Shown here: positions 1 to 64,000 of the stretch, in pieces
How positions within the stretch are numbered: position 1 is the stretch's first letter
Layout of the letters: each line of letters opens with the position of its first letter
Assembly (NCBI GenBank): GCA_021296255.1
Contig: JAGWAU010000005.1
Span: forward strand, 34,192-98,191
Source: Alphaproteobacteria bacterium
Lineage (GTDB): Bacteria > Pseudomonadota > Alphaproteobacteria > UBA2966
DNA length: 64,000 nucleotides
Reading direction: 5' to 3'
Translations under genes and position numbers: made by a program
The notes under the pieces: model-generated
Database searches by the model: none
Told to the model about the DNA's origin: nothing
Seen by the model: only the letters and a program-made list of their open reading frames with translations

Positions 1-567
1 GGAATCGTGTTCTTTCCACCTTCGCCGCGTTATGTGGCACCGGACAAAGCGGCCGAACTCGTTCGCGCGGTGCCTTCGACGGTTACCTCGGTCGGTCTAT
101 TCGTGGACGCTTCAGACGACGTCATCGCCGAAACGCTGGAGACCGTGAGTCTGGACATGCTTCAGTTGCACGGAAGCGAGTCGCCCGACCGCATTCACGA
201 GCTCGGCGGCAAATTCGGTCTCAAGACCATGAAGGCCATCAAGGTCGAATCCGCTGCTGACATCGGGGCGGTTTCTGAATATGCCGATTCAGCGGACTGG
301 CTGTTGTTTGATGCCAAGGCTCCCAAGAATATGGTGAGTGCGCTGCCCGGAGGGAATGCCTTGGCATTCGACTGGTACCTGCTGCAAGATCGGTCCTGGA
401 AACGGCCGTGGATGCTCTCCGGTGGGCTCAACGCGGACAACGTTTCCGAGGCGGTCTCCATCAGCGGCGCGACGGCGGTAGACGTCTCTTCGGGTGTGGA
501 AGACCGCCCGGGCAGCAAGAACCCTTCGCTGATCGGGCGATTCCTGGACACCATCAGATCACTCTAA
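1..567 (+). CDS. trpF: phosphoribosylanthranilate isomerase, 5' end cut by window edge
   Basis: This cytosolic TIM-barrel enzyme of tryptophan synthesis converts N-(5-phosphoribosyl)anthranilate to its carboxyphenylamino-deoxyribulose form. The reading frame is open from base 1, and the first visible residues (GIVFFPPSPRYV) match the internal 'FxxxSPR' strand-loop of TrpF. The catalytic Cys region lies before the window. Later strands are visible: 'LLFDAK' (substrate-proximal Asp), 'WMLSGGLNADNV' and the phosphate-binding 'AVDVSSGVEDRPG'. The gene ends in TAA and is followed after 12 bases by trpB, consistent with a trpFBA operon. About 188 residues are present. The identification is firm; only the start is missing. 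Confidence 0.95.
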   Translation, partial: GIVFFPPSPRYVAPDKAAELVRAVPSTVTSVGLFVDASDDVIAETLETVSLDMLQLHGSESPDRIHELGGKFGLKTMKAIKVESAADIGAVSEYADSADWLLFDAKAPKNMVSALPGGNALAFDWYLLQDRSWKRPWMLSGGLNADNVSEAVSISGATAVDVSSGVEDRPGSKNPSLIGRFLDTIRSL

Positions 568-579
568 CGGTACGCGTCG

Positions 580-1803
580 ATGACAAGTGTATCCGAGATA
601 CCGAACACCTACCGGGCGGGACCCGACGAAGAGGGACGCTTCGGGATCTACGGAGGTCGCTTCGTCGCCGAGACCCTGATGCCGCTGATTCTGGACTTGG
701 AAGCAGCCTACGACACCGCGAAGAACGATCCGGAATTCCAGGCCGAACTCGCCCATTTCAACAGGCATTACGCCGGTCGCCCCAGTCCCCTTTACTTCGC
801 GGAGCGCCTGACCAAGCACCTCGGCGGCGCACAGATTTATCTCAAGAGGGACGAACTCAATCACACGGGCTCTCACAAGATCAACAACTGCATCGGCCAG
901 ATCCTGCTCGCCCGGCGGATGGGTAAAACCCGCATCATCGCGGAAACCGGTGCCGGACAGCACGGCGTCGCCGCGGCGACCGTCGCCGCACGTTTCGGGT
1001 TTCCTTGCACGGTCTATATGGGCGTGGTCGACATCGAACGGCAGCAGCCCAACGTATTCCGGATGAAGCTGCTGGGTGCTGAAGTGGTTCCCGTCACGTC
1101 CGGTTCTCGGACGCTCAAGGACGCCATGAACGAAGCGCTCCGGGATTGGGTCACCAACGTCGAATCGACGTTCTACATCATCGGCACCGTCGCCGGTCCG
1201 CATCCTTACCCGGAGATGGTCCGCGATTTTCAATCCGTCATCGGCATTGAGGCCCGTGAACAGGTACAGGCAGCGGAGGATCGTCTTCCCGATACGCTGG
1301 TCGCCTGCGTCGGCGGCGGCTCCAATGCCATGGGGCTGTTTTATCCATTCCTGAATGACGACGGTGTCGAAATCTTCGGAGTCGAGGCGGCGGGCCGGGG
1401 AATCGACACGGGAGAACATGCCGCCAGCCTTACGGCTGGACGCCCCGGAGTGCTTCACGGCAACAGGACCTATCTCCTCCAGGATGAAGATGGGCAGATT
1501 GTCGAGGCCCATTCGATTTCCGCCGGCCTCGATTATCCAGGCATCGGGCCGGAGCACGCGTGGCTCAAAGATGCGGGCCGCGCGACGTATGTGCCGATCA
1601 CGGACGCCGAAGCTTTGGAAGCCTTCCAATTGTGCAGCAGGGTTGAAGGCATTATTCCGGCCTTGGAACCCGCGCACGCCCTTGCTCATGTCATGAAGAT
1701 CGCCCCCGAGCGCTCCTCGGACCACATCATTCTCATGAACATGTGCGGCCGGGGCGACAAGGACATCTTTACGGTCGCCGACGCATTGGGAGTGGGAATG
1801 TGA
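580..1803 (+). CDS. trpB: tryptophan synthase beta chain
   Basis: This PLP enzyme joins indole and serine to make tryptophan in the alpha2beta2 complex with TrpA. At 407 residues it has the usual length. The N-terminal '[15 protein letters not shown]' is the family start signature, 'HTGSHKINN' carries the PLP lysine (about residue 100), and 'GGGSNA' near residue 247 is the phosphate-binding glycine loop. 'CGRGDKD' near the C-terminus is also typical. The ATG start has only a weak purine stretch before it, so expression probably depends on coupling within the trp operon. The last codons overlap the trpA start by four bases. Confidence 0.98.
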
Positions 1804-2660
1804 CGGCGAACGTCGGTGGCACAGCACGAATCGAGCGGCGCTTTGCCCAACTCGCGAAAGAGAACCGCGCGGGCCTCGTAACTTACGTCATGGCCGGAGA
1901 TCCGGATCTCGATACAGCGACCGCCATTCTTGAAGGACTCCCCAGCGCGGGAGCAGACATCATCGAGCTTGGGATTCCCTTCACCGACCCCATGGCCGAT
2001 GGTCTCGCCATTCAGGTCTCGGGACTGCGGGCACTCAAGGCCGGGGTAACCGTCCACCGTGTCCTTGATGCCGTCAGCCGGTTTCGCCGCAAGGACTCGA
2101 ACACGCCGCTGGTTCTGATGGGTTATTACAACCCCATCTATGCGTTCGGCCCGAGCAGGTTCCTGGAATCGGCGAAGGAAGCCGGCGTGGACGGGCTGAT
2201 CATTGTTGACTTGCCGCCGGAAGAAGACGCCGAGCTTTGTCTACCCGCACTCGAAGCAGGGCTGAGTTTCGTCCGGCTGGCTACTCCCACGACAGACGAT
2301 TCACGATTGCCCCGCGTCCTCCACAACACGTCGGGGTTCGTCTATTACGTCTCCGTCACAGGCATCACCGGAGCTGCCATTCCCGACCTGTCGCTGGTTA
2401 CCAGCGCCGTGGAACGCCTGAAGCGTCACACGTCACTTCCCGTGGCGGTGGGGTTCGGCATCAAAACGCCCGAGCAGGCCGCTGCGATTGCCCGGGGCGC
2501 CGATGGAGCGGTGGTAGGCTCTGCCCTGGTAACAACCATTTCCGAGAACCTGGATGCTGACGGCAGGGCAGGAAATGGCTTGGTTGACGCCCTCCTGACC
2601 CGTGTCCAAGACCTTGCCGATAGCGTGCACCACGCCCGTAAGGCGGGGCCGACATCGTGA
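1800..2660 (+). CDS. trpA: tryptophan synthase alpha chain
   Basis: This TIM-barrel partner of TrpB cleaves indole-3-glycerol phosphate to indole and glyceraldehyde 3-phosphate and passes indole through the complex. I place the start at a GTG (1800) that overlaps the trpB stop as GTGA. The longer open frame beginning at 1743 would lie inside trpB and adds no family sequence. From the GTG the protein has 286 residues. '[15 protein letters not shown]' contains the catalytic Glu and Asp, 'YYNPI' is the conserved barrel loop, and '[10 protein letters not shown]' with '[11 protein letters not shown]' forms the phosphate site. It ends in a second GTGA overlap with accD. Confidence 0.97.
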
Positions 2661-3649
2661 ACTGGCTCACAAACTTCGTCAGGCCGAAACTCCGTGCGCT
2701 CGTCAGCAAACGGGAGACGCCGGAAAATCTCTGGGAGAAATGTCCGAGCTGCGGCCAGATGGTCTTCCACCGGGACCTCCAGGCCAATCACCGCGTTTGC
2801 TCGCAATGCAACCACCACTTTCGCCTGTCACCCAACGAGCGTCTGACGCAGTTATTCGATGACGGCCGTTACGAACGCATCGAAGTGCCGGAGGTCGCCG
2901 CTGATCCCCTCAAATTCCGCGACTCGAAGCGATATACCGAAAGACTGAAGGAAAGCAGGGCGAAAACGGAGGAGCACGAGGCGATGGTCGTTGCGGTCGG
3001 CCACGTCGGCGGCTTGGAGACGGTCATGGCCGTCCAGAATTTCGGATTCATGGGTGGATCTATGGGTCTGGCCGTCGGTGAGGCGTTGATCAAAGCGGCC
3101 GAAGAAGCGATTTCCCGTGACACCCCGCTGGTAGTGATCACCGCCGCGGGCGGAGCGCGCATGCAGGAAGGGATTCTCTCTCTGATGCAGATGCCGAGAT
3201 CCGCGATCGCGGTGGACGACGTCCGGCAGGCCGGCCTGCCCTATATCTCGATTTTGACCGACCCGACGACGGGCGGTGTCACCGCGTCCTACGCGATGCT
3301 CGGAGACATCTCTATCGCGGAGCCGGGTGCTTTGATCGGCTTCGCGGGACCACGGGTGATCGAAAATACGATCCGCGAAAGCCTGCCCGAGGGATTCCAG
3401 AGGGCCGAGTATCTATTGGAACACGGAATGCTCGACCTCGTCGTCCACCGCCGAGATCTGCGCGCGACCCTGGCCCACCTTCTGGCGCTGCTGACCGGCG
3501 TCGAGGCAACCGGCGATATCCCCCCGCCGACAGACCTGTCGTTGCGGCCGGTCACGCAGTTGACCGAGTCCTTGACGGCCCAGCCGCCCGAGGCACACCT
3601 CAACGAGATCGTGGAGGCAGGGGATGGCAGCCGACCGTCGGAGCAGTAG
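2657..3649 (+). CDS. accD: acetyl-CoA carboxylase carboxyltransferase subunit beta
   Basis: AccD works with AccA to carboxylate acetyl-CoA to malonyl-CoA, the first committed step of fatty acid synthesis. The N-terminus carries the Cys4 zinc ribbon: 'CPSCGQ' near residue 30 and 'CSQCNHHF' near residue 50. The carboxyltransferase fold follows, with 'GGARMQEG' and '[11 protein letters not shown]' as its conserved oxyanion loops. At 330 residues it is slightly longer than many homologues because of a Pro-rich tail after about residue 285. The GTG start overlaps the trpA stop (GTGA). It ends in TAG. The trpFBA-accD-folC order is common in Alphaproteobacteria. Confidence 0.97.
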
Positions 3650-4964
3650 TGTCGTTCTCGACCGGCTGGAAGAACTTCATCCCAAAAGAATCGACCTTTC
3701 GCTTGGACGGATGGAGCGTCTGCTCGCGGCCCTCGACCACCCCGAAACCCGACTTCCATCGGTCGTTCATGTCGCCGGCACCAACGGAAAGGGATCCGTC
3801 ATTGCCATTCTGCGGGCTGTGCTGTGTGCCGCCGGCTACAGGGTCCACACCTATATCTCTCCGCATCTCGTCAACTTTCACGAACGCATAGGCTTGGCGC
3901 GAGAGTCCGGCGGCACTCTCCCCGTTGACGAATCTGAACTGAACGAAATTCTGACCGCGTGCGAAACCGCCAACGGTTCCGCCCCCGTGACGTTCTTCGA
4001 AATCACGACCGCAGCGGCTTTTCTCGCCTTCTCGCGGCATCCGGCGGACATTCTGCTGCTCGAGGTAGGGCTCGGCGGTCGTCTCGACGCCACCAATGTC
4101 GTTGAGGCTCCCGTCGCCTCGGTCATTACGCCTGTCTCGATCGATCACACGCAATTCCTGGGAACCGATCTCGCCGGGATCGCAACGGAAAAGGCGGGAA
4201 TTCTGAAAAAGGGCGTCTCTGCTGTCATCGGTCCCCAAGACGAAGCGGCCCTAAGACCGATCACCGCACGAGCCGCCGAGGTTGGGGCGCCGCTTCTGAG
4301 GTGTGGTTTGGAATGGGATTTTCAGGTGGATGAGAGAGATCGCTCGATTTCGTTGCGGCTGGGGTCTCGCCACGTGTTCCTGCCGGAGCCTTCTCTCCCA
4401 GGGTCACATCAATTCGCCAATGCCGCGACAGCGGCGGTGACGTTGTTGTCCTTGCCGGGCTTCGAGATCGGCGATGACTGTATCCGTCGTGGACTTCGAG
4501 CGGCACATTGGCCCGGTCGCCTGCAGCGCATCCGACGGGGGCCTCTGCGAGACCTCATGCCGGGCACCACCGATCTGTGGCTCGATGGCGGACACAACGC
4601 ATCGGCGGGTCGTGCCCTTGCACACACGTTCGCGGCCTGGAGAGACGAGGAGCACACCGTCCGCCCCCTCTATCTGGTTTCCGGAATGCTCAACACCAAG
4701 GACGTGTCGGCATTCTTCGAGCCGTTCGCTGAAGATCGGTTGGTCGAGAGCGTCTATGGGGTGCCGATACCCGGCGAGCAGGCAAGCCTTTCGGGAGAGG
4801 ACGTGGCCAAGGCCGCCCGGAAGACGGGGCTCCACTCCCTCGTCACAGACTCTGTGGAACACGCGGTCAAGTTGATCGCCGAGAAGGGCAAGCAAGCGCC
4901 TTCGCGAGTATTGATCTGCGGATCCCTATATCTGGCCGGCAGGATTCTGGCACAGCACAGCTAG
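3624..4964 (+). CDS. folC: bifunctional folylpolyglutamate synthase / dihydrofolate synthase
   Basis: This enzyme adds glutamate to dihydropteroate and to folates, giving dihydrofolate and polyglutamylated folate. It belongs to the Mur ligase superfamily. '[13 protein letters not shown]' near residue 49 is the ATP P-loop, '[16 protein letters not shown]' near residue 148 is the Mur-ligase central motif, and '[20 protein letters not shown]' holds the conserved lysine. '[14 protein letters not shown]' starts the C-terminal domain. Length is 446 residues, typical of the family. The ATG lies 26 bases inside the end of accD in another frame, so the two are translationally linked. It ends in TAG and converges on trxA. 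Confidence 0.96.
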
Positions 4965-5033
4965 AGCGGTGCGGGTTTCAACCTGAACCGCCATGGAAAC
5001 ACCTTCTTGAGGTTCTGAACCCATCCGCGACGC

Positions 5034-5354
5034 CTAAAGCTCTTCTTCCAGCCACTCCACGAGCTTGCCCTTCGGCAACGCGCCAACTTTGGTCGAAGCG
5101 ACCTCGCCGCTTTTGAACAACATAAGAGTGGGAATGCCGCGAACACCGAACTTAGTCGGTGTCATCGGGTTTTCGTCGATATTGAGTTTCGCCACCGTGA
5201 CCCGATCACCCATCTCATTCGCGATCTCCTCCAGAGCCGACGCAATTTGACGGCAAGGGCCGCACCACTCCGCCCAATAGTCCACCAGCACGGGTTGTTC
5301 GGCCCCGATTACGTCGGTCTCGAAGGAGTCGTCGGTGATATGGCTGACGGTCAT
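5034..5354 (-). CDS. trxA: thioredoxin
   Basis: This small cytosolic dithiol-disulfide reductant (106 residues) carries the classic active site 'WCGPC' and the cis-Pro loop '[12 protein letters not shown]'. The open frame extends 32 codons upstream, but the family start is clearly the ATG at 5354 ('[15 protein letters not shown]'), which has a GGAGAG ribosome-binding site just before it. It ends in TAG, which matters for judging the internal TAG codons elsewhere in this window. It sits downstream of addA on the same strand but appears to have its own promoter overlapping the addA stop codon. Confidence 0.97.
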
Positions 5355-5412
5355 TGTGCTCTCCGGCATTGGGGGGTGGGCATCGGGCGTGGTGCGCCGC
5401 AATTCGCGATCA

Positions 5413-5443
5413 ATTATGTACGGTCGCCGGTTCCGAGCGTCAA
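5413..5443 (-). promoter_or_regulatory. putative sigma-70 promoter of trxA
   Basis: Read on the minus strand, TTGACG (5438-5443, five of six consensus bases) is followed after 17 bases by TACATA, or after 19 bases by CATAAT (5413-5418, five of six). The -35 element covers the addA stop codon. The leader to the trxA ATG is about 55 bases. The match is visible in the sequence; that it is used is inference. Confidence 0.5.
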
Positions 5444-8400
5444 GGCGCACGGATCGCCAACGCCTCGGAACTGATTTCCATCAGTGTCGGACCGTCCGTC
5501 CAAAGCAATGCGCAACGTATTGTCTTCGTGGGGTAAATCCTCTCCAGGATTCTGCGATAGGCCGCCAGTTGGTGGAGATAGGCCGGGGCCACTTCATCCG
5601 CCGATCGAGGGGCGGGACGGTCGGATTTGTAGTCCACGATGAGAACCGAGTCCTCGGCCACCACCAGACGGTCGATTTGACCCGATACGACATGCTCTCC
5701 GTCGATACCCGCGATTGCCACCTCGGCCCTGCTGCCGGGACCGAAGAGCGCCGCAAGGGACGGGTCTTCCAGTACATCCAATGTCACGTCGACGATTTCC
5801 CCTCGTGCATCCGGTTCCAGCTCATGGAGTGGATTGGACAGGAGCTCCAGAGCTGCGGACGATCGCTGCGCCGCCGGAATTTCCGGGAGAAGCTCCAACA
5901 GCCGATGGATGAGACGCCCTCTGCGAAACCGCACTCCGGAGTCGGGACCGATAGGTGAGTGGACCGCCGGTTCCGCCTCCTCCGGCCGCGAGGGTACTAG
6001 CGGGGTGGGCGGGGACGGTTCCGGCGGCGGCGGCGTACGTGCCCAAGAGGGCAGAGGCATGTCGTCGCGGGACCGTATTGCCCGTGCGCCCACCCGATCC
6101 GGCGGGCGGGACTGTTCGGTGCGCAACATCAGGATGTCCTGGCCGTTCAGGCCCGCAACGGGCGTGCCGATGTTCTGCATTGCACGTGCAACCATGTCGT
6201 ACCAACACCCGGACGGGCGGCCCTGAACCCCTTCGAACCCGCCGATGTACAGTCGGTCTTCCGCCCGGGTGAGGGCGACATAGAGCAATCGACGGGACTC
6301 CTGCTCCAGGCGATGCCGTGCGGCCTCTCGGGCTTTTTGTGCGGTTTCGCCTTCGCGGTCACGGCGAGCGGGCCAGAGAGGAAGAGTCGGACGACCCGTG
6401 CCGTCACGAATCCACTGGACTCCGTTGGACTCACGCGAGACCCGACAAGTGTCGGGAAGAAATACGACGGGAGATTGAAGCCCTTTGGCGCCGTGAACCG
6501 TCAATACCCTTATTTCATCACGGCCAAGCTCCAGATCACGCTTGACCTCGGTCTCGCCGGTTGTCACCCATTGCAGGAACCCTTGGAGTGAGGGTGCATG
6601 CAATCGCTCGAACAGCAGGCAGAGGGCGAGAAATTCGTCTATGGGGTCGTTGGCCTGCGGACCAAGCCGCGATACGAGTTTTTGCCGGCCTTCGCCCGGA
6701 CCCAGAACGCGGGCGAAAAACTCATAGGGCGGCATGTGGTCCGCCGCCGCCAGAACTTCTTCAAGCGTTTGGACGGCCGCATCGTATGTGAACGACCGGT
6801 CCCGACGGTCTCGAAGAGCCGCCCACAAACTCTTGCGGCCACGGTCCCACGCGACATCGAATAGCGAATCATCATCAAACCCGAAGAGGGGGCTCTTCAA
6901 GGTTTCGGCGAGGGAGAGATCATCATCCGGCAGGATGGAAAACCGCCCCAACGAGATGAGATCCATCACCGGGAGCTGCTCGGTGAGGATCATTCGGTCG
7001 GTTCCCGCGACGGGGATATCAATCCGTTTGAGGGCATGGACCATCTCCTCCACAAATCCGGCTCTACGCTGCACGAGGATCATGATGTCGCCCGGACGGA
7101 CCGGGCGGTCCCGACTCTCCAAACGTTCGTCGCGACGCAACCAGTCGCTGACTTTGGCGGCAATAGTCCGAGCCACACAGACACTCGGCGTGAGATTGTG
7201 GATCTGCCTGACCGGAGGGTCCCAAACCTCCGGTTCCGGGACGTCGTGAGGCCGCTCGGCCGGCCAAAGCTCGACCAGCCCCGCCTGGCCCACGCGATGG
7301 GGAATATGGTCGATCTCGGTATCGTCGAAGACCAACCCGACGCGCGCCTCCGGCGGCCCGAATACCTCGTCCACCAAAGACAGGATTGGAGGTGCAGAGC
7401 GGTACGAATGGACCAGATCCAGTGGCCGCCACGGGTCGCCGGTTCCGGTGACCCGGGTGCCGAAATGATCACGCCACTGGGAGAAGAGATGCGGATCCGC
7501 CCGCTGAAAGCTGTAAATCGACTGCTTGGCATCGCCCACCGCGAATATCGTCCGGCTAGCGTCTCGGGCTCCCATTCCGGCAAAAAATTCTTCCGTCAGA
7601 GATGCGATGACCTGCCATTGCTCGTCGTTCGTGTCCTGGGCTTCGTCGATCAGGACATGATCGAGTCCACCGTCCAGCTTGTAATGAACCCAGGACGCGA
7701 CGTCCGGGCGTATCAACAACTGTCTTGCGCGCGTGATGAGATCTTCATAGTCAAGCAGAGCCTGTCGTTGCTTGACCTCCTCGTAAGTGCGCAGGATGGC
7801 GTATCCAAGATGCAGCACGGCCAATGTATCGGCGGCGGTTTGAGCGTCCCGGATTCGAACAATCGCCGCCTCCAGGCGATCCGCTTCCCCGTCCAACAAA
7901 GAGGCGGCGTCGTTGGGTGCCATTTTCAAGGCCTCCTTGTGGATGAGATCCACTCGCCGAGTGCCCTGCTTGGTGAAGAATGCCGAAACGTACGCGGGAA
8001 ACAGCTCCACCCGTCTTTCCGGGTTCTCGAGCCACTCGCTGATCAGAGCACCATGCCGGCGGTCGGTCTTCCCACCCACCAACATGGCGTCGGCCACCGT
8101 GCGCAACCTCTCGGCCAAGGGGCTCGCAAGATCGCTCGCCGCGGCGATGATGGTCGCCTCGTCTTCATCAGCATCCAACCCAAGCGCTTCGCGAATGGCC
8201 GTGGAAACCGCAGGAAAAGAGGTATCGAACCGACTGAAGAGTTCCTCCAGTTGCGAGCGTTCGGCGGTCAATTCCCGCGCCACATCATCGAACCGATCCT
8301 CTGATACCTGGGCCGTCAGATGGTGGAGAGAGCTGGCAAGTGCCGCGTCGGCTCTCGCCTGAGTGAGAACGTGATCCCGCGCCTCGTTGAGGAGTTCCGC

Positions 8401-8853
8401 GGATGTTCGCTCATCGATCACCGAAAAATGGGGCGGAATTCCGGACTCCAGTGGAAATCTCGCCAGCAACGACTCACAGAATGCGTGGATCGTTTGAATC
8501 TTGAGGCCGCCCGGCACATCCAGCACGCGCGCGAACAACTGTCGGGCTCGTTCCAATTCATCGCTTGTCGGTACCCGTCCCATCAATCCTTCGAGCGCAC
8601 CATGGAGCTCCGTATCCTCACAAATCGCCCAGCGCGAAAGATCACCGTGAAGCCGGTTCGCCATTTCGGCCGCCGCGGCACGCGTAAACGTCAAACAGAG
8701 AATCCGACCCGGAGGCGTATCGTCCAAGAGGAGACGCAACACACGATCGGTGAGTACGCGCGTCTTGCCCGTTCCCGCGGATGCCGCCACCCACACGGAC
8801 GATTTGGGATCGGATGCCGCGATTTGCCGATCCGTGGCGCTATGGATACTCAC
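5440..8853 (-). CDS. addA: double-strand break repair helicase-nuclease AddA
   Basis: AddA is the UvrD/Rep-type helicase and nuclease subunit of AddAB, the RecBCD equivalent that resects DNA ends and loads RecA. It has 1137 residues. Walker A is '[17 protein letters not shown]' near residue 24, and helicase motif II is 'DYEDLI' / '[13 protein letters not shown]' near residue 405. '[16 protein letters not shown]' is motif III, and '[19 protein letters not shown]' and '[15 protein letters not shown]' are motifs V and VI. The C-terminal RecB-type nuclease keeps 'GQIDRLV' and 'VDYKSDR'. The start is a GTG overlapping the addB stop as GTGA, so the two subunits are coupled. Confidence 0.96.
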
Positions 8854-11840
8854 CCGAGAGTCTCATCCGGACTGGCAGACCATTCCGCCACGCGCGCCAA
8901 GTGATCGTAGTCGCCATACCGGATCGCGTGGCGGGGTCGCGGCCGTGCCCGATAAGGGGTTGCCGGATCATCGAACACATCCACGAGCCGCCGAAGGCCG
9001 GCCCGTGCACGTTCTGTCAGCCCGGCAATGTCTCCCCGCACCGAAGTGATCTGCCCGGGGGTTACCCCGCCGCTCAAACGCCAATAGGCCAATTCAGAGA
9101 TCGATTCGGCCTTGACATCGGGGAAACCTGCCATTTGGGCGATCCAAGCCTCTAGAGGAAGCTGAGGGGACAGACCGGACGCGATCTCCTTCTGAGACGG
9201 CGTCCCGCCTGTCTTGTAGTCGATGATCGCCAATGATCCATCGGACCGAGTGTCAATCCGGTCCGCCTTGGCGACGAGACTGAACGACACCCCGGAAACT
9301 TCGAATTCGATCTCGCCACGAACCTCAACGGCCGTCCGTATCGCGCCGCCTCGGTCGGCCAGGTTGCGCATTTCACCGACGAACCAGTCCGCGATTCGCT
9401 GAAACCGGGGCCACCAAAACGACCAGACGGCCGGCCGCGACAGCGCGGCGCCAAACACGCTCTCTCCAAGCGAAACCAGCCGATCCACGGCATCTTCGGG
9501 AAGCTCGGAGCCATGTCCGGACAGAAACTCCTCCAGCGCTCGATGGATGAAGATCCCCCGCTCCATCGCACCGGGATCGGCATCGATGGTTTCGAGGGGT
9601 CGCAACCGCAGAATACGCTTCGCAAACAGGGCATAGGGATCTCGCACCCACGTCTCGACGTCAGTGACCGAGAGACGACGCGGCCGCGCCGACACGGGTG
9701 GTTTCGGCTCTGGAGGTGCCACAGGACCGGTAACGGTCTCCGGCCGGTCCAGCAATGCCTGCCAACTCAGCCAGGGATGCCGTGACGTCAGTTCGTCATT
9801 GAACCTTGCGAGGAGTGCCTCGATCCGCAGCAGCCACCGTGAGGGTACGGTCGGCGTCCCCTCGACTCGCTCCGACCGCGTGAGGAACACGACCGGAGCG
9901 GTGGCGGCCTGCACGAAGTCGTGGGCCGTCAAGCCGATTCTTCGCTCCGGCGTGGGAAGCCCAACGGCCTCGCGCATAGGACGACTCAACCAGGGGTCCG
10001 AATGGGAGTCGGGCGGCCAAGTGCCTTCGTTGAGGCCACCCAGAATCATTACGTCTGCGCGTTGAAGGCGCGCCTCGAGCAGCCCCCATACATTCAATCT
10101 GGGATGGAGACCCCACCGCGGTCGAACCACGCGGCCGTCGAGCAACCGCGTCAGAAGGTAGACGTATTCGGCACCCGAAACAGGCGCCATACCCGCCGCT
10201 GCCTGATGAAGTTCGCCGACGAAGCTGGCGAGCTCCGCTCCGGCGTCCTCGCCCCACATTCGCTCCGCACCTTCGCCCCTCTCACCGGCGGCCAAAGCCT
10301 CGCAGGCCGCAATGTGATGCTCCAACAATTCGACGATGGAAACGGACTTCTTGCGCGAAGCCTCCAGAAACGCCGAACAGCGCGAACCCAGATCGGTGAC
10401 GAACGAGAGCAGCACGTCGTTTGCGCCGGACATCCTGGCGGCGCCAACCAATCCCTCGAGATCCGGCGCCGGGCGCGGCCCGCGCAGGGCGGCGAGCTCG
10501 AGCGCGCGCACGGTCCTGCGAAATTCGACGCGCGCCATCCCGCCGGCGGCAAGCGGGTGCTTGAGCGCCGCAAGCAGGGGAACCGGCGCCAGTCGCTCGG
10601 CAGCCATTTGCGCAACCAAGCGAAAGAACGTGCCCGGCGGAGTCTCGCCGAGCGGCTGTCCGGCGGAATCGTCGATCTCAACATCCCAGCGTCGGACCTC
10701 TGCGGCGACGCGGCGGGCCAATGCCCGATCGGGCGTCACCAGCGCGGCCGTCCGTCCGGGAGTTTCCAGCACCTTCCGCATCACGAGCGCAACGACTCGA
10801 GCCTCTTCCCCGGGTCCCGGGCAATCGACCCGGCTCAGCCCGGTCAAGGCAGACGGTACGAAATGCTTGCCGCCCCGCCAGGCGTGCGTAGTCTCGGCCG
10901 GCCTCATAGCTTCGGACAGAAACTCGGCACGATCATTCAGACGATCCTCCCGATCAACTCCCTCCCAGACCGGGACGTCGAAGCGCGGAACACCCAAATG
11001 GTTCAAAAGGCGTCGTAGTCCATATTGATGGTGGGTATCGTCAACCGCCCTCCAGGTCTCCTCATCCATGAATTGATCCAAGCCGGGAAGAATGACCATC
11101 CCGTTGGGAAGCGACGCAATAACCTTCAGAAGATCTGCCGTCGCGGGAATTGTCCCCGTGGACCCGGCGGCAATGACCGGATGGTCGGGGGGTGTGTCCC
11201 GCCAGATGTCCGCCTGCATCTCCAAGAGCCGATTGCGTCGGTCAGCAGGGTCGATGCAGCCCTCCGCCTGCAAGAGGCGCGGCCAATGCTCGGTCAGAAT
11301 CTTGAGAAAATCGAGCGTTTGCTGCCAGTGAGCCGCCAACTGATCGGGGACCACTTTTTCCAGCGCCGAAAAGGGCAGCCGCTCGGTTTGCATCTGGTCG
11401 AGCAAGTCCGCAAGTTCGCTCGCGAGCGCGACGGCCTGCCCGTGGTCCATTCCGCCTGACGCACGGGAACGGCGTCGGGCATCCAATTCGAGAATGAGAC
11501 GCGAGAGGAGCAACTGGCGCCGCATGGCGGGAATGGCTGGTGGAACTCCGAGAGCTCGTTCGGAACTCCCATGCCGCAGACCGCCTCCGTACAGGGATAT
11601 CTCTTCCTCATCGACGTCCGCGATAGGTCGAATACCTGGCAACAGCAAAGGCTGGCCACCCCTTGCCCGTAGAAATGAGGCGAGAAGCGAGCGGCAGGCG
11701 CGTCGCGTCGGTAGCAGGATGAGAACGCGCTCCAGATCGAGGGAATCGTCGCCGTATCTCTTCAGGATGCCGTGGGCCAACGCGTCCGTGAAATGTGTCC
11801 CCGCGGGGATCGTGAATACGCGCGGTGGCGGCCGTACCAT
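8850..11840 (-). CDS. addB: double-strand break repair protein AddB
   Basis: AddB is the second subunit of AddAB: a helicase-like body without a working ATPase site and a C-terminal RecB-type nuclease. It has 996 residues. The N-terminal 'LILLPTRRACRSL' is the degenerate motif I of AddB. The nuclease domain has 'AKADRID' and 'AIIDYKTGGTPSQKE' near residue 905. The four cysteines that hold an iron-sulfur cluster in Firmicute AddB are not visible around the nuclease ('RDPYALFAKRIL' occupies that region), which fits the alphaproteobacterial subfamily. The ATG lies six bases after murU and the stop overlaps addA. Confidence 0.93.
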   Translation of the reverse strand: MVRPPPRVFTIPAGTHFTDALAHGILKRYGDDSLDLERVLILLPTRRACRSLLASFLRARGGQPLLLPGIRPIADVDEEEISLYGGGLRHGSSERALGVPPAIPAMRRQLLLSRLILELDARRRSRASGGMDHGQAVALASELADLLDQMQTERLPFSALEKVVPDQLAAHWQQTLDFLKILTEHWPRLLQAEGCIDPADRRNRLLEMQADIWRDTPPDHPVIAAGSTGTIPATADLLKVIASLPNGMVILPGLDQFMDEETWRAVDDTHHQYGLRRLLNHLGVPRFDVPVWEGVDREDRLNDRAEFLSEAMRPAETTHAWRGGKHFVPSALTGLSRVDCPGPGEEARVVALVMRKVLETPGRTAALVTPDRALARRVAAEVRRWDVEIDDSAGQPLGETPPGTFFRLVAQMAAERLAPVPLLAALKHPLAAGGMARVEFRRTVRALELAALRGPRPAPDLEGLVGAARMSGANDVLLSFVTDLGSRCSAFLEASRKKSVSIVELLEHHIAACEALAAGERGEGAERMWGEDAGAELASFVGELHQAAAGMAPVSGAEYVYLLTRLLDGRVVRPRWGLHPRLNVWGLLEARLQRADVMILGGLNEGTWPPDSHSDPWLSRPMREAVGLPTPERRIGLTAHDFVQAATAPVVFLTRSERVEGTPTVPSRWLLRIEALLARFNDELTSRHPWLSWQALLDRPETVTGPVAPPEPKPPVSARPRRLSVTDVETWVRDPYALFAKRILRLRPLETIDADPGAMERGIFIHRALEEFLSGHGSELPEDAVDRLVSLGESVFGAALSRPAVWSFWWPRFQRIADWFVGEMRNLADRGGAIRTAVEVRGEIEFEVSGVSFSLVAKADRIDTRSDGSLAIIDYKTGGTPSQKEIASGLSPQLPLEAWIAQMAGFPDVKAESISELAYWRLSGGVTPGQITSVRGDIAGLTERARAGLRRLVDVFDDPATPYRARPRPRHAIRYGDYDHLARVAEWSASPDETLG

Positions 11841-11846
11841 GGAACC

Positions 11847-12575
11847 TCAGAGACTGCTCAGGACGTCCTCTGCGGCCGACACACCTTCGGGCGTTCCCAC
11901 ATGCATCCACGCGCCTTCATGGATAAGGCCGAACAATCTCCCTTCCGACTCGGCCTTGTCCCAGAGGCGGTTAAGCGAGAAAACACCGCCGGGTACCGCA
12001 TCGAACAGGCGCGGATGTAGAACTTGGATTCCTGAATACGCGAACGGCGCTACGCATTGCTCTTCGCGTCGGGACAGCCGCCCGTCGTCCGCCATCATGA
12101 AATCACCCAACCCCTCATATCCGATGGCGTTGACCGTGAAGCACATCAACAGCAACGCATCCATCTCTTCGTCGCTCCAGCGTTGCGCCAGGCGCGACAG
12201 GGTATTGGCGCGCCCGTCAAGCCACAGGACATCCGCATTGAGAACGAAGAAGGGCCGACCATCGAAATGCTCCAGAGCGCGGGCGACTCCACCACCAGTG
12301 TCCAGCAATTGATCGGACTCGTCGGATATCGCGATCTCCGGCTCCTGACGGGACACCAAATGGTCGCGCAGCATGCCGGCGAAATGATGAACGTTCACGA
12401 CCACCTTCCTGATGCCGGCCGCGCTCACCCGATCCAGGACTCCATCGATGAGCGGAGTATCCTTCACCTTGATCAATGGCTTGGGACGCTCCGACGCGAG
12501 ATCCCGCATCCTGGTGCCCTTGCCGGCGGCCAGAACCATGGCGGTGTCGGACAGGGTCGAGCCGGAAGTTGTCAC
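11847..12575 (-). CDS. murU: N-acetylmuramate alpha-1-phosphate uridylyltransferase-like nucleotidyltransferase
   Basis: This sugar-1-phosphate nucleotidyltransferase has the signature 'AMVLAAGKGTRM' followed by 'KPLIKV' (residues about 12-40) and the metal-binding 'FVLNADVLWLDG'. Length is 242 residues. It directly follows an AmgK-like kinase, with a GTGA overlap. In Pseudomonas and Caulobacter the AmgK/MurU pair recycles MurNAc to UDP-MurNAc, bypassing the first steps of peptidoglycan synthesis. The sequence alone cannot distinguish MurU from other small NTP transferases; the pairing is the main argument. The family assignment is firm and the substrate is probable. Confidence 0.82.
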   Translation of the reverse strand: MTTSGSTLSDTAMVLAAGKGTRMRDLASERPKPLIKVKDTPLIDGVLDRVSAAGIRKVVVNVHHFAGMLRDHLVSRQEPEIAISDESDQLLDTGGGVARALEHFDGRPFFVLNADVLWLDGRANTLSRLAQRWSDEEMDALLLMCFTVNAIGYEGLGDFMMADDGRLSRREEQCVAPFAYSGIQVLHPRLFDAVPGGVFSLNRLWDKAESEGRLFGLIHEGAWMHVGTPEGVSAAEDVLSSL

Positions 12576-13576
12576 GAAGACGCCACGGATCCGGTGATCG
12601 AGGATCCCCGCAATTGTGACGGCACGTGCCGGTCAAACCAGATGCGCAGGGGGTTCAACGCAGGGTGTCCGAGGTCGCCTTCGAGGAGGTCCCAAACCCG
12701 GGGAATGTACGCGAGATAATCGATTTTTCCATCCCTTTGCCAAAGCCTGGCGAAGATACCGATGATCTTGGTGTTGCGTTGCGCACCGAGGATCGCGTAG
12801 GCGGTTTTGGCTACTGCGGAATCCAGACCCGTCCCTGCGACGAAACGATCGAACATTTCCTCGGCTAGGGACAGGGGAAGGTCGCGCCTCGCGTCTTCCA
12901 GAAGAGACACCAAGTCGTACAGACAGGGACCGATCAGCGCGTCTTGGAAATCGAGCAGTCCCACACGGGACGTCCCGTCCCGTCGTTCCAGCCACATCAG
13001 GTTGTCGACGTGGAAATCCCGAAGCACCAAGACCCGCGACTTCTCATAGGCCGACGGCAGGATTTCCCGCCACGCTGCAAAGAAGGGATCCCGCACAGAC
13101 CGGGTCACCGCAGCCCCGCTGACCGCTGGAAGATACCAGTCCACAAACAGCGAGGCTTCATCGAGCAATGTTGCAATGTCGTACGCGGCGACATCTTTTG
13201 GAAGCTCTTGGCGCTGCAGGTCGATCAAAAGATCGACGGCGTGGGCGTACAGTTCTCGCGCGTCGCCGCCTGCATCGAGAACCCGGGTAAACAGATCGTC
13301 GCCCAGATCCTCCAGCAGCAGAGCTCCGAGCTCGATATCCGCTGCATATACTTCGGGTGCCGAGTATCCGAGAAGTCTTAAGTGTCGGCCGACCGCGATG
13401 AATGCGCGTACATCCTCGTGAGGTGGCGGTGCGTCCATCAGCACCGCGCCCCGTTCCTCACACCGCAAACGCTCGTAGCGGCGAAACGAAGCGTCTTCCG
13501 CCAGCGGCTCTCGAACGGCGTCGGACCAGCCGGCTCGAAGCAGAAATTCGTCGATGCGCTCCGCCCGGTCACTCAT
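12572..13576 (-). CDS. amgK: anomeric MurNAc/GlcNAc kinase-like aminoglycoside phosphotransferase
   Basis: This 334-residue kinase has an aminoglycoside-phosphotransferase fold. 'DASFRRYERL' and 'LLLEDLGDDLFTRVL' form the N-lobe, 'LVLRDFHVDNLMWL' is the catalytic loop (Brenner motif HxDxxxxN in the variant D-F-H-V-D-N), and 'VGLLDFQDALIGPCLYDLVSL' is the metal-binding DFxD segment. The start at 13576 (MSDRAERIDE) overlaps the tsaE stop by eight bases (ATGAGTGA); the open frame upstream lies in tsaE. Next to murU it is best read as AmgK, which phosphorylates C1 of recovered MurNAc. Context and motifs agree, but substrate is inferred. Confidence 0.82.
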   Translation of the reverse strand: MSDRAERIDEFLLRAGWSDAVREPLAEDASFRRYERLRCEERGAVLMDAPPPHEDVRAFIAVGRHLRLLGYSAPEVYAADIELGALLLEDLGDDLFTRVLDAGGDARELYAHAVDLLIDLQRQELPKDVAAYDIATLLDEASLFVDWYLPAVSGAAVTRSVRDPFFAAWREILPSAYEKSRVLVLRDFHVDNLMWLERRDGTSRVGLLDFQDALIGPCLYDLVSLLEDARRDLPLSLAEEMFDRFVAGTGLDSAVAKTAYAILGAQRNTKIIGIFARLWQRDGKIDYLAYIPRVWDLLEGDLGHPALNPLRIWFDRHVPSQLRGSSITGSVASS

Positions 13577-14060
13577 TCCCGATGAACTCAGCCAATCGGC
13601 CACGCCACGCCGCGTCGCCAACAATCTTGACGTGACGCTCGTCCTCCGTCGTACCGAACGCAAATGCCAAATCCAGACGTGCGCCCAACGAGTCCTCCGG
13701 AAGGCGATCAGGCCATTCGACAAGACAGATGCCGCCGTTCAACGCGTCTCCGATACCCAGTTCGAGTGTCTCGCCTGGGTGTTCGAGGCGAAACAGATCG
13801 AAGTGCCAAATGTCGCCTTGGGGCATTTCGTAGGTTTGCACCAGCGTGAACGTTGGGCTTGGGACTTCACTGATTTCGATGCCCGCGCGGGATGCCCGTG
13901 AACGAATGAAGGAACGGGCAAAGGTCGTTTTTCCGGTTCCGAGCTCACCGGAAAGACAGACGATGTCGCCAAGCTGCGCGATTCTTGACAGCCGTGAGGC
14001 CAGTCGTTCGGTTGCGGCAAGACCGCTGAGCGTCTCCTCGTCGTCAACGGAAGGCGTCAT
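13569..14060 (-). CDS. tsaE: tRNA threonylcarbamoyladenosine biosynthesis ATPase
   Basis: TsaE is the small ATPase that resets the TsaB/TsaD complex making t6A at position 37 of ANN-decoding tRNAs. 'LSGELGTGKTTFARSFI' is the P-loop, 'PSPTFTLVQTYE' is the family signature, and 'WHFDLFRL' and 'GICLVEWPDRLP' complete the active site. I start it at the ATG at 14060 (MTPSVDDEE), giving 163 residues. The open frame runs 43 codons further up but that part is Pro-rich and unlike the family. It is first in the coupled tsaE-amgK-murU-addB-addA run. Confidence 0.93.
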   Translation of the reverse strand: MTPSVDDEETLSGLAATERLASRLSRIAQLGDIVCLSGELGTGKTTFARSFIRSRASRAGIEISEVPSPTFTLVQTYEMPQGDIWHFDLFRLEHPGETLELGIGDALNGGICLVEWPDRLPEDSLGARLDLAFAFGTTEDERHVKIVGDAAWRGRLAEFIGNE

Positions 14061-14216
14061 GTCGGCGGCGATCGGTAGATTCGTGGACTGCGTCAAGGAC
14101 ACCACCCGACAAGGCGCATTCGGCGGCGACGGCGGCGCGGACGCATGGCCCGGGTGGAGCCGCATGTTACTCAATCCGAGGCGATACAACCAAACAGCCC
14201 CTGTGACTCTCGAAAT

Positions 14217-15503
14217 TCAGTAGCGGTAGCGGTCGGGCTTGTAGGGACCCTCGATCGGAATACCGAGATAATCGGACTGCTCCTCGGAAAGGCGCGAGAG
14301 TCTCACGCCCAACTTGTCGAGATGAAGACGTGCGACTTTCTCGTCGAGATGCTTGGGTAGCACATAGACCTTCTTCTCGTATCGATCGGCGCAGTTCCAG
14401 AGTTCGATCTGAGCCATCACTTGGTTCGTGAACGACGCGCTCATCACAAAGCTGGGATGTCCCGTCGCGCACCCCAGGTTCACCAGCCGGCCTTTCGCCA
14501 ACACGATGATCCTCTTGCCGTCGGGAAACTCCACTTCGTCGACCTGTGGCTTGACCTCGTGCCACTGGAAATTCCGCAACGACGCGATCTGAATCTCGGC
14601 GTCGAAATGGCCGATGTTGCAGACGATGGCGCGGTCCTTCATCGCGCGCATGTGGTCGAGAGTAATGACGTCCTTGTTTCCGGTTGCGGTAACGAAGACA
14701 TCGCCGCGTGACGCGACGTCTTCCATCATCGCAACCTCATAGCCTTCCATGGATGCCTGGAGGGCACAGATCGGATCGATCTCCGTTACGATGACGCGGG
14801 CACCCTGCCCTCTCAGACTCGCAGCCGACCCTTTGCCGACTTCGCCATAGCCGCAAACCACCGCCAGCTTGCCCGCCAACATGACGCCCGTCGCCTGCTT
14901 GATCCCGTCGATGAGGCTCTCGCGCGATCCGTACAGGTTGTCGAACTTGGATTTAGTGACCGAATCGTTGACGTTGAATGCCGGAACCATAAGGTCGCCG
15001 GACTTCTCCATTTGATACAGGCGATGTACCCCCGTGCTCGTCTCTTCCGACAGCCCTCGCACGTTCTCGAGAAGATCGGGGTACTTGTCGTGCATGATTT
15101 GCGTCAAGTCGCCGCCGTCATCGAGCAGCAGGTTGGGACGCCAGCCATTCGGCCCTTCGATCGTTTGGTCGATGCACCAGTCGTATTCTTCGAGGGTTTC
15201 GCCCTTCCACGCGTAAACCGGCACACCACCCTCGGCCATGGCCGCGGCGGCCTGGTCCTGGGTCGAAAATATGTTGCAGGAACTCCAGCGAATCTCCGCC
15301 CCGAGCGCCGTAAGCGTCTCGATCAACACCGCGGTCTCGATCGTCATATGAAGGCATCCCGCGATACGCGCACCTTCGAGCGGTCGCTGACCCGCATACT
15401 CTTCCCGCAGCGCCATGAGACCGGGCATTTCCGTCTCGGCAATCGTGATTTCACGGCGTCCCCGCTCCGCCAGGGCGATGTCGGCGACCTTGTAATCTGG
15501 CAT
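14217..15503 (-). CDS. ahcY: adenosylhomocysteinase
   Basis: This NAD-dependent hydrolase splits S-adenosylhomocysteine into adenosine and homocysteine, keeping methylation reactions running. The N-terminal 'YKVADIAL' and '[19 protein letters not shown]' are typical, '[20 protein letters not shown]' is the NAD-binding Rossmann loop, and the C-terminus ends in the tetramer-contacting 'KPDRYRY'. The start is the ATG at 15503 (MPDYKVAD), preceded by AAGGA in the leader. The frame reaches 13 codons further upstream without family similarity. Length is 428 residues. The 162-base leader holds one hairpin but no riboswitch I can recognise. Confidence 0.97.
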
Positions 15504-15529
15504 CAAGCGTTCCTTGAGGATAAACGAAT

Positions 15530-15559
15530 GGGCCGGCGCCACGGTCTGCGGCCCGGCCC
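15530..15559 (-). repeat. 7-bp inverted repeat in the ahcY leader
   Basis: GGGCCGG (15530-15536) and CCGGCCC (15553-15559) can form a stem with a 16-base loop, 26 bases upstream of the ahcY start and just before its ribosome-binding site. It could be a leader structure. There is no U-tract, so it is not an obvious terminator. Function unknown. Confidence 0.4.
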
Positions 15560-15665
15560 TTGGTCACACCGTCGGGGGGTCTATATCACCCCATCCCTCC
15601 CGTCGTAAACACGGAGGACCTTCATGTCCGGATCCATGTCGATTCCCGGAATCCGGAGCGGCCGG

Positions 15666-16616
15666 TCATGTCTCTGCCGGTGCCAAGTCCCTGTGGTTCA
15701 CCGACACCGCGTGCCCCTGGGACCCAAGCTCCCCGGCCAGACGCTCAGCGATGTAGACCGACCGATGGCGACCGCCCGTGCAGCCGATAGCCACGGTGAG
15801 ATAACTCTTTCCCTCCCGCGCATAGTGCGGCAGCAGGTCGCACAACATGCCCCTCAACGACTCGAAAAAGGAACCGAACGCGGGATCCTTCTCGATGTGC
15901 GCGGCAACCTCCCCGTCCTTGCCGCTTCGCGGACGCAAGCGTTCGACGTAATGAGGGTTGGCCAGGAAACGCACGTCGAACACCAGATCGGCTTCCCTGG
16001 GAAGACCCCGACGATAGGAGAATGACGTCACCGATACGGCCATTTCCGGACCGGCATCCAGTGCGAAATACCGCGTTATCAAGTGTCTGAACTCGGGAAT
16101 GGCAAGATGCGACGTATCGATCACGAGATCCGCACTGTCCCGCAATTGCAGCATCAGGCGGCGTTCGTGCGCGATGCCATCCGCGACGGGGCGGTCACCG
16201 GCGAGAGGATGGCGTCGGCGGGTTTCCGTGAACCGGTGCTGAAGCACGTCGTCGTCGCAATCAAGAAACACCAGCCTGAACGCCAAGTCCTCGCGCGCCG
16301 CAAGTGGCATCATTTCCGCGATGAACGAATCCGCTTCGAAGTCGCGCGTTCGGACATCTACATCGACGGCGATGGCATCGAGACGCGATGCGGACCGGCG
16401 GTCGTCTTCGGGGGCCAACAGTCGACCCAACAAATGGAGAGGCAAATTGTCGATCGCCTCGTATCCGAGATCCTCGAGGACCTTCAGAGCCGTCGATTTC
16501 CCGGCACCCGACATTCCGGTGACGAGAATCACCGGTACGGGAGAGTCATCGTCCACCGGGGGCGTTCCCCATGCGCAATAGCGACCGTCGGCGCCAAGGG
16601 TGAGTGTTCCCGGCAT
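15666..16616 (-). CDS. rapZ: RNase adapter / nucleotide-binding protein RapZ
   Basis: RapZ-family proteins are P-loop proteins. In E. coli RapZ guides RNase E to the sRNA GlmZ and senses glucosamine-6-phosphate. Here 'LVTGMSGAGKSTALKVLEDLGYEAIDNLP' holds Walker A near residue 36, 'LVFLDCDD' follows, and the C-terminal 'IGCTGGRHRSVYIAERLA' is the family's conserved ligand-binding motif. The start at 16616 (MPGTLTLGADG) gives 316 residues, about 30 longer at the N-terminus than E. coli RapZ. It directly follows chvG with a 19-base gap. In many Alphaproteobacteria hprK and PTS genes lie here; none are present. Confidence 0.9.
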   Translation of the reverse strand: MPGTLTLGADGRYCAWGTPPVDDDSPVPVILVTGMSGAGKSTALKVLEDLGYEAIDNLPLHLLGRLLAPEDDRRSASRLDAIAVDVDVRTRDFEADSFIAEMMPLAAREDLAFRLVFLDCDDDVLQHRFTETRRRHPLAGDRPVADGIAHERRLMLQLRDSADLVIDTSHLAIPEFRHLITRYFALDAGPEMAVSVTSFSYRRGLPREADLVFDVRFLANPHYVERLRPRSGKDGEVAAHIEKDPAFGSFFESLRGMLCDLLPHYAREGKSYLTVAIGCTGGRHRSVYIAERLAGELGSQGHAVSVNHRDLAPAET

Positions 16617-16635
16617 CGAAGTCAACGGAGCGCCC

Positions 16636-18306
16636 TCAGGCGGACAACGGCAACTCCACGATGAAACGCGCCCCCGCGACGTCCCCGTCTTCGTTACGAC
16701 GGTTTTCGGCACGGATGCCGCCACCGTGTGCAACGACGATCTGCCTGGAAATACTGAGCCCCAGTCCGGAGTGCACGCCGAAGGCTTCACCTTCCGGTCG
16801 TTCGGTGTAGAACCGCTCGAATACGGCTTCCCGCATATCGTCCGGTATACCTGGACCGTCATCCTCTACCGTTATTCGCGCGCGGTCATTCTCACGGGAG
16901 ACGCGAATCCGAATGAGCCCTCTAGGGGGACTGAAGGTGACGGCGTTGGCCAGCAGATTCCTCATGACCTGGCCCAAGCGCCCTTCGATGCCGTCGACCA
17001 CAAGAGGGGCTTCGGACCCGGCGTCGACCACGACGTTGGGCGACTCGCGGCTTCCCGTTTCCCTCTGGATACCGACCAAGGTGCGAATGAGCTGGACTAG
17101 GTCCACGGGCTCGACTTCTGCACGGGCGAGTTCGGCATCGACACGCGACGCATCCGCTATATCGCCGATCAATCGATCGAGTCGCGCAACGTCTTCCTGG
17201 ATGATGGCTGTCAGTTTCTCTTGCCGCTGGAGATCGCCGCCCTGCGCCAACAACTCTACCGCACTGCGAATGCTGGTAATCGGGTTCCTCACCTCGTGCG
17301 CAACGTCTGCGGCAAACGCCTCGATGGCTTCGATTCTATCGTACAGCGCAGCCGTCATGTCACCCAACGCCCCGGAGAGGTCGCCAATTTCATCCCGGCG
17401 AGAGGTGAAATCCGGAATCGCGACACGCCGCGTCGGTCCGCGACGCACGATATCGGCCACCTCCGCCAGACGCCGGACGGGTCGCGCAATGGTCGCGGCC
17501 AGATAGACCGACAGCATCACGGTGATCGCGAACGCCAGGACGAATACCTGCAGGATGGCAAGACGCACTTCGCGCACCCCCGCCTCGATGTCCTCGCCGC
17601 TTGCCGACAGCAGAAGCGCGCCCAGGACCTTCTTGAATCGCTGCACCGGAAGGGCGACGGTCACCATGATTCGCCCGTCCGCGGTGCGGCGCTGCGCGCT
17701 GCCGGTCTCACCCTCAAGAGCGTGGAGAACTTCAGGGAAGTCTCCCGCCACCATGGGCGATGGCTCGCGATACAAAGGCAGCGTGGAGCCGAGCGGCAGA
17801 TACTCGGAAATCAGATCGGACGCCCAGCCAGCCGCCTTGGACAGATAGCCGTCTTCGGCCGGAGGGACCAGCATCCTGGCCCGTACTTCCCGATCGCCGC
17901 TGAGCAGCACCCGACTGTCCGCGACGAGAACCCCGCTTTCGTCGAACAGGCGCACTCGGGTTCCCGTCAGCTGAGAAAGCCGGCGAATGAAATCGGTGGC
18001 GATCTCCACGTGCAGTGCGATGCTTTCGGGAGGTCCGCCGACAGCACCCTCACCAAGCGCTCCGGCGATGATGGCGCCATTGGTCGAAAGCGCCGCTACT
18101 TTCGCGTCGAAGAGGCTCTCCCGGTATTGGCCGAGAAACAGCAAACCGCCCACGAGTATCGCCAGCGCCAGCACATTGACCGCCAGCACACGCAACGTGA
18201 GGGGTGACAACAAACGACGCCGGGCCTGCACCGCTTGGCGACGCAATCGTTCGCCCGGCCCTTCAGCCACAGAGGTGGTGTTCTTGTCCGCGATGTACCC
18301 GTTCAT
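16636..18306 (-). CDS. chvG: sensor histidine kinase ChvG-like
   Basis: This inner-membrane sensor of the ChvG/ChvI (ExoS/ChvI) envelope-stress and acid-response system has 556 residues. There are two membrane helices, about residues 38-60 ('VLALAILVGGLLFLG') and 245-268 ('ILQVFVLAFAITVMLSVYL'), flanking a roughly 180-residue periplasmic sensor. HAMP ('ARPVRRLAEVADIVRRG') and the HisKA H-box 'FAADVAHEVRNPITSIRSAV' with the phospho-His follow, then N-, G1- and G2-boxes 'NLLANAVTFSP', 'VEDDGPGIP' and 'GLGLSISRQIV'. It follows chvI after 15 bases. The trigger cannot be read from sequence. Confidence 0.92.
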   Translation of the reverse strand: MNGYIADKNTTSVAEGPGERLRRQAVQARRRLLSPLTLRVLAVNVLALAILVGGLLFLGQYRESLFDAKVAALSTNGAIIAGALGEGAVGGPPESIALHVEIATDFIRRLSQLTGTRVRLFDESGVLVADSRVLLSGDREVRARMLVPPAEDGYLSKAAGWASDLISEYLPLGSTLPLYREPSPMVAGDFPEVLHALEGETGSAQRRTADGRIMVTVALPVQRFKKVLGALLLSASGEDIEAGVREVRLAILQVFVLAFAITVMLSVYLAATIARPVRRLAEVADIVRRGPTRRVAIPDFTSRRDEIGDLSGALGDMTAALYDRIEAIEAFAADVAHEVRNPITSIRSAVELLAQGGDLQRQEKLTAIIQEDVARLDRLIGDIADASRVDAELARAEVEPVDLVQLIRTLVGIQRETGSRESPNVVVDAGSEAPLVVDGIEGRLGQVMRNLLANAVTFSPPRGLIRIRVSRENDRARITVEDDGPGIPDDMREAVFERFYTERPEGEAFGVHSGLGLSISRQIVVAHGGGIRAENRRNEDGDVAGARFIVELPLSA

Positions 18307-18321
18307 GGGCAGTCGGCGAAA

Positions 18322-19032
18322 TCACGCTTCGCGGTACCGATAGCCCACACCGTAAAGGGTCTCGATACTCGCGAAATCCCCGTCAGCCTCGCGAAACTTC
18401 CGACGCAATCTCTTGATATGGCTGTCGATCGTGCGATCGTCGACATAGATGTTGTCATCGTAAGCCGCATCCATGAGTTGATCGCGACTTTTGACGTGTC
18501 CCGGGCGAGCCGCGAGCGCCTTGAGAATGAGGAACTCCGTCACCGTCAGACGTACTTCATTGCCGCGCCACGTGCACGAATGTCGGGACGGATCGAGGAC
18601 GAGGTGGCCGCGGACGATCGGTTTGTCGTCCCCGTTCGAACTTTCCCGCCGCCCGCTGTCGGTGCGCCGCAAGACGGCGCGAATGCGCTCGATGAGCAAG
18701 CGCTGGGAAAACGGCTTGCGAATGTAGTCGTCGGCGCCCATTTTCAGGCCCAGCATCTCGTCGACCTCATCGTCCTTGGACGTGAGAAAGATCGCCGGAA
18801 CGTCACTCGTCCGCCGCAGTCGATTGAGCAATTCCATACCGTCGAGCCGCGGCATTTTGATGTCGAGGACAACCAAATCCGCCGGCCGGTGCGTCAAGGC
18901 CGTCAGAGCCTCCGCGCCATCGTAGAAGGTCCGCACGCGAAACCCCTCTGCTTCGAGCGCCATCGAAACGGACGTGAGTATGTTCCGATCATCGTCGACA
19001 AGCGCGATCGTCGCCGAGGTATCGCCGTTCAT
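18322..19032 (-). CDS. chvI: response regulator transcription factor ChvI-like
   Basis: This OmpR-family regulator of 236 residues has an N-terminal receiver domain with acidic pocket 'LVDDDRN', phospho-acceptor Asp in '[16 protein letters not shown]' and the conserved Lys in 'YIRKPFS'. A C-terminal winged-helix DNA-binding domain follows ('[19 protein letters not shown]' and '[17 protein letters not shown]'). It heads the chvI-chvG-rapZ operon. ChvI systems control envelope, exopolysaccharide and acid-response genes in Rhizobiales and Caulobacter; targets here are unknown. The usual divergent neighbour pckA is absent; polA lies upstream on the same strand. Confidence 0.92.
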
Positions 19033-19070
19033 CTCAAGTCAGGAGTTCCGTCCATCGCCGGTTGGACGCG

Positions 19071-19100
19071 ATCGTACCATATCCGTGTTCTTCGTGTCGG
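19071..19100 (-). promoter_or_regulatory. possible promoter of chvI-chvG-rapZ
   Basis: On the minus strand CCGACA (19095-19100) and TACGAT (19071-19076) are separated by 18 bases, and the -10 is preceded by TGG, giving an extended -10 pattern. The leader to the chvI ATG is about 38 bases. The match is moderate (four of six at each element). Confidence 0.3.
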
Positions 19101-19226
19101 GCCGGTTGCAGCCGTTGCATAGATCGATCGGATCTCGGCAAGTCCCGCCATGTCCCGCAAAGTCCCACGAATAAACACCAACTGCGGCGATTCTAAGTTG
19201 AGCTTGACCGCCACGGAATCAAACGC

Positions 19227-22058
19227 CTAGTGAGCCTCGTCCCAGTTCTCGCCGACGCCCGTATCAACGGTGAGCGGCACGCTCAGGTACGCCGCGTCCT
19301 CCATCACGCCCTTGACGACCGATGCCGTCTGATCGATTTCAGCCTCCGGAACGTCGAACAGCAGTTCGTCATGCACCTGGAGCAGCATGCGGGCCGACAG
19401 TTTCTTCCGTTCGAGGACCTTGGGAATCCGCACCATCGCGCGTTTGATGATGTCGGCGGCGGATCCTTGCAGCGGCGCGTTGATGGCTGCCCGCTCACCG
19501 AAGTTTCGGCGCGCCGGGTTCTTTTCCCGCAGGCTCGGCACGTGCACGCGGCGACCGAACAATGTCGTCACATAACCGTTCTTTCGTGCAAATTCCTTGG
19601 TGGTTTCCATGTAGTCCCGGATGCCGGGATAGCGCTCGAAATAAGCCTCGATGTAGGCCTTGGCTTCCTTCTGCGGAATCACCAACTGCCTGGCCAATCC
19701 GAATGGGCTGATGCCGTAGATGATGCCGAAGTTGATGGCCTTTGCGCTGCGGCGCACCGTCGGGTCCATTCCCTCCATCGGCACGCCGAAAACCTCGCTC
19801 GCCGTCAACGCATGGATGTCGGCGCCCGCGTGAAATGCGTCCTTCAACGTATCGATGTCGGCGATATGCGCGAGCAGCCGAAGTTCGATCTGGGAATAGT
19901 CGGCGGAGAGGAACTTGCAACCGTCTGTAGGCACGAATGCCTGGCGGATTTTCCGTCCTTCTTCCGTCCGCACCGGAATGTTCTGCAGATTTGGGTCCGT
20001 TGACGCAAGCCTTCCCGTACTCGCCGCCGCCATCTGGAATGAGGTGTGCACCCGACTCGATTCCGCATTGATCTGCGTCTGCAGAGCGTCGGTGTACGTT
20101 CCTTTCAACTTTGAAAGCTGCCGCCAGTCCAGTACCAGGCTCGGCATCTCATGGCCCTGCGCAGCTAGGTCTTCAAGCACGTCCGCCCCAGTGGCATAAG
20201 CGCCGGTCTTACCCTTCTTGCCGCCCGGGATACTCATTTCGTCGAATAGCACCTCGCCCAGTTGCTTGGGGGATCCAACGTTGAATTCATGACCTGCCAC
20301 CCTATGGATCTCGTCGACCAGCCGGGACATGCGCATTTTGAAGTCATTGCTGAGCTTCTTGAGCTTCTTCGGATCAACGTGGATGCCGTTGCGTTCCATG
20401 CCGGCGAGTACCGGCACGAGCGGACGCTCAATGGTTTCGTAGACACTGACCAAGCGTTCGCTCACCAGCCTCGGCTTCAATATCCGATGCAGACGCGCGG
20501 TTACGTCTGCGTCTTCCGCCGCGTAGTCCACCGCTTTGTCGAGCGGCACTTTGTCGAAGGTGACCTGCGCTTTGCCGGTTCCCGCGACGTCCTTGTACGA
20601 AATGGGCTCGATGCCCAAGTGGAGCTCCGACAACTCGTCCATGCCATGGCCGTGCAGGCCCCCTTCCAGTACGAAGCTCAATAGCATGGTGTCGTCGATC
20701 GGGCCGAGCTCGATGCCGTATTTGGCGAACATCGCCATGTCGTACTTGATGTTCTGTCCGATTTTGAGAACACCGGGGTTCTCGAGCAACGGCTTCAGGA
20801 TCTCGATCGCGTGATCGAATGGGATCTGGACCGGCGCTTCGGTATTCTCCGATTCCTCCTCGAGCCCGAGACCGCCCTGCCCTGCCGCTCCGGTATGGCC
20901 GAGCGGCACGTAGCAAGCTTTCCCCGGCTCCACCGAGAGAGACACCCCGACCAAATTTGCCTGCATGACATCGAGGGACGTCGTCTCCGTGTCCACGGTC
21001 ACCGCACCTTTTACCTCGGCGGCTTCAACCCAGGCAGCCAGCGCCTCTTCGCTTTGGACCGCTACGTACTCGCCGTCGCCCTCGGGCTCCGAAGCCGACG
21101 GCGCTGTGATTTCGCCGGCTTCGTTGCCGAACTTCGCGCGCAGGCGCGCCGAAAGGGACGCGAACTCCATCTCATCGAGGAACCCGAACAATGTGTCGGG
21201 ATCAGGCGGACGGATCTCCAGCGCCTCGATGCCTCGCTTGACGGGGACATCACGCTTCAACGTCACGAGGTCTCGGCTGACGCGCGCCAATCCGGCGTTT
21301 TCCAGCAGATTCTGGCGGCGCTTCGGCTGCTTGATCTCCTCGGCGCGGTCGAGAAGCGTATCGAGATCCCCATAGGTGTTGATCAACTCGGCCGCTGTCT
21401 TCACGCCGATCCCGGGCACGCCGGGCACGTTATCGCTGGAATCGCCGGCCAGCGCCTGGACGTCGATTACCTTGTCCGGCCTCACCCCGAACTTCTCCAC
21501 GACCTGATCTTCCCGGATCACGGTCTGTTTCATCGGATCCTGCATCGACACGTGATCGCCGACCATCTGCATCAGGTCCTTGTCCGATGAGACGATCACT
21601 ACGTCATAACCCGCTGCGACCGCCTGATCGGCGTAGGTGGCGATCAGGTCATCGGCCTCGAAGCCCTCCATCTCGATGCAGGGCACGTTAAAGGCGCGCG
21701 TGGCGTCCCGGACCAGCGGAAACTGCGGGACGAGATCTTCCGGTGGCGGCGGACGATGGGCCTTGTACTTAGGGTAGATGTCGTTGCGAAAGGATCGGCG
21801 TGCGGTATCGAAAATGACCGCCAGGTGGCCGACGTCGTCGTCGGCCAGAGCGTCGTCGACCAGCTTGTTGAGCATGTTGCAGAAGCCGGAAACGGCACCG
21901 ACGGGTAAACTGTCGCTCTTTCTCGTAAGGGGAGGAAGCGCATGGTAGGCGCGGAAGATGTAGCCCGAGCCGTCTACCAGCAAGACACGCCGAGTGCCGT
22001 TCGTCTTCTCGGAAATCCCGGCACTGCGACCGGCTTCGGAACCCTTTGCTGCCATCAT
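19227..22058 (-). CDS. polA: DNA polymerase I
   Basis: This repair and primer-removal polymerase is complete with all three activities and about 943 residues. The N-terminal 5'-3' exonuclease shows 'LLVDGSGYIFRAYHALPP', 'VIFDT' and 'VIVSSDKDLMQMV' with 'GIGVKTAAELI'. The 3'-5' proofreading domain keeps 'VTVDTETTSLD', and the polymerase domain has motif A 'SADYSQIELRLLAHI', motif B 'RRSAKAINFGIIYG' and motif C 'LQVHDELLFDVP'. The start is one of two adjacent ATGs (22058/22055) behind a GGAGG; the frame upstream lacks family similarity. The intact DTE motif implies working proofreading. Confidence 0.97.
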   Translation of the reverse strand: MMAAKGSEAGRSAGISEKTNGTRRVLLVDGSGYIFRAYHALPPLTRKSDSLPVGAVSGFCNMLNKLVDDALADDDVGHLAVIFDTARRSFRNDIYPKYKAHRPPPPEDLVPQFPLVRDATRAFNVPCIEMEGFEADDLIATYADQAVAAGYDVVIVSSDKDLMQMVGDHVSMQDPMKQTVIREDQVVEKFGVRPDKVIDVQALAGDSSDNVPGVPGIGVKTAAELINTYGDLDTLLDRAEEIKQPKRRQNLLENAGLARVSRDLVTLKRDVPVKRGIEALEIRPPDPDTLFGFLDEMEFASLSARLRAKFGNEAGEITAPSASEPEGDGEYVAVQSEEALAAWVEAAEVKGAVTVDTETTSLDVMQANLVGVSLSVEPGKACYVPLGHTGAAGQGGLGLEEESENTEAPVQIPFDHAIEILKPLLENPGVLKIGQNIKYDMAMFAKYGIELGPIDDTMLLSFVLEGGLHGHGMDELSELHLGIEPISYKDVAGTGKAQVTFDKVPLDKAVDYAAEDADVTARLHRILKPRLVSERLVSVYETIERPLVPVLAGMERNGIHVDPKKLKKLSNDFKMRMSRLVDEIHRVAGHEFNVGSPKQLGEVLFDEMSIPGGKKGKTGAYATGADVLEDLAAQGHEMPSLVLDWRQLSKLKGTYTDALQTQINAESSRVHTSFQMAAASTGRLASTDPNLQNIPVRTEEGRKIRQAFVPTDGCKFLSADYSQIELRLLAHIADIDTLKDAFHAGADIHALTASEVFGVPMEGMDPTVRRSAKAINFGIIYGISPFGLARQLVIPQKEAKAYIEAYFERYPGIRDYMETTKEFARKNGYVTTLFGRRVHVPSLREKNPARRNFGERAAINAPLQGSAADIIKRAMVRIPKVLERKKLSARMLLQVHDELLFDVPEAEIDQTASVVKGVMEDAAYLSVPLTVDTGVGENWDEAH

Positions 22059-22145
22059 CGATCCTCCCAAGCCTGCCGCAGTATGCCATGAGGCCGGCCG
22101 GCGCATAAACGCCACCCCGAGGTTGCCCAGCCGGCGGACGGCCGG

Positions 22146-23315
22146 TCAGGGACGCTTGAACTGTTTGGAAAGTGCGAGTCCCTGGCGCTGATAATTGGAC
22201 CCGATATCACGCCCGTAAAGCTTGTCCGGCAGCGCCGTAAGCCGTTCGTAGAGCAGACGTCCGACCACCTGACCGTCTTCGATCATGAACGGAACGTCGC
22301 GTGATCGGACTTCCAGGACCGCCCGCGTTCCTTCACCGCCGACGTCGGCTAGTCCGAAGCCCGGATCGAAAAAACCGGCGTAGTGCACGCGGAATTCGCC
22401 CACCAGCGTATCGTAGGCCAGCATCTCGGCTGCGTGATCGGCCGGAACGGTGACCGACTCCCGGGATGACAGGATGTAGAAGTCGTTGGGATCGAGAATA
22501 ACCCCCTGACCCGTTCGCGCACGTACAGGCTCCCAGTAGTCTCTGGGATCGTAGTAGTTGACCTTTGAGACGTCGATCAGGTCGGCATTCTTGCGCGCGC
22601 GCCAACCGATCAGGTCGGACCCGCCGTTCCCCTGCGCGTCTACCGTAATGGCGAGCAACCCCCGTTTGACGTTCTCCGCGAATACGGTCTCATCGTCGAT
22701 GAGTCCGACCTCGGCGTGAAGCTCGCGTAGCGCCGCATCGCTCCATCGGGGCGCCCCTCGTTTGATCCGGAGTTGCAGCAAGCGCGTGCCGGTCTCCACC
22801 AGGATGCTGAACGAGCGAGGCGATATCTCGATCCACAGCGGGCCGTGATAACCGGCCCGCACATGATCGAATTCCGTGCCGCCGTCGGTGATCAGGCGGC
22901 AGAACACGTCGAGACGCCCGGTAGAGCTTTTGGGGTTGGCCATGGCCGACGTGCGATGCCTCAGCTGAAGACTTTCCATCACGGGCGCCAAATAGACGCA
23001 CCCCTTTTCCAGGACCGCCCCGCCATCAAGCGAGAACTGGTGCATCGCGTACGCTTCGATCTTTTGGCCCACCGATGCACCGCGACCGGGCAGGAAGCTG
23101 GCCCGCGTTCTGTAGGCGATAGGACCGAGGCGAAGGTCGACGCTGGCGGGCTGAATCTGCCCCTCGTTGATCGGCTCGGTTGCCTTGATCTCACCACGTT
23201 CGACCGCTTCACGCAGTCCCTGGGACGGCACGACACCCGTGGAATGCATCGGCTCCATACCTGGCTTCATCTCGTCCACGGCAAAGAGCGTATGTTCGGC
23301 CGCGCCAGCCATCAA
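22146..23315 (-). CDS. dcd: 2'-deoxycytidine 5'-triphosphate deaminase, double-length alphaproteobacterial type
   Basis: It deaminates dCTP to dUTP for thymidylate synthesis. At up to 389 residues it is about twice the size of E. coli Dcd, with two related beta-rich halves: 'GQIQPASVDLRLG' then 'AGYHGPLWIEISPRSF', and later 'HYAGFFDPGFG' then 'AVLEVRSRDVPF', the second matching the canonical active-site Glu segment. The start is uncertain. The first ATG (23315) lacks a ribosome-binding site, and an internal ATG at 23249 (MHSTGVVPSQ) aligns better with family N-termini. Its product dUTP normally needs Dut, whose gene at the end of this window is damaged. Confidence 0.88.
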   Translation of the reverse strand: MMAGAAEHTLFAVDEMKPGMEPMHSTGVVPSQGLREAVERGEIKATEPINEGQIQPASVDLRLGPIAYRTRASFLPGRGASVGQKIEAYAMHQFSLDGGAVLEKGCVYLAPVMESLQLRHRTSAMANPKSSTGRLDVFCRLITDGGTEFDHVRAGYHGPLWIEISPRSFSILVETGTRLLQLRIKRGAPRWSDAALRELHAEVGLIDDETVFAENVKRGLLAITVDAQGNGGSDLIGWRARKNADLIDVSKVNYYDPRDYWEPVRARTGQGVILDPNDFYILSSRESVTVPADHAAEMLAYDTLVGEFRVHYAGFFDPGFGLADVGGEGTRAVLEVRSRDVPFMIEDGQVVGRLLYERLTALPDKLYGRDIGSNYQRQGLALSKQFKRP

Positions 23316-23328
23316 TTATCCAAACAAG

Positions 23329-23384
23329 GGTTTGCCGAGATCGCGATTCCCGGGGAGGATCAAGAACGGCAGCCTCGGCAAACC
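23329..23384. repeat. perfect 11-bp inverted repeat
   Basis: GGTTTGCCGAG (23329-23339) and CTCGGCAAACC (23374-23384) are exact reverse complements separated by 34 bases, starting 13 bases upstream of the first dcd ATG. It could fold in the dcd leader RNA or bind a dimeric regulator. No U-tract follows on either strand. Confidence 0.55.
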
Positions 23385-23625
23385 ACTGCTGCCGGCAGTT
23401 AATTGGTCCGTCAATTTGTTCGCCTCAGCGATGCTAACGGTTCTTGAGCGCCTGTTGTGCTGCCTTCCCCCGATGGTCACAGTAGCGGGATTTCCTGCCA
23501 CTCGAAAGCACGGAATCGCGTTGAATTTTCACGAAAATTTCTTCCACAGACAGCACTCCCCACGGAGGTGTCCGATTGTCAACGCGCTAAGGATTCAATC
23601 CCCGACTCCCACAAGGGAAATTTCT

Positions 23626-23634
23626 TGTGGATAA
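23626..23634 (-). other. consensus DnaA box TTATCCACA
   Basis: The nine bases match the strict DnaA box exactly on the minus strand (TGTGGATAA on the plus strand). I saw no second perfect box nearby. A single box may be an isolated DnaA-regulatory or titration site, or chance. Confidence 0.45.
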
Positions 23635-23647
23635 ATGAGGTATCGGA

Positions 23648-23830
23648 TCAGTGGCCGGGCCTCTTGGCTGCCCCAGCCTTGAGAACGAATCGCCGATCGC
23701 AGTAGGGGCAGTCGATCTGGCCATCTTCCCCCAAGTTGAGATACACCTTCGGGTGCCCCAACGGTCCGCCGCCGTCGCAACTGACAGTGTGTTCTTCGAC
23801 CTCAATGACTTCGGGCGGTTCGATGGACAT
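23648..23830 (-). CDS. small CHCC zinc-finger domain protein (zf-CHCC)
   Basis: This 60-residue protein has the CHCC zinc-ligand set: Cys in 'TVSCDGGG', His in 'LGHPKVYLNL', and the pair in 'IDCPYCDRRFVL'. This family is common in Alphaproteobacteria and is related to the zinc-binding domain of mitochondrial complex I subunit NDUFS6. A direct role in complex I assembly is known for the eukaryotic relative only. The ATG start at 23830 fits the family length. It stands alone, in the same orientation as dcd. Confidence 0.85.
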   Translation of the reverse strand: MSIEPPEVIEVEEHTVSCDGGGPLGHPKVYLNLGEDGQIDCPYCDRRFVLKAGAAKRPGH

Positions 23831-24173
23831 ACGGCTTTACCCAATCCCGGTTGACCGATCTCGCGACGGCAGTGGCGCGCCGACCCGTTGTCGGCCGAAT
23901 GATACGCAAAGTCGACCCGCATTCAACTCGAATGACCTGGTTTCCGACTTGCCCCGGGGTCTCAATCGGATCGCGAACCGTGTCATGATTCCACATGCTC
24001 GATCGATCACCTTCGCCGGCCGGGAGATCGCCGACATGACGACCCGGAAGTCAAATTCCGAGGATCTGTTCGCGGGGGCGGCGAACGCGCACGCAGCTCG
24101 TGACGCATCGGTGCTGCACATCCGGTTCAGGCGAATTGCGCCGCCGTCGAACCTTGAGGTAACGTCGGTCCAA
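23831..24173. other. 343-base region between zinc-finger gene and tRNA-Arg, no gene seen
   Basis: No reading frame on either strand has recognisable protein character. The frame that runs on through the tRNA (ending near 24329) is the familiar spurious translation of a tRNA gene. The region presumably carries the divergent promoters of the zinc-finger gene and the tRNA, but no clear -35/-10 pair stood out. Confidence 0.5.
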
Positions 24174-24250
24174 GCACCCGTAGCTCAGCCGGATAGAGCG
24201 CTGCCCTCCGAAGGCAGAGGTCACAGGTTCGAATCCTGTCGGGTGCGCCA
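24174..24250 (+). tRNA. tRNA-Arg(CCG)
   Basis: A 77-base cloverleaf: acceptor GCACCCG pairs with CGGGTGC. The D arm is GCTC-AGCCGGATA-GAGC, the anticodon stem CTGCC/GGCAG encloses loop CTCCGAA with anticodon CCG (reads CGG), and the T arm is ACAGG-TTCGAAT-CCTGT. The discriminator base G is followed by an encoded CCA. No intron. The anticodon suits the high GC content of the genome. Confidence 0.97.
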
Positions 24251-24315
24251 CTTCGTTCCACGGATTCAGGATCCCGCAAACCACGGCAGCCCGCTGTTCG
24301 GACTCTCGCCAGCGG

Positions 24316-25125
24316 TCAGGTGCCCTTGAATACCGGTTTGCGCTTCTCGTGAAACGCTTCGACGCCTTCGCGGAAATCGTCGGATTGCCGCAGCCTCGAG
24401 TAGCAGTGACCCTCTGCCTGAATGGCCACGGACAGGAACATGTCCTCCGTTTCGTTGAGCAAGCGCTTGGCCGTCCGTTGCGCCAGCGGCGCGAATTCGC
24501 GAAGTTCGGCAACCAGGGCGTCCGTGGACGTCTCCAGCTCATCGTCCGGCACCACCTCGGTGACGATGCCCCAGTCGAAGGCCTGCCGGCCGGAGATGCG
24601 CCGGGAGCGCATGACGATGTCCTTGGTCCGGGTGATGCCGATCATCTTCTGCAGGCGCGCCGCCCCGCCTGATCCCGGAATCTGACCCAACCTCTGCTCG
24701 GGAAGGGCGTAGAGCGCCGTCTCGGAGGCGATACGGAAGTCGCAGGCGAGCGAGATTTCGAAGCCGACGCCGAAGCAGTAGCCGCGATTGGCGGCGATAA
24801 CGGGCTTCTCGCACCGCGTCGGCGCGGCCATGTTGTCGGCAAGTTTCGAGACGTGCTCGGGCGATGCCTCCATGAACCCCCGGATGTACCCGCCCGAAGA
24901 AAAGTTCGGACCGAGAGCGCGAAGCACGATCACGCGGACCCGGTCGTCACGGTCGAGCGTTTCGAACACTGCTCGCAATTCCTCGCGTTGATCCATCGAG
25001 ATCGTGTTCATATCGCCACGGTCCAGGATGATGTCGCCACGCTGCCGTTCGACATCGACATCGACCGTGAAACCGTCAAAGGCCTTGCCGTACAGTTCTT
25101 CCGTCGCTCCGATGGTCAACGCCAT
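24316..25125 (-). CDS. enoyl-CoA hydratase/isomerase family protein (crotonase fold)
   Basis: This 269-residue crotonase-fold protein acts on a CoA thioester, exact reaction unknown. '[19 protein letters not shown]' contains the first catalytic Glu position and '[18 protein letters not shown]' the second, so hydratase chemistry is possible. The oxyanion-hole segment reads '[11 protein letters not shown]' instead of the usual FxAGADxKE. That suggests a specialised substrate. A GGGAGGA precedes the ATG. It is last in a minus-strand trio with an acyl/aryl-CoA ligase and another crotonase, suggesting one CoA-dependent degradation route. Confidence 0.88.
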
Positions 25126-25178
25126 TCCTCCCTGTCAGTCCTCGGTTCGGTTTTGCGGACGGTACGGGCAACCGACGG

Positions 25179-26795
25179 CTACGACGCCGGCGCCATTTCC
25201 AGCAGCAGCTTCTTGTCGATCTTGTTGCCGCCTACCCGGGGAAACTCGGTCAGTTCGATGAATCGAGCCGGTATCTTGTACGTCGCAAGGCCACCCGCCC
25301 GAAGAATTTCCACCAAACCCTCGGAATCGAATGTCTTGCCTTCCTGCACCTGAACGAAGGCCCACGGCGCTTCGCCGTATTCGGCATCGGGTGCCGCGAC
25401 GACGGCACACTGGAACACGTCAGGATGCTTGGCGATCTCCTGCTCGACCTCGACCGGCAATATCTTGTGCCCGCTGCGATTGATGACCTCGCTGGAGCGT
25501 CCCAGCAGCGTCAACCGGCCACCATCATCGAGTACGCCCATATCCCCAGTCGTGTACCAGCCGTCCGACCATACGGCCCGCGTGGCCTCGGGGTCGTTCC
25601 AGTAACCCAGGGAGGCAAAAGGTGCGGAGACCTTGACATGACCGACCTCGCCCGCGGGAAGTTTCGTTCCGTCGTCGTCATCGACCCGCAAGCGGCAGCC
25701 CGGAAGGGGTAAGCCGGTACTCCCGTCAAGGCGTAGCGCCGCCGGTTCGTCGAACTCCGCGTGCCCAAATCCGGGGCACTCCATGGCCCCCGACGCGACC
25801 ACCACTCGGCAATCGGTCAGGCTTTCGATACGTCGCGCCGCATCGAGGCTGGCGGCCCCGGTGCCGACCCGTAAGGCCCGCAACGAGCTCAGATCGAACG
25901 CCGCGAGGTCTTCCCCGGTCAAGCGGGCGAGGATGACGGGCACCGTGGTCGCGACCGTGATCTTCACATCCTCCACCAACTGCAACAAAGCACGCGCTTC
26001 GAATGTCCTGGGGAACGTGTAGGTAAATGGCATCGTGCCAGACATCACCCAGACCAGCACCCCGGCCGCGCCCGACATCGGCGCGAACATGCCGATGACC
26101 TCATCCTCTCGCATCCCCAGCCTGTCGGCGGTGCCGCGGCCGATACAAATCTGCGCTGCTTCCGGCCATTCATTCAACTTGGCGAGGCTGTTGGTCCCGC
26201 TTGAGGCGGTGATCAGGGATACCTCGTCAAACCGGAATTGCCGCTCCGTGATCTGATCACGGCGGTCACCGTATTCGAGAGTCCCTTCCAGATCGGACCA
26301 ACTCAGCCATCCTTCCGGCGGCGCCGGCGTGACGCTGACGCGCAGAACCGGCGCGGACCGGCCGGCAACCGCCTCGTTCAGCCAAGTTTTTTGGTCATCG
26401 TTCATGGAGTCGAGCGAGACGAAGACAGCGCTCGGGTCGATCCGCTCGCAGGTGTAGTCCAGCTCTCGCCGACGCCACTGCATCGGCGCGAAACAGCCCA
26501 AGATGCCGGCCTTCTTGAACGCAATCCGCAGCACCATTTCGCGGGTCGACGACGGGATCTGTGCGAGAGCCCGTCCGTCACGGGGGATGCCGCGAGCGAT
26601 CAGATTGGCGGCGATCCGGTCGGTGGCCTCGTCGAGCTGCCGCCAAGTGATCTCGGTCTCCCAGTCACGGCAGGCAATCTTGTCGGGAAAATCCCGCGCG
26701 TAGGCGGCGTACCGATCGACCATGGTCTCCCGGGACCAATGGCCAGCCGCGAGGTAAGCCTCGACTTTCTCCTGATCGATACGGGTTGGCTTCAT
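25179..26795 (-). CDS. AMP-dependent acyl/aryl-CoA ligase (EntE/DhbE-like)
   Basis: This 538-residue adenylate-forming enzyme would activate a carboxylic acid with ATP, then usually transfer it to CoA. The N-terminal layout ('AAGHWSRETMVDRYAAYARD') resembles the 2,3-dihydroxybenzoate-AMP ligase subgroup. 'SDGWYTTGDMGVLDDGG' and 'LGRSSEVINRSGHKILPVEV' are the hinge region, and 'GGNKIDKK' carries the late catalytic Lys (about 525). The ATP P-loop, normally (S/T)SGTTGxPK, is degenerate: 'SSGTNSLAK' at about residues 198-206, lacking the second Thr, the Gly and the Pro. The ATG is preceded by AAAGG. It is likely an aromatic acid activator, but possibly impaired. Confidence 0.85.
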   Translation of the reverse strand: MKPTRIDQEKVEAYLAAGHWSRETMVDRYAAYARDFPDKIACRDWETEITWRQLDEATDRIAANLIARGIPRDGRALAQIPSSTREMVLRIAFKKAGILGCFAPMQWRRRELDYTCERIDPSAVFVSLDSMNDDQKTWLNEAVAGRSAPVLRVSVTPAPPEGWLSWSDLEGTLEYGDRRDQITERQFRFDEVSLITASSGTNSLAKLNEWPEAAQICIGRGTADRLGMREDEVIGMFAPMSGAAGVLVWVMSGTMPFTYTFPRTFEARALLQLVEDVKITVATTVPVILARLTGEDLAAFDLSSLRALRVGTGAASLDAARRIESLTDCRVVVASGAMECPGFGHAEFDEPAALRLDGSTGLPLPGCRLRVDDDDGTKLPAGEVGHVKVSAPFASLGYWNDPEATRAVWSDGWYTTGDMGVLDDGGRLTLLGRSSEVINRSGHKILPVEVEQEIAKHPDVFQCAVVAAPDAEYGEAPWAFVQVQEGKTFDSEGLVEILRAGGLATYKIPARFIELTEFPRVGGNKIDKKLLLEMAPAS

Positions 26796-26809
26796 GCTTA
26801 ACCTTTAAC

Positions 26810-27595
26810 TCATCGGCCCTTGTATTCGGGGGAACGCTTTTCGGCAAAAGCTTTCAAGCCTTCACGGCCATCCTCGGTGCCCATGCAAATGGCATAGAGC
26901 TTGCGTTCATAGTCGATGCCGGTCAGGAGATCCGTCTCCGTCGATCGCAGCACGGCATCGCGTCCGGCGACGAACGCCATCGGCGCCTGGGATCCCAATT
27001 CGCGCGCCAGTTCCTTAGCCCGCGGCAACAGGTCGGCGTGCGGCACGACCTCGGTAACCAAGCCGATGGACGCCGCGGTCCGAGCGTCAATGCGCTGCCC
27101 GGTCAGCACCATCTGCATGGCCCAGCCGAGACCAACAAACCGGTAGAGGCGTTGCGTCCCCCCGCTTCCCGGGATTTGGCCCAACGTGATCTCCGGTTGG
27201 CCGAGCAGAGCATCGTCACTGGAAATACGAACCGTGCACCCCATGGCGAACTCGAGGCCAGCACCAAAACAATAACCATTGATCGCGGCGACGCTTGGCT
27301 TGCCGAGGCGTTCGATCGTGGTCGGTAGATCTTTTCTGAGCGTCGCCGAAGGACCCATTTCCGATACTAGCGTACGCTGCTCGAGCTCTGGAATATTGGC
27401 GCCTGCGCTGAACGACTTGTCGCCGTGTCCGGTGAACACGATGGCCTTGACCGCGCCGTCGGTTTCCGCGCGACGGGCACAATCCATCAGGTCGACCCGC
27501 ATCTGGTGACTCAGGGCATTGTGCCGCTCGGGCCAGTGCAGCGTGACGATCAGCAAGTCACCATCCATTTCGGTCAGCACGTTTTCGTATTCCAT
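26810..27595 (-). CDS. enoyl-CoA hydratase/isomerase family protein (crotonase fold)
   Basis: A second crotonase of 261 residues in the same trio, with orthodox features: oxyanion hole 'FSAGANIPEL', 'GYCFGAGLEFAMGC' with the first catalytic Glu, and '[20 protein letters not shown]' with the second. I chose the ATG at 27595 (MEYENVLTEM), which has AGAGGA ten bases upstream. A GTG 15 codons earlier is possible. It lies 14 bases before the CoA ligase start, so they are probably co-transcribed. Likely a 2-enoyl-CoA hydratase; the specific substrate is unknown. Confidence 0.9.
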   Translation of the reverse strand: MEYENVLTEMDGDLLIVTLHWPERHNALSHQMRVDLMDCARRAETDGAVKAIVFTGHGDKSFSAGANIPELEQRTLVSEMGPSATLRKDLPTTIERLGKPSVAAINGYCFGAGLEFAMGCTVRISSDDALLGQPEITLGQIPGSGGTQRLYRFVGLGWAMQMVLTGQRIDARTAASIGLVTEVVPHADLLPRAKELARELGSQAPMAFVAGRDAVLRSTETDLLTGIDYERKLYAICMGTEDGREGLKAFAEKRSPEYKGR

Positions 27596-27992
27596 CGGAG
27601 GCCAATCCTCTTTCTTCGTCTGCGCGATAACGCCTGCCACGGCAGTGCAAGGTGAACGCCAGGCATTTCAGCGTTTCTTGAAACCGAGAGACCTCGGACG
27701 CCGGAGGAAGACCGGTGGCGCCTCGATCGGAACCGTCGGCGACCAAGCTCCACCCGCTCCCTCGTATTCCTTGTCCGTGGCAACTTCCGGCATGTCCGCT
27801 CGGCAGAAGAGAGCTGCAGAGGCGTATCGAACCGAGGCACCCATAACAATCTCGACGCAAAACCTCAATCCGGCCAGATCGGAAAATCGGGTGACGTGCG
27901 GGGACCTGAGGAGCTAACTTCCAAGGATGTTCGAGTGGGCTTACCTCGCCCTCCGACTCATTGCTCTAGAATTCCGGCACAAGGAGTGTGTC
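27596..27992. other. 397-base divergent intergenic region
   Basis: It lies between the leftward crotonase/ligase trio and the rightward CoA-transferase. Short frames here (for example a 66-codon minus-strand frame at 27668-27868) lack ribosome-binding sites and family similarity. A TAGAAT hexamer at 27967-27972, 20 bases before the CoA-transferase ATG, could be its -10 element, but no good -35 accompanies it. Otherwise nothing recognisable. Confidence 0.4.
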
Positions 27993-29195
27993 ATGCGCCC
28001 GTTCGACGGCATCCGCATCGTTGACCTCACCCAGATCCTCGCCGGCCCCTACTGCACCTACCAGCTTGGTCTGCTCGGAGCAGAAGTGATCAAGATCGAG
28101 CTGCCGGGCCAGGGCGACTGGATCCGCGTTACGGGCCTTGATCCGGAACTTCGCAAGGCGCGCATGGGAACGCATTTCCTGTCCCAGAATGCCGGAAAGA
28201 GATCGGTTACCGTCAATATGAAAGACGAGCGCGGTCGCGACATCGTCAGGAAGCTGGTCGAGACCGGTGACGTGTTCGTCGAAAACTTCCGCCCCGGCGC
28301 GGTCGAGCGGCTCGGTCTTTCCTACGAGGAGGTGAGTGCCATAAAGCCGGACATTATTTATTGCTCGCTGTCCGCTTACGGCCAGGACGGCCCCTGGTCC
28401 CATCGCAAAGGTTACGATCACGTTCTGCAGGGCACGACGGGGATCATGAGCCTGACGGGCACGCCGGAAACGGGTCCGATCAAGGCGGGCCTGCCGTTCA
28501 TCGACTTCGCCACGGGGCTCAACGGTGCATTCGCCATTTCCGCCGCGCTATTCGAGCGACAGAAGACCGGCGAAGGCAAACGCATCGACATCGCCATGCT
28601 CGATTCCACGCTATTGCTGATGTCGAACATCGTCGCCGACTATCTGATCACGGGAATCGTACCGGAGCTCGTCGGCAATGAGCCTCAGAGCCGCAGTCCC
28701 ACGGCAGGCGTCTTCGATGCGAGGGACCGGCGAATCCTGATCGCGGCCAATTCCGACGTGCAATACCGCGGCCTGATGACGGCCCTCGGGCTTGAAGATC
28801 TGATCGACGATCCCCGGTTCGCCGATCACCAGTCGCGCCTCGCCAACAAGCCCGAACTCCGCCGGGTCGTCAACGACGCGCTGAAAACCAAGTCCGGCGA
28901 AGAATGGGAAGAGATCCTGGACAGCATGGACGTCCCGGCCGGGCTGATCCGCAACGTCGCCGAAGTGATGGCGGAGGATGGCCAGGCCATGTCGCGGGGA
29001 ATCTCACAGGAGATGGTTCTGCCCGGTCACAACCGCAAAATCGGTGTGCCGACGGCGGGCTTCAAGGTGGACGGCGATGTCATCAGGGCCGACGGGCCAC
29101 CGCCCGAGATCGGCGCCGATACCGAAGCGGTGCTTGCCGAAATCGGTTATAGCGACACCGAGATTGCGGAGTTTCGAAAAGCGGACGTCGTCTGA
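27993..29195 (+). CDS. CaiB/BaiF (class III) CoA-transferase
   Basis: This 400-residue class III CoA-transferase moves CoA between carboxylic acids through an aspartyl-CoA intermediate. 'MRPFDGIRIVDLTQILAGPYC' is the family N-terminus, 'EVIKIELPGQGDWIR' follows, and 'NFRPGAVERLGLSYEE' is the signature before the central domain. The catalytic Asp is likely in 'GLPFIDFATGLNGAFAI'. The start at 27993 has AAGGAG eight bases upstream; the frame upstream is not family-like. It is transcribed away from the CoA-ligase trio, so both may serve acid activation in one pathway. Substrate unknown. Confidence 0.93.
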   Translation: MRPFDGIRIVDLTQILAGPYCTYQLGLLGAEVIKIELPGQGDWIRVTGLDPELRKARMGTHFLSQNAGKRSVTVNMKDERGRDIVRKLVETGDVFVENFRPGAVERLGLSYEEVSAIKPDIIYCSLSAYGQDGPWSHRKGYDHVLQGTTGIMSLTGTPETGPIKAGLPFIDFATGLNGAFAISAALFERQKTGEGKRIDIAMLDSTLLLMSNIVADYLITGIVPELVGNEPQSRSPTAGVFDARDRRILIAANSDVQYRGLMTALGLEDLIDDPRFADHQSRLANKPELRRVVNDALKTKSGEEWEEILDSMDVPAGLIRNVAEVMAEDGQAMSRGISQEMVLPGHNRKIGVPTAGFKVDGDVIRADGPPPEIGADTEAVLAEIGYSDTEIAEFRKADVV

Positions 29196-29272
29196 GGTCG
29201 TCGCTATGGCGGTTCAAGTCAAAACTGGAACCGCTCCAACACTCCAGCGCCGAATTGCACGCCCGTTACGCC

Positions 29273-29974
29273 ATGACACGCCTGATTTCCTGGAACATCC
29301 GCCACGGCGGCGGAGCTCGTATCGAGGCGATCGCCGAAGCGATCTCGGACCATGATCCCGACATCGCGGTGCTTTCGGAATTCCGGCACAACCGGTTCGG
29401 TGCCCACCTGCACGAGCACCTTGCCGACATGGGCCTCGTTCACCGCCGGTCGGGACGCGCGGCACCACCAGCCAACACGGTCTCCGTCGCCTCTCGGTAT
29501 CCCCTGACGCCGCTTCCCCGGACCAGACACTTGGGGCAATGGTCTCATCGGGTAGTCGCGGCACACTGCAGGGATTTTCGAATCGTCGGGCTCCATCTAC
29601 CCAATCTCAAAGCGAAGCTCCCGCTGCTCGAATACCTGGTTTCCTTGCCACGCACCTACCTCAAGGAACCATCACTGCTGGTGGGTGATCTCAACTCCGG
29701 CAAACAGGGGATCGATGGTCCCGACACGTTCGTATTTTTCGAGGGCGCGTATCTCGAGAAGCTAGAGTCCCAAGGCTGGACGGACGGGTTTCGCCATTTC
29801 CACGGGCTCAAACAGGACTTCACCTGGTACAGCCACCGGCAGAACGGCTACCGGCTGGATTACGCGATATCGTCACCCCCGATGACCAGCCGCCTTCGTG
29901 GCGCCTGGCACTCCCATCCGGAACGCGAGGCTGGCTTATCGGATCATTCAATCCTGATCGTCGACTTCGACTAG
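29273..29974 (+). CDS. endonuclease/exonuclease/phosphatase (DNase I-like) family protein
   Basis: This metal-dependent phosphoesterase fold has 233 residues from the ATG at 29273 (a TTG six codons earlier is less likely). Visible active-site elements are 'ISWNIRHGG' (Asn), 'VLSEFRHN' (metal-binding Glu), 'LLVGDLNSG' (Asp-x-Asn), 'YRLDYAISS' and 'LSDHSILIVDF' (terminal Asp-His). The family spans nucleases, sphingomyelinases and inositol phosphatases; nothing here fixes the substrate. There is no signal peptide, so it is probably cytosolic. It follows the CoA-transferase by 77 bases. Confidence 0.85.
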   Translation: MTRLISWNIRHGGGARIEAIAEAISDHDPDIAVLSEFRHNRFGAHLHEHLADMGLVHRRSGRAAPPANTVSVASRYPLTPLPRTRHLGQWSHRVVAAHCRDFRIVGLHLPNLKAKLPLLEYLVSLPRTYLKEPSLLVGDLNSGKQGIDGPDTFVFFEGAYLEKLESQGWTDGFRHFHGLKQDFTWYSHRQNGYRLDYAISSPPMTSRLRGAWHSHPEREAGLSDHSILIVDFD

Positions 29975-29985
29975 CGGACTCCGCA

Positions 29986-30741
29986 CTAAATCATCATCAT
30001 GCCGCCGTTCACATCCAGCACTTGCCCGGTGACCCAATTGGACTGTGGCGAGGCGAGGAATACGATCGCCTGTGCGATATCGGCGGGCATGCCGTAGCGG
30101 CCCAAGGGTACGATGGTCGACGGATCCGGCGGGCTGCCGTCGTTCACGACATCGCCCCACATCGTCCCCGTGATGGGGCCGGGCGCCACCGCGTTGGCGT
30201 AGATGCCGTCGTTCGCACTGTTGCGGGCGATGTTCTTGATTAGGGCATGGACCGCGCCTTTCGACGCCGCATAGGCGACGCCAGTGGCAGCTCCGCCGAA
30301 CCTGCCCGCGGTCGAGCCGACGGCAACGATCTTGCCATAGCTCCGCTCTTTCATAATCGGCACGACGGAACGGGCCACATTCATGACCCCGTACACGTTG
30401 ACACCCATCACCTAGTCCCATTCCTCGTCCGTCACCGTGTCAACACGGGCGAGCGTGGCGATGCCAGCGGCCAAAACGGCGATGTCGATACGTCCGCGCT
30501 CGGACATCACATCGGCCACCAGCGACTCGGCGGCAGACTTCGACGTAACATCGAGTTGTTTGTAGGCGATCGAATCATCCGCCACGAACGCATCACTCAA
30601 GTCGTGAATGTCGGTCCCCACGACAGCGGCGCCGCAGTCAGCCAACGCCCTGGCCGTTACCTGACCGATGTCTCCGGTTGCTCCGGTGACGATGGCGACT
30701 TGTCCGGTGAGATCCGGTGGGCCACTGTTGGGCATGACCAT
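29986..30741 (-). pseudogene. short-chain dehydrogenase/reductase interrupted by an in-frame TAG
   Basis: This is a full-length SDR reading frame of 252 codons broken only by TAG at 30412-30414 (codon 110). Before the stop: 'VAIVTGATGDIG' (NAD(P) site), 'LAAGIATLARVD' (NAG-motif position) and 'VTDEEWD'. After it, in the same frame: 'VMGVNVYGVMNVARSV', then the catalytic 'GSTAGRF..VAYAASKGAV' (Ser, Tyr, Lys) and 'GRYGMPADIAQAIVFLAS'. Intact relatives read W-D-x-V-M exactly here, so a single codon is affected. An AAGGA precedes the ATG at 30741. Possible readings: recent nonsense pseudogene, readthrough, or sequence error. Confidence 0.85.
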
Positions 30742-30776
30742 GAACGGTGTGTCCTTCTCTTTGTTCCGACTTAACC

Positions 30777-31577
30777 TCAAAAACTCTTCAACGTGACGCC
30801 GCCGTCGACGACGATCTCCGCACCCGTGACGTACCGCGCCTCGTCTGAGGCAAGGTAAAGAGCCGCGTAGGCCACATCCCAAGCATCTCCCATTTTGCCG
30901 GCCGGACACATGGCATCGCGGTCGGCGATCGCCTTCGCTACGTCACCGTCGTAGGCTTGGCCGGCGACGCGAGCCTCGACCAAGGGTGTGTGCATGAGCC
31001 CGGGGACCACGCAATTCGATCGCACGCCCTTGCCTGCATACTGGAATGCGACGGCGTTGCTGAACTGAATGAGGCCGGCCTTGGATGCCTGATAAGCGCA
31101 GAGCCGCCGGCCGATATTGGTCCGGCTCGCGATGGACGAGATGTTGACGATCGCGCCACTGCCCTGCTTTTCCATGATGGGCAGCACATATTTGCAGGCC
31201 AGAAAGGCAGTCTTCAGATTGAAGTCGATCTGGAAGTCCCAATCCTCCTCGGAGAGTTCCGCCGGCCCTCCGGGAATCGATCCCCCGCAGTTGTTGTGAA
31301 GGATGTCGATGCGCCCGTATTCCCCCATGCAGGCGTTCACCATGGCTTCGACTTGGTCGGCTTTCATGGCGTCGCCAGTATGCGTCGCGCAGACGCCACC
31401 CTCGTTCTCGATGATCCTCTTGGTCTCGGTGACGGCGGCCTCATCGATGTCCACCGCGAAGACCTTGGCGCCCTCGCGCGCATAGAGCACGGCAGCCGCT
31501 TTGCCGTTGCCATAGCCCTCGCCAACCGAGCCCGCACCGACCACCAGCGCGACCTTGCCTTCAATGCGTCCCGTCAT
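30777..31577 (-). CDS. short-chain dehydrogenase/reductase
   Basis: This NAD(P)-dependent oxidoreductase has 266 residues from the ATG at 31577 (MTGRIEGKVALVVG), which follows GGAGG. The cofactor loop is 'VVGAGSVGEGYGNG', an expanded variant of TGxxxGxG. 'ILHNNCGG' replaces the usual NNAG, and the catalytic set is 'NISSIASR' (Ser) with 'YQASKAGL' (Tyr-x3-Lys). 'PGLMHTP' and 'YVTGAEIVVDGGVTL' are the C-terminal signatures. It is 35 bases upstream of the interrupted SDR on the same strand, so they likely formed one operon. The substrate is unknown. Confidence 0.92.
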   Translation of the reverse strand: MTGRIEGKVALVVGAGSVGEGYGNGKAAAVLYAREGAKVFAVDIDEAAVTETKRIIENEGGVCATHTGDAMKADQVEAMVNACMGEYGRIDILHNNCGGSIPGGPAELSEEDWDFQIDFNLKTAFLACKYVLPIMEKQGSGAIVNISSIASRTNIGRRLCAYQASKAGLIQFSNAVAFQYAGKGVRSNCVVPGLMHTPLVEARVAGQAYDGDVAKAIADRDAMCPAGKMGDAWDVAYAALYLASDEARYVTGAEIVVDGGVTLKSF

Positions 31578-31918
31578 CAGAGTATCCTCCCTTGCATACC
31601 GCTGCCGGAGCGCCAGCCCCGTACCCGTCCAAGAGCGTTCGAAGCTTGCGGATTTTCCCGGTGCGATACCGAACGGCATCCGACCGGACTGTAACACCGG
31701 TGTTCGGGAGCGGAGAAAGCCCGTGCGGACACGACTCGAGCCGGCGCTCACCTCGTGGGCTGCTGTCGGATCAGGCGTCATTCGTCTCCAGTGCGATCGT
31801 CGACGCCCGTTCCGGACGCTGAAGAACTACCGGGCTTTGCCCCCGCCGGGCACGTATGAAACACTGCGACAGTACAGGACGGACTTCGGGGGCCTGATCC
31901 GCTCTCAGGGGGAGGAAT
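31578..31918. other. 341-base divergent intergenic region
   Basis: It separates the leftward SDR pair from the rightward GST-led run. No convincing gene and no strong promoter hexamers were seen. The last bases hold a GGGGGAGG ribosome-binding site for the GST gene. Confidence 0.45.
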
Positions 31919-32536
31919 ATGGAGCTTCATATCTCACCGAGTTCGCCTTACGTGCGCAAGGTTCGCGTCTCGGTTCGCGAACTTGGTCTGGAGGACCAAG
32001 TCGAGGAGGTGATCACCATTCCATGGGACGAGGACGCCGATGTGGCCATGCAAAATCCCACGGGCAAAGTTCCCGCGTTGATCACCGACGATGGCGACAG
32101 CCTGTTCGATTCACCTGTCATCTGCGAATACCTCGATTCCCTCAGCGACCGGGTGTCATTGTTCCCGTCGGCCGGTCCTGCACGATGGGCGGCCTTGCGC
32201 CGGCAGGCGCTGGCAGACGCCATGCTGGACGCGATGATCGCGCGGCGCGTCGAGGGCAACCGTCCCGGCGACGCCGATTCGAAATACTGGATCAATCGGC
32301 ATTGGTCGGCCGTGCAACGGTGCATCGATGAAATGGAACGCACCCTGCCTGACAGCGACAAGCCCATCGACATTGGCGACATTGCAATCGCCGTGGCGCT
32401 CGCTCAAGTCCTGTATCGCTTCGGCGATCAGGATTGGCGGCCGAGCCGGCCCAAGCTCGTGTCTTGGTTCGAGGAGATCGCGCAGCGCCCTTCACTCGGT
32501 AAGACCTATCCGGTTGACCACGAACGCTCCCGCTAG
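31919..32536 (+). CDS. glutathione S-transferase family protein
   Basis: A 205-residue GST with thioredoxin-like N-domain: 'SPSSPYVRKVRVSVREL' holds the catalytic Ser/Tyr region, 'NPTGKVPALI' the cis-proline, and 'LFDSPVICEYLD' the gamma-glutamyl-binding Ser. An all-helical C-domain follows ('DIGDIAIAVALAQVLYRFG', N-capping box). A strong GGGGGAGG precedes the ATG. Such GSTs conjugate or isomerise electrophilic intermediates. Heading a run of oxidative enzymes, it may detoxify or isomerise a pathway product; that is inference. Confidence 0.9.
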   Translation: MELHISPSSPYVRKVRVSVRELGLEDQVEEVITIPWDEDADVAMQNPTGKVPALITDDGDSLFDSPVICEYLDSLSDRVSLFPSAGPARWAALRRQALADAMLDAMIARRVEGNRPGDADSKYWINRHWSAVQRCIDEMERTLPDSDKPIDIGDIAIAVALAQVLYRFGDQDWRPSRPKLVSWFEEIAQRPSLGKTYPVDHERSR

Positions 32537-32562
32537 TCGTCCGAGAATCGAGCTGCGCAAGC

Positions 32563-33723
32563 GTGCCGGAGCACCTAGATAGGGCAGACAGCGTCGTTGT
32601 GGGCGCCGGGGTCATCGGCCTCGCCGTGGCCCGGCGGCTCGCCATGTCCGGTCGCGAAGTCATCGTCCTCGAACAGGAAGACCTGATCGGCACGCACTCG
32701 TCATCCCGCAGCAACGAGGTCTCGCACGCCGGCCTCTACTACCGGCCCGACGGACCTCAGGCGATCCTCTGCGTGGCCGGACATCGCTTGCTCGAACCTT
32801 ACTGCGCCGAACACGGGATTCCGTACAAAGTGGTGGGAAAGCTCGTCGTGGCCAACGGCGAGGATGACCTTGAGTGGTTGAAAGGCATCTACGAGAATGC
32901 CCAGATCTGTGGCGCACGGGGTCTGGATTGGCTCGGCGGCAACGCGGCGCGCAATCTCGAACCCGAACTTCGATGTGACGCGGCAATCCATTCGACCCTG
33001 ACGGGGATCGTCGACACGCATGCTCTGATGCTCGCCTATCAAGGCGAGGCGGAAGCGCATGGTGCCTCGATCGCTTTCCAGAGCCGGCTACTCGGCGCCC
33101 GTGTGGCGAATAATGGATTCGCCCTCGAGATCGCAACAAAGGACGGCACGCATCACCTCGGTTGTAACACGCTCATCAACGCGGCGGGGCTCTGGGCCGT
33201 TCCCGTCGCGCGCGCCATCGAAGGCACGCCTCAGGACGACATCCCGCACGTCCATTACGCCAAGGGAGCCTTCTTCTCGCTTGCGGTCAAGTCGCCCTTC
33301 CGCCATCTCGTGGTGCCGGCCCAGCGTTGGATCCGCATGGGCGGGATCTACACGCTCGACATGGCCATGCGAGCCCGTTTCGGACCCGAAGAAGAGTGGA
33401 TCGAAGAGGTGAACTACGATATCGATGCCGCGCGCTCCTCGACGGCCTATGAAGCGGTGAGGCGCTACTGGCCCGGCCTCGAAGACGGTATGCTACAGCC
33501 CGCCTATACGGGCATACGCCCGCGCCTGAATGGCCCAGGAGAACCCATGGCCGACTGGATCATGCACGGTCCCGCCGAACACGGCGTGCCCGGCCTCGTA
33601 AACCTATACGGCATCGAGAGCCCGGGTATCACATCTTCGCTGCCGATCGCAGAAATGATCACAGCCATGGCGGACGGACTCCCGTTCGGACAGGCGCTGG
33701 GCGCGCAGCGCGCGACCAACTAA
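32563..33723 (+). CDS. FAD-dependent oxidoreductase of the L-2-hydroxyglutarate oxidase family
   Basis: This DAO-fold flavoprotein has 386 residues. 'SVVVGAGVIGLAVARRLA' is the FAD dinucleotide-binding loop and 'SSRSNEVSHAGLYYRP' matches the L2HGDH/LhgO signature segment. 'TGIVDTHALMLAYQGEAE', 'NAAGLWAVPVARAIEG' and the C-terminal 'ESPGITSSLPIAEMI' are further family landmarks. The start is GTG 26 bases after the GST stop. LhgO oxidises L-2-hydroxyglutarate to 2-oxoglutarate, but this context is not a lysine/glutarate operon, so it may use a different 2-hydroxy acid. Family sure, substrate uncertain. Confidence 0.87.
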   Translation: MPEHLDRADSVVVGAGVIGLAVARRLAMSGREVIVLEQEDLIGTHSSSRSNEVSHAGLYYRPDGPQAILCVAGHRLLEPYCAEHGIPYKVVGKLVVANGEDDLEWLKGIYENAQICGARGLDWLGGNAARNLEPELRCDAAIHSTLTGIVDTHALMLAYQGEAEAHGASIAFQSRLLGARVANNGFALEIATKDGTHHLGCNTLINAAGLWAVPVARAIEGTPQDDIPHVHYAKGAFFSLAVKSPFRHLVVPAQRWIRMGGIYTLDMAMRARFGPEEEWIEEVNYDIDAARSSTAYEAVRRYWPGLEDGMLQPAYTGIRPRLNGPGEPMADWIMHGPAEHGVPGLVNLYGIESPGITSSLPIAEMITAMADGLPFGQALGAQRATN

Positions 33724-33764
33724 TCATCGTTCGCAACCCGCAACCAATAATGGAGAGCAAACCC

Positions 33765-34064
33765 ATGGCCCAAGTTGCAGTTCTCGCCCAGGTCGACATC
33801 GATCCCGTCCACAAAGAGGCGTTCGACGCCCGCGCCCGTCGTCACTCGGCCGATTCCCAGGCCAACGAGGAAGGCTGCCTGATGTTTCAGGTGAATACCG
33901 TGGAAGACAACCCCAATCGTTACGTCATGTACGAGGTCTACGTCGGCAAGGATGCCATCGAGACCCACATGAACTCCGATCACATGAAGTCCTTCCGTTC
34001 GGATACGGCCGACATGGTGAAGGACCGCGTGATCACCATTCTGAACGTGGTCACGGAAATTTAG
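33765..34064 (+). CDS. antibiotic biosynthesis monooxygenase (ABM) family protein
   Basis: A 99-residue dimeric ferredoxin-like fold protein. 'VAVLAQVDIDPVHKEAFDARA' is the first strand-helix, and 'EEGCLMFQVNTVEDNPNRYVMYEVY' and 'HMNSDHMKSF' are the conserved core with the His-rich helix. Two ATGs are in frame; the one at 33765 is favoured because GGAGAG lies about eight bases upstream, within the codons that follow the earlier ATG at 33750. Members are quinone-forming mono-oxygenases or LsrG-like isomerases. Its place among flavin-dependent enzymes suggests it acts on a pathway intermediate. Confidence 0.88.
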   Translation: MAQVAVLAQVDIDPVHKEAFDARARRHSADSQANEEGCLMFQVNTVEDNPNRYVMYEVYVGKDAIETHMNSDHMKSFRSDTADMVKDRVITILNVVTEI

Positions 34065-34102
34065 CGAACACGAGCGCGGACCCCGGCCAGAGGAGATCTG
34101 CC

Positions 34103-34345
34103 ATAACCAAGCAGCTGCTTCATCTGGTGATCGGCGGCGAATTGACGGATCCTGGCGGAACAGAGTTCGCCGACCTGGACAAGGTCGAGATCGTGGGACT
34201 TTATCCGAACTATCAGACGGCCTATGACGCCTGGCGGGCCGTGGCGATGGCGACGATGGACGATGCAAGTATTCGGTATTTCATCGTCCACGTGCACCGT
34301 CTCCTGGATCCCGGGGCGGTCGAGGAACACGGCGACCACGACTGA
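34103..34345 (+). CDS. DUF4170-like protein with an apparent ATA start codon
   Basis: Of 80 residues, 'KQLLHLVIGGEL' and 'FADLDKVEIVGLYPNYQTAYDAW' plus 'RYFIVHVHRLLDP' match the alphaproteobacterial DUF4170 family as I recall it, whose members begin MTKQLLHLVIGG. Here the codon at that methionine is ATA (34103-34105), with AGAGGAGA correctly spaced before it. The first ordinary start in frame is GTG at 34127, eight codons in, which would delete the first beta strand and has no ribosome-binding site. It is either rare AUA initiation, a damaged gene, or a sequence error. The function of the family is unknown. The setting between ABM and the LLM mono-oxygenase is unusual. Confidence 0.7.
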   Translation: MTKQLLHLVIGGELTDPGGTEFADLDKVEIVGLYPNYQTAYDAWRAVAMATMDDASIRYFIVHVHRLLDPGAVEEHGDHD

Positions 34346-34362
34346 GGCCCGGAATCAGCCCA

Positions 34363-35610
34363 ATGCACCAAGTGCACTTTTACTGCTGGCACTTCATGGC
34401 TTATCCGTACCTGCCGGCGGACTTCGACGACAAGTACGAGTCAGGCTGGGTGACGGTTCCTAATTCGCTCTGGGACCATGAGCGGGCCGACACCCTCTAT
34501 CAGGGGTACATCGACCAGCTCGTCTACGCCGAAGAGCTGGGCTTCGACGGCCTTGTGCTCAACGAGCATCACCAGAACATCTATGGGTTGATGCCGTCCC
34601 CCAACTTGATCGCTGCGGCACTGACCCAGCGGACCGAGCGGGCGAAGCTAGTGATCCTGGGGAACATCCTGCCGCTGCATCTCAACCCCCTGCGCGTGGC
34701 GGAGGAATACGCCATGCTCGACAACATGTCGGACGGCCGCCTCATCGCCGGCTTCGCCATCGGCGGCGGACCCGAAGCGTTCAACTACGATGTGCCCCAG
34801 CCCCAGGCCCGCAGGCAATTCTGGGAGGCGGTGGATCTGGTTGCCCGTTCCTGGGTAGAGGACGGCCCCTTTCGCCATGAAGGGCGCTATTACCCATTGC
34901 GCTATGTCAACCTGTGGCCACGCCCGCGACAGAAGCCGCACCCACCCATCTGGATTCCCGGTGCGCTCAGCCTCGAGACCATGGATGAGGTGGCAAAACG
35001 TGGCTACGACTTCTTCCTGTCATCCCGGCGCCACGATACCGCGACTCAAATGGCGGTCGAACGATTCGCCGACCGCGTGGAAGCCCACGGCGGCGCCTTC
35101 CACCCCTATCGGATGGGGATCCTGCTCTCAGTCTACGTCGGCGAGAGCGACGAGCAGGCACGCGCGGAGTCCCGGGAGGGCGTCTGGTATTTCCTGCGAA
35201 ATTGCGTGAAAGGACATCTCAGGAGCCGCGGCCGTAACCTCACCTTTGGTCCCGGCGTGCCGTCCGCGTCGGTGACTTCGTGGGAGACCTACCTTGAGCG
35301 GGCCGACCCCACGACCAACAATTTCGGCGACGTGGAAACGTGGGAGGAACTCGACAGCTGGAGCTCGGTCATCGTCGGATCGCCCGAGACCGTGCGCAAT
35401 CGGCTCTGGCGGATGATCGAGTCATTCAAGCTCGGCACTATTCTGATCCAGTTCCATTTCGGAAACCTTCCCGACGATCTGACGCGCAAGAGCATGAAGT
35501 TGTTCGCGACCGAGGTCGCACCGAAGTTACGGTCGGACTCGGGGGCGTTGTTTGCCGAAGAATTCCCTGCCCTCGGCGAGATGCTGACGCGGCCCGGAGC
35601 GGCGGCGTGA
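34363..35610 (+). CDS. LLM-class (luciferase-like) flavin-dependent oxidoreductase
   Basis: This 415-residue TIM-barrel mono-oxygenase uses reduced FMN supplied by a reductase. 'YAEELGFDGLVLNEHHQNIYG' near residue 55 is the family signature, 'LVILGNILPLHLNPLRVAEE' and 'DNMSDGRLIAGFAIGGGPE' line the flavin site, and 'IWIPGALSLETMDEVAKRG' and 'VGSPETVRNRLWRM' follow. It sits in a compact plus-strand run and its stop overlaps the next gene's GTG start (GTGA), so the two proteins are probably made together. No flavin reductase gene is adjacent. Substrate unknown; bacterial relatives oxidise sulfonates, terpenoids, alkanes and aromatic amines. Confidence 0.92.
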   Translation: MHQVHFYCWHFMAYPYLPADFDDKYESGWVTVPNSLWDHERADTLYQGYIDQLVYAEELGFDGLVLNEHHQNIYGLMPSPNLIAAALTQRTERAKLVILGNILPLHLNPLRVAEEYAMLDNMSDGRLIAGFAIGGGPEAFNYDVPQPQARRQFWEAVDLVARSWVEDGPFRHEGRYYPLRYVNLWPRPRQKPHPPIWIPGALSLETMDEVAKRGYDFFLSSRRHDTATQMAVERFADRVEAHGGAFHPYRMGILLSVYVGESDEQARAESREGVWYFLRNCVKGHLRSRGRNLTFGPGVPSASVTSWETYLERADPTTNNFGDVETWEELDSWSSVIVGSPETVRNRLWRMIESFKLGTILIQFHFGNLPDDLTRKSMKLFATEVAPKLRSDSGALFAEEFPALGEMLTRPGAAA

Positions 35611-36419
35611 GCATTCGCACTGTGGACGTCCGTGGCCGTGCCGTCGAGCTTATCGAGGCAGGCACGGGGGACGCCCTCGTCTACCTGCACGATATCGCCG
35701 ACATTCATGCGGCTCGGCCCGGTTTGCTGCCCTTCCACGAGGCGCTGGCGAATGAATTCCATGTCATCGCGCCGGCCCATCCGGGGTGCGCGGGCAGCGA
35801 CGAGAACGACGACATCGAGGAGATCGAAGACGTCGTATTCCATCTCCTGGAGGTCCTTGACGCCCTCCCGTTCGAGACCTTTGCGCTTGTTGGCGCCGGC
35901 GTCGGGGGCTGGATCGCTGCCGAATTCTCGGTCCGCTATCCTGACCGCGTCTCCCGCCTCGCTCTTCTCGGAGCTACGGGCCTCCATGTGCCGGATCAGC
36001 CGATCGGCGACATCTTCATGGCGGTCCAGTCGACGGATGGCGGAATGTATCCCGATTTCCGAAGAATGCTGTTTGCCGCCGAAGATCAAGCCGAAGCCCT
36101 CGCCATGTTCCCCGACGGCCTCGGCGAGATCGGGAACGAGATGCTGCGCTACAGGATGTTCCGCTTTTTGTCGCGCGTTGGCTTCCGACCGCCGTATCTC
36201 TACAACCGGACCCTGCGGGACCGTCTCTACCGCTACGACCGGCCGGCGCTGATCATCTGGGGCAGCGAAGACCAGTTCGTACCCGGCACTCACGCGGACG
36301 CCTACGTCGAAGGCCTGGGCCATGCCCGGCTCGAAATGCTGGAGGGAGCCGGTCACAGCACGTGGATCGAACGGCCCGGCGACGTCGCCGCTCTCGTGAG
36401 TGAATTCCTCAAGTCCTGA
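35607..36419 (+). CDS. alpha/beta-hydrolase fold protein lacking the nucleophile serine
   Basis: It is 270 residues from a GTG that overlaps the mono-oxygenase stop. The fold is clear: 'FHVIAPAHPGCAGSDE', nucleophile-elbow strand 'FALVGAGVGGWIAAEFSVRY', 'RLALLGATGL', acid loop 'LIIWGSEDQFVPG' and His loop 'EGAGHSTWIERP'. The elbow reads G-A-G-V-G (residues 96-100), so glycine stands where Ser, Cys or Asp normally acts, while the Asp and His positions are kept. It is therefore unlikely to be an ordinary esterase. It may be a cofactor-free lyase or dioxygenase-like enzyme, or a non-catalytic partner of the mono-oxygenase. Translational coupling supports a joint role. Confidence 0.85.
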   Translation: MSIRTVDVRGRAVELIEAGTGDALVYLHDIADIHAARPGLLPFHEALANEFHVIAPAHPGCAGSDENDDIEEIEDVVFHLLEVLDALPFETFALVGAGVGGWIAAEFSVRYPDRVSRLALLGATGLHVPDQPIGDIFMAVQSTDGGMYPDFRRMLFAAEDQAEALAMFPDGLGEIGNEMLRYRMFRFLSRVGFRPPYLYNRTLRDRLYRYDRPALIIWGSEDQFVPGTHADAYVEGLGHARLEMLEGAGHSTWIERPGDVAALVSEFLKS

Positions 36420-36506
36420 TCATCTCTCTGGTCGAATGAGGCGCTTTCCCTACCTGGACAGCAAATCGGCGGTTTCAAGCGAGTCTGAACAGGAAGGCGG
36501 TTCCCA

Positions 36507-37235
36507 TCACAAATTGCTGCCCAGACTTGCGCCGCCGCAGACGAACAAGGTCTGACCGGAGATATAGGCCGATTCTTCCGACATGAAGAACGCCACCGCG
36601 TGAGCAACTTCCTCTGGCTTTCCGATTCGGCCCATGGGCACGCGCCGCAACAGGTCGCGGCGCTGGGGGCTGTCGGGCGGGTTGTTCTCGAGCAACATGC
36701 CGGTTTCGATGGGTCCGGGCGCGACCACGTTGGCGGTGATGCCGAAGGATGCCAGGTCCAGGGTCCACTCGCGGGCGAAATTGACGAGACCAGCCTTGGT
36801 GGCCCCGTAGGTGGTGCGCCGCGGAACCAAGCCCAAAGCATGCTCGCTGGCGATGTTGACGATACGGCCGAATTCCTGGCGCTTCATCGAAGGGATGTAC
36901 GCTTGGGTCACCTGCAACGCTGTCGTCAGGTTCAGTTGCATCACGAGGTCGTACTCATCAAGGGTAATGTCGTCGACTGCCTGCGGATGTGAGCGCCCCA
37001 CGTTGTTGACGACGCCATTGACTTCGTGGACGGCGGCAATCGCGTTCATTGCGCCGGCGACGGCGTTCCGGTCACTCAGATCGACGGTGTGAAATATGCC
37101 GGGAAATCCGTTTTCCGGTTCGGTTCGAGCCAACCCGATAATCGTGTGGCCCTCCCGGGCAAGCCGCCGCGCGGTGGCGTGGCCGATTCCTTTGCTTGCG
37201 CCGGTGATGACGGTGACACGCTCCCGTCCTGACAT
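36507..37235 (-). CDS. short-chain dehydrogenase/reductase
   Basis: A 242-residue classical SDR. 'VTVITGASKGIGHATARRLA' is the cofactor loop; the following Arg in 'LARTEP' suggests NADP(H). 'GVVNNVGRSHP' is the NNxG motif, and 'NIASEHALGLVPRRTTYGATKAGL' contains catalytic Ser, Tyr and Lys. 'GPIETGM' and 'YISGQTLFVCGGASLG' close the fold. Purine-rich GGGAAGGG precedes the ATG. It resembles FabG-like or 3-oxoacyl/benzil reductases but cannot be assigned further. It is convergent with the mono-oxygenase/hydrolase run and divergent from the MBL gene. Confidence 0.92.
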   Translation of the reverse strand: MSGRERVTVITGASKGIGHATARRLAREGHTIIGLARTEPENGFPGIFHTVDLSDRNAVAGAMNAIAAVHEVNGVVNNVGRSHPQAVDDITLDEYDLVMQLNLTTALQVTQAYIPSMKRQEFGRIVNIASEHALGLVPRRTTYGATKAGLVNFAREWTLDLASFGITANVVAPGPIETGMLLENNPPDSPQRRDLLRRVPMGRIGKPEEVAHAVAFFMSEESAYISGQTLFVCGGASLGSNL

Positions 37236-37408
37236 CGCAGCCCTTCCCGTAGTGCGCCTTGCGATCCCGTGGAACCCTTACACGGTGCCAAACGCCACGT
37301 GCAAGGTACGCCCGCTTGGCAGATCCGCAACACGGCTCCTACAATCCGGTTCCGGTGATCCACCGCATGCGGGTGGATCGCGAAGCTCATCGAGGGGAGG
37401 CGCAGAGA

Positions 37409-38284
37409 ATGAAGAAGAAGTCGGTCGGCAATATCGAGATCGCGCGCGTTGTAGAGCTTGAGGGTACCGAATTCCGCTATCAGGGGCTGTTCCCCGATCT
37501 TTCCCAGGAAGACTTCGACGCCCATCGCGATTGGCTCGATCCACACTTCTTCGATTACGGCATCGGCCAGGTCAGGTTCAGCTTCCACGCCTTCGTCCTG
37601 AAGACCGAACACCACACCATCGTGGTCGATACCTGCATCGGCAACTACAAGAGCCGAGAGGCTCGACCCATCTTCAACATGCGAAAGGACGACCGCTTTC
37701 TCAGGGAACTGGCCGAGGCGGAGGTCGATCCGAATGAGGTCGACTACGTCATGTGCACGCACCTGCACGGCGATCACGTGGGCTGGAACACCAAGCTCGA
37801 GAATGGCGAATGGGTCCCGACCTTTCCCAACGCCAAGTACCTCTTCTCGGAAAAGGACCTGGAATGGTTCTCCGCCATTCCGGAAGACGACGGCAATCAC
37901 TGGCAGGGATATCGCGATTCAGTGCTGCCGGTGATCGAAGCCGGCAATGCCGTGGAGGTGACGAGCGACTATGCTCTGGATGACTCGATCTGGCTCGAGC
38001 CCTCGGAGGGGCATACCCCCGGCCACTGCTCGGTACGCCTCAAGTCGAACGATACCGAAGCGGTCTTGACGGGTGATCTGATACACCACCCCATCCAATG
38101 CGCGATGCCCCACGTCAACAGCGCTGCCTGTATCGATCCTCCCAAGTCGGCGGCGACACGGCAGGAGTTCATGGAGCGCTACGCAGACACTGATATCAAG
38201 GTGTTTCCGGCTCACTTCGCCGCCCCGACCGCAGGTTTTGTGACGGGGGCTGCGCACGGCTACCGCTGGAAGCCCGATCTGTGA
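37409..38284 (+). CDS. MBL-fold metallo-hydrolase (lactonase-like)
   Basis: This metallo-beta-lactamase fold hydrolase has 291 residues from the ATG at 37409, which has a GGGGAGG leader. Metal ligands are visible in order: 'CTHLHGDHVGWN' (HxHxDH), 'EGHTPGHCSV' (His), 'VLTGDLIHHP' (bridging Asp) and 'VFPAHFAAPTAGFV' (last His). The spacing resembles the AHL-lactonase/organophosphorus-hydrolase branch. No signal peptide is seen. It could open a lactone or ester made by the neighbouring oxidative enzymes, or act in quorum quenching; both are guesses. It diverges from the SDR. Confidence 0.9.
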   Translation: MKKKSVGNIEIARVVELEGTEFRYQGLFPDLSQEDFDAHRDWLDPHFFDYGIGQVRFSFHAFVLKTEHHTIVVDTCIGNYKSREARPIFNMRKDDRFLRELAEAEVDPNEVDYVMCTHLHGDHVGWNTKLENGEWVPTFPNAKYLFSEKDLEWFSAIPEDDGNHWQGYRDSVLPVIEAGNAVEVTSDYALDDSIWLEPSEGHTPGHCSVRLKSNDTEAVLTGDLIHHPIQCAMPHVNSAACIDPPKSAATRQEFMERYADTDIKVFPAHFAAPTAGFVTGAAHGYRWKPDL

Positions 38285-38307
38285 GCGGACCGGAGATCCG
38301 CTGCCTG

Positions 38308-39066
38308 CTAATTCAAGCCGACCGCGGCCGAAAGAGTTGGACCGATTTCGTCGTTGATAACCAGGTCGGCGAAAACATCGAGATCTGTCGGATCGCGGTT
38401 GAGTATGACCAGGGTTGATCCGTTGTCCTTGGCCATGACGGGGAATCCGGCGGCTGGATAGACCACGAGCGAGGATCCGACGGCGAGGAAAAGATCGCAT
38501 TCCAGGGCCACCTCCTGCGCTCGCCGCATGGCTTCCACCGGCATCGCCTGCCCGAACGAGATCGTGGCTTGCTTGACGATCCCACCGCAGACCGTGCATG
38601 TCGGCAGCGTCTCGTCGATCTCGAATGTCGCTTTGATGGCATCCAGCCCGTACCGCGTATCGCAGTCGAGGCAGGTGGCGTAGGTGCTGTTGCCGTGCAG
38701 TTCGATGACCTGCTCATCGGGAACGCCCGATTTCTGATGCAGGCCGTCGACATTCTGGGTGATGACGGCGGTTGCGAGGCCGCGACGAACGAGCGCGGCC
38801 ACGGCGAGATGACCACGGTTGGGCTCCGCCGTTTTCATCGTCTTGTCCACCTCGATTTTGCGGCGCCAATTTTCGCGGCGCATCTCCTCCGAGGCTAGAA
38901 ACTCTCCGAACTCGATCGGCTTGTTTTGGGTCCAAAGCCCTCCGGGGCTGCGGAAATCGGGAATCCCGGACTCGGTACTGATCCCCGCCCCGGTGAAGAA
39001 GACGATACGGCGTGCCTCGAGCACGAGACCACGCAGCCGATCGGCAGCCTGTTGACCTGACGCCAC
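38308..39066 (-). CDS. NAD-dependent protein deacetylase, SIR2 family
   Basis: A 252-residue sirtuin that removes acyl groups from lysines using NAD. 'IVFFTGAGISTESGIPDFRSPGGLW' is the NAD-binding motif, 'VITQNVDGLHQKSG' and 'ELHGNS' hold the catalytic His, and two Cys pairs ('CLDCDTRYG' and 'CTVCGG') bind zinc. 'FLAVGSSLVVYPAAG' and 'VILNRDPT' complete the Rossmann domain. The start is GTG behind GGGAGGG. It lacks the Tyr/Arg pair of a typical CobB desuccinylase near the acyl site as far as I can see, favouring deacetylase activity. Ends 23 bases from the MBL gene in convergent orientation. Confidence 0.93.
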   Translation of the reverse strand: MASGQQAADRLRGLVLEARRIVFFTGAGISTESGIPDFRSPGGLWTQNKPIEFGEFLASEEMRRENWRRKIEVDKTMKTAEPNRGHLAVAALVRRGLATAVITQNVDGLHQKSGVPDEQVIELHGNSTYATCLDCDTRYGLDAIKATFEIDETLPTCTVCGGIVKQATISFGQAMPVEAMRRAQEVALECDLFLAVGSSLVVYPAAGFPVMAKDNGSTLVILNRDPTDLDVFADLVINDEIGPTLSAAVGLN

Positions 39067-39339
39067 TGAGTCCCTCCCATGAGATGTGATCCAGACTTCC
39101 CCAGCGGACCCGCATGGTCAAGCCGGCAACGGCGCCCACCTCGCCAACAACTGCATGCCCCTCGCCGATATTCCGCTCATCCCGATCGTCTCCACCGTCG
39201 CGATGACGCCCGAGGGAGACGATCTCGGGAGACCTCGTCCCGACCTTGCGCGACGGCGAGAAAGCGATGGCCGGACGCGCGTCTCTGATCGAGACCATGC
39301 CGCCCTTCTCATAATGAAAACCCGTTCGGGTAACCGGTA

Positions 39340-40326
39340 TCAGCGGTATGGATCGCTCTTGACGAGGTAGCCCCCCACGTATGACGCGACCGCGTCCTCG
39401 AGCGGGCGGAATTCGTGTCCGCATCCGGCCGCACGGAGCTTCTCCATGCGGGCCTCGGTGAAATACTGATACTTGTCGCGGATTTCCTCGGGCGTATCGA
39501 TGAATTCGATCCGAGGCGCCACGTCCATCGCGGCGTACACGGCCCGCGCCAGATTGGAGAAAGTTCTCGCCGTTCCCGTACCGAGATTGAACAGGCCGGA
39601 AACGTCGGGGTGGTCGTAGATCCACATCATCACGTCCACGCAATCATCGACCGATATGAAATCGCGCATCTGGCCGCCATCCTCGTATCCCGGGTTGTGC
39701 GACCGGAACAGACGGACCGCGTCTCCCGAAGCAATCTGTTCGTAAAGCTGGTGCGCGACGCTGCGCATGGGTCCCTTGTGATACTCATTGGGACCAAACA
39801 CGTTGAAGAACTTCAGGCCGACCCATTGGGGCGGTCTCGGCTGTCTCTCGGCGGACAACCGGGCGATGCGACGGTCGAGCAGGTGCTTGCTCCAGCCGTA
39901 CAGGTTGAGCGGCCGAAGCTTACACAGGCCGTCAACCGAACCGTCGTCGCCAAAACCAGCGCTGCCGTCCCCGTACGTTGCCGCGGACGAGGCATAGATG
40001 AAGCGCGCGTCGGCGATCGCGCACCATTCCCAGAGCTTGAGAGAGAATTCGACGTTGTTGGCGATGACGAGGTCGGCGTCCGTCGCGGTGGTCGACGAAA
40101 TGGCTCCCATGTGAAAGACGGCATCGATGGCGCCGTGCTGCCCCTCCAGGAAATCGAACAGAGATTCCGGCGGCAGAATGTCCATCAGGTCACGCTTGGC
40201 GATGTTACGCCACTTGTCGCCCTTGCCCAGGCTGTCGCAAACCACGATCTCGGTTTCTCCCCGCGCCTCAAGCGCGGCGACGATATTCGAACCGATGAAG
40301 CCGGCCCCACCGGTGACGATGATCAC
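39340..40326 (-). CDS. hldD: ADP-L-glycero-D-manno-heptose 6-epimerase
   Basis: The last enzyme of ADP-heptose synthesis for the LPS inner core. This extended SDR of 328 residues has 'IIVTGGAGFIGSNIV' (NADP loop), 'SSTTATDADLVIANNV', 'YASSAATYGDG' (catalytic Ser region), 'LYGWSKHLLDR' (Tyr-x3-Lys) and the HldD-specific 'GLKFFNVFGPNEYHKGPMRS'. The GTG start overlaps the hldE stop as GTGA, so the heptose pathway enzymes are coupled. gmhA and gmhB, needed for the rest of the pathway, are not in this window. Confidence 0.96.
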   Translation of the reverse strand: MIIVTGGAGFIGSNIVAALEARGETEIVVCDSLGKGDKWRNIAKRDLMDILPPESLFDFLEGQHGAIDAVFHMGAISSTTATDADLVIANNVEFSLKLWEWCAIADARFIYASSAATYGDGSAGFGDDGSVDGLCKLRPLNLYGWSKHLLDRRIARLSAERQPRPPQWVGLKFFNVFGPNEYHKGPMRSVAHQLYEQIASGDAVRLFRSHNPGYEDGGQMRDFISVDDCVDVMMWIYDHPDVSGLFNLGTGTARTFSNLARAVYAAMDVAPRIEFIDTPEEIRDKYQYFTEARMEKLRAAGCGHEFRPLEDAVASYVGGYLVKSDPYR

Positions 40327-41804
40327 GGATTTCTTCCGGCGCGCCGGTCAATCCGATAAATCGTGCCGGTCGTGCTGTGACCTTCGGCGAGTTCGGCCAG
40401 AACGACGCGGCCGCCGTATGATTTCACAAGGTCGCCGCCAACGACGCCATCCTCGGCATAGTCTGCACCCTTGACGAGGACATCCGGCCTGATGGCTTCG
40501 ATCAATGACATCGGCGTGTCCTCGCCGAACTCGACGACCAGATCGACGGTGGAGAGACTCGCGAGAACGGAGGCGCGGGTCGCCGCCGGCTGGACGGGCC
40601 GATCGTCGCCCTTAAGACGGCTTACGGAGGCATCCGAGTTCAGTCCCACGATCAAGGCATCCCCGGCCGCGCGAGCCTGTTCGAGGAGGGAGACGTGTCC
40701 CGGGTGTAAGAGGTCGAAACAGCCATTCGTGAATACCACTCGCTTTTCGCGACGGCGCCACTGGGCAATCCGGTCAAGTGCCGAATGGAGTGACACGATC
40801 TTGTCCCGCGAGTCCCGGGAGGCGGCGGTCTGAAGACTGGCCGCGATCTCGTGGGCATCAACCGTCGCCGTTCCTACCTTTCCGACCACGACCCCGGCGG
40901 ACACGTTCGCGAGGGATGCGGCCTCTTCGAGTCCATGCCCGGCGGCGAGGGCCGTCGCGACGGTCGCGATTGCGGTGTCGCCCGCGCCCGAGACGTCGAA
41001 AACCTCTCGCGCCCGGGTGCGAAGGTGCAGCGGCTCCTCGCCCGCAACGACCAATGTCATGCCTTGGGCACCGCGCGTCACCAGGACGGCACCGACACCG
41101 GACTCCGCAACAGCCCTGTCGGCCGCAGTTGCCGCGCTCCGGTCGTCCTCGACCGCCATTCCGGTGGCTCGGGACAGTTCGTCCCGGTTGGGACTCACCA
41201 GGAACGCCCCCTTGTACCGCGTGAAGTCCGAGCTTTTCGGATCGACGACGACCGGCACGTCCGCGGACGCCGCCGCCGAGATGATCTTTACGATGACCGC
41301 ATCGGTCAGAACGCCCTTGGCGTAGTCAGACAACACCGCGACGTCCGCCCGCGGCAGTTCGGCGCGAGCCCGCTCCACGACTTGCGACAGGATGTCTACC
41401 GGCGCTGCGATCTTGCCCTCGACGTCGGCGCGGAGGAGCTGCTGGCCGGACGCCAAGTACCGAGTCTTCACCGTCGTCGGCGTGCTCGGACAGATCACGG
41501 GGTGGAGTGCCAGGCCCTCTTCGTCCGCCAGCAATTCCGTCACGCGCGCGCCAGCCGTATCGTCACCGATCAGTCCCACCAGAACGACCTGCCCCCCCAG
41601 GCTCACAATGTTCCGCGCCACATTGCCGGCGCCGCCGGGCATCTCTGCCTCGTGGTCGATGCGCATCACGGGAATCGGCGCTTCCGGCGAAATGCGGTTG
41701 ACCGTGCCCGTGACATAGCGATCCAGCATCAGATCGCCGACGACGAGGACCCGGCCCTTGTCGAGCGTCGGCAGCATTTCGAGAAGACGAGAGGGATCAG
41801 GCAC
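40323..41804 (-). CDS. hldE: bifunctional D-glycero-beta-D-manno-heptose-7-phosphate kinase / 1-phosphate adenylyltransferase
   Basis: Two domains in one 493-residue protein. The N-terminal ribokinase-like kinase has 'VLVVGDLMLDRYVTGTV', 'PGGAGNVARNIVSLGG' and the catalytic 'FDVSGAGDTAIATVATALA'. The C-terminal adenylyltransferase begins near residue 365 with 'VFTNGCFDLLHPGHVSLLEQA' and ends with 'VKGADYAEDGVVGGDLV'. I start it at GTG 41804, nine bases after the upstream phosphatase stop; the open frame further up lies inside that gene. It supplies ADP-D,D-heptose to HldD, which it overlaps. Confidence 0.95.
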   Translation of the reverse strand: MPDPSRLLEMLPTLDKGRVLVVGDLMLDRYVTGTVNRISPEAPIPVMRIDHEAEMPGGAGNVARNIVSLGGQVVLVGLIGDDTAGARVTELLADEEGLALHPVICPSTPTTVKTRYLASGQQLLRADVEGKIAAPVDILSQVVERARAELPRADVAVLSDYAKGVLTDAVIVKIISAAASADVPVVVDPKSSDFTRYKGAFLVSPNRDELSRATGMAVEDDRSAATAADRAVAESGVGAVLVTRGAQGMTLVVAGEEPLHLRTRAREVFDVSGAGDTAIATVATALAAGHGLEEAASLANVSAGVVVGKVGTATVDAHEIAASLQTAASRDSRDKIVSLHSALDRIAQWRRREKRVVFTNGCFDLLHPGHVSLLEQARAAGDALIVGLNSDASVSRLKGDDRPVQPAATRASVLASLSTVDLVVEFGEDTPMSLIEAIRPDVLVKGADYAEDGVVGGDLVKSYGGRVVLAELAEGHSTTGTIYRIDRRAGRNP

Positions 41805-41812
41805 GTTGACGG

Positions 41813-42550
41813 TCAGGTCTGAATGAATGCGTGCTCGCTGTCGTGGAGGACGACACAGGTGAGGGTATCCGACATCCACGCTCCCGTATCGATACCGATG
41901 CGGTTCGAGCGAACCTGAATCTCCTTGAAGGGTGTATGCCCGTGCACGACCACCTTGCCCAAATCATCCTCGCAATCGAGGAACCCCTCCCGGATCCACA
42001 GCAGGTCCTGCCGTTCTTGCTTCTCCAAGGGAACGTTGGGCCGAATTCCGGCATGTACGAAAACGTAATCGCCCTCGACATGCATCAGAGGAAGGTTGCG
42101 CAGGAAGTCGAGGTGGCGTTCGGGAAGGCTCTCGAGAAATCGGTCCCGCAGCCACTCCCATCCGCCGGCGTGGAATTCGAGGTCTCCCACGTCGATTCCG
42201 TAGTTGCGTAGCGTCGTGTCGCCCCCATTGAAGATCCAAACGTTGCCGCGTCCCGGATTGTCCAGAAACTCCAACAGGAACGCCTCATGGTTGCCAAGGA
42301 TGCTGATAGTTTCGAAGCCGGGAATGGGGTCTTCGATCAGACAGTCGAGAACGTCGCGGCTGTGACCGCCACGGTCCACGTAGTCGCCGAGGTAGACGAC
42401 GACGTACGAGTCGGCCTGGACCTCTTCCGCATCGGCACGAATCCGGGCATTGAGGCGCCGGAGGAGGTCGATACGTCCGTGGACATCTCCGACCGCGTAT
42501 ACGCGTCGACCGGGGGGCACGCTCCCATTGAGGCGGACTGGGCTTTCCAT
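41813..42550 (-). CDS. PPP-family metallophosphatase (serine/threonine phosphatase-like)
   Basis: A calcineurin-like phosphoesterase of 245 residues. The metal motifs are all present: 'YAVGDVHGRIDLL' (GDxHG), 'VVYLGDYVDRGGHS' (GDxVDRG), 'ILGNHEAFL' (GNHE), 'YVFVHAGIRPN' and 'VVVHGHTPF'. This matches bacterial PPP phosphatases such as PrpA or the lambda phosphatase type. The start at 42550 (MESPVRLNGS) is a choice, since an ATG 16 codons earlier is also open and neither has a clear ribosome-binding site. It lies nine bases upstream of hldE, so it may belong to the heptose operon. Confidence 0.88.
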   Translation of the reverse strand: MESPVRLNGSVPPGRRVYAVGDVHGRIDLLRRLNARIRADAEEVQADSYVVVYLGDYVDRGGHSRDVLDCLIEDPIPGFETISILGNHEAFLLEFLDNPGRGNVWIFNGGDTTLRNYGIDVGDLEFHAGGWEWLRDRFLESLPERHLDFLRNLPLMHVEGDYVFVHAGIRPNVPLEKQERQDLLWIREGFLDCEDDLGKVVVHGHTPFKEIQVRSNRIGIDTGAWMSDTLTCVVLHDSEHAFIQT

Positions 42551-42711
42551 CACGCTGCGTTGGAGACCGTTGCACGTTCCACCATTGCCGCAAGACATTA
42601 GCACCGGGCGAAACAGCAAAAAACCGTCGCTAGGGGACCTGCACGCGTCCAGTCGTGGATTTCCTCCGCGCCACTGGTGATGGAGGCGCAAAGACCCCAT
42701 ATTGGGGCCAC

Positions 42712-43473
42712 ATGTCCGAGCCGGCCATCGAAGTCAGAGATCTGGCAAAGCACTTCGGTCCCATCGTCGCCGTCGACGATGTCGATTTCAGTGTGCCGAC
42801 CGGCAGCACGACAGCGCTGCTCGGAGGCAACGGCGCGGGCAAGACGACCACGATCTCCATGCTCTTGGGCCTCTTACTCCCCACCACGGGGTCCGTTACC
42901 GTACTCGGCGAAGACATGCTGCGGCACCGTTATCGGGTTCTGCCCCGAATGAATTTCTCCTCGCCTTACGTCGATCTGCCAAGGCGCCTGACCACGGCGG
43001 AGAACCTGAGGGTCTATGCCCAGCTCTATGGATTGCCCGATATCGGACGGCGCTTGCGCGACGTCTCCGACGCCTTCGTCCTCGGCGACATCATGAACCG
43101 GCAAGTCGCCAGCCTTTCCGCGGGACAGAAGACTCGTGTGGCCTTGGCGAAAGCCCTGATCAACGCTCCCGACCTGTTGCTGCTCGACGAACCGACGGCG
43201 TCGCTTGACCCCGATACGGCGGACTGGGTGCGCGGCTATCTCAAGGATTACCAAACCGAAACGGACGCGACGATCTTGCTGGCCTCTCACAATATGAGCG
43301 AGGTGGAGCACATGTGTGACGACGTGATCATGATGCACGCCGGCCGAATCGTGGATCGTGGCGCACCCACCGAACTCATCGATCGCTACGGCCGCACCAA
43401 TCTCGAAGAAGTCTTCCTGGACATCGCCCGGAGACGAAGCCAGGACGGCGACTGGAACAAGGCGGCACAATGA
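42712..43473 (+). CDS. ABC transporter ATP-binding protein
   Basis: A 253-residue ATPase of an ABC-2 exporter. Walker A is 'LLGGNGAGKTTTISM', the Q-loop region is 'MNFSSPYVDLPRRLTTAENL' (the usual Gln is replaced by Asn-Phe), the signature is 'ASLSAGQKTRVALAKAL' (LSAGQ for LSGGQ), Walker B is 'LLLLDEPTASLDP', and the switch His is in 'LLASHNMSEVE'. I start it at ATG 42712 (MSEPAIEVRDL). A GTG at 42655 is in frame. It overlaps the permease gene by four bases (ATGA). Substrate unknown; the family exports drugs, polysaccharides or heme-related compounds. Confidence 0.93.
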   Translation: MSEPAIEVRDLAKHFGPIVAVDDVDFSVPTGSTTALLGGNGAGKTTTISMLLGLLLPTTGSVTVLGEDMLRHRYRVLPRMNFSSPYVDLPRRLTTAENLRVYAQLYGLPDIGRRLRDVSDAFVLGDIMNRQVASLSAGQKTRVALAKALINAPDLLLLDEPTASLDPDTADWVRGYLKDYQTETDATILLASHNMSEVEHMCDDVIMMHAGRIVDRGAPTELIDRYGRTNLEEVFLDIARRRSQDGDWNKAAQ

Positions 43474-44327
43474 GCGACGCACCGACCCCGACCGACGGCG
43501 GCCCGGGCTCTGCAATGGTGCGACGCAATCCTCCGTTCTCGCCTCGGCGCGTCGGGGCCATGGTGCTCCGTTACATCTATCTGATCCGCGGTTCCTGGCC
43601 ACGAATCGTCGAAATGGCTTATTGGCCCACGGTGCAGATGATCCTATGGGGTTTCATCACACTGTTCCTGATCGGGCATTCGAGTTTCATCGCGCAGGCT
43701 TTCGGCATCCTCCTGTCCGGTGTGTTGCTGTGGGACGTGCTGTTCCGGGGACAGCTGGGCGTTGCCATGTCCTTCCTCGAGGAGATGTGGTCGCGCAATC
43801 TCGGACATCTGTTTGTCAGCCCCCTGCGGCCTTACGAAATGTTGGTGAGCCTCATGGTGGTCAGCCTGGTCCGCACGCTGATCGGCCTGATTCCGGCATC
43901 ATTGCTGGCGTTGATGTTCTTCGGATTCTCCCTGTACTCCCTCGGAGTTCCCCTGATCGGGTTCTTCTTGAACCTGATCGTCATGGGATGGTCGATGGGG
44001 TTCATGGTCTCGGGTCTGGTGCTGCGGGTCGGTCTCGGAGCCGAAAGCCTGGTCTGGGCCGCGATCTTTGCCGTCGCGCCGCTCTGCGGGATCTATTATC
44101 CCATCTCGGTGTTGCCAGACTGGCTGCAGTGTGTTGCGTTCTTCCTGCCCGCGAGTCACGTATTCGAAGGAATGCGGGCGATCCTCGTCGACGATGTCTT
44201 CCGATCCGACCTGATGATCAACGCGATTCTGCTGAACGTCGCTTACCTGGGGGTTGGCATGGCGGTATTCCTGGCCTTCTTCAGATCGGCCCGCATCAAC
44301 GGCGTGATCTTGCAAGTCGGAGAATGA
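43470..44327 (+). CDS. ABC-2 type transporter permease
   Basis: This 285-residue inner-membrane permease pairs with the upstream ATPase. About six hydrophobic segments are visible, starting near residues 58-75 ('MILWGFITLFLIGHS'), then 'AFGILLSGVLLWDVLF', 'LVRTLIGLIPASLLALMFFGF', 'PLIGFFLNLIVMGWSMGFM', 'LVWAAIFAVAPLCGIYYPI' and a C-terminal one near 'VAYLGVGMAVFLAFF'. 'PISVLPDWLQ..FLPASHVFEGMR' is the typical ABC-2 motif region. The ATG overlaps the ATPase stop (ATGA). Exporter direction follows from the family. Confidence 0.92.
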   Translation: MSDAPTPTDGGPGSAMVRRNPPFSPRRVGAMVLRYIYLIRGSWPRIVEMAYWPTVQMILWGFITLFLIGHSSFIAQAFGILLSGVLLWDVLFRGQLGVAMSFLEEMWSRNLGHLFVSPLRPYEMLVSLMVVSLVRTLIGLIPASLLALMFFGFSLYSLGVPLIGFFLNLIVMGWSMGFMVSGLVLRVGLGAESLVWAAIFAVAPLCGIYYPISVLPDWLQCVAFFLPASHVFEGMRAILVDDVFRSDLMINAILLNVAYLGVGMAVFLAFFRSARINGVILQVGE

Positions 44328-44412
44328 TGGCGCCCCATAGTGCAGCCGGACCGAGACGGATAGAACGATCTGAAATCGTGATGTTGTCCTGCCCCACGAC
44401 ACCCCAACCCGA

Positions 44413-45069
44413 ATGACGGATATCACGCGATGGTGGTGGGTGCGACATGCACCCGTCGTTGGATTTGACGGTCGCTTCTACGGCGGCGCGGACGTGGACT
44501 GTGACGTGTCCGACATGGTTTCCTTTGAGAATCTGGCGGCCTGGCTTCCCATGGATGCCGTTTGGCTGACCTCCCATCTGAAGCGCTCACGTGAAACCGC
44601 AGATGCCCTGGTTCAAGCTGGCTTGGCCCCCTTGGAACGCCTGGAAGAGCCGGATATCGGGGAACAACGGTACGGCGATTGGGAGGGCATCGCCTATGCG
44701 GAATTGGCCGAACGCCAGCTTGAGGCCGCCAATGGGGGCCCTTGGCACAAGTTCTGGCTGGCGCCCGCCGATCACCGGGCGCCCGGCGGCGGGGAGAGCT
44801 TCATCGACGTGATCGACCGCGTCTCCGGGGTCATGCGCCGCATCACCGAAACCTATCCGGGATGCGACATCGTGGCCGTCAGCCATGGTGGCACGATCCG
44901 TGCGGCACTCGCCCACACCTTGGAAATCGATCCGGACAAGGCGCTTTGCATCTCCGTCGAGAACCTGTCGACGACGCGCATGGACCACATCGGAGGTCCC
45001 GGGATCGGAGGCGATTGGCGTGTGGTTTTCGTTAATGTTCGGCCCAAACGCCGAACGGATGGACTCTAG
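44413..45069 (+). CDS. histidine phosphatase family protein
   Basis: A 218-residue phosphoglycerate-mutase-like phosphatase. 'WWWVRHAPVV' holds the phosphorylated His (RHA motif), 'SHLKRSRETADALV' the second Arg, 'IGEQRYGDWEG' the catalytic acid region, and 'VAVSHGGTIRAALAH' the second His. The family covers cobalamin-pathway CobC, sugar phosphatases and broad-specificity enzymes; no cobalamin genes are near, so the substrate stays open. It follows the ABC exporter by 85 bases. Confidence 0.9.
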   Translation: MTDITRWWWVRHAPVVGFDGRFYGGADVDCDVSDMVSFENLAAWLPMDAVWLTSHLKRSRETADALVQAGLAPLERLEEPDIGEQRYGDWEGIAYAELAERQLEAANGGPWHKFWLAPADHRAPGGGESFIDVIDRVSGVMRRITETYPGCDIVAVSHGGTIRAALAHTLEIDPDKALCISVENLSTTRMDHIGGPGIGGDWRVVFVNVRPKRRTDGL

Positions 45070-45078
45070 GAAATCATC

Positions 45079-45750
45079 ATGACACGAACCCTGTTACTCC
45101 TTGGCATCCTGGCACTCACCATACCGGCGCTGGCGAACCCACTTCGCGCTGGCGAACAGCAGGACCTTGTAGACAAAGCCCGGATCACTGTGGAGTCGTT
45201 TGCCCGCGACCCGGATGTGGCTCCCATGCGGTCTCTTCTCAAACGGGCGCGCGGCGTGTTGATCGTCCCTCAATGGCTGAAAGCCGGGTTCATCATCGGC
45301 GGGGCGGGCGGCTCGGGCGTGTTGCTCGCGAGGAACGGCGATTGGTCGGGACCTGCGTTCGTGGACATGGCCGCGGGCAGCATCGGTCTGCAAATCGGGG
45401 CGCAGGCGGCGGAAGTCATCCTCCTGTTGATGACGGAACGCGCGGTCGATGCGATGCTGCACAACAAGGTCAAGATCGGCGCCGACTTATCTGCCGCGGC
45501 CGGTCCCGTGGGCAAGGGCATCGAGGCTGCGACCACGACGAACCTGCGGGACGACGTGTATGCCTACTCGCGGGCCAAGGGCCTGTTCGTGGGCCTCTCC
45601 CTCGAGGGGGCCGCGATCAAGACCAAGGCCAAATGGAATAGCGCCTACTACGGGGAATCGGTCACGGCACGACAGATCGTGCTCGAACGCGTGGTCACCG
45701 GAGAGAATGCCGATTCGTTGAAGGAGGCGTTGATGGCGGCGGCGCGCTGA
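45079..45750 (+). CDS. SYLF (YSC84-like) domain lipid-binding protein, secreted
   Basis: This 223-residue protein has an N-terminal signal peptide ('LLLLGILALTIPALA', cleavage likely after ALA-N near residue 19). The SYLF fold follows: 'LLKRARGVLIVPQWLKAGFIIGG', 'GSGVLLAR', 'AGSIGLQIGAQAAEVILLLMT' and 'GLFVGLSLEGAAI'. SYLF proteins bind phosphoinositides in eukaryotes; bacterial members are periplasmic and uncharacterised. AGGAAAT precedes the ATG. Nine bases separate it from the phosphatase gene, so they are probably co-transcribed. Confidence 0.9.
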   Translation: MTRTLLLLGILALTIPALANPLRAGEQQDLVDKARITVESFARDPDVAPMRSLLKRARGVLIVPQWLKAGFIIGGAGGSGVLLARNGDWSGPAFVDMAAGSIGLQIGAQAAEVILLLMTERAVDAMLHNKVKIGADLSAAAGPVGKGIEAATTTNLRDDVYAYSRAKGLFVGLSLEGAAIKTKAKWNSAYYGESVTARQIVLERVVTGENADSLKEALMAAAR

Positions 45751-45786
45751 GACGCGTCGCCATCTGGCCAAGGTTTGCCAAACGGG

Positions 45787-45819
45787 CGGACACGGCCGGG
45801 AATCAAGCCTATATATAGG
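45787..45819 (+). promoter_or_regulatory. putative promoter of the SCO1 gene with a 12-bp palindrome
   Basis: CGGACA (45787-45792) and TATATA (45810-45815) are 17 bases apart. The -10 lies inside the perfect 12-bp palindrome CCTATATATAGG (45808-45819), which could also be an operator. The predicted transcript would start about 30 bases before the TTG start of the SCO1 gene. Confidence 0.4.
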
Positions 45820-45851
45820 GAACGGAAATTGCCGAAGCCCCGAAAGGAAGC

Positions 45852-46472
45852 TTGTTGCTCGATTCCGCATTCAGGCGAACACTCGTACTTGTTTGCGCCG
45901 GTGCCGCCACCGTCCTGATGGTATTGGCCGGCTGGTATTGGGCGGAGAACGACGGCATGCTCGGGGGGCCTAAGACAACGGGCCGGACGTTGATCGGTGG
46001 TCCCTTCACGCTCACGGACCATGGGGGAAATACCGTAACCGAAGCAGACTTCCTCGGACGCCATACGCTCGTCTACTTCGGCTACACGTTCTGCCCCGAC
46101 GTCTGCCCGATGGAACTACAGTCCATCACGGAGGCGCTGGAGCGGCTGGGGCCGAAGGCGGACGACGTCGTGCCGCTGTTCATCACCGTGGACCCGGAGC
46201 GCGACACGGTGGCCGTGATGGCGGATTACGCCCAGAACTTTCATCCGAACCTGCGGGCCCTCACGGGAACGCCAGAGGAGATACGTGTCACGACACGCGC
46301 TTACAGGGTCTATTTCAAGAAGGCCGACGGTCCGGAGGAAGGCGATGACTATCTCATGGATCATACGTCGCTGATCTACTTCATGGGGCCTGACGGTAGC
46401 TACGTCACACATTTCACGTTCGGTACGCCCCCGAACGAGATCGCCACACGGCTTTCGGAACTTTTGGGTTGA
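45852..46472 (+). CDS. SCO1/SenC copper chaperone family protein
   Basis: This membrane-anchored, periplasm-facing thioredoxin-fold protein helps insert copper into cytochrome c oxidase. The N-terminal anchor is '[20 protein letters not shown]'. The copper ligands are 'TFCPDVCP' (CxxxC) near residue 80 and the His in '[12 protein letters not shown]'. 206 residues is typical. The start appears to be TTG (45852 or the next TTG at 45855) behind AGGA. No cytochrome oxidase genes are in the window. Confidence 0.92.
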
Positions 46473-46482
46473 AGGGTACGCG

Positions 46483-46953
46483 GTGGCCAGAACCGACGAT
46501 CCAGCGGTGGAGGCGAACGCGGAACTCCCGTTCTGGCGACGAAAACCGCTTGGCGAAATGTCTAGCGAAGAATGGGAATCGCTATGCGATGGCTGCGGCA
46601 AGTGCTGCCTCAACAAGCTGGAATGGGTGGACACGGGAGAGGTGGAGTACACGGACGTGGCCTGCCGTCTGCTCGATCTCCAGACATGCCGCTGCCGGGA
46701 CTACGTCAATCGGACTAGGCGCGTGCCCGACTGCCTGGTGTTGTCGCCGAGGGTGGTTGGCGCGCTCACGTGGTTGCCGTCTTCCTGTGCGTACCGGCTG
46801 ATCTCGGAGGGGCGTGATCTCCACTGGTGGCACCCGTTGATCTCGGGTGACCCCGAAACCGTTCATCTCGCTGGCATTTCGGTCCGGGACAAGGCAATCT
46901 CCGAGGATGAACCGCACGATCTCGATGCTCGGACCGTCACCTGGCCCGAATAG
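46483..46953 (+). CDS. YcgN-type cysteine cluster protein (UPF0260)
   Basis: A 156-residue protein of the YcgN family. '[14 protein letters not shown]' gives the CxxCxxCC cluster, with further Cys in '[19 protein letters not shown]', 'VPDCLVL' and 'SSCAYRL'. The pattern suggests a zinc or iron-sulfur site, but the biochemical role is unknown. The GTG start is ten bases after the SCO1 stop, so it is likely in the same transcript. Confidence 0.9.
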
Positions 46954-47008
46954 AGGTATCGTGAGGTCGCGTGGCAGGAGCGCGACGGACTCTGGCAGTA
47001 AGTAAAGT

Positions 47009-47941
47009 GTGACGACGATGACCGGTTCCAATATCACGCGGGGTGTCCTTGCCGCCGCGTTGACACCCCTTACGCCAGACCTGGCACCCGATCTGCCATC
47101 CATGATTTCGCATTTTCAGTGGCTGCTCGACCGCGGATGCGACGGTCTGGGCGTTTTGGGAACCACGGGCGAGGCCAACTCATTCAGTGTCGCGGAACGC
47201 CTCGCGATAATCGATGCGTTGGGAGAAAGCGGCTTGCCGAAGGACCAGTTGATGATCGGGACCGGGACATGCGCCGAGCCGGATACGTTGGAGCTCACGC
47301 ATGCCGCCCTCGCCGCGGGCATCAGGTCTGTGCTGATGCTGCCGCCGTTTTACTACAAGGGCATTACCGATCAGGGTCTGGCCGCGGCTTTCGCGCGGGT
47401 GATCGACCGCGCGGGAGACGGCGACCTGCGCGTGATTCTGTATCATTTTCCCAAGATGACCGGCGTGCCGATCACCCAGGGCGCCATCGAACTCCTGCGT
47501 CGGGACTATCCGGACATCGTCGTCGGTCTCAAGGACAGCTCCGGTGACCTCGGCAATATGACGTCCTTGCTGGAGGCCTTTCCTGGTTTCGGCGTTTACG
47601 CGGGAACGGAGCGATACCTGCTGCCGGTCTTGCAGGCCGGCGGGCCCGGCTGCATCTCGGCGACAGCCAATGTGACTAGCTTGATGGCTTCCGATGTATT
47701 CCGCGCCCACGAGGAGTCTGACAACGACGCGGGCGACCTGCAAGAGCGACTCACGGCGGTGCGGCAGGTGTTCGACGGCCTTCCGCTCGTCGCTGCCCTC
47801 AAGGAGGCGATGACGACGATCACGGGCCGGCGAGGCTGGCAGGCCATTCGCCCGCCACTGACGGTGCTCGCCTCTGCTCAGAAGCGAGAACTCCAAGAGG
47901 CCCTGCATGCCGAAGGGTTCAACCTCAAGGCCGCGGCCTGA
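47009..47941 (+). CDS. dihydrodipicolinate synthase/N-acetylneuraminate lyase family aldolase
   Basis: A 310-residue class I aldolase. The Schiff-base Lys is in 'VVGLKDSSGDLGN', 'LGTTGEANSFSV' is the pyruvate-binding GTTGE loop, and 'LPPFYYKGITDQGL' and 'LYHFPKMTGVPI' hold the two catalytic tyrosines. The residue aligned with the DapA arginine that binds aspartate semialdehyde (Y-N-V-P-x-R) is Met here (Y-H-F-P-K-M), so this is probably not the lysine-pathway DapA but a paralogue acting on another 2-keto acid. Start GTG 47009 or ATG 47018. Confidence 0.88.
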   Translation: MTTMTGSNITRGVLAAALTPLTPDLAPDLPSMISHFQWLLDRGCDGLGVLGTTGEANSFSVAERLAIIDALGESGLPKDQLMIGTGTCAEPDTLELTHAALAAGIRSVLMLPPFYYKGITDQGLAAAFARVIDRAGDGDLRVILYHFPKMTGVPITQGAIELLRRDYPDIVVGLKDSSGDLGNMTSLLEAFPGFGVYAGTERYLLPVLQAGGPGCISATANVTSLMASDVFRAHEESDNDAGDLQERLTAVRQVFDGLPLVAALKEAMTTITGRRGWQAIRPPLTVLASAQKRELQEALHAEGFNLKAAA

Positions 47942-47973
47942 GGGTCGGTTCCCCACGACGCGCCCATGGGATC

Positions 47974-48675
47974 ATGAGTCGTGGCGCTCAACTCAATGTC
48001 GATGGCACCGTCATCGATCTGGACGTTCGCCGAAGTCCACGAGCACGCCGAATTCAGCTGAAAGTCGACCCGAGGTTGGGAGCTCAACTCATCATCCCGC
48101 GAGGTGTCTCCCAACGGGAGGCCTTGTCGTTCGCTGCCGAGAAAGCGGTATGGCTGCGGGATCGGCTGGCCCGTCTGCCGCCTCGGATACCGTTCCGTGA
48201 CGGCGCGATCGTTCCGGTTCTCGGGCAATCACACCGTATTCGACAGACCACCGCGACCGATCTCTTCCAGACCGAGGTACGGCGAGAGGCCGGCGAACTG
48301 CTTGCCGCCTGTCATCCGGACGACGTATCGGTCCGCGTGGGGGAATGGTTTCGTGACAATGCTTATGACATCCTCGCGCGCCGGGCCACGGCGGCAGCGG
48401 ACCGCATCGGCGCCGAGGTCACCCGTGTCAGCGTACGGGATCCGCGTACCCGATGGGGGAGCTGTTCGGAATCCGGCACGCTGTCGTTTTCCTGGCGTCT
48501 ATTCATGGCGCCCGAATGGGTCATGGACTACGTGGTCGCCCACGAGGTCGCCCATCTCCGCGAGATGAACCACAGTCAGGCGTTCTGGCGCCTGGTCGGA
48601 CACCTGGTTGATCGAATCGACGACGCCCGATCCTGGCTTCATCGATCGGGACCCCACCTCCATCGCTACGGTTAG
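47974..48675 (+). CDS. YgjP-like metallopeptidase domain protein (DUF45, M48-related)
   Basis: A 233-residue protein with zinc motif 'VVAHEVAHLREMNHSQAFW' (HExxH with a further His seven residues on) and the YgjP signature 'DPRTRWGSCSESGTLSFSWRL'. The N-terminal half has the family's beta-rich 'RRSPRARRIQLKVDP' and 'IIPRGVSQREALSF'. Bacterial YgjP proteins are annotated as metal-dependent hydrolases or putative SprT-like peptidases without a proven substrate. The ATG lacks a strong ribosome-binding site. Confidence 0.88.
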   Translation: MSRGAQLNVDGTVIDLDVRRSPRARRIQLKVDPRLGAQLIIPRGVSQREALSFAAEKAVWLRDRLARLPPRIPFRDGAIVPVLGQSHRIRQTTATDLFQTEVRREAGELLAACHPDDVSVRVGEWFRDNAYDILARRATAAADRIGAEVTRVSVRDPRTRWGSCSESGTLSFSWRLFMAPEWVMDYVVAHEVAHLREMNHSQAFWRLVGHLVDRIDDARSWLHRSGPHLHRYG

Positions 48676-48742
48676 CACCATCGCTTGGCGTCGCATCGGG
48701 TTCGGCCGATTCCGCCGCCCTCACGGTTTGCAACCCTTGACT

Positions 48743-49942
48743 ATGCGCCCTGACTCGCCTGCGTTTCTGGTACTCCTCGCCATGCTGGTGGCGATCGGAC
48801 CGCTCTCGACGGATCTCTACCTCCCGTCCTTGCCGTTGCTGGTCGAGGAATTCGAGGCGACGACCTCGGAGGTTCAGCTGACCCTGAGCGTATTCTTGTT
48901 CGGTTTCGCCGTCTCCCAGCTGATCTACGGTCCCCTCTCGGATCGATTCGGGCGAAAACCCGTGTTGATCGCCGGCCTCTGGATTTTCGTGATCGCCAGC
49001 GCCACATGCGCCGTGGCGACGACCATCGAGCTGCTCATCGCCCTGAGGCTGCTGCAGGCCATCGGGGCGTGCAGCGCGGGCGTCGTATCTCGCGCGATCG
49101 TGCGCGATCTCTTCGAACGACGGCAGGCTGCGCGCATACTGGCTTATTCCGGCGCGCTGATGGGACTGGCGCCCGCGGTCGCGCCGCTCGCCGGTGCCTA
49201 CATCCTGGTCTGGATCGGTTGGGAAGCGAACTTTTTCGCTGTCGCCCTGTGGGGTGCCGCGTTGATCGTGATCGTTTCGGTATCGCTCGCCGAGTCGAAT
49301 GCCACGCCCGATCCACTCGCTCTGACGCCCACTCGATTGTTCGGCAATCTCCACCGCCTGTTCAAAAGTCGGGTTTATCTGGGTTACGCGCTCACCAACA
49401 GCGCCGCTTTTTCGGGATTGTTCGCCTTCATATCTGGCTCATCATTCGTCCTGATTGACGTTCTGGACATTCCGCCGGTCGAATTCGGCTACTACTTCGC
49501 CCTAGGCGTGTTCGGCTACATGCTGGGTGCCGTGGTTTCCGGACGGCTCGGCGGACGCGTCAACGTGGACAGGCTGATGCGTACGGCAGCAACCCTGATG
49601 GCGCTATCGGGTAGCACAATGGCTGTGATGGCTTTGATCGGACTCGAGAACGTGTGGGTCATGGTCGTACCGATGATCTTCTACATGGCTGGCTTTGGCA
49701 CGATCATGCCCCAGTCCACCGCCAGCGCCCTCATCCCGTTTCCGGATATCGCGGGACTTGCCTCGTCAACGTTGGGGTTCTTGCAAATGACCGTGGGCTC
49801 CCTAGTGGGCGTCGCAGTGGGAATTTTCCATGACGGCACGCCGGTGCCTCTCGCCCTGATCATCGGGGGAACGGGTCTCGGGACCCTTGCAGCACATATT
49901 CGCGTTGGACGTCTGGTGGCTCAGGAACGGCCGGAGTCCTAG
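48743..49942 (+). CDS. Bcr/CflA-type multidrug MFS transporter
   Basis: This twelve-helix major facilitator has 399 residues from the ATG at 48743 (MRPDSPAFLV). The frame extends 45 codons upstream over the end of the YgjP gene and is not transporter-like. 'IGPLSTDLYLPSLPLL' with the TM1 Asp, 'IYGPLSDRFGRKPVLIAG' (motif A) and 'LRLLQAIGACSAGVVSRAIVRD' are Bcr/CflA hallmarks. It is likely a proton-driven drug or metabolite exporter. Ends 36 bases from the convergent gyrB. Confidence 0.9.
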   Translation: MRPDSPAFLVLLAMLVAIGPLSTDLYLPSLPLLVEEFEATTSEVQLTLSVFLFGFAVSQLIYGPLSDRFGRKPVLIAGLWIFVIASATCAVATTIELLIALRLLQAIGACSAGVVSRAIVRDLFERRQAARILAYSGALMGLAPAVAPLAGAYILVWIGWEANFFAVALWGAALIVIVSVSLAESNATPDPLALTPTRLFGNLHRLFKSRVYLGYALTNSAAFSGLFAFISGSSFVLIDVLDIPPVEFGYYFALGVFGYMLGAVVSGRLGGRVNVDRLMRTAATLMALSGSTMAVMALIGLENVWVMVVPMIFYMAGFGTIMPQSTASALIPFPDIAGLASSTLGFLQMTVGSLVGVAVGIFHDGTPVPLALIIGGTGLGTLAAHIRVGRLVAQERPES

Positions 49943-49978
49943 AATCTTGAGCCCAAGCTACGGTTTCGCGTGTTCGGC

Positions 49979-53657
<3,679 letters not shown>

Positions 53658-53670
53658 CGTCAGGCGCGCC

Positions 53671-54795
53671 TCACACCCTCATGGGCATCAGGACGTACAG
53701 GGCATCGGCATTGCCGCCATCTCGAACCAAGGTAGGCGATACCGCGTCGGCGAGGACGAACTGTGCCGTATCGCCGTCAATCTGGGAGGCGATGTCCAAT
53801 AGGTATCGGGAGTTGAATCCGATTTCCATGTTGTCTGAGTTGTACTCGACGGCGATTTCCTCGGAAGCGCTGGCATTGTCGGGGCTGCTGGCAGCGATTG
53901 TCGCCTTTCCTCCCTCCAGGGACATCTTCACGGCCCGGGATTTCTCGGTAGACACCGTGGAAACGCGATCAATCGCTTCGGCAAACACCTTGGCGTCGAC
54001 CTCCATGACCTTGTCGTTTCCGTCGGGAATGACCCGCTGGTAGTCAGGAAAGGTACCGTCGATCAACTTGGAGGTCAGAATGGACTCGCCGACTTGAAAG
54101 CGAATCTTCGAGTCGGAAAGGGAGATCCCGATATCGAGTCCGCCTTCGTCGATGAGCTTCCTGACCTCTGCAACCGCCTTTCGCGGCACGATGACCCCGG
54201 GGATGTCAGAAGCACCCTCGGGCAGCTGCGCGTTGACCTGAGCCAGCCGATGGCCGTCGGTAGCCACGGCCCGCAATACCAGTCGACCGTCAACTTCGGC
54301 CTTATGTAGATAGATGCCGTTGAGATAGTACCTGGTCTCTTCCGTCGAAACGGCGAAGCGCGTTTTGTCGATGACATCGATGAGCAGGTCGGCCGGCAGG
54401 CTGAAACTGTGAGGGAGCTCCCCTTCCGCGATAACCGGAAAATCCTCTTTCGGTAGGCACGGAAGCATGAAGGACGACCGTCCCGCCACAAGTGACACCC
54501 GGGACTCGCCCGCCTCCTCGCCAAACACCAACTCGATCTGGGCACCCTCCGGCAGCTTTCGGACGATATCGTACAAGGTATGCGCGGGCGTCGTCGTCGA
54601 CCCCGGGGTCGCGATGTCTGCTTCGGCCTGATCGACGATCGCGAGATCGAGATCAGTCGCCGTCAGTCGTAGTTGTCCCCCGTCCGCGTCCACCAGAACG
54701 TTGGACAGGATGGGAATGGTGTTACGTTTCTCAACGACGCTCTGCGTATGCGTCAACGCGGTCAGCAAAGCAGCGCGTTCAATGGTCAATTTCAT
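53671..54795 (-). CDS. dnaN: DNA polymerase III sliding clamp (beta subunit)
   Basis: This ring-shaped processivity factor has 374 residues. N-terminal 'MKLTIERAALLTALTHTQSV' and 'ERRNTIPILSNVLV'-like 'EKRNTIPILSNVLV' are conserved. 'YYLNGIYLH', 'ATDGHRLA' and 'VIVPRKAV' form the middle domain, and the protein ends in the peptide-pocket segment 'ALYVLMPMRV'. It lies downstream of dnaA after a 297-base gap with its own extended -10 promoter, and upstream of recF-gyrB. Confidence 0.98.
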   Translation of the reverse strand: MKLTIERAALLTALTHTQSVVEKRNTIPILSNVLVDADGGQLRLTATDLDLAIVDQAEADIATPGSTTTPAHTLYDIVRKLPEGAQIELVFGEEAGESRVSLVAGRSSFMLPCLPKEDFPVIAEGELPHSFSLPADLLIDVIDKTRFAVSTEETRYYLNGIYLHKAEVDGRLVLRAVATDGHRLAQVNAQLPEGASDIPGVIVPRKAVAEVRKLIDEGGLDIGISLSDSKIRFQVGESILTSKLIDGTFPDYQRVIPDGNDKVMEVDAKVFAEAIDRVSTVSTEKSRAVKMSLEGGKATIAASSPDNASASEEIAVEYNSDNMEIGFNSRYLLDIASQIDGDTAQFVLADAVSPTLVRDGGNADALYVLMPMRV

Positions 54796-55092
54796 GTCTT
54801 ATGCGAGTCCAAATGGTGCTCGAATTGGGAGAGATTCCCTAGCCCCGGCACGCGTCGATGCAGGTCGTCATCGAAGATCGTGGACGGTGTGACATTATAG
54901 CAGAATCCGCTTGATTCCGCACGATTCTTCAGAGGAATCCAGAGGATGAGGAAACCTCCCAACAAGCGTACCAAAACTGCGGTTTGCGGGGAAAATTCGG
55001 GTGATCCGATGATCCAATCCGTTATTCGGCCGGGATCGCCGAACTTTGAACTACGGCGCGGTTGAATCCGGGGTGGATCGGGAACGGAGCGG
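54796..55092. other. dnaA-dnaN intergenic region, 297 bases
   Basis: It contains the dnaN promoter and a direct/inverted run of GGATTC-like words (around 54901-54945). No perfect or near-perfect DnaA box was found by eye, so it is not an obvious origin. Confidence 0.5.
54894..54902 (-). promoter_or_regulatory. extended -10 promoter of dnaN-recF-gyrB
   Basis: On the minus strand the nine bases read TGCTATAAT, a perfect extended -10 (TG-n-TATAAT). The -35 region is weak, as is normal for extended -10 promoters. It would give a leader of about 90 bases before the dnaN ATG. Confidence 0.6.
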
Positions 55093-56493
55093 CTACGCCT
55101 CGAGCATGCGGCGGAGGAGATCGATATCCTCGGACAGCGCGCTATCGCTCTGCTTCAACTCGTCAATCTTGCGGACCGCGTGCATGACCGTCGTGTGGTC
55201 GCGCCCACCGGAATTTCGACCGCACTCGGGGAGAGCCCGCGACGTCAGCTGCTTCGCCAGATACATGGCGACCTGACGGGGTCGCGCGACGGCGCGGGCA
55301 CGCCGCGCCGAGTACATATCGGCAAGGCGGATGTTGAAGTGCTCGGCCACCCGCTTTTGAATGTCTTCGATCGTCACGCGCCGATCGTTGGCACGCAGGA
55401 GATCGCGCAACACATCCTGCGTCGTCTCGAGGGTGACCGGACGTCCCACCAGATTGGAATAAGCCAACACGCGATTGAGTGCGCCTTCCAGTTCCCGCAC
55501 GTTGGACGTGATGCGATGCGCCAAGAACTCAAGGATCCTGATCGGTACGTCCTTGGCGCCCGCATGCTCCGCCTTGCTCTGCAATATGCCGAGCCGCAAC
55601 TCATAGTCTGTGGCATGGATGTCGGCAACGAGCCCCCAGCCCAATCGAGACCTCATGCGTTCTTCGATGCCGTCCAGGTCTGACGGCGACCGGTCCCCGG
55701 AAATCACGATCTGACGGTTCTGATCGACCAGCGCATTGAACGTATGAAAGAACTCCTCCTGCGTGGTGTCCTTTCCCGCGATGAACTGGACATCGTCGAT
55801 CATCAGAATATCCACGGACCGGAACTGCTGTTTGAATGCCATGACGTTCTTGAAACGCAGCGCGCGGATAAACTGATACATGAACTTTTCGGCCGAGAGA
55901 TAAACGACCTTCCGGTCCGGGAACATGCCGCGGATGTGCCACGCGATGGAGTGCATCAAGTGTGTCTTGCCGAGACCGACGCCGCCGTAGAGAAATAGGG
56001 GATTGAAAGGCACGGCCGCAGCGTTGCCGACTCTTTGCGCAGCGGCGAATGCCAGTTCATTCGGTCTACCCACGACGAAATTTTCGAAGGTGAATCGCGG
56101 ATCGAGAGGCGCGCCGATATCGAACTCTCGCTCGCCGGGCCGCCCGTCACCCGCCTGATCATTCCGCTCGCTCGACCCGCCGACCTCTTCAGAACCGCCG
56201 GCAGACCGCGCCGATGGTTTAGCCGGCGGATTGACCAGCACGTTGACGGTATGCGCCGATGGATTCTCGTCGCTCCACAACGAACGCAGCCGATCCGAGT
56301 AATGAGACACGACCCAATCCCGCATGAAGCGGGTCGGCACGGCGAGGACGACCTCGCCGTCCCGCATCCGCAGCAGCGACAGCGGCTTCAGCCAGCTGTT
56401 GAATGCGGCCTCACCAACTTCCGACTTCAGCCGTGCACGTACACGGCTCCATTGACTCTCGAATTCCTGAGACATTTCAGACGGGTTGTTCAT
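55093..56493 (-). CDS. dnaA: chromosomal replication initiator protein DnaA
   Basis: DnaA binds and opens oriC. It has 466 residues from the ATG at 56493 (MNNPSEMSQEFESQW); an ATG six codons later is possible. Domain I is 'WSRVRARLKSEVGEAAFNSWLKPL'-type, followed by a Ser/Gly-rich linker (about 95-135). AAA+ domain III has 'LFLYGGVGLGKTHLMHSIAW' and 'ILMIDDVQFIAGKDTTQEEFF'. Domain IV has the basic loop 'SARRARAVARPRQVAMYLA' and the DnaA-box signature 'GGRDHTTVMHAVRKI'. A rhodanese gene ends four bases upstream, so the two are translated from one message. Confidence 0.98.
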   Translation of the reverse strand: MNNPSEMSQEFESQWSRVRARLKSEVGEAAFNSWLKPLSLLRMRDGEVVLAVPTRFMRDWVVSHYSDRLRSLWSDENPSAHTVNVLVNPPAKPSARSAGGSEEVGGSSERNDQAGDGRPGEREFDIGAPLDPRFTFENFVVGRPNELAFAAAQRVGNAAAVPFNPLFLYGGVGLGKTHLMHSIAWHIRGMFPDRKVVYLSAEKFMYQFIRALRFKNVMAFKQQFRSVDILMIDDVQFIAGKDTTQEEFFHTFNALVDQNRQIVISGDRSPSDLDGIEERMRSRLGWGLVADIHATDYELRLGILQSKAEHAGAKDVPIRILEFLAHRITSNVRELEGALNRVLAYSNLVGRPVTLETTQDVLRDLLRANDRRVTIEDIQKRVAEHFNIRLADMYSARRARAVARPRQVAMYLAKQLTSRALPECGRNSGGRDHTTVMHAVRKIDELKQSDSALSEDIDLLRRMLEA

Positions 56494-56497
56494 CGAC

Positions 56498-56944
56498 CTA
56501 GCTCTGTATCCAGGGAAGGCCTGCGGCCTTCCAGCCGCCAGTGGTACCGCGGTGTTGACTCGCATCCTTGTCACCCTCGAAACCTTCCGCCACGTTGTAA
56601 CAGCGGGAGAACCCCTCGGCGGTCATGGCCAAAGCCGCGGCACGCGACCGCGCTCCGCTTCGGCATATGAAGAGGTTAGCGGCGTCGAGCGAAAGCCCTG
56701 CGCGGTGTAGCATTTCAATGAATTCAGCGTTGATCGCCATGTCGGGAAAGCGCTGCCAGGAAACCAGCAAGGGGTGCTTTCCAAGCCCTGTAAGGTCGGG
56801 AACACCTACGTATGACCACTCGGCATCTGTCCGAACGTCAATCAGCGTAGCGTCCGGCTCATCCCTGAGGACGGCCCAAGCCTCCTCGACCGGAATATCA
56901 CCGGCAAAGGATGCTCCGTGCGGCTGCCCCCCTGCCCCCTGCAT
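56498..56944 (-). CDS. rhodanese-like domain protein
   Basis: A single-domain rhodanese of 148 residues from the ATG at 56944 (MQGAGGQPHGASF), which has GGAGGT eight bases upstream. The frame upstream includes that Shine-Dalgarno and is unlikely to be coding. 'DATLIDVRTDAEWSYVGVPDL' is the domain signature and 'LFICRSGARSRAAALAM' holds the active-site Cys in a CRSGxRS loop typical of persulfide carriers. It ends 'GTTGGWKAAGLPWIQS'. The four-base gap to dnaA makes co-expression very likely. Its sulfur acceptor is unknown. Confidence 0.93.
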   Translation of the reverse strand: MQGAGGQPHGASFAGDIPVEEAWAVLRDEPDATLIDVRTDAEWSYVGVPDLTGLGKHPLLVSWQRFPDMAINAEFIEMLHRAGLSLDAANLFICRSGARSRAAALAMTAEGFSRCYNVAEGFEGDKDASQHRGTTGGWKAAGLPWIQS

Positions 56945-57397
56945 CAATCCAACACCTCCAAACATCCAACGCGGACTCTGAAAAAGAAACAATCGTGTAG
57001 GACCCGCGCCACCTGCGAGCCCCGAGACCTAATCCCAATGCCGAGCCGAATACTTTATTTGTTTTGATGAATAGCTGAAATACACGTCAGGCACACCTCA
57101 ATACTCGGACAATACAAAACATTGACCGCTCAGAACGGATGAATTTTTGCCGACGACTTACTATTGAGTGGCGCCCCGTCCGACCCTGAGAGTAATTCCA
57201 TTGAAACAGAGAGGCAATAGCGGCACACCGACTCGATCAAAAAAATGCATCCACGTCGGTCTCGGTTTGTCCTCCGCTACCATATCTAGGCGTGGTCTCC
57301 CGGATGTGACGAGGATACTTCCGTAGCCGATGTCGAAGCGCATGCCGTCGGTCGCAGGAGCCCACCCGGAGGCGAATTCGTCGGCTCGCGCCTAGAA
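56945..57397. other. 453-base gene-free region between rpsT terminator and rhodanese-dnaA
   Basis: It is AT-richer than its surroundings, especially 57040-57140. It must contain the promoter of rhodanese-dnaA, but no clear -35/-10 pair stood out. No consensus DnaA box was found by eye. A 60-codon frame at 57161-57343 has no family features. It could be a dnaA regulatory region or part of an origin with non-canonical boxes. Confidence 0.5.
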
Positions 57398-57399
57398 TC

Positions 57400-57422
57400 A
57401 AAAACGCCCCGCGAGGGGACGT
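57400..57422 (-). terminator. rho-independent terminator of rpsT
   Basis: On the minus strand ACG-T-CCCC-TCGC-GGGG-CGT forms a GC-rich hairpin (one bulged base) followed immediately by a run of five T. It lies 37 bases after the rpsT stop codon. Confidence 0.75.
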
Positions 57423-57459
57423 GACATTGGTGCGGTGAGGAGATGGACCGTCGAAACGC

Positions 57460-57726
57460 TCAGGCGTTCATCGCCTTCACACGTGCGGACAATCGGGAAA
57501 TCTTCCGGGAGCCCGTATTTTTCTTGATGATCCCCGCCTTCACACCGCGCATGACTTCCGGCTCCGCAGCCCGCAACGCCGCCCGTGCGGCCTCTTGATC
57601 GCCCCCTGAAATAGCTTCCTCGACCTTTCGCAAATGAGTACGGACGCGGCTACGGCGAGCCATGTTGATCGCTTGACGGCGACCGTTTCTGCGGATGCGC
57701 TTCCTGGCCGATTTATGATGCGCCAT
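57460..57726 (-). CDS. rpsT: 30S ribosomal protein S20
   Basis: This 88-residue, highly basic 16S rRNA-binding protein reads '[20 protein letters not shown]' at the start and '[19 protein letters not shown]' near the end, both S20 hallmarks. The ATG at 57726 follows GAGGAGG; the 25 codons upstream in frame are leader. It has a strong promoter (57764-57792) and a terminator, so it is a single-gene unit. The position next to mutM and dnaA is typical of Alphaproteobacteria. Confidence 0.97.
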
Positions 57727-57763
57727 CGTGCCTCCTCGTGGCCCCTTGCGGACCGGAACGCGG

Positions 57764-57792
57764 CTTATATCGCCAGGTGTAAACGAGGTCAA
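57764..57792 (-). promoter_or_regulatory. sigma-70 promoter of rpsT
   Basis: TTGACC (57787-57792) and TATAAG (57764-57769), each five of six consensus bases, are separated by exactly 17 bases on the minus strand. The leader to the rpsT ATG is about 30 bases. It is the best -35/-10 pair in the window. Confidence 0.75.
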
Positions 57793-57816
57793 CCGTTCCA
57801 ACCCCCGGGCAAACTT

Positions 57817-58593
57817 CTATCTCTGTTTGAATTCAGGTTTACGCTTCTCGACGAAGGCCATCATCCCCTCCTTTTGATCGTCGGTGGCGAATGCCGAATG
57901 AAACAGCCGCCGCTCAAATCGAATTCCCTCGGCCAGGGTGGTCTCAAAGGCGCGACCCACGGACTCCTTTGCCATCATGACACTAGGCAACGAGTATGCG
58001 GCAATCTCATCGGCAACTTTCAAGGCCTCTTCCAACAGGGTTTCGGTCGGCACGATTCGGCTGACAAGGCCCGCGCGCTCGGCTTCCTCTGCATCCATCA
58101 TGCGTCCGGTCAATACCAGATCCATTGCCTTCGCCTTGCCGACGGCTTTCGGCAGACGTTGAGTCCCTCCGGAACCCGGCAGGATCCCAAGCTTTATTTC
58201 CGGTTGTCCGAATTTCGCGTTGTCCGCCGCGACAAGAATGTCGCACATCATTGCCAGTTCGCACCCGCCCCCTAGGGCAAACCCCGCGACGGCCGCGATG
58301 GTTGGTTTGCGGCACCGAGACACCCTCTCCCAATCGCGGGTGACGAAGTCTTCCTTGTAGGCATCCATGTATGACTTTGACTGCATTTCCTTGATGTCGG
58401 CCCCAGCCGCGAAGGCTTTCTCGTTGCCAGTGACGACGATGACATGGATCGCGGGGTCGTCCTCGAACGACTCCACCGCTCGAGAAAGTTCCTTCATCAG
58501 CGGCGTACTCAACGCGTTCAGGGCGTCCGGACGATTGAGTGTGATCACACCCACGGCCTCGCGGGCCTCGACGAGAATGTTCTCGAACGTCAT
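57817..58593 (-). CDS. enoyl-CoA hydratase (short-chain, crotonase)
   Basis: A canonical crotonase of 258 residues from the ATG at 58593 ([10 protein letters not shown]), behind AGGAAGG. Oxyanion hole '[10 protein letters not shown]', '[19 protein letters not shown]' with the first catalytic Glu, and '[20 protein letters not shown]' with the second are all intact. It hydrates 2-trans-enoyl-CoA in beta-oxidation. Unlike the two crotonases at 24-27 kb, its place between rpsT and mutM is a conserved alphaproteobacterial arrangement, so it is probably the housekeeping copy. Confidence 0.94.
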
Positions 58594-58627
58594 GATGCAG
58601 CCTTCCTGTTCAGTCACGTCCAACCTG

Positions 58628-59056
58628 TTAATTCGGTGCGATCGTAAACCTGATCTCCGTCATTCCGCCGACAGTCTCGAGGCGATAGCGCAACACCTCC
58701 CCTGATCGCACGAACTCGGCGACCCCCTCCCGATGCCATCCAAGTTCGGGCAAGGTCGACTCGTAGTACGCAACGACCGCGCCACGGAGCACGGTACCCG
58801 CGGCCACGACCTCAACGATACGTCCTTCGGGTTTGTCGAACACCATACCCTCATCCGCGATCTCGAGAAGCCCGGACATGAGGGGCAAATCCTCCACAGT
58901 CGAGAAAAAGGCCGCTTGGGCAAGGAGCCCGCTCATGGCCCCGCCGGCAATGAACGTGCCCAGGGTCAGGCCAACCAACCAGCCCCTCAAACACCGCTTA
59001 GTGATCTTCCTCACCTGAACGAGCACCTTGTGCGTTAACGCTGCCGCGTCGGACAA
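58628..59056 (-). CDS. conserved hypothetical membrane-anchored protein
   Basis: Up to 142 residues with one hydrophobic segment near residues 25-48 ('[20 protein letters not shown]'), then a compact alpha/beta part ('[22 protein letters not shown]', '[18 protein letters not shown]'). I do not recognise the family; the last part resembles small periplasmic domains built from two strands and a helix. The start is uncertain: a TTG at 59056 overlaps the mutM end by 22 bases, and GTG codons at 59026 and 59014 are alternatives. It lies between mutM and echA on the same strand, so it is probably co-transcribed with them. Confidence 0.65.
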
Positions 59057-59862
59057 TAAAACGTCGAGCGGCCCGATTGCACGAGCCGCTTAATCCCCGA
59101 TTCGCAATCACAATTCGGACAAGGCTCGCCTTCACGGCCATAGACCGCCCAATGATGCTGGAAATATCCGAGCTCACCCGACGTCTGGGCGTAGTCTCGC
59201 AGACTGGAGCCCCCGGCCGAAATCGCCTTTTCGAGAACGGACTTCACCGCCAGTGCCAAGCGCTCGGCACGACGGCCCGAAACCGAGGTCGCCAATCGAC
59301 GTGGAGATATTCGCGCGTGATACAGGGCTTCGCAGGCATAGATGTTGCCCACCCCTGCCATCACGCTCTGGTCCAAGAGAGCCCCTTTGATCGGCATGCG
59401 GCGTCCTTTCAACACGCGGCTCAGGTAAGCGCCATCAAAGCTCGTAGACAGGGGCTCCAGGCCCAATCCCGCGAGGAGAGGATGTGCATCCAGCTCGGTC
59501 TCCCTTGCCAACGTCATCAGACCGAATCGGCGCACGTCGTGCATCACGACATGGGTTCCGTCGTCCGTGCCGATCAACACGTGATCGTGCGGGCCCAAAT
59601 CTGGCGGCCCCTCCGAAATCAACAGGCGGCCGGACATTCCGAGGTGGCAGATCAGAACGGATCCGTCATCCAGGTGCATCAGGATGTACTTGGCTCGCCG
59701 GTCGATGGAGCGGACGTTCCTTCCCATCAATCTCGGCACGAAATCATTCGGAAACGGGATACGCAGGTCAGGGCGCCGAACCTTCACGCGGTCGATTCGC
59801 TTGTCCACGAGTTTGGCGCGGAGGCCCCGGCAAACGGTTTCAACTTCGGGAAGCTCGGGCAT
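59035..59862 (-). CDS. mutM: formamidopyrimidine-DNA glycosylase
   Basis: This enzyme removes 8-oxoguanine and ring-opened purines and nicks the abasic site. The catalytic N-terminal Pro-Glu is in 'MPELPEVETVCRGL' (start at 59862; six codons upstream excluded because Pro2 must be exposed). 'YILMHLDDGSVLICHLGMSG', 'VMHDVRRFG', 'MAGVGNIYACEALYHARISP' and the C-terminal zinc finger '[24 protein letters not shown]' are present. 275 residues. The zinc-finger Cys4 pattern is C-x2-C ... then 'YCPTRQR', where the last Cys appears replaced: the usual CxxCQ end reads C-P-T-R-Q. Confidence 0.95.
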   Translation of the reverse strand: MPELPEVETVCRGLRAKLVDKRIDRVKVRRPDLRIPFPNDFVPRLMGRNVRSIDRRAKYILMHLDDGSVLICHLGMSGRLLISEGPPDLGPHDHVLIGTDDGTHVVMHDVRRFGLMTLARETELDAHPLLAGLGLEPLSTSFDGAYLSRVLKGRRMPIKGALLDQSVMAGVGNIYACEALYHARISPRRLATSVSGRRAERLALAVKSVLEKAISAGGSSLRDYAQTSGELGYFQHHWAVYGREGEPCPNCDCESGIKRLVQSGRSTFYCPTRQR

Positions 59863-59928
59863 TCTGATTCGTTGCGGCACTCAGGAACGGAGACTGGCGC
59901 AAAGTAGCGTGGTAAATGAGGCTGCGCT

Positions 59929-60720
59929 ATGGTCGCCTGGATGACTCCCAGAGTGGTCGAAAATCCTGCGGATTTCGGGTTTCGAACCGTGAGAATGGCG
60001 GACAAGCCACGCTTGGTTCAGGCCATATTCGACGATGTCGCGACTCGCTACGATCTCATGAATGATCTGATGAGTGCGGGAGTTCATCGCCTTTGGAAAT
60101 CGGCGATGATTGATTGGCTCGCACCCCGGGCACCGGCCCGGTTCCTCGACGTGGCTGGCGGAACCGGTGACGTGGCGTTCAGAATCCTCAATCGCCTGTC
60201 TGCGACCGGTCCGAACGCGACGGGCGACGTTACGGTCACCCTTCTGGATGCGAGCGAGGCCATGCTAGAGACGGGCAGGGATCGGGCGATTGACGCCGGG
60301 ATTCTGCAGGGCCTCCACTGGGTTCGCGGTGACGCGGAGAATCTTCCCGTCGAAGACGTGAGTATCGATTACTACACCATCGCCTTCGGAATCAGGAACG
60401 TCGCGAGGGTCGAGCGGGCCCTGGAAGAGGCATACAGGGTCCTCAAACCGGGGGGGCGGTTCCTGTGCCTCGAATTCAGCCAAGTGCTTCTACCGGCGCT
60501 CGGCGCTGTCTACGACGCCTATTCATTCCGGGTTCTGCCTGTGCTGGGAGAAATCGTCACCAGTAACCGGGAGGCATATCAATACCTGGCCGAGAGCATT
60601 CGCCGCTTCCCCGACCAGCGGAAATTCGCCGCGATGATCGGTGACACGGGCCTGGCCCAGATCAAGGTCCGCAATCTCTCCGGGGGAATTGCAGCGCTTC
60701 ACTCCGCGTGGCGCATCTGA
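59929..60720 (+). CDS. ubiE: demethylmenaquinone/2-methoxy-6-polyprenyl-1,4-benzoquinol methyltransferase
   Basis: This SAM-dependent C-methyltransferase of ubiquinone synthesis has 263 residues. 'FDDVATRYDLMNDLMSAGVHRLWK' is the UbiE N-terminal signature, 'FLDVAGGTGDVAFRI' the SAM loop, 'IAFGIRNV' motif, 'YRVLKPGGRFLCLEFS' motif III, and 'YQYLAESIRRFPDQ' the C-terminal signature. ATG at 59929 or 59941. It diverges from mutM and is followed by ubiB. Confidence 0.96.
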   Translation: MVAWMTPRVVENPADFGFRTVRMADKPRLVQAIFDDVATRYDLMNDLMSAGVHRLWKSAMIDWLAPRAPARFLDVAGGTGDVAFRILNRLSATGPNATGDVTVTLLDASEAMLETGRDRAIDAGILQGLHWVRGDAENLPVEDVSIDYYTIAFGIRNVARVERALEEAYRVLKPGGRFLCLEFSQVLLPALGAVYDAYSFRVLPVLGEIVTSNREAYQYLAESIRRFPDQRKFAAMIGDTGLAQIKVRNLSGGIAALHSAWRI

Positions 60721-60732
60721 GGTGATGTCAGC

Positions 60733-62283
60733 GTGATTCGCGCTGTCCGCAATCTGTTCCGGGTCGTGCGCATTGCAAGGACTCTCTCACGTCACCACGC
60801 CCTGTTCCCTCTTGAAACCCTGCATCTGCCGGCGACAGCCATACAGGTCATCGGCTTTCTGGCTGGACGACCCGCGCCGACGCCCGACCTGCGTCCTGGT
60901 CAGCGCTTGACAGCGGCCCTGCAGGAACTTGGTCCGAGCTTCGTAAAGTTTGGCCAGTCATTGTCAACGCGAGCTGATCTCGTCGGCGAGGACATCGCTG
61001 CCGACCTCGCGGAATTGCAGGACCATTTGCCGCCCTTCCCCACGCCAGAAGCAAGGCAGATCATCGAATCGGAATTCGGTCAGTCGCTCGATGAATTGTT
61101 TTCAGAGTTTGGCGAGGAAGCCGTTGCGGCGGCGTCCATCGCGCAGGTCCACTACGCCGTGACCACGGAAGGCCGCCACGTCGCCGTCAAGGTGCTCCGA
61201 CCCGGCGTAGAGCAGGCGTTCCAGCGAGATCTCGATCTGTTCTATTGGCTCGCCGAGAACATCGAACGCCTGCAGCCGGCTTTCCGTCGGCTGCGGCCGG
61301 TCGACATCGTCCGAACGTTCAACGAATCGGTCGATCTTGAAATGGATCTGAGGCTGGAAGCAGCGGCGGCATCCGAACTCCGCGAACACTTCGAGGATGA
61401 GCCGACGTACCGCGTCCCGGAGATCGACTGGCAGCGAACCCAACGGCAGGTACTGACCGCCGAACGAATCCACGGCGTGTCGATAGATGATCGCGAAGCG
61501 CTGCTGGACGGCGGACACGACCTTGAAGACATCGCCGGCAGGACACTGATCGTCTTCCTAAAGCAAGTATTCCGGGACGGCTTCTTTCATGCGGACATGC
61601 ATGCCGGCAACCTTTTCGTGGACGAGGACGGAAATATCATCGCCGTCGACTTCGGCATCATGGGCCGCCTCGATCGCGAGACGCGACGGTTCGTTGCCGA
61701 ACTGCTGCTTGCCTTTCTCGTCGGCGATTACCGTCGTGCTGCGGAGGTGCATTTCGAGGCGGGATACGTGCCGCGCACCAAGTCCGTCGAAGCGTTCGCC
61801 CAAGCCTGCCGATCGATCGGCGAGCCGATACTGGGCAAGCCCGTCAATGAGATCTCAGTGGCCCGCCTGTTGGCACAACTGTTCCGGATAACCGAGACCT
61901 TCGCGATGCCAACGCAGCCTCAGCTCCTGTTGCTGCAGAAGACCATGATGATGGTCGAAGGCGCCTGTCGCCGGTTGGCACCGGAAGCCAATTTGTGGGA
62001 GCTTTCAAAACCCTTCCTCGATGAGTGGGTGCATGACAATCTCAGCGCCGAAACGCGTGTACGGGATACCCTTGAAGAGGCGGCCGCGACCGTCCGCAGG
62101 ATTCCCGACATGCTGGAGAAAGCCCAAATTGCCGCCGACGTCCTCTCACCGGAGGGAGTCCGCCTGCATCCCGACTCCGAGAGAGCGATAGGTTCTAAAT
62201 TCAGCGGCCGCCGGAATTTCATACAGTTTGTGTTGATTTTCGCGCTCGTTGTCTTCACGCTGGCTATACTGTTCAAACTCTAA
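60733..62283 (+). CDS. ubiB: ubiquinone biosynthesis kinase-like protein UbiB
   Basis: UbiB belongs to the atypical ABC1/ADCK kinase family needed for ubiquinone synthesis. It has 516 residues from GTG 60733, with GAGGTGA upstream. The KxGQ motif is 'PSFVKFGQSLSTRADL', ATP-binding Lys is in 'HVAVKVLRPGV', and the catalytic and metal loops are 'FFHADMHAGNLFVDEDG' and 'IIAVDFGIMGRLD'. A C-terminal membrane helix ('FIQFVLIFALVVFTLAILF') anchors it. It follows ubiE by 12 bases; the pair is an alphaproteobacterial standard. Confidence 0.96.
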   Translation: MIRAVRNLFRVVRIARTLSRHHALFPLETLHLPATAIQVIGFLAGRPAPTPDLRPGQRLTAALQELGPSFVKFGQSLSTRADLVGEDIAADLAELQDHLPPFPTPEARQIIESEFGQSLDELFSEFGEEAVAAASIAQVHYAVTTEGRHVAVKVLRPGVEQAFQRDLDLFYWLAENIERLQPAFRRLRPVDIVRTFNESVDLEMDLRLEAAAASELREHFEDEPTYRVPEIDWQRTQRQVLTAERIHGVSIDDREALLDGGHDLEDIAGRTLIVFLKQVFRDGFFHADMHAGNLFVDEDGNIIAVDFGIMGRLDRETRRFVAELLLAFLVGDYRRAAEVHFEAGYVPRTKSVEAFAQACRSIGEPILGKPVNEISVARLLAQLFRITETFAMPTQPQLLLLQKTMMMVEGACRRLAPEANLWELSKPFLDEWVHDNLSAETRVRDTLEEAAATVRRIPDMLEKAQIAADVLSPEGVRLHPDSERAIGSKFSGRRNFIQFVLIFALVVFTLAILFKL

Positions 62284-62403
62284 CTATAGAGTTGCAAACA
62301 ATTTTCTTGCTGCAGCCTCATCCGTCGACGGATGCGCCTTCAAATTCGAGTGGCACCGAGACCGAAGACCGGGCGACATCGTTGATCCGATAAGAGCGGA
62401 AAC

Positions 62404-63624
62404 ATGCTCGACGAGAGACGCATCTTGCTCATCATTTCGGGCGGCATCGCTGCCTATAAATCGCTAGAGTTCATTCGTCGCCTCAAGGACCGCGGATGCC
62501 AAGTTCGGTGTATCCTCACGGAGGGTGGGGCACAATTCGTCACGCCACTCTCGGTGGCCGCGCTTTCCGGCGAAAAGACCTATACGGATCTGTTCTCGCT
62601 CACCGACGAGGCGGAGATGGGCCACATCCGCCTATCACGCGAAGCGGATCTCGTCGTCGTCGCACCGGCGTCAGCCGACATCCTCGCAAAAATGGCAGGC
62701 GGACTGGCCACCGACCTCGCGACGACGGCCCTGCTCGCGACGGACAAGCCGGTGATGGTCGCGCCCGCGATGAACGTTGAAATGTGGGCGCACCCTGCGA
62801 CCCGACGAAACATCGCTACCTTGCAATCCGATGGGATCCGAATGATCGGACCCGCGGAGGGGGATCTTGCCTGCGGCGAAACCGGGCCCGGGCGTATGGT
62901 CGAAGCCGAGGAGTTGGTTCGAGCCGTGGAACGTCACTTCACGCAAGGCGGGCCGGGCGTCCTTGCGGGGCGCCGGGTTTTGGTGACGTCGGGCCCGACT
63001 CGCGAAGCGATCGACCCTGTGCGCTACATCTCCAATTTCTCGTCGGGAAAACAGGGACACGCAATCGCAGGCGCGTTGGCAAGCCTGGGAGCGGAGACGA
63101 CCCTGGTATCCGGACCGACTCATGAGCCGGACCCTACGGGCGTCACGACGTTTCACGTGGAATCCGCGATGGACATGATGGCGGCCTGCGACGACACACT
63201 GCCGGTTGACGTGGCGGTCTGCGCCGCCGCCGTATCGGACTGGCGGGTCACCACGCGACGCAACCAGAAGATCAAGAAGGACGGCCAATCAGCGCCGGCC
63301 CTCGAACTGACCGAAAATCCCGACATCCTGGCCGCACTTGCCCGACATTCGCGTCACCGTCCGAGCCTTGTCGTGGGCTTCGCGGCCGAAACGGAAAACC
63401 TGATCGACAATGCGAGCGCGAAACGACGCAGGAAGGGTTGCGATTGGATCATCGCCAACGATGTTTCAGCGGAGGCCGGGACTTTCGGCGCGTCGGAGAA
63501 TACCGTCCATCTGATTACCGAGCGTGGCACCGAGGCATGGCCGAAGCTCAGCAAGCTCGACATCGCCAGGCGTCTGGGGGTGGCCATCGCCGAATATCTG
63601 GCCCGAGAAAGGTCGGTGGCGTGA
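62404..63624 (+). CDS. coaBC: bifunctional phosphopantothenoylcysteine decarboxylase / phosphopantothenate-cysteine ligase
   Basis: It performs two steps of coenzyme A synthesis in 406 residues. The N-terminal CoaC flavoprotein shows 'LIISGGIAAYKSLEFIRRL', 'MGHIRLSREADLVVVAPASA' (catalytic His) and 'VAPAMNVEMWAHPA'. The C-terminal CoaB ligase has 'VLVTSGPTREAIDPVRYISN', 'SSGKQGHAIAGAL' and the CTP-binding 'NQKIKKDG'. The stop overlaps a GTG start of the dut reading frame (GTGA), the usual coaBC-dut order. Confidence 0.96.
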   Translation: MLDERRILLIISGGIAAYKSLEFIRRLKDRGCQVRCILTEGGAQFVTPLSVAALSGEKTYTDLFSLTDEAEMGHIRLSREADLVVVAPASADILAKMAGGLATDLATTALLATDKPVMVAPAMNVEMWAHPATRRNIATLQSDGIRMIGPAEGDLACGETGPGRMVEAEELVRAVERHFTQGGPGVLAGRRVLVTSGPTREAIDPVRYISNFSSGKQGHAIAGALASLGAETTLVSGPTHEPDPTGVTTFHVESAMDMMAACDDTLPVDVAVCAAAVSDWRVTTRRNQKIKKDGQSAPALELTENPDILAALARHSRHRPSLVVGFAAETENLIDNASAKRRRKGCDWIIANDVSAEAGTFGASENTVHLITERGTEAWPKLSKLDIARRLGVAIAEYLARERSVA

Positions 63625-64000
63625 ACGCCGTCACCGTCCCGATCCACCGGCTTCCCCATGCCCAAGACCTCAAACTCACAAAATACGCGACCCAGGGCTC
63701 TGCCGCGCACGAATTGTCCGCGGCCTAGGAGTCTGGCTTCCTCGTTCCCACGGGCGTCCGCATCGCCCTTCCGCCGGGTCTCGAAGCCCAGGTCCGCCCG
63801 AGGTCGGGCCTCGCGCTCGATCACGGTCTTACGCTCCTGAACAGTCCCGGCACGATCGACTCGGACTATCTCGGTGAAATCGGGATCATTCTCGCCAACT
63901 TGGGCAGCGAACCGGTAACCATTCAACGCGGGGATCGAATTGCTCAGCTCGTTATCGCACGTTATCTGACCATAGAATGGCAAGAGTCGGACAGCCTTGG
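63621..64000 (+). pseudogene. dut: dUTPase reading frame with in-frame TAG and a degenerate N-terminal part; 3' end beyond window
   Basis: From GTG 63621 (GTGA overlap with coaBC) the frame reads 'VPIHRLPHAQDLKLTKYATQ', then motif-1 region 'GSAAHELSAA', then TAG (63726-63728), then '[19 protein letters not shown]', motif 2 'RPRSGLA', motif 3 '[10 protein letters not shown]' with the catalytic Asp, and motif 4 '[10 protein letters not shown]'. Compared with family members, motif 1 (AGxDLxA) is altered to AAHELSA and about eight codons between it and PTG are missing, in addition to the TAG. No usable restart lies before motif 2. Motifs 2-4 are well preserved. Likely a recent pseudogene; misassembly cannot be excluded. 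Confidence 0.8.

Follow-up and report, generated by a model that had tools for sequence, protein, structure and literature searches.

A luciferase-like monooxygenase gene overlapping that of an alpha/beta-hydrolase-fold partner with glycine at the nucleophile position

A gene for a luciferase-like flavin monooxygenase (LLM) was found to overlap the gene for an alpha/beta-hydrolase-fold protein (ABH) with glycine at the nucleophile position in the window, the 64,000-nucleotide stretch of an alphaproteobacterial contig analyzed here. Glycine at this position is one of several states in a large LLM/ABH family that is rich in paralogues and has members in several phyla. Within the family, the Gly appears to go together with the gain of an acid in the oxyanion loop (HG to HD), a new observation that we take as support, not proof. 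LLMs, ABHs and nucleophile-free ABHs are already known. The explanation that we favor, with about an even chance of being right, is a co-translated unit in which a putative activity of the ABH processes an unstable LLM product noncovalently through His250 and Asp222, perhaps with Asp29. The first-pass annotation had seen the best candidate for an undescribed enzyme couple here. The conserved LLM/ABH pair stands from this claim, but the couple is neither singular nor local, and RutA/RutD provide a precedent.

The features of the region are listed in Table 1. The LLM matches Bac_luciferase (PF00296) with E=7.8e-43 and 147.4 bits, compared to a Pfam cut-off of 27.9, and reaches none of the curated NCBIfam cut-offs. 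From its family membership, it is predicted to be a flavin-dependent oxygenase. Its NEHHQ motif is invariant among the 65 close-clade LLMs in which this region is covered and matches the EHH catalytic-His motif known from bacterial luciferase. The ABH matches Abhydrolase_1 (PF00561) with E=5.7e-18 and 65.9 bits (cut-off 25.8). The overlap of the two genes, noted in the first-pass annotation as GTGA, is a true 4-base overlap, with the ABH GTG at 35607 and the LLM TGA at 35608-35610. An overlap of exactly 4 bases was present in 47 of 68 homologous close-clade pairs.

Table 1. Positions of the LLM/ABH pair, its key residues and the neighboring genes in the window.
Feature	Position	Strand	Details
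DAO-family oxidoreductase	32563-33723	+	precedes ABM
Antibiotic-biosynthesis-monooxygenase (ABM) domain protein	33750-34064	+	PF03992, E=1.2e-14; upstream, possible operon member
DUF4170 gene	34103-34345	+	PF13773, E=1.2e-22; small, between ABM and LLM
Luciferase-like flavin monooxygenase (LLM)	34363-35610	+	415 aa; first gene of pair; ATG at 34363, TGA ending at 35610; PF00296
NEHHQ motif of LLM, residues 67-71	34561-34575	+	close-clade alignment
GTGA start/stop overlap, translational coupling	35607-35610	+	sequence
Alpha/beta-hydrolase-fold protein (ABH)	35607-36419	+	270 aa; GTG start at 35607 overlaps LLM stop, TGA ending at 36419; PF00561
His28-Asp29, oxyanion loop	35688-35693	+	HD here, HG in most close relatives
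Gly98, nucleophile position in elbow	35898-35900	+	codon GGC; alignments, model turn
Asp222, triad acid	36270-36272	+	alignments; context SEDQF
His250, triad base	36354-36356	+	alignments; context GHSTW
SDR	36507-37235	-	between ABH and MBL
Metallo-beta-lactamase-fold (MBL) hydrolase	37406-38284	+	PF00753, E=6.9e-19; downstream

The elbow of the window ABH reads LVGAGVGGWIA (G-A-G-V-G-G). Gly98 aligns with the Ser or Cys of relatives, so the elbow has none of the nucleophiles Ser, Cys or Asp, while the triad acid Asp222 and the triad histidine His250 are intact. A structure prediction, which had been proposed as a check, was made with AlphaFold (AF2) from a 42-row alignment (mean pLDDT 95.1, pTM 0.94). 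In this model, Gly98 sits exactly at the turn between strand 92-97 and helix 99-110, Asp222 follows strand 214-219 and His250 follows strand 240-245, all of which are the canonical places. Both the alignments and the model thus agree with the annotation that glycine takes the nucleophile position and that the Asp and His loops are kept.

The pair is also present in a genus mate (L044), where the LLM is 89% and the ABH 81% identical to the window proteins. Since the genus mate has both the Gly and Asp29, an isolated mutation or sequencing error at Gly98 was ruled out. The dN/dS between the two genomes is 0.14 for the LLM and 0.20 for the ABH, and the latter value speaks against a decaying gene. 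The annotation had reasoned that Gly would be an isolated mutation if all close homologues had Ser. Instead, Gly is present in the nearest homologue and recurs elsewhere, and the close homologues have mostly Cys, with Ser in some, Asp in one and several independent occurrences of Gly.

Pairing was examined across bacteria with several samples. A class-wide search of 385 genomes at a threshold of E<=1e-25 found ABH matches in 29 genomes, and all 29 match loci read adjoin an LLM. A scan of GTDB contigs provided 80 further loci, which by title come from Alpha- and Betaproteobacteria, Deltaproteobacteria/Binatia, Acidimicrobiaceae, Chloroflexi and Entotheonella; the scan used a single pattern with [CG] at the nucleophile, and Ser types are therefore undersampled in it. 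With LLM-anchored sampling, which is blind to the ABH nucleophile, the ABH was present in 41 of 43 loci (Cys in 34, Ser in 3, Gly in 3 and Asp in 1). Among 247 nonredundant ABH homologues, 196 lie 400 bases or less from an LLM on the same strand. The window's own genome contains a second, distant LLM/ABH pair (L002, G000:C32:283544-284299), with an LLM of 37% identity and Ser in the ABH elbow (GISVGG). The LLM family is strongly expanded in two genomes outside SAR202, with 18 matches in the genome of L088 (G397) and 12 in that of L053 (G393) at E<=1e-40.

The residue at the elbow has been exchanged repeatedly. The 247 homologues have Ser (115), Cys (61), Gly (59), Asp (11) or Phe (1), and the 75 members of the close clade have Cys (60), Gly (9), Ser (5) or Asp (1). 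That most close relatives keep Cys would fit ordinary hydrolysis in them. A bootstrapped tree was built from the close clade and six outgroup rows, with the trait columns left out of tree building. On this tree, Gly requires 8 changes (bootstrap range 8), at least 7 of which are forced by well-supported branches, and none of the bootstrap trees has a single Gly change. Some exchanges occurred beside very similar LLMs: the LLMs are 91% identical between L064 (Gly, Asp29) and L069 (Ser), 93% between L047 (Gly) and L049 (Cys), and 87% when L062 (Ser) is compared with L080 and L096, two Gly types that have lost the His. LLMs this similar presumably make similar products. Since the elbow residue differs beside LLMs that are 87-93% identical, the ABH partner can probably do its job without a covalent nucleophile, as judged from these sequence comparisons. 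Odd elbows were also seen in other ABHs, with His (L011, GHHTG) and Arg (L012, GVRTG) in the window's own genome and Phe in L276 (GHFFG).

The free change of the elbow beside near-identical LLMs could also mean that the ABH is a noncatalytic partner. A pseudoenzyme would then bind or stabilize the LLM or carry its product, and the elbow would drift with catalysis unneeded. L080 and L096, in which the triad His is exchanged for Asn while the ABH still adjoins the LLM, are possible true pseudoenzymes, and their loss of His would fit a noncatalytic role at least there. The HD and Gly combination is shared with NDRG proteins, which are reported to be non-enzymatic (PMC7022630). Unlike NDRG, the Gly types mostly retain the triad, with Asp in 42 of 49 and His in 47 of 49. 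In the remaining seven, all of which carry an acid in the oxyanion loop, Asn replaces Asp222. The same exchange is seen in 1 of 61 Cys types and 0 of 70 Ser types; a single Ser type has Glu there. The gain of the loop acid is nonrandom and looks like re-tooling instead of drift. We therefore regard a noncatalytic partner as a serious alternative that is nevertheless unlikely.

The oxyanion loop reads YLHD in the window ABH and mostly YLHG in close relatives. An acid is present at the first residue after the loop His in 19 of 59 Gly types, 4 of 115 Ser types and 0 of 61 Cys types, and within the first three loop positions in 44 of 59, 8 of 115 and 0 of 61, respectively. A Chloroflexota set gave a loop acid in 5 of 10 Gly types and 0 of 44 Ser types. 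With tree-aware independent pairs, the median p-values (per column, uncorrected) were 0.031 for the first residue and 0.0078 for the first three, and almost no pairs went in the opposite direction. Asp29 ranked first of 1148 column tests, by a margin that was not wide. The idea that the Asp29 coupling is unique was dropped because D7-acid was close (6.1 against 0.8).

Gly and the loop acid were gained together several times (L001/L014, L064, L081, L088, L106/107/195 and L115/168). Such joint gains would be expected if the carboxylate had been relocated, with Asp29 as a covalent nucleophile or essential base and hydrolysis continuing after the group moved from the elbow to the oxyanion loop. 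Other members have Asp at the elbow itself (L056, L040, L173 and L220), which also favors this explanation. However, a charge in the oxyanion hole should disfavor oxyanion stabilization, the loop position of the acid (first, second or third) varies with the clade, and Ser types with HD exist (L213, L218 and L227). Overall, we consider a relocated carboxylate improbable.

The neighborhood of the pair was compared to that of the genus mate, where the order is ABM-LLM-ABH-MBL, largely as in the window. The ABM gene is kept upstream there (90% identical) but was not seen beside the pair beyond the genus. In the genus mate, the MBL gene lies directly 3' of the ABH and is a possible operon member; the window MBL hydrolase is below all lactonase cut-offs. 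The DAO-family oxidoreductase and the SDR have no counterpart at the corresponding place in the genus mate and look like lineage-specific gains or losses. The DUF4170 gene has a ribosome-binding-like AGGAG but ATA at its expected start and is missed by ORF lists with common starts. A protein resembling a TctC-type solute-binding protein, as judged by eye, recurs near the pair in 16 loci (L092 and 15 other close-clade loci) and might hint that the substrate is a small carboxylate taken up by the cell. Naming a pathway or substrate from the neighbors was dropped, since only the pair is conserved beyond the genus and the TctC-like recurrence is too loose.

No conserved unit other than LLM plus ABH is seen in the close-clade loci, and the distances of the two proteins are correlated (Mantel r 0.82). 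In some clades the gene order is reversed, with the ABH first and adjacency retained. Gene fusions of LLM and ABH were looked for as evidence of interaction and none were found. That the two are neighbors in one pathway that act on different intermediates, with the Gly-type ABH binding or isomerizing something unrelated, would suit the high paralogy of the LLMs (up to 18 per genome) and the ABH-first order, but it is very unlikely given this co-evolution as an exclusive unit and the functional link for which adjacency kept through reversal argues.

We favor noncovalent processing of the LLM product because of the pairing, the correlated distances, the low dN/dS of the ABH, the kept Asp and His and the elbow exchanges beside very similar LLMs, as well as the co-change of the loop acid and the RutD and HOD/AqdC precedents. 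The loss of His in L080 and L096 and the Gly types without a loop acid count in part against catalysis. In the proposed mechanism, the LLM would oxygenate a small organic substrate using reduced flavin and O2, and the ABH partner would act on the resulting unstable oxygenation product. With no covalent nucleophile in the window lineage, His250, charge-relayed by Asp222, would be the general base or acid. Gly98 would open the pocket, and Asp29 of the oxyanion loop probably takes part. Candidate chemistries for the ABH are tautomerization, elimination or water activation, which would speed the breakdown of the product. Catalysis by the ABH, the LLM product as its substrate and a role for Asp29 are all inferred.

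If this is true, one of the largest enzyme folds has given up its nucleophile many times within a fixed unit of two genes, and the recurrent second substitution may mark new chemistry. Pairs such as L064 and L069 would then be natural experiments on the purpose of the nucleophile. Bacteria thought to oxidize recalcitrant organic matter have an expanded LLM superfamily, and adjacent ABH genes may be unnamed product-processing enzymes of those expanded oxygenases. The expanded flavin monooxygenases (FMNOs) of SAR202 are highly paralogous and belong to the same superfamily as the window LLM. For these, lactone opening "spontaneously or by an esterase" was proposed (PMC5395668). Neither this paper nor the other SAR202 paper on expanded LLMs names a partner hydrolase gene, and "hydrolase" appears 0 times in either main text. 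A search of the open-access PMC literature, which depends on wording, found no report of an LLM gene neighbored by an ABH partner gene and none of Gly combined with a loop acid.

Several known systems resemble parts of the pair. The HD and Gly signature is shared with the NDRG family (PF03096), as seen in NDRG3, whose oxyanion loop has HD and whose nucleophile position has Gly. NDRG proteins are eukaryotic signaling proteins in which the triad is fully replaced, including its Asp and His, and the pocket is blocked, whereas the window ABH keeps Asp222 and His250. For this reason, and because its match to PF03096 is weak and partial (E=2.8e-6, profile 59-133 of 283), the window ABH was rejected as an NDRG member. 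With Foldseek, the closest solved folds include the meta-cleavage-product C-C hydrolases DxnB2, HsaD, BphD and MhpC, plus other ABHs; these four are among the closest by sequence as well. Unlike the window ABH, they have a Ser-His-Asp triad and no LLM pairing.

The annotation had pointed to cofactor-free dioxygenases, which keep His/Asp, as alpha/beta-fold enzymes that use no serine, and an Asp/His-based noncovalent mechanism resembling theirs is plausible. In the available part of the source on these enzymes, the His-Asp dyad acts as the base and suffices, and the nucleophile, an elbow Ser or Ala, is dispensable (PMC10548524). The analogy to HOD, QDO and AqdC ends there. They are stand-alone oxygenases, unlike the window pair, the HOD acid (D126) is placed elsewhere in the fold than the acid of the window ABH, and that part of the source does not report Gly with a loop acid for HOD-type enzymes.

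The window ABH was rejected as a RutD (TIGR03611, 50.6 bits compared to a cut-off of 238.5), and the window's own genome has no RutD matches above this cut-off. The rutABCDEFG context is absent at the window pair, where the neighbors are ABM, DUF4170, SDR and MBL. Similarity to the Rut proteins is weak (RutD 26% over 80 aa, RutA 22% over 221 aa), the rutA and rutD genes are not adjacent, unlike the window pair, and RutD is without HD in the oxyanion loop. Like the window pair, RutA and RutD are an LLM and an ABH that share an operon, with the nucleophile residue absent from the ABH elbow. The elbow of E. coli RutD is G-H-A-L-G, with Ala at the nucleophile position and with the SDD acid and GGH histidine present. 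RutD is described as accelerating a step that can also proceed spontaneously (PMC8113886).
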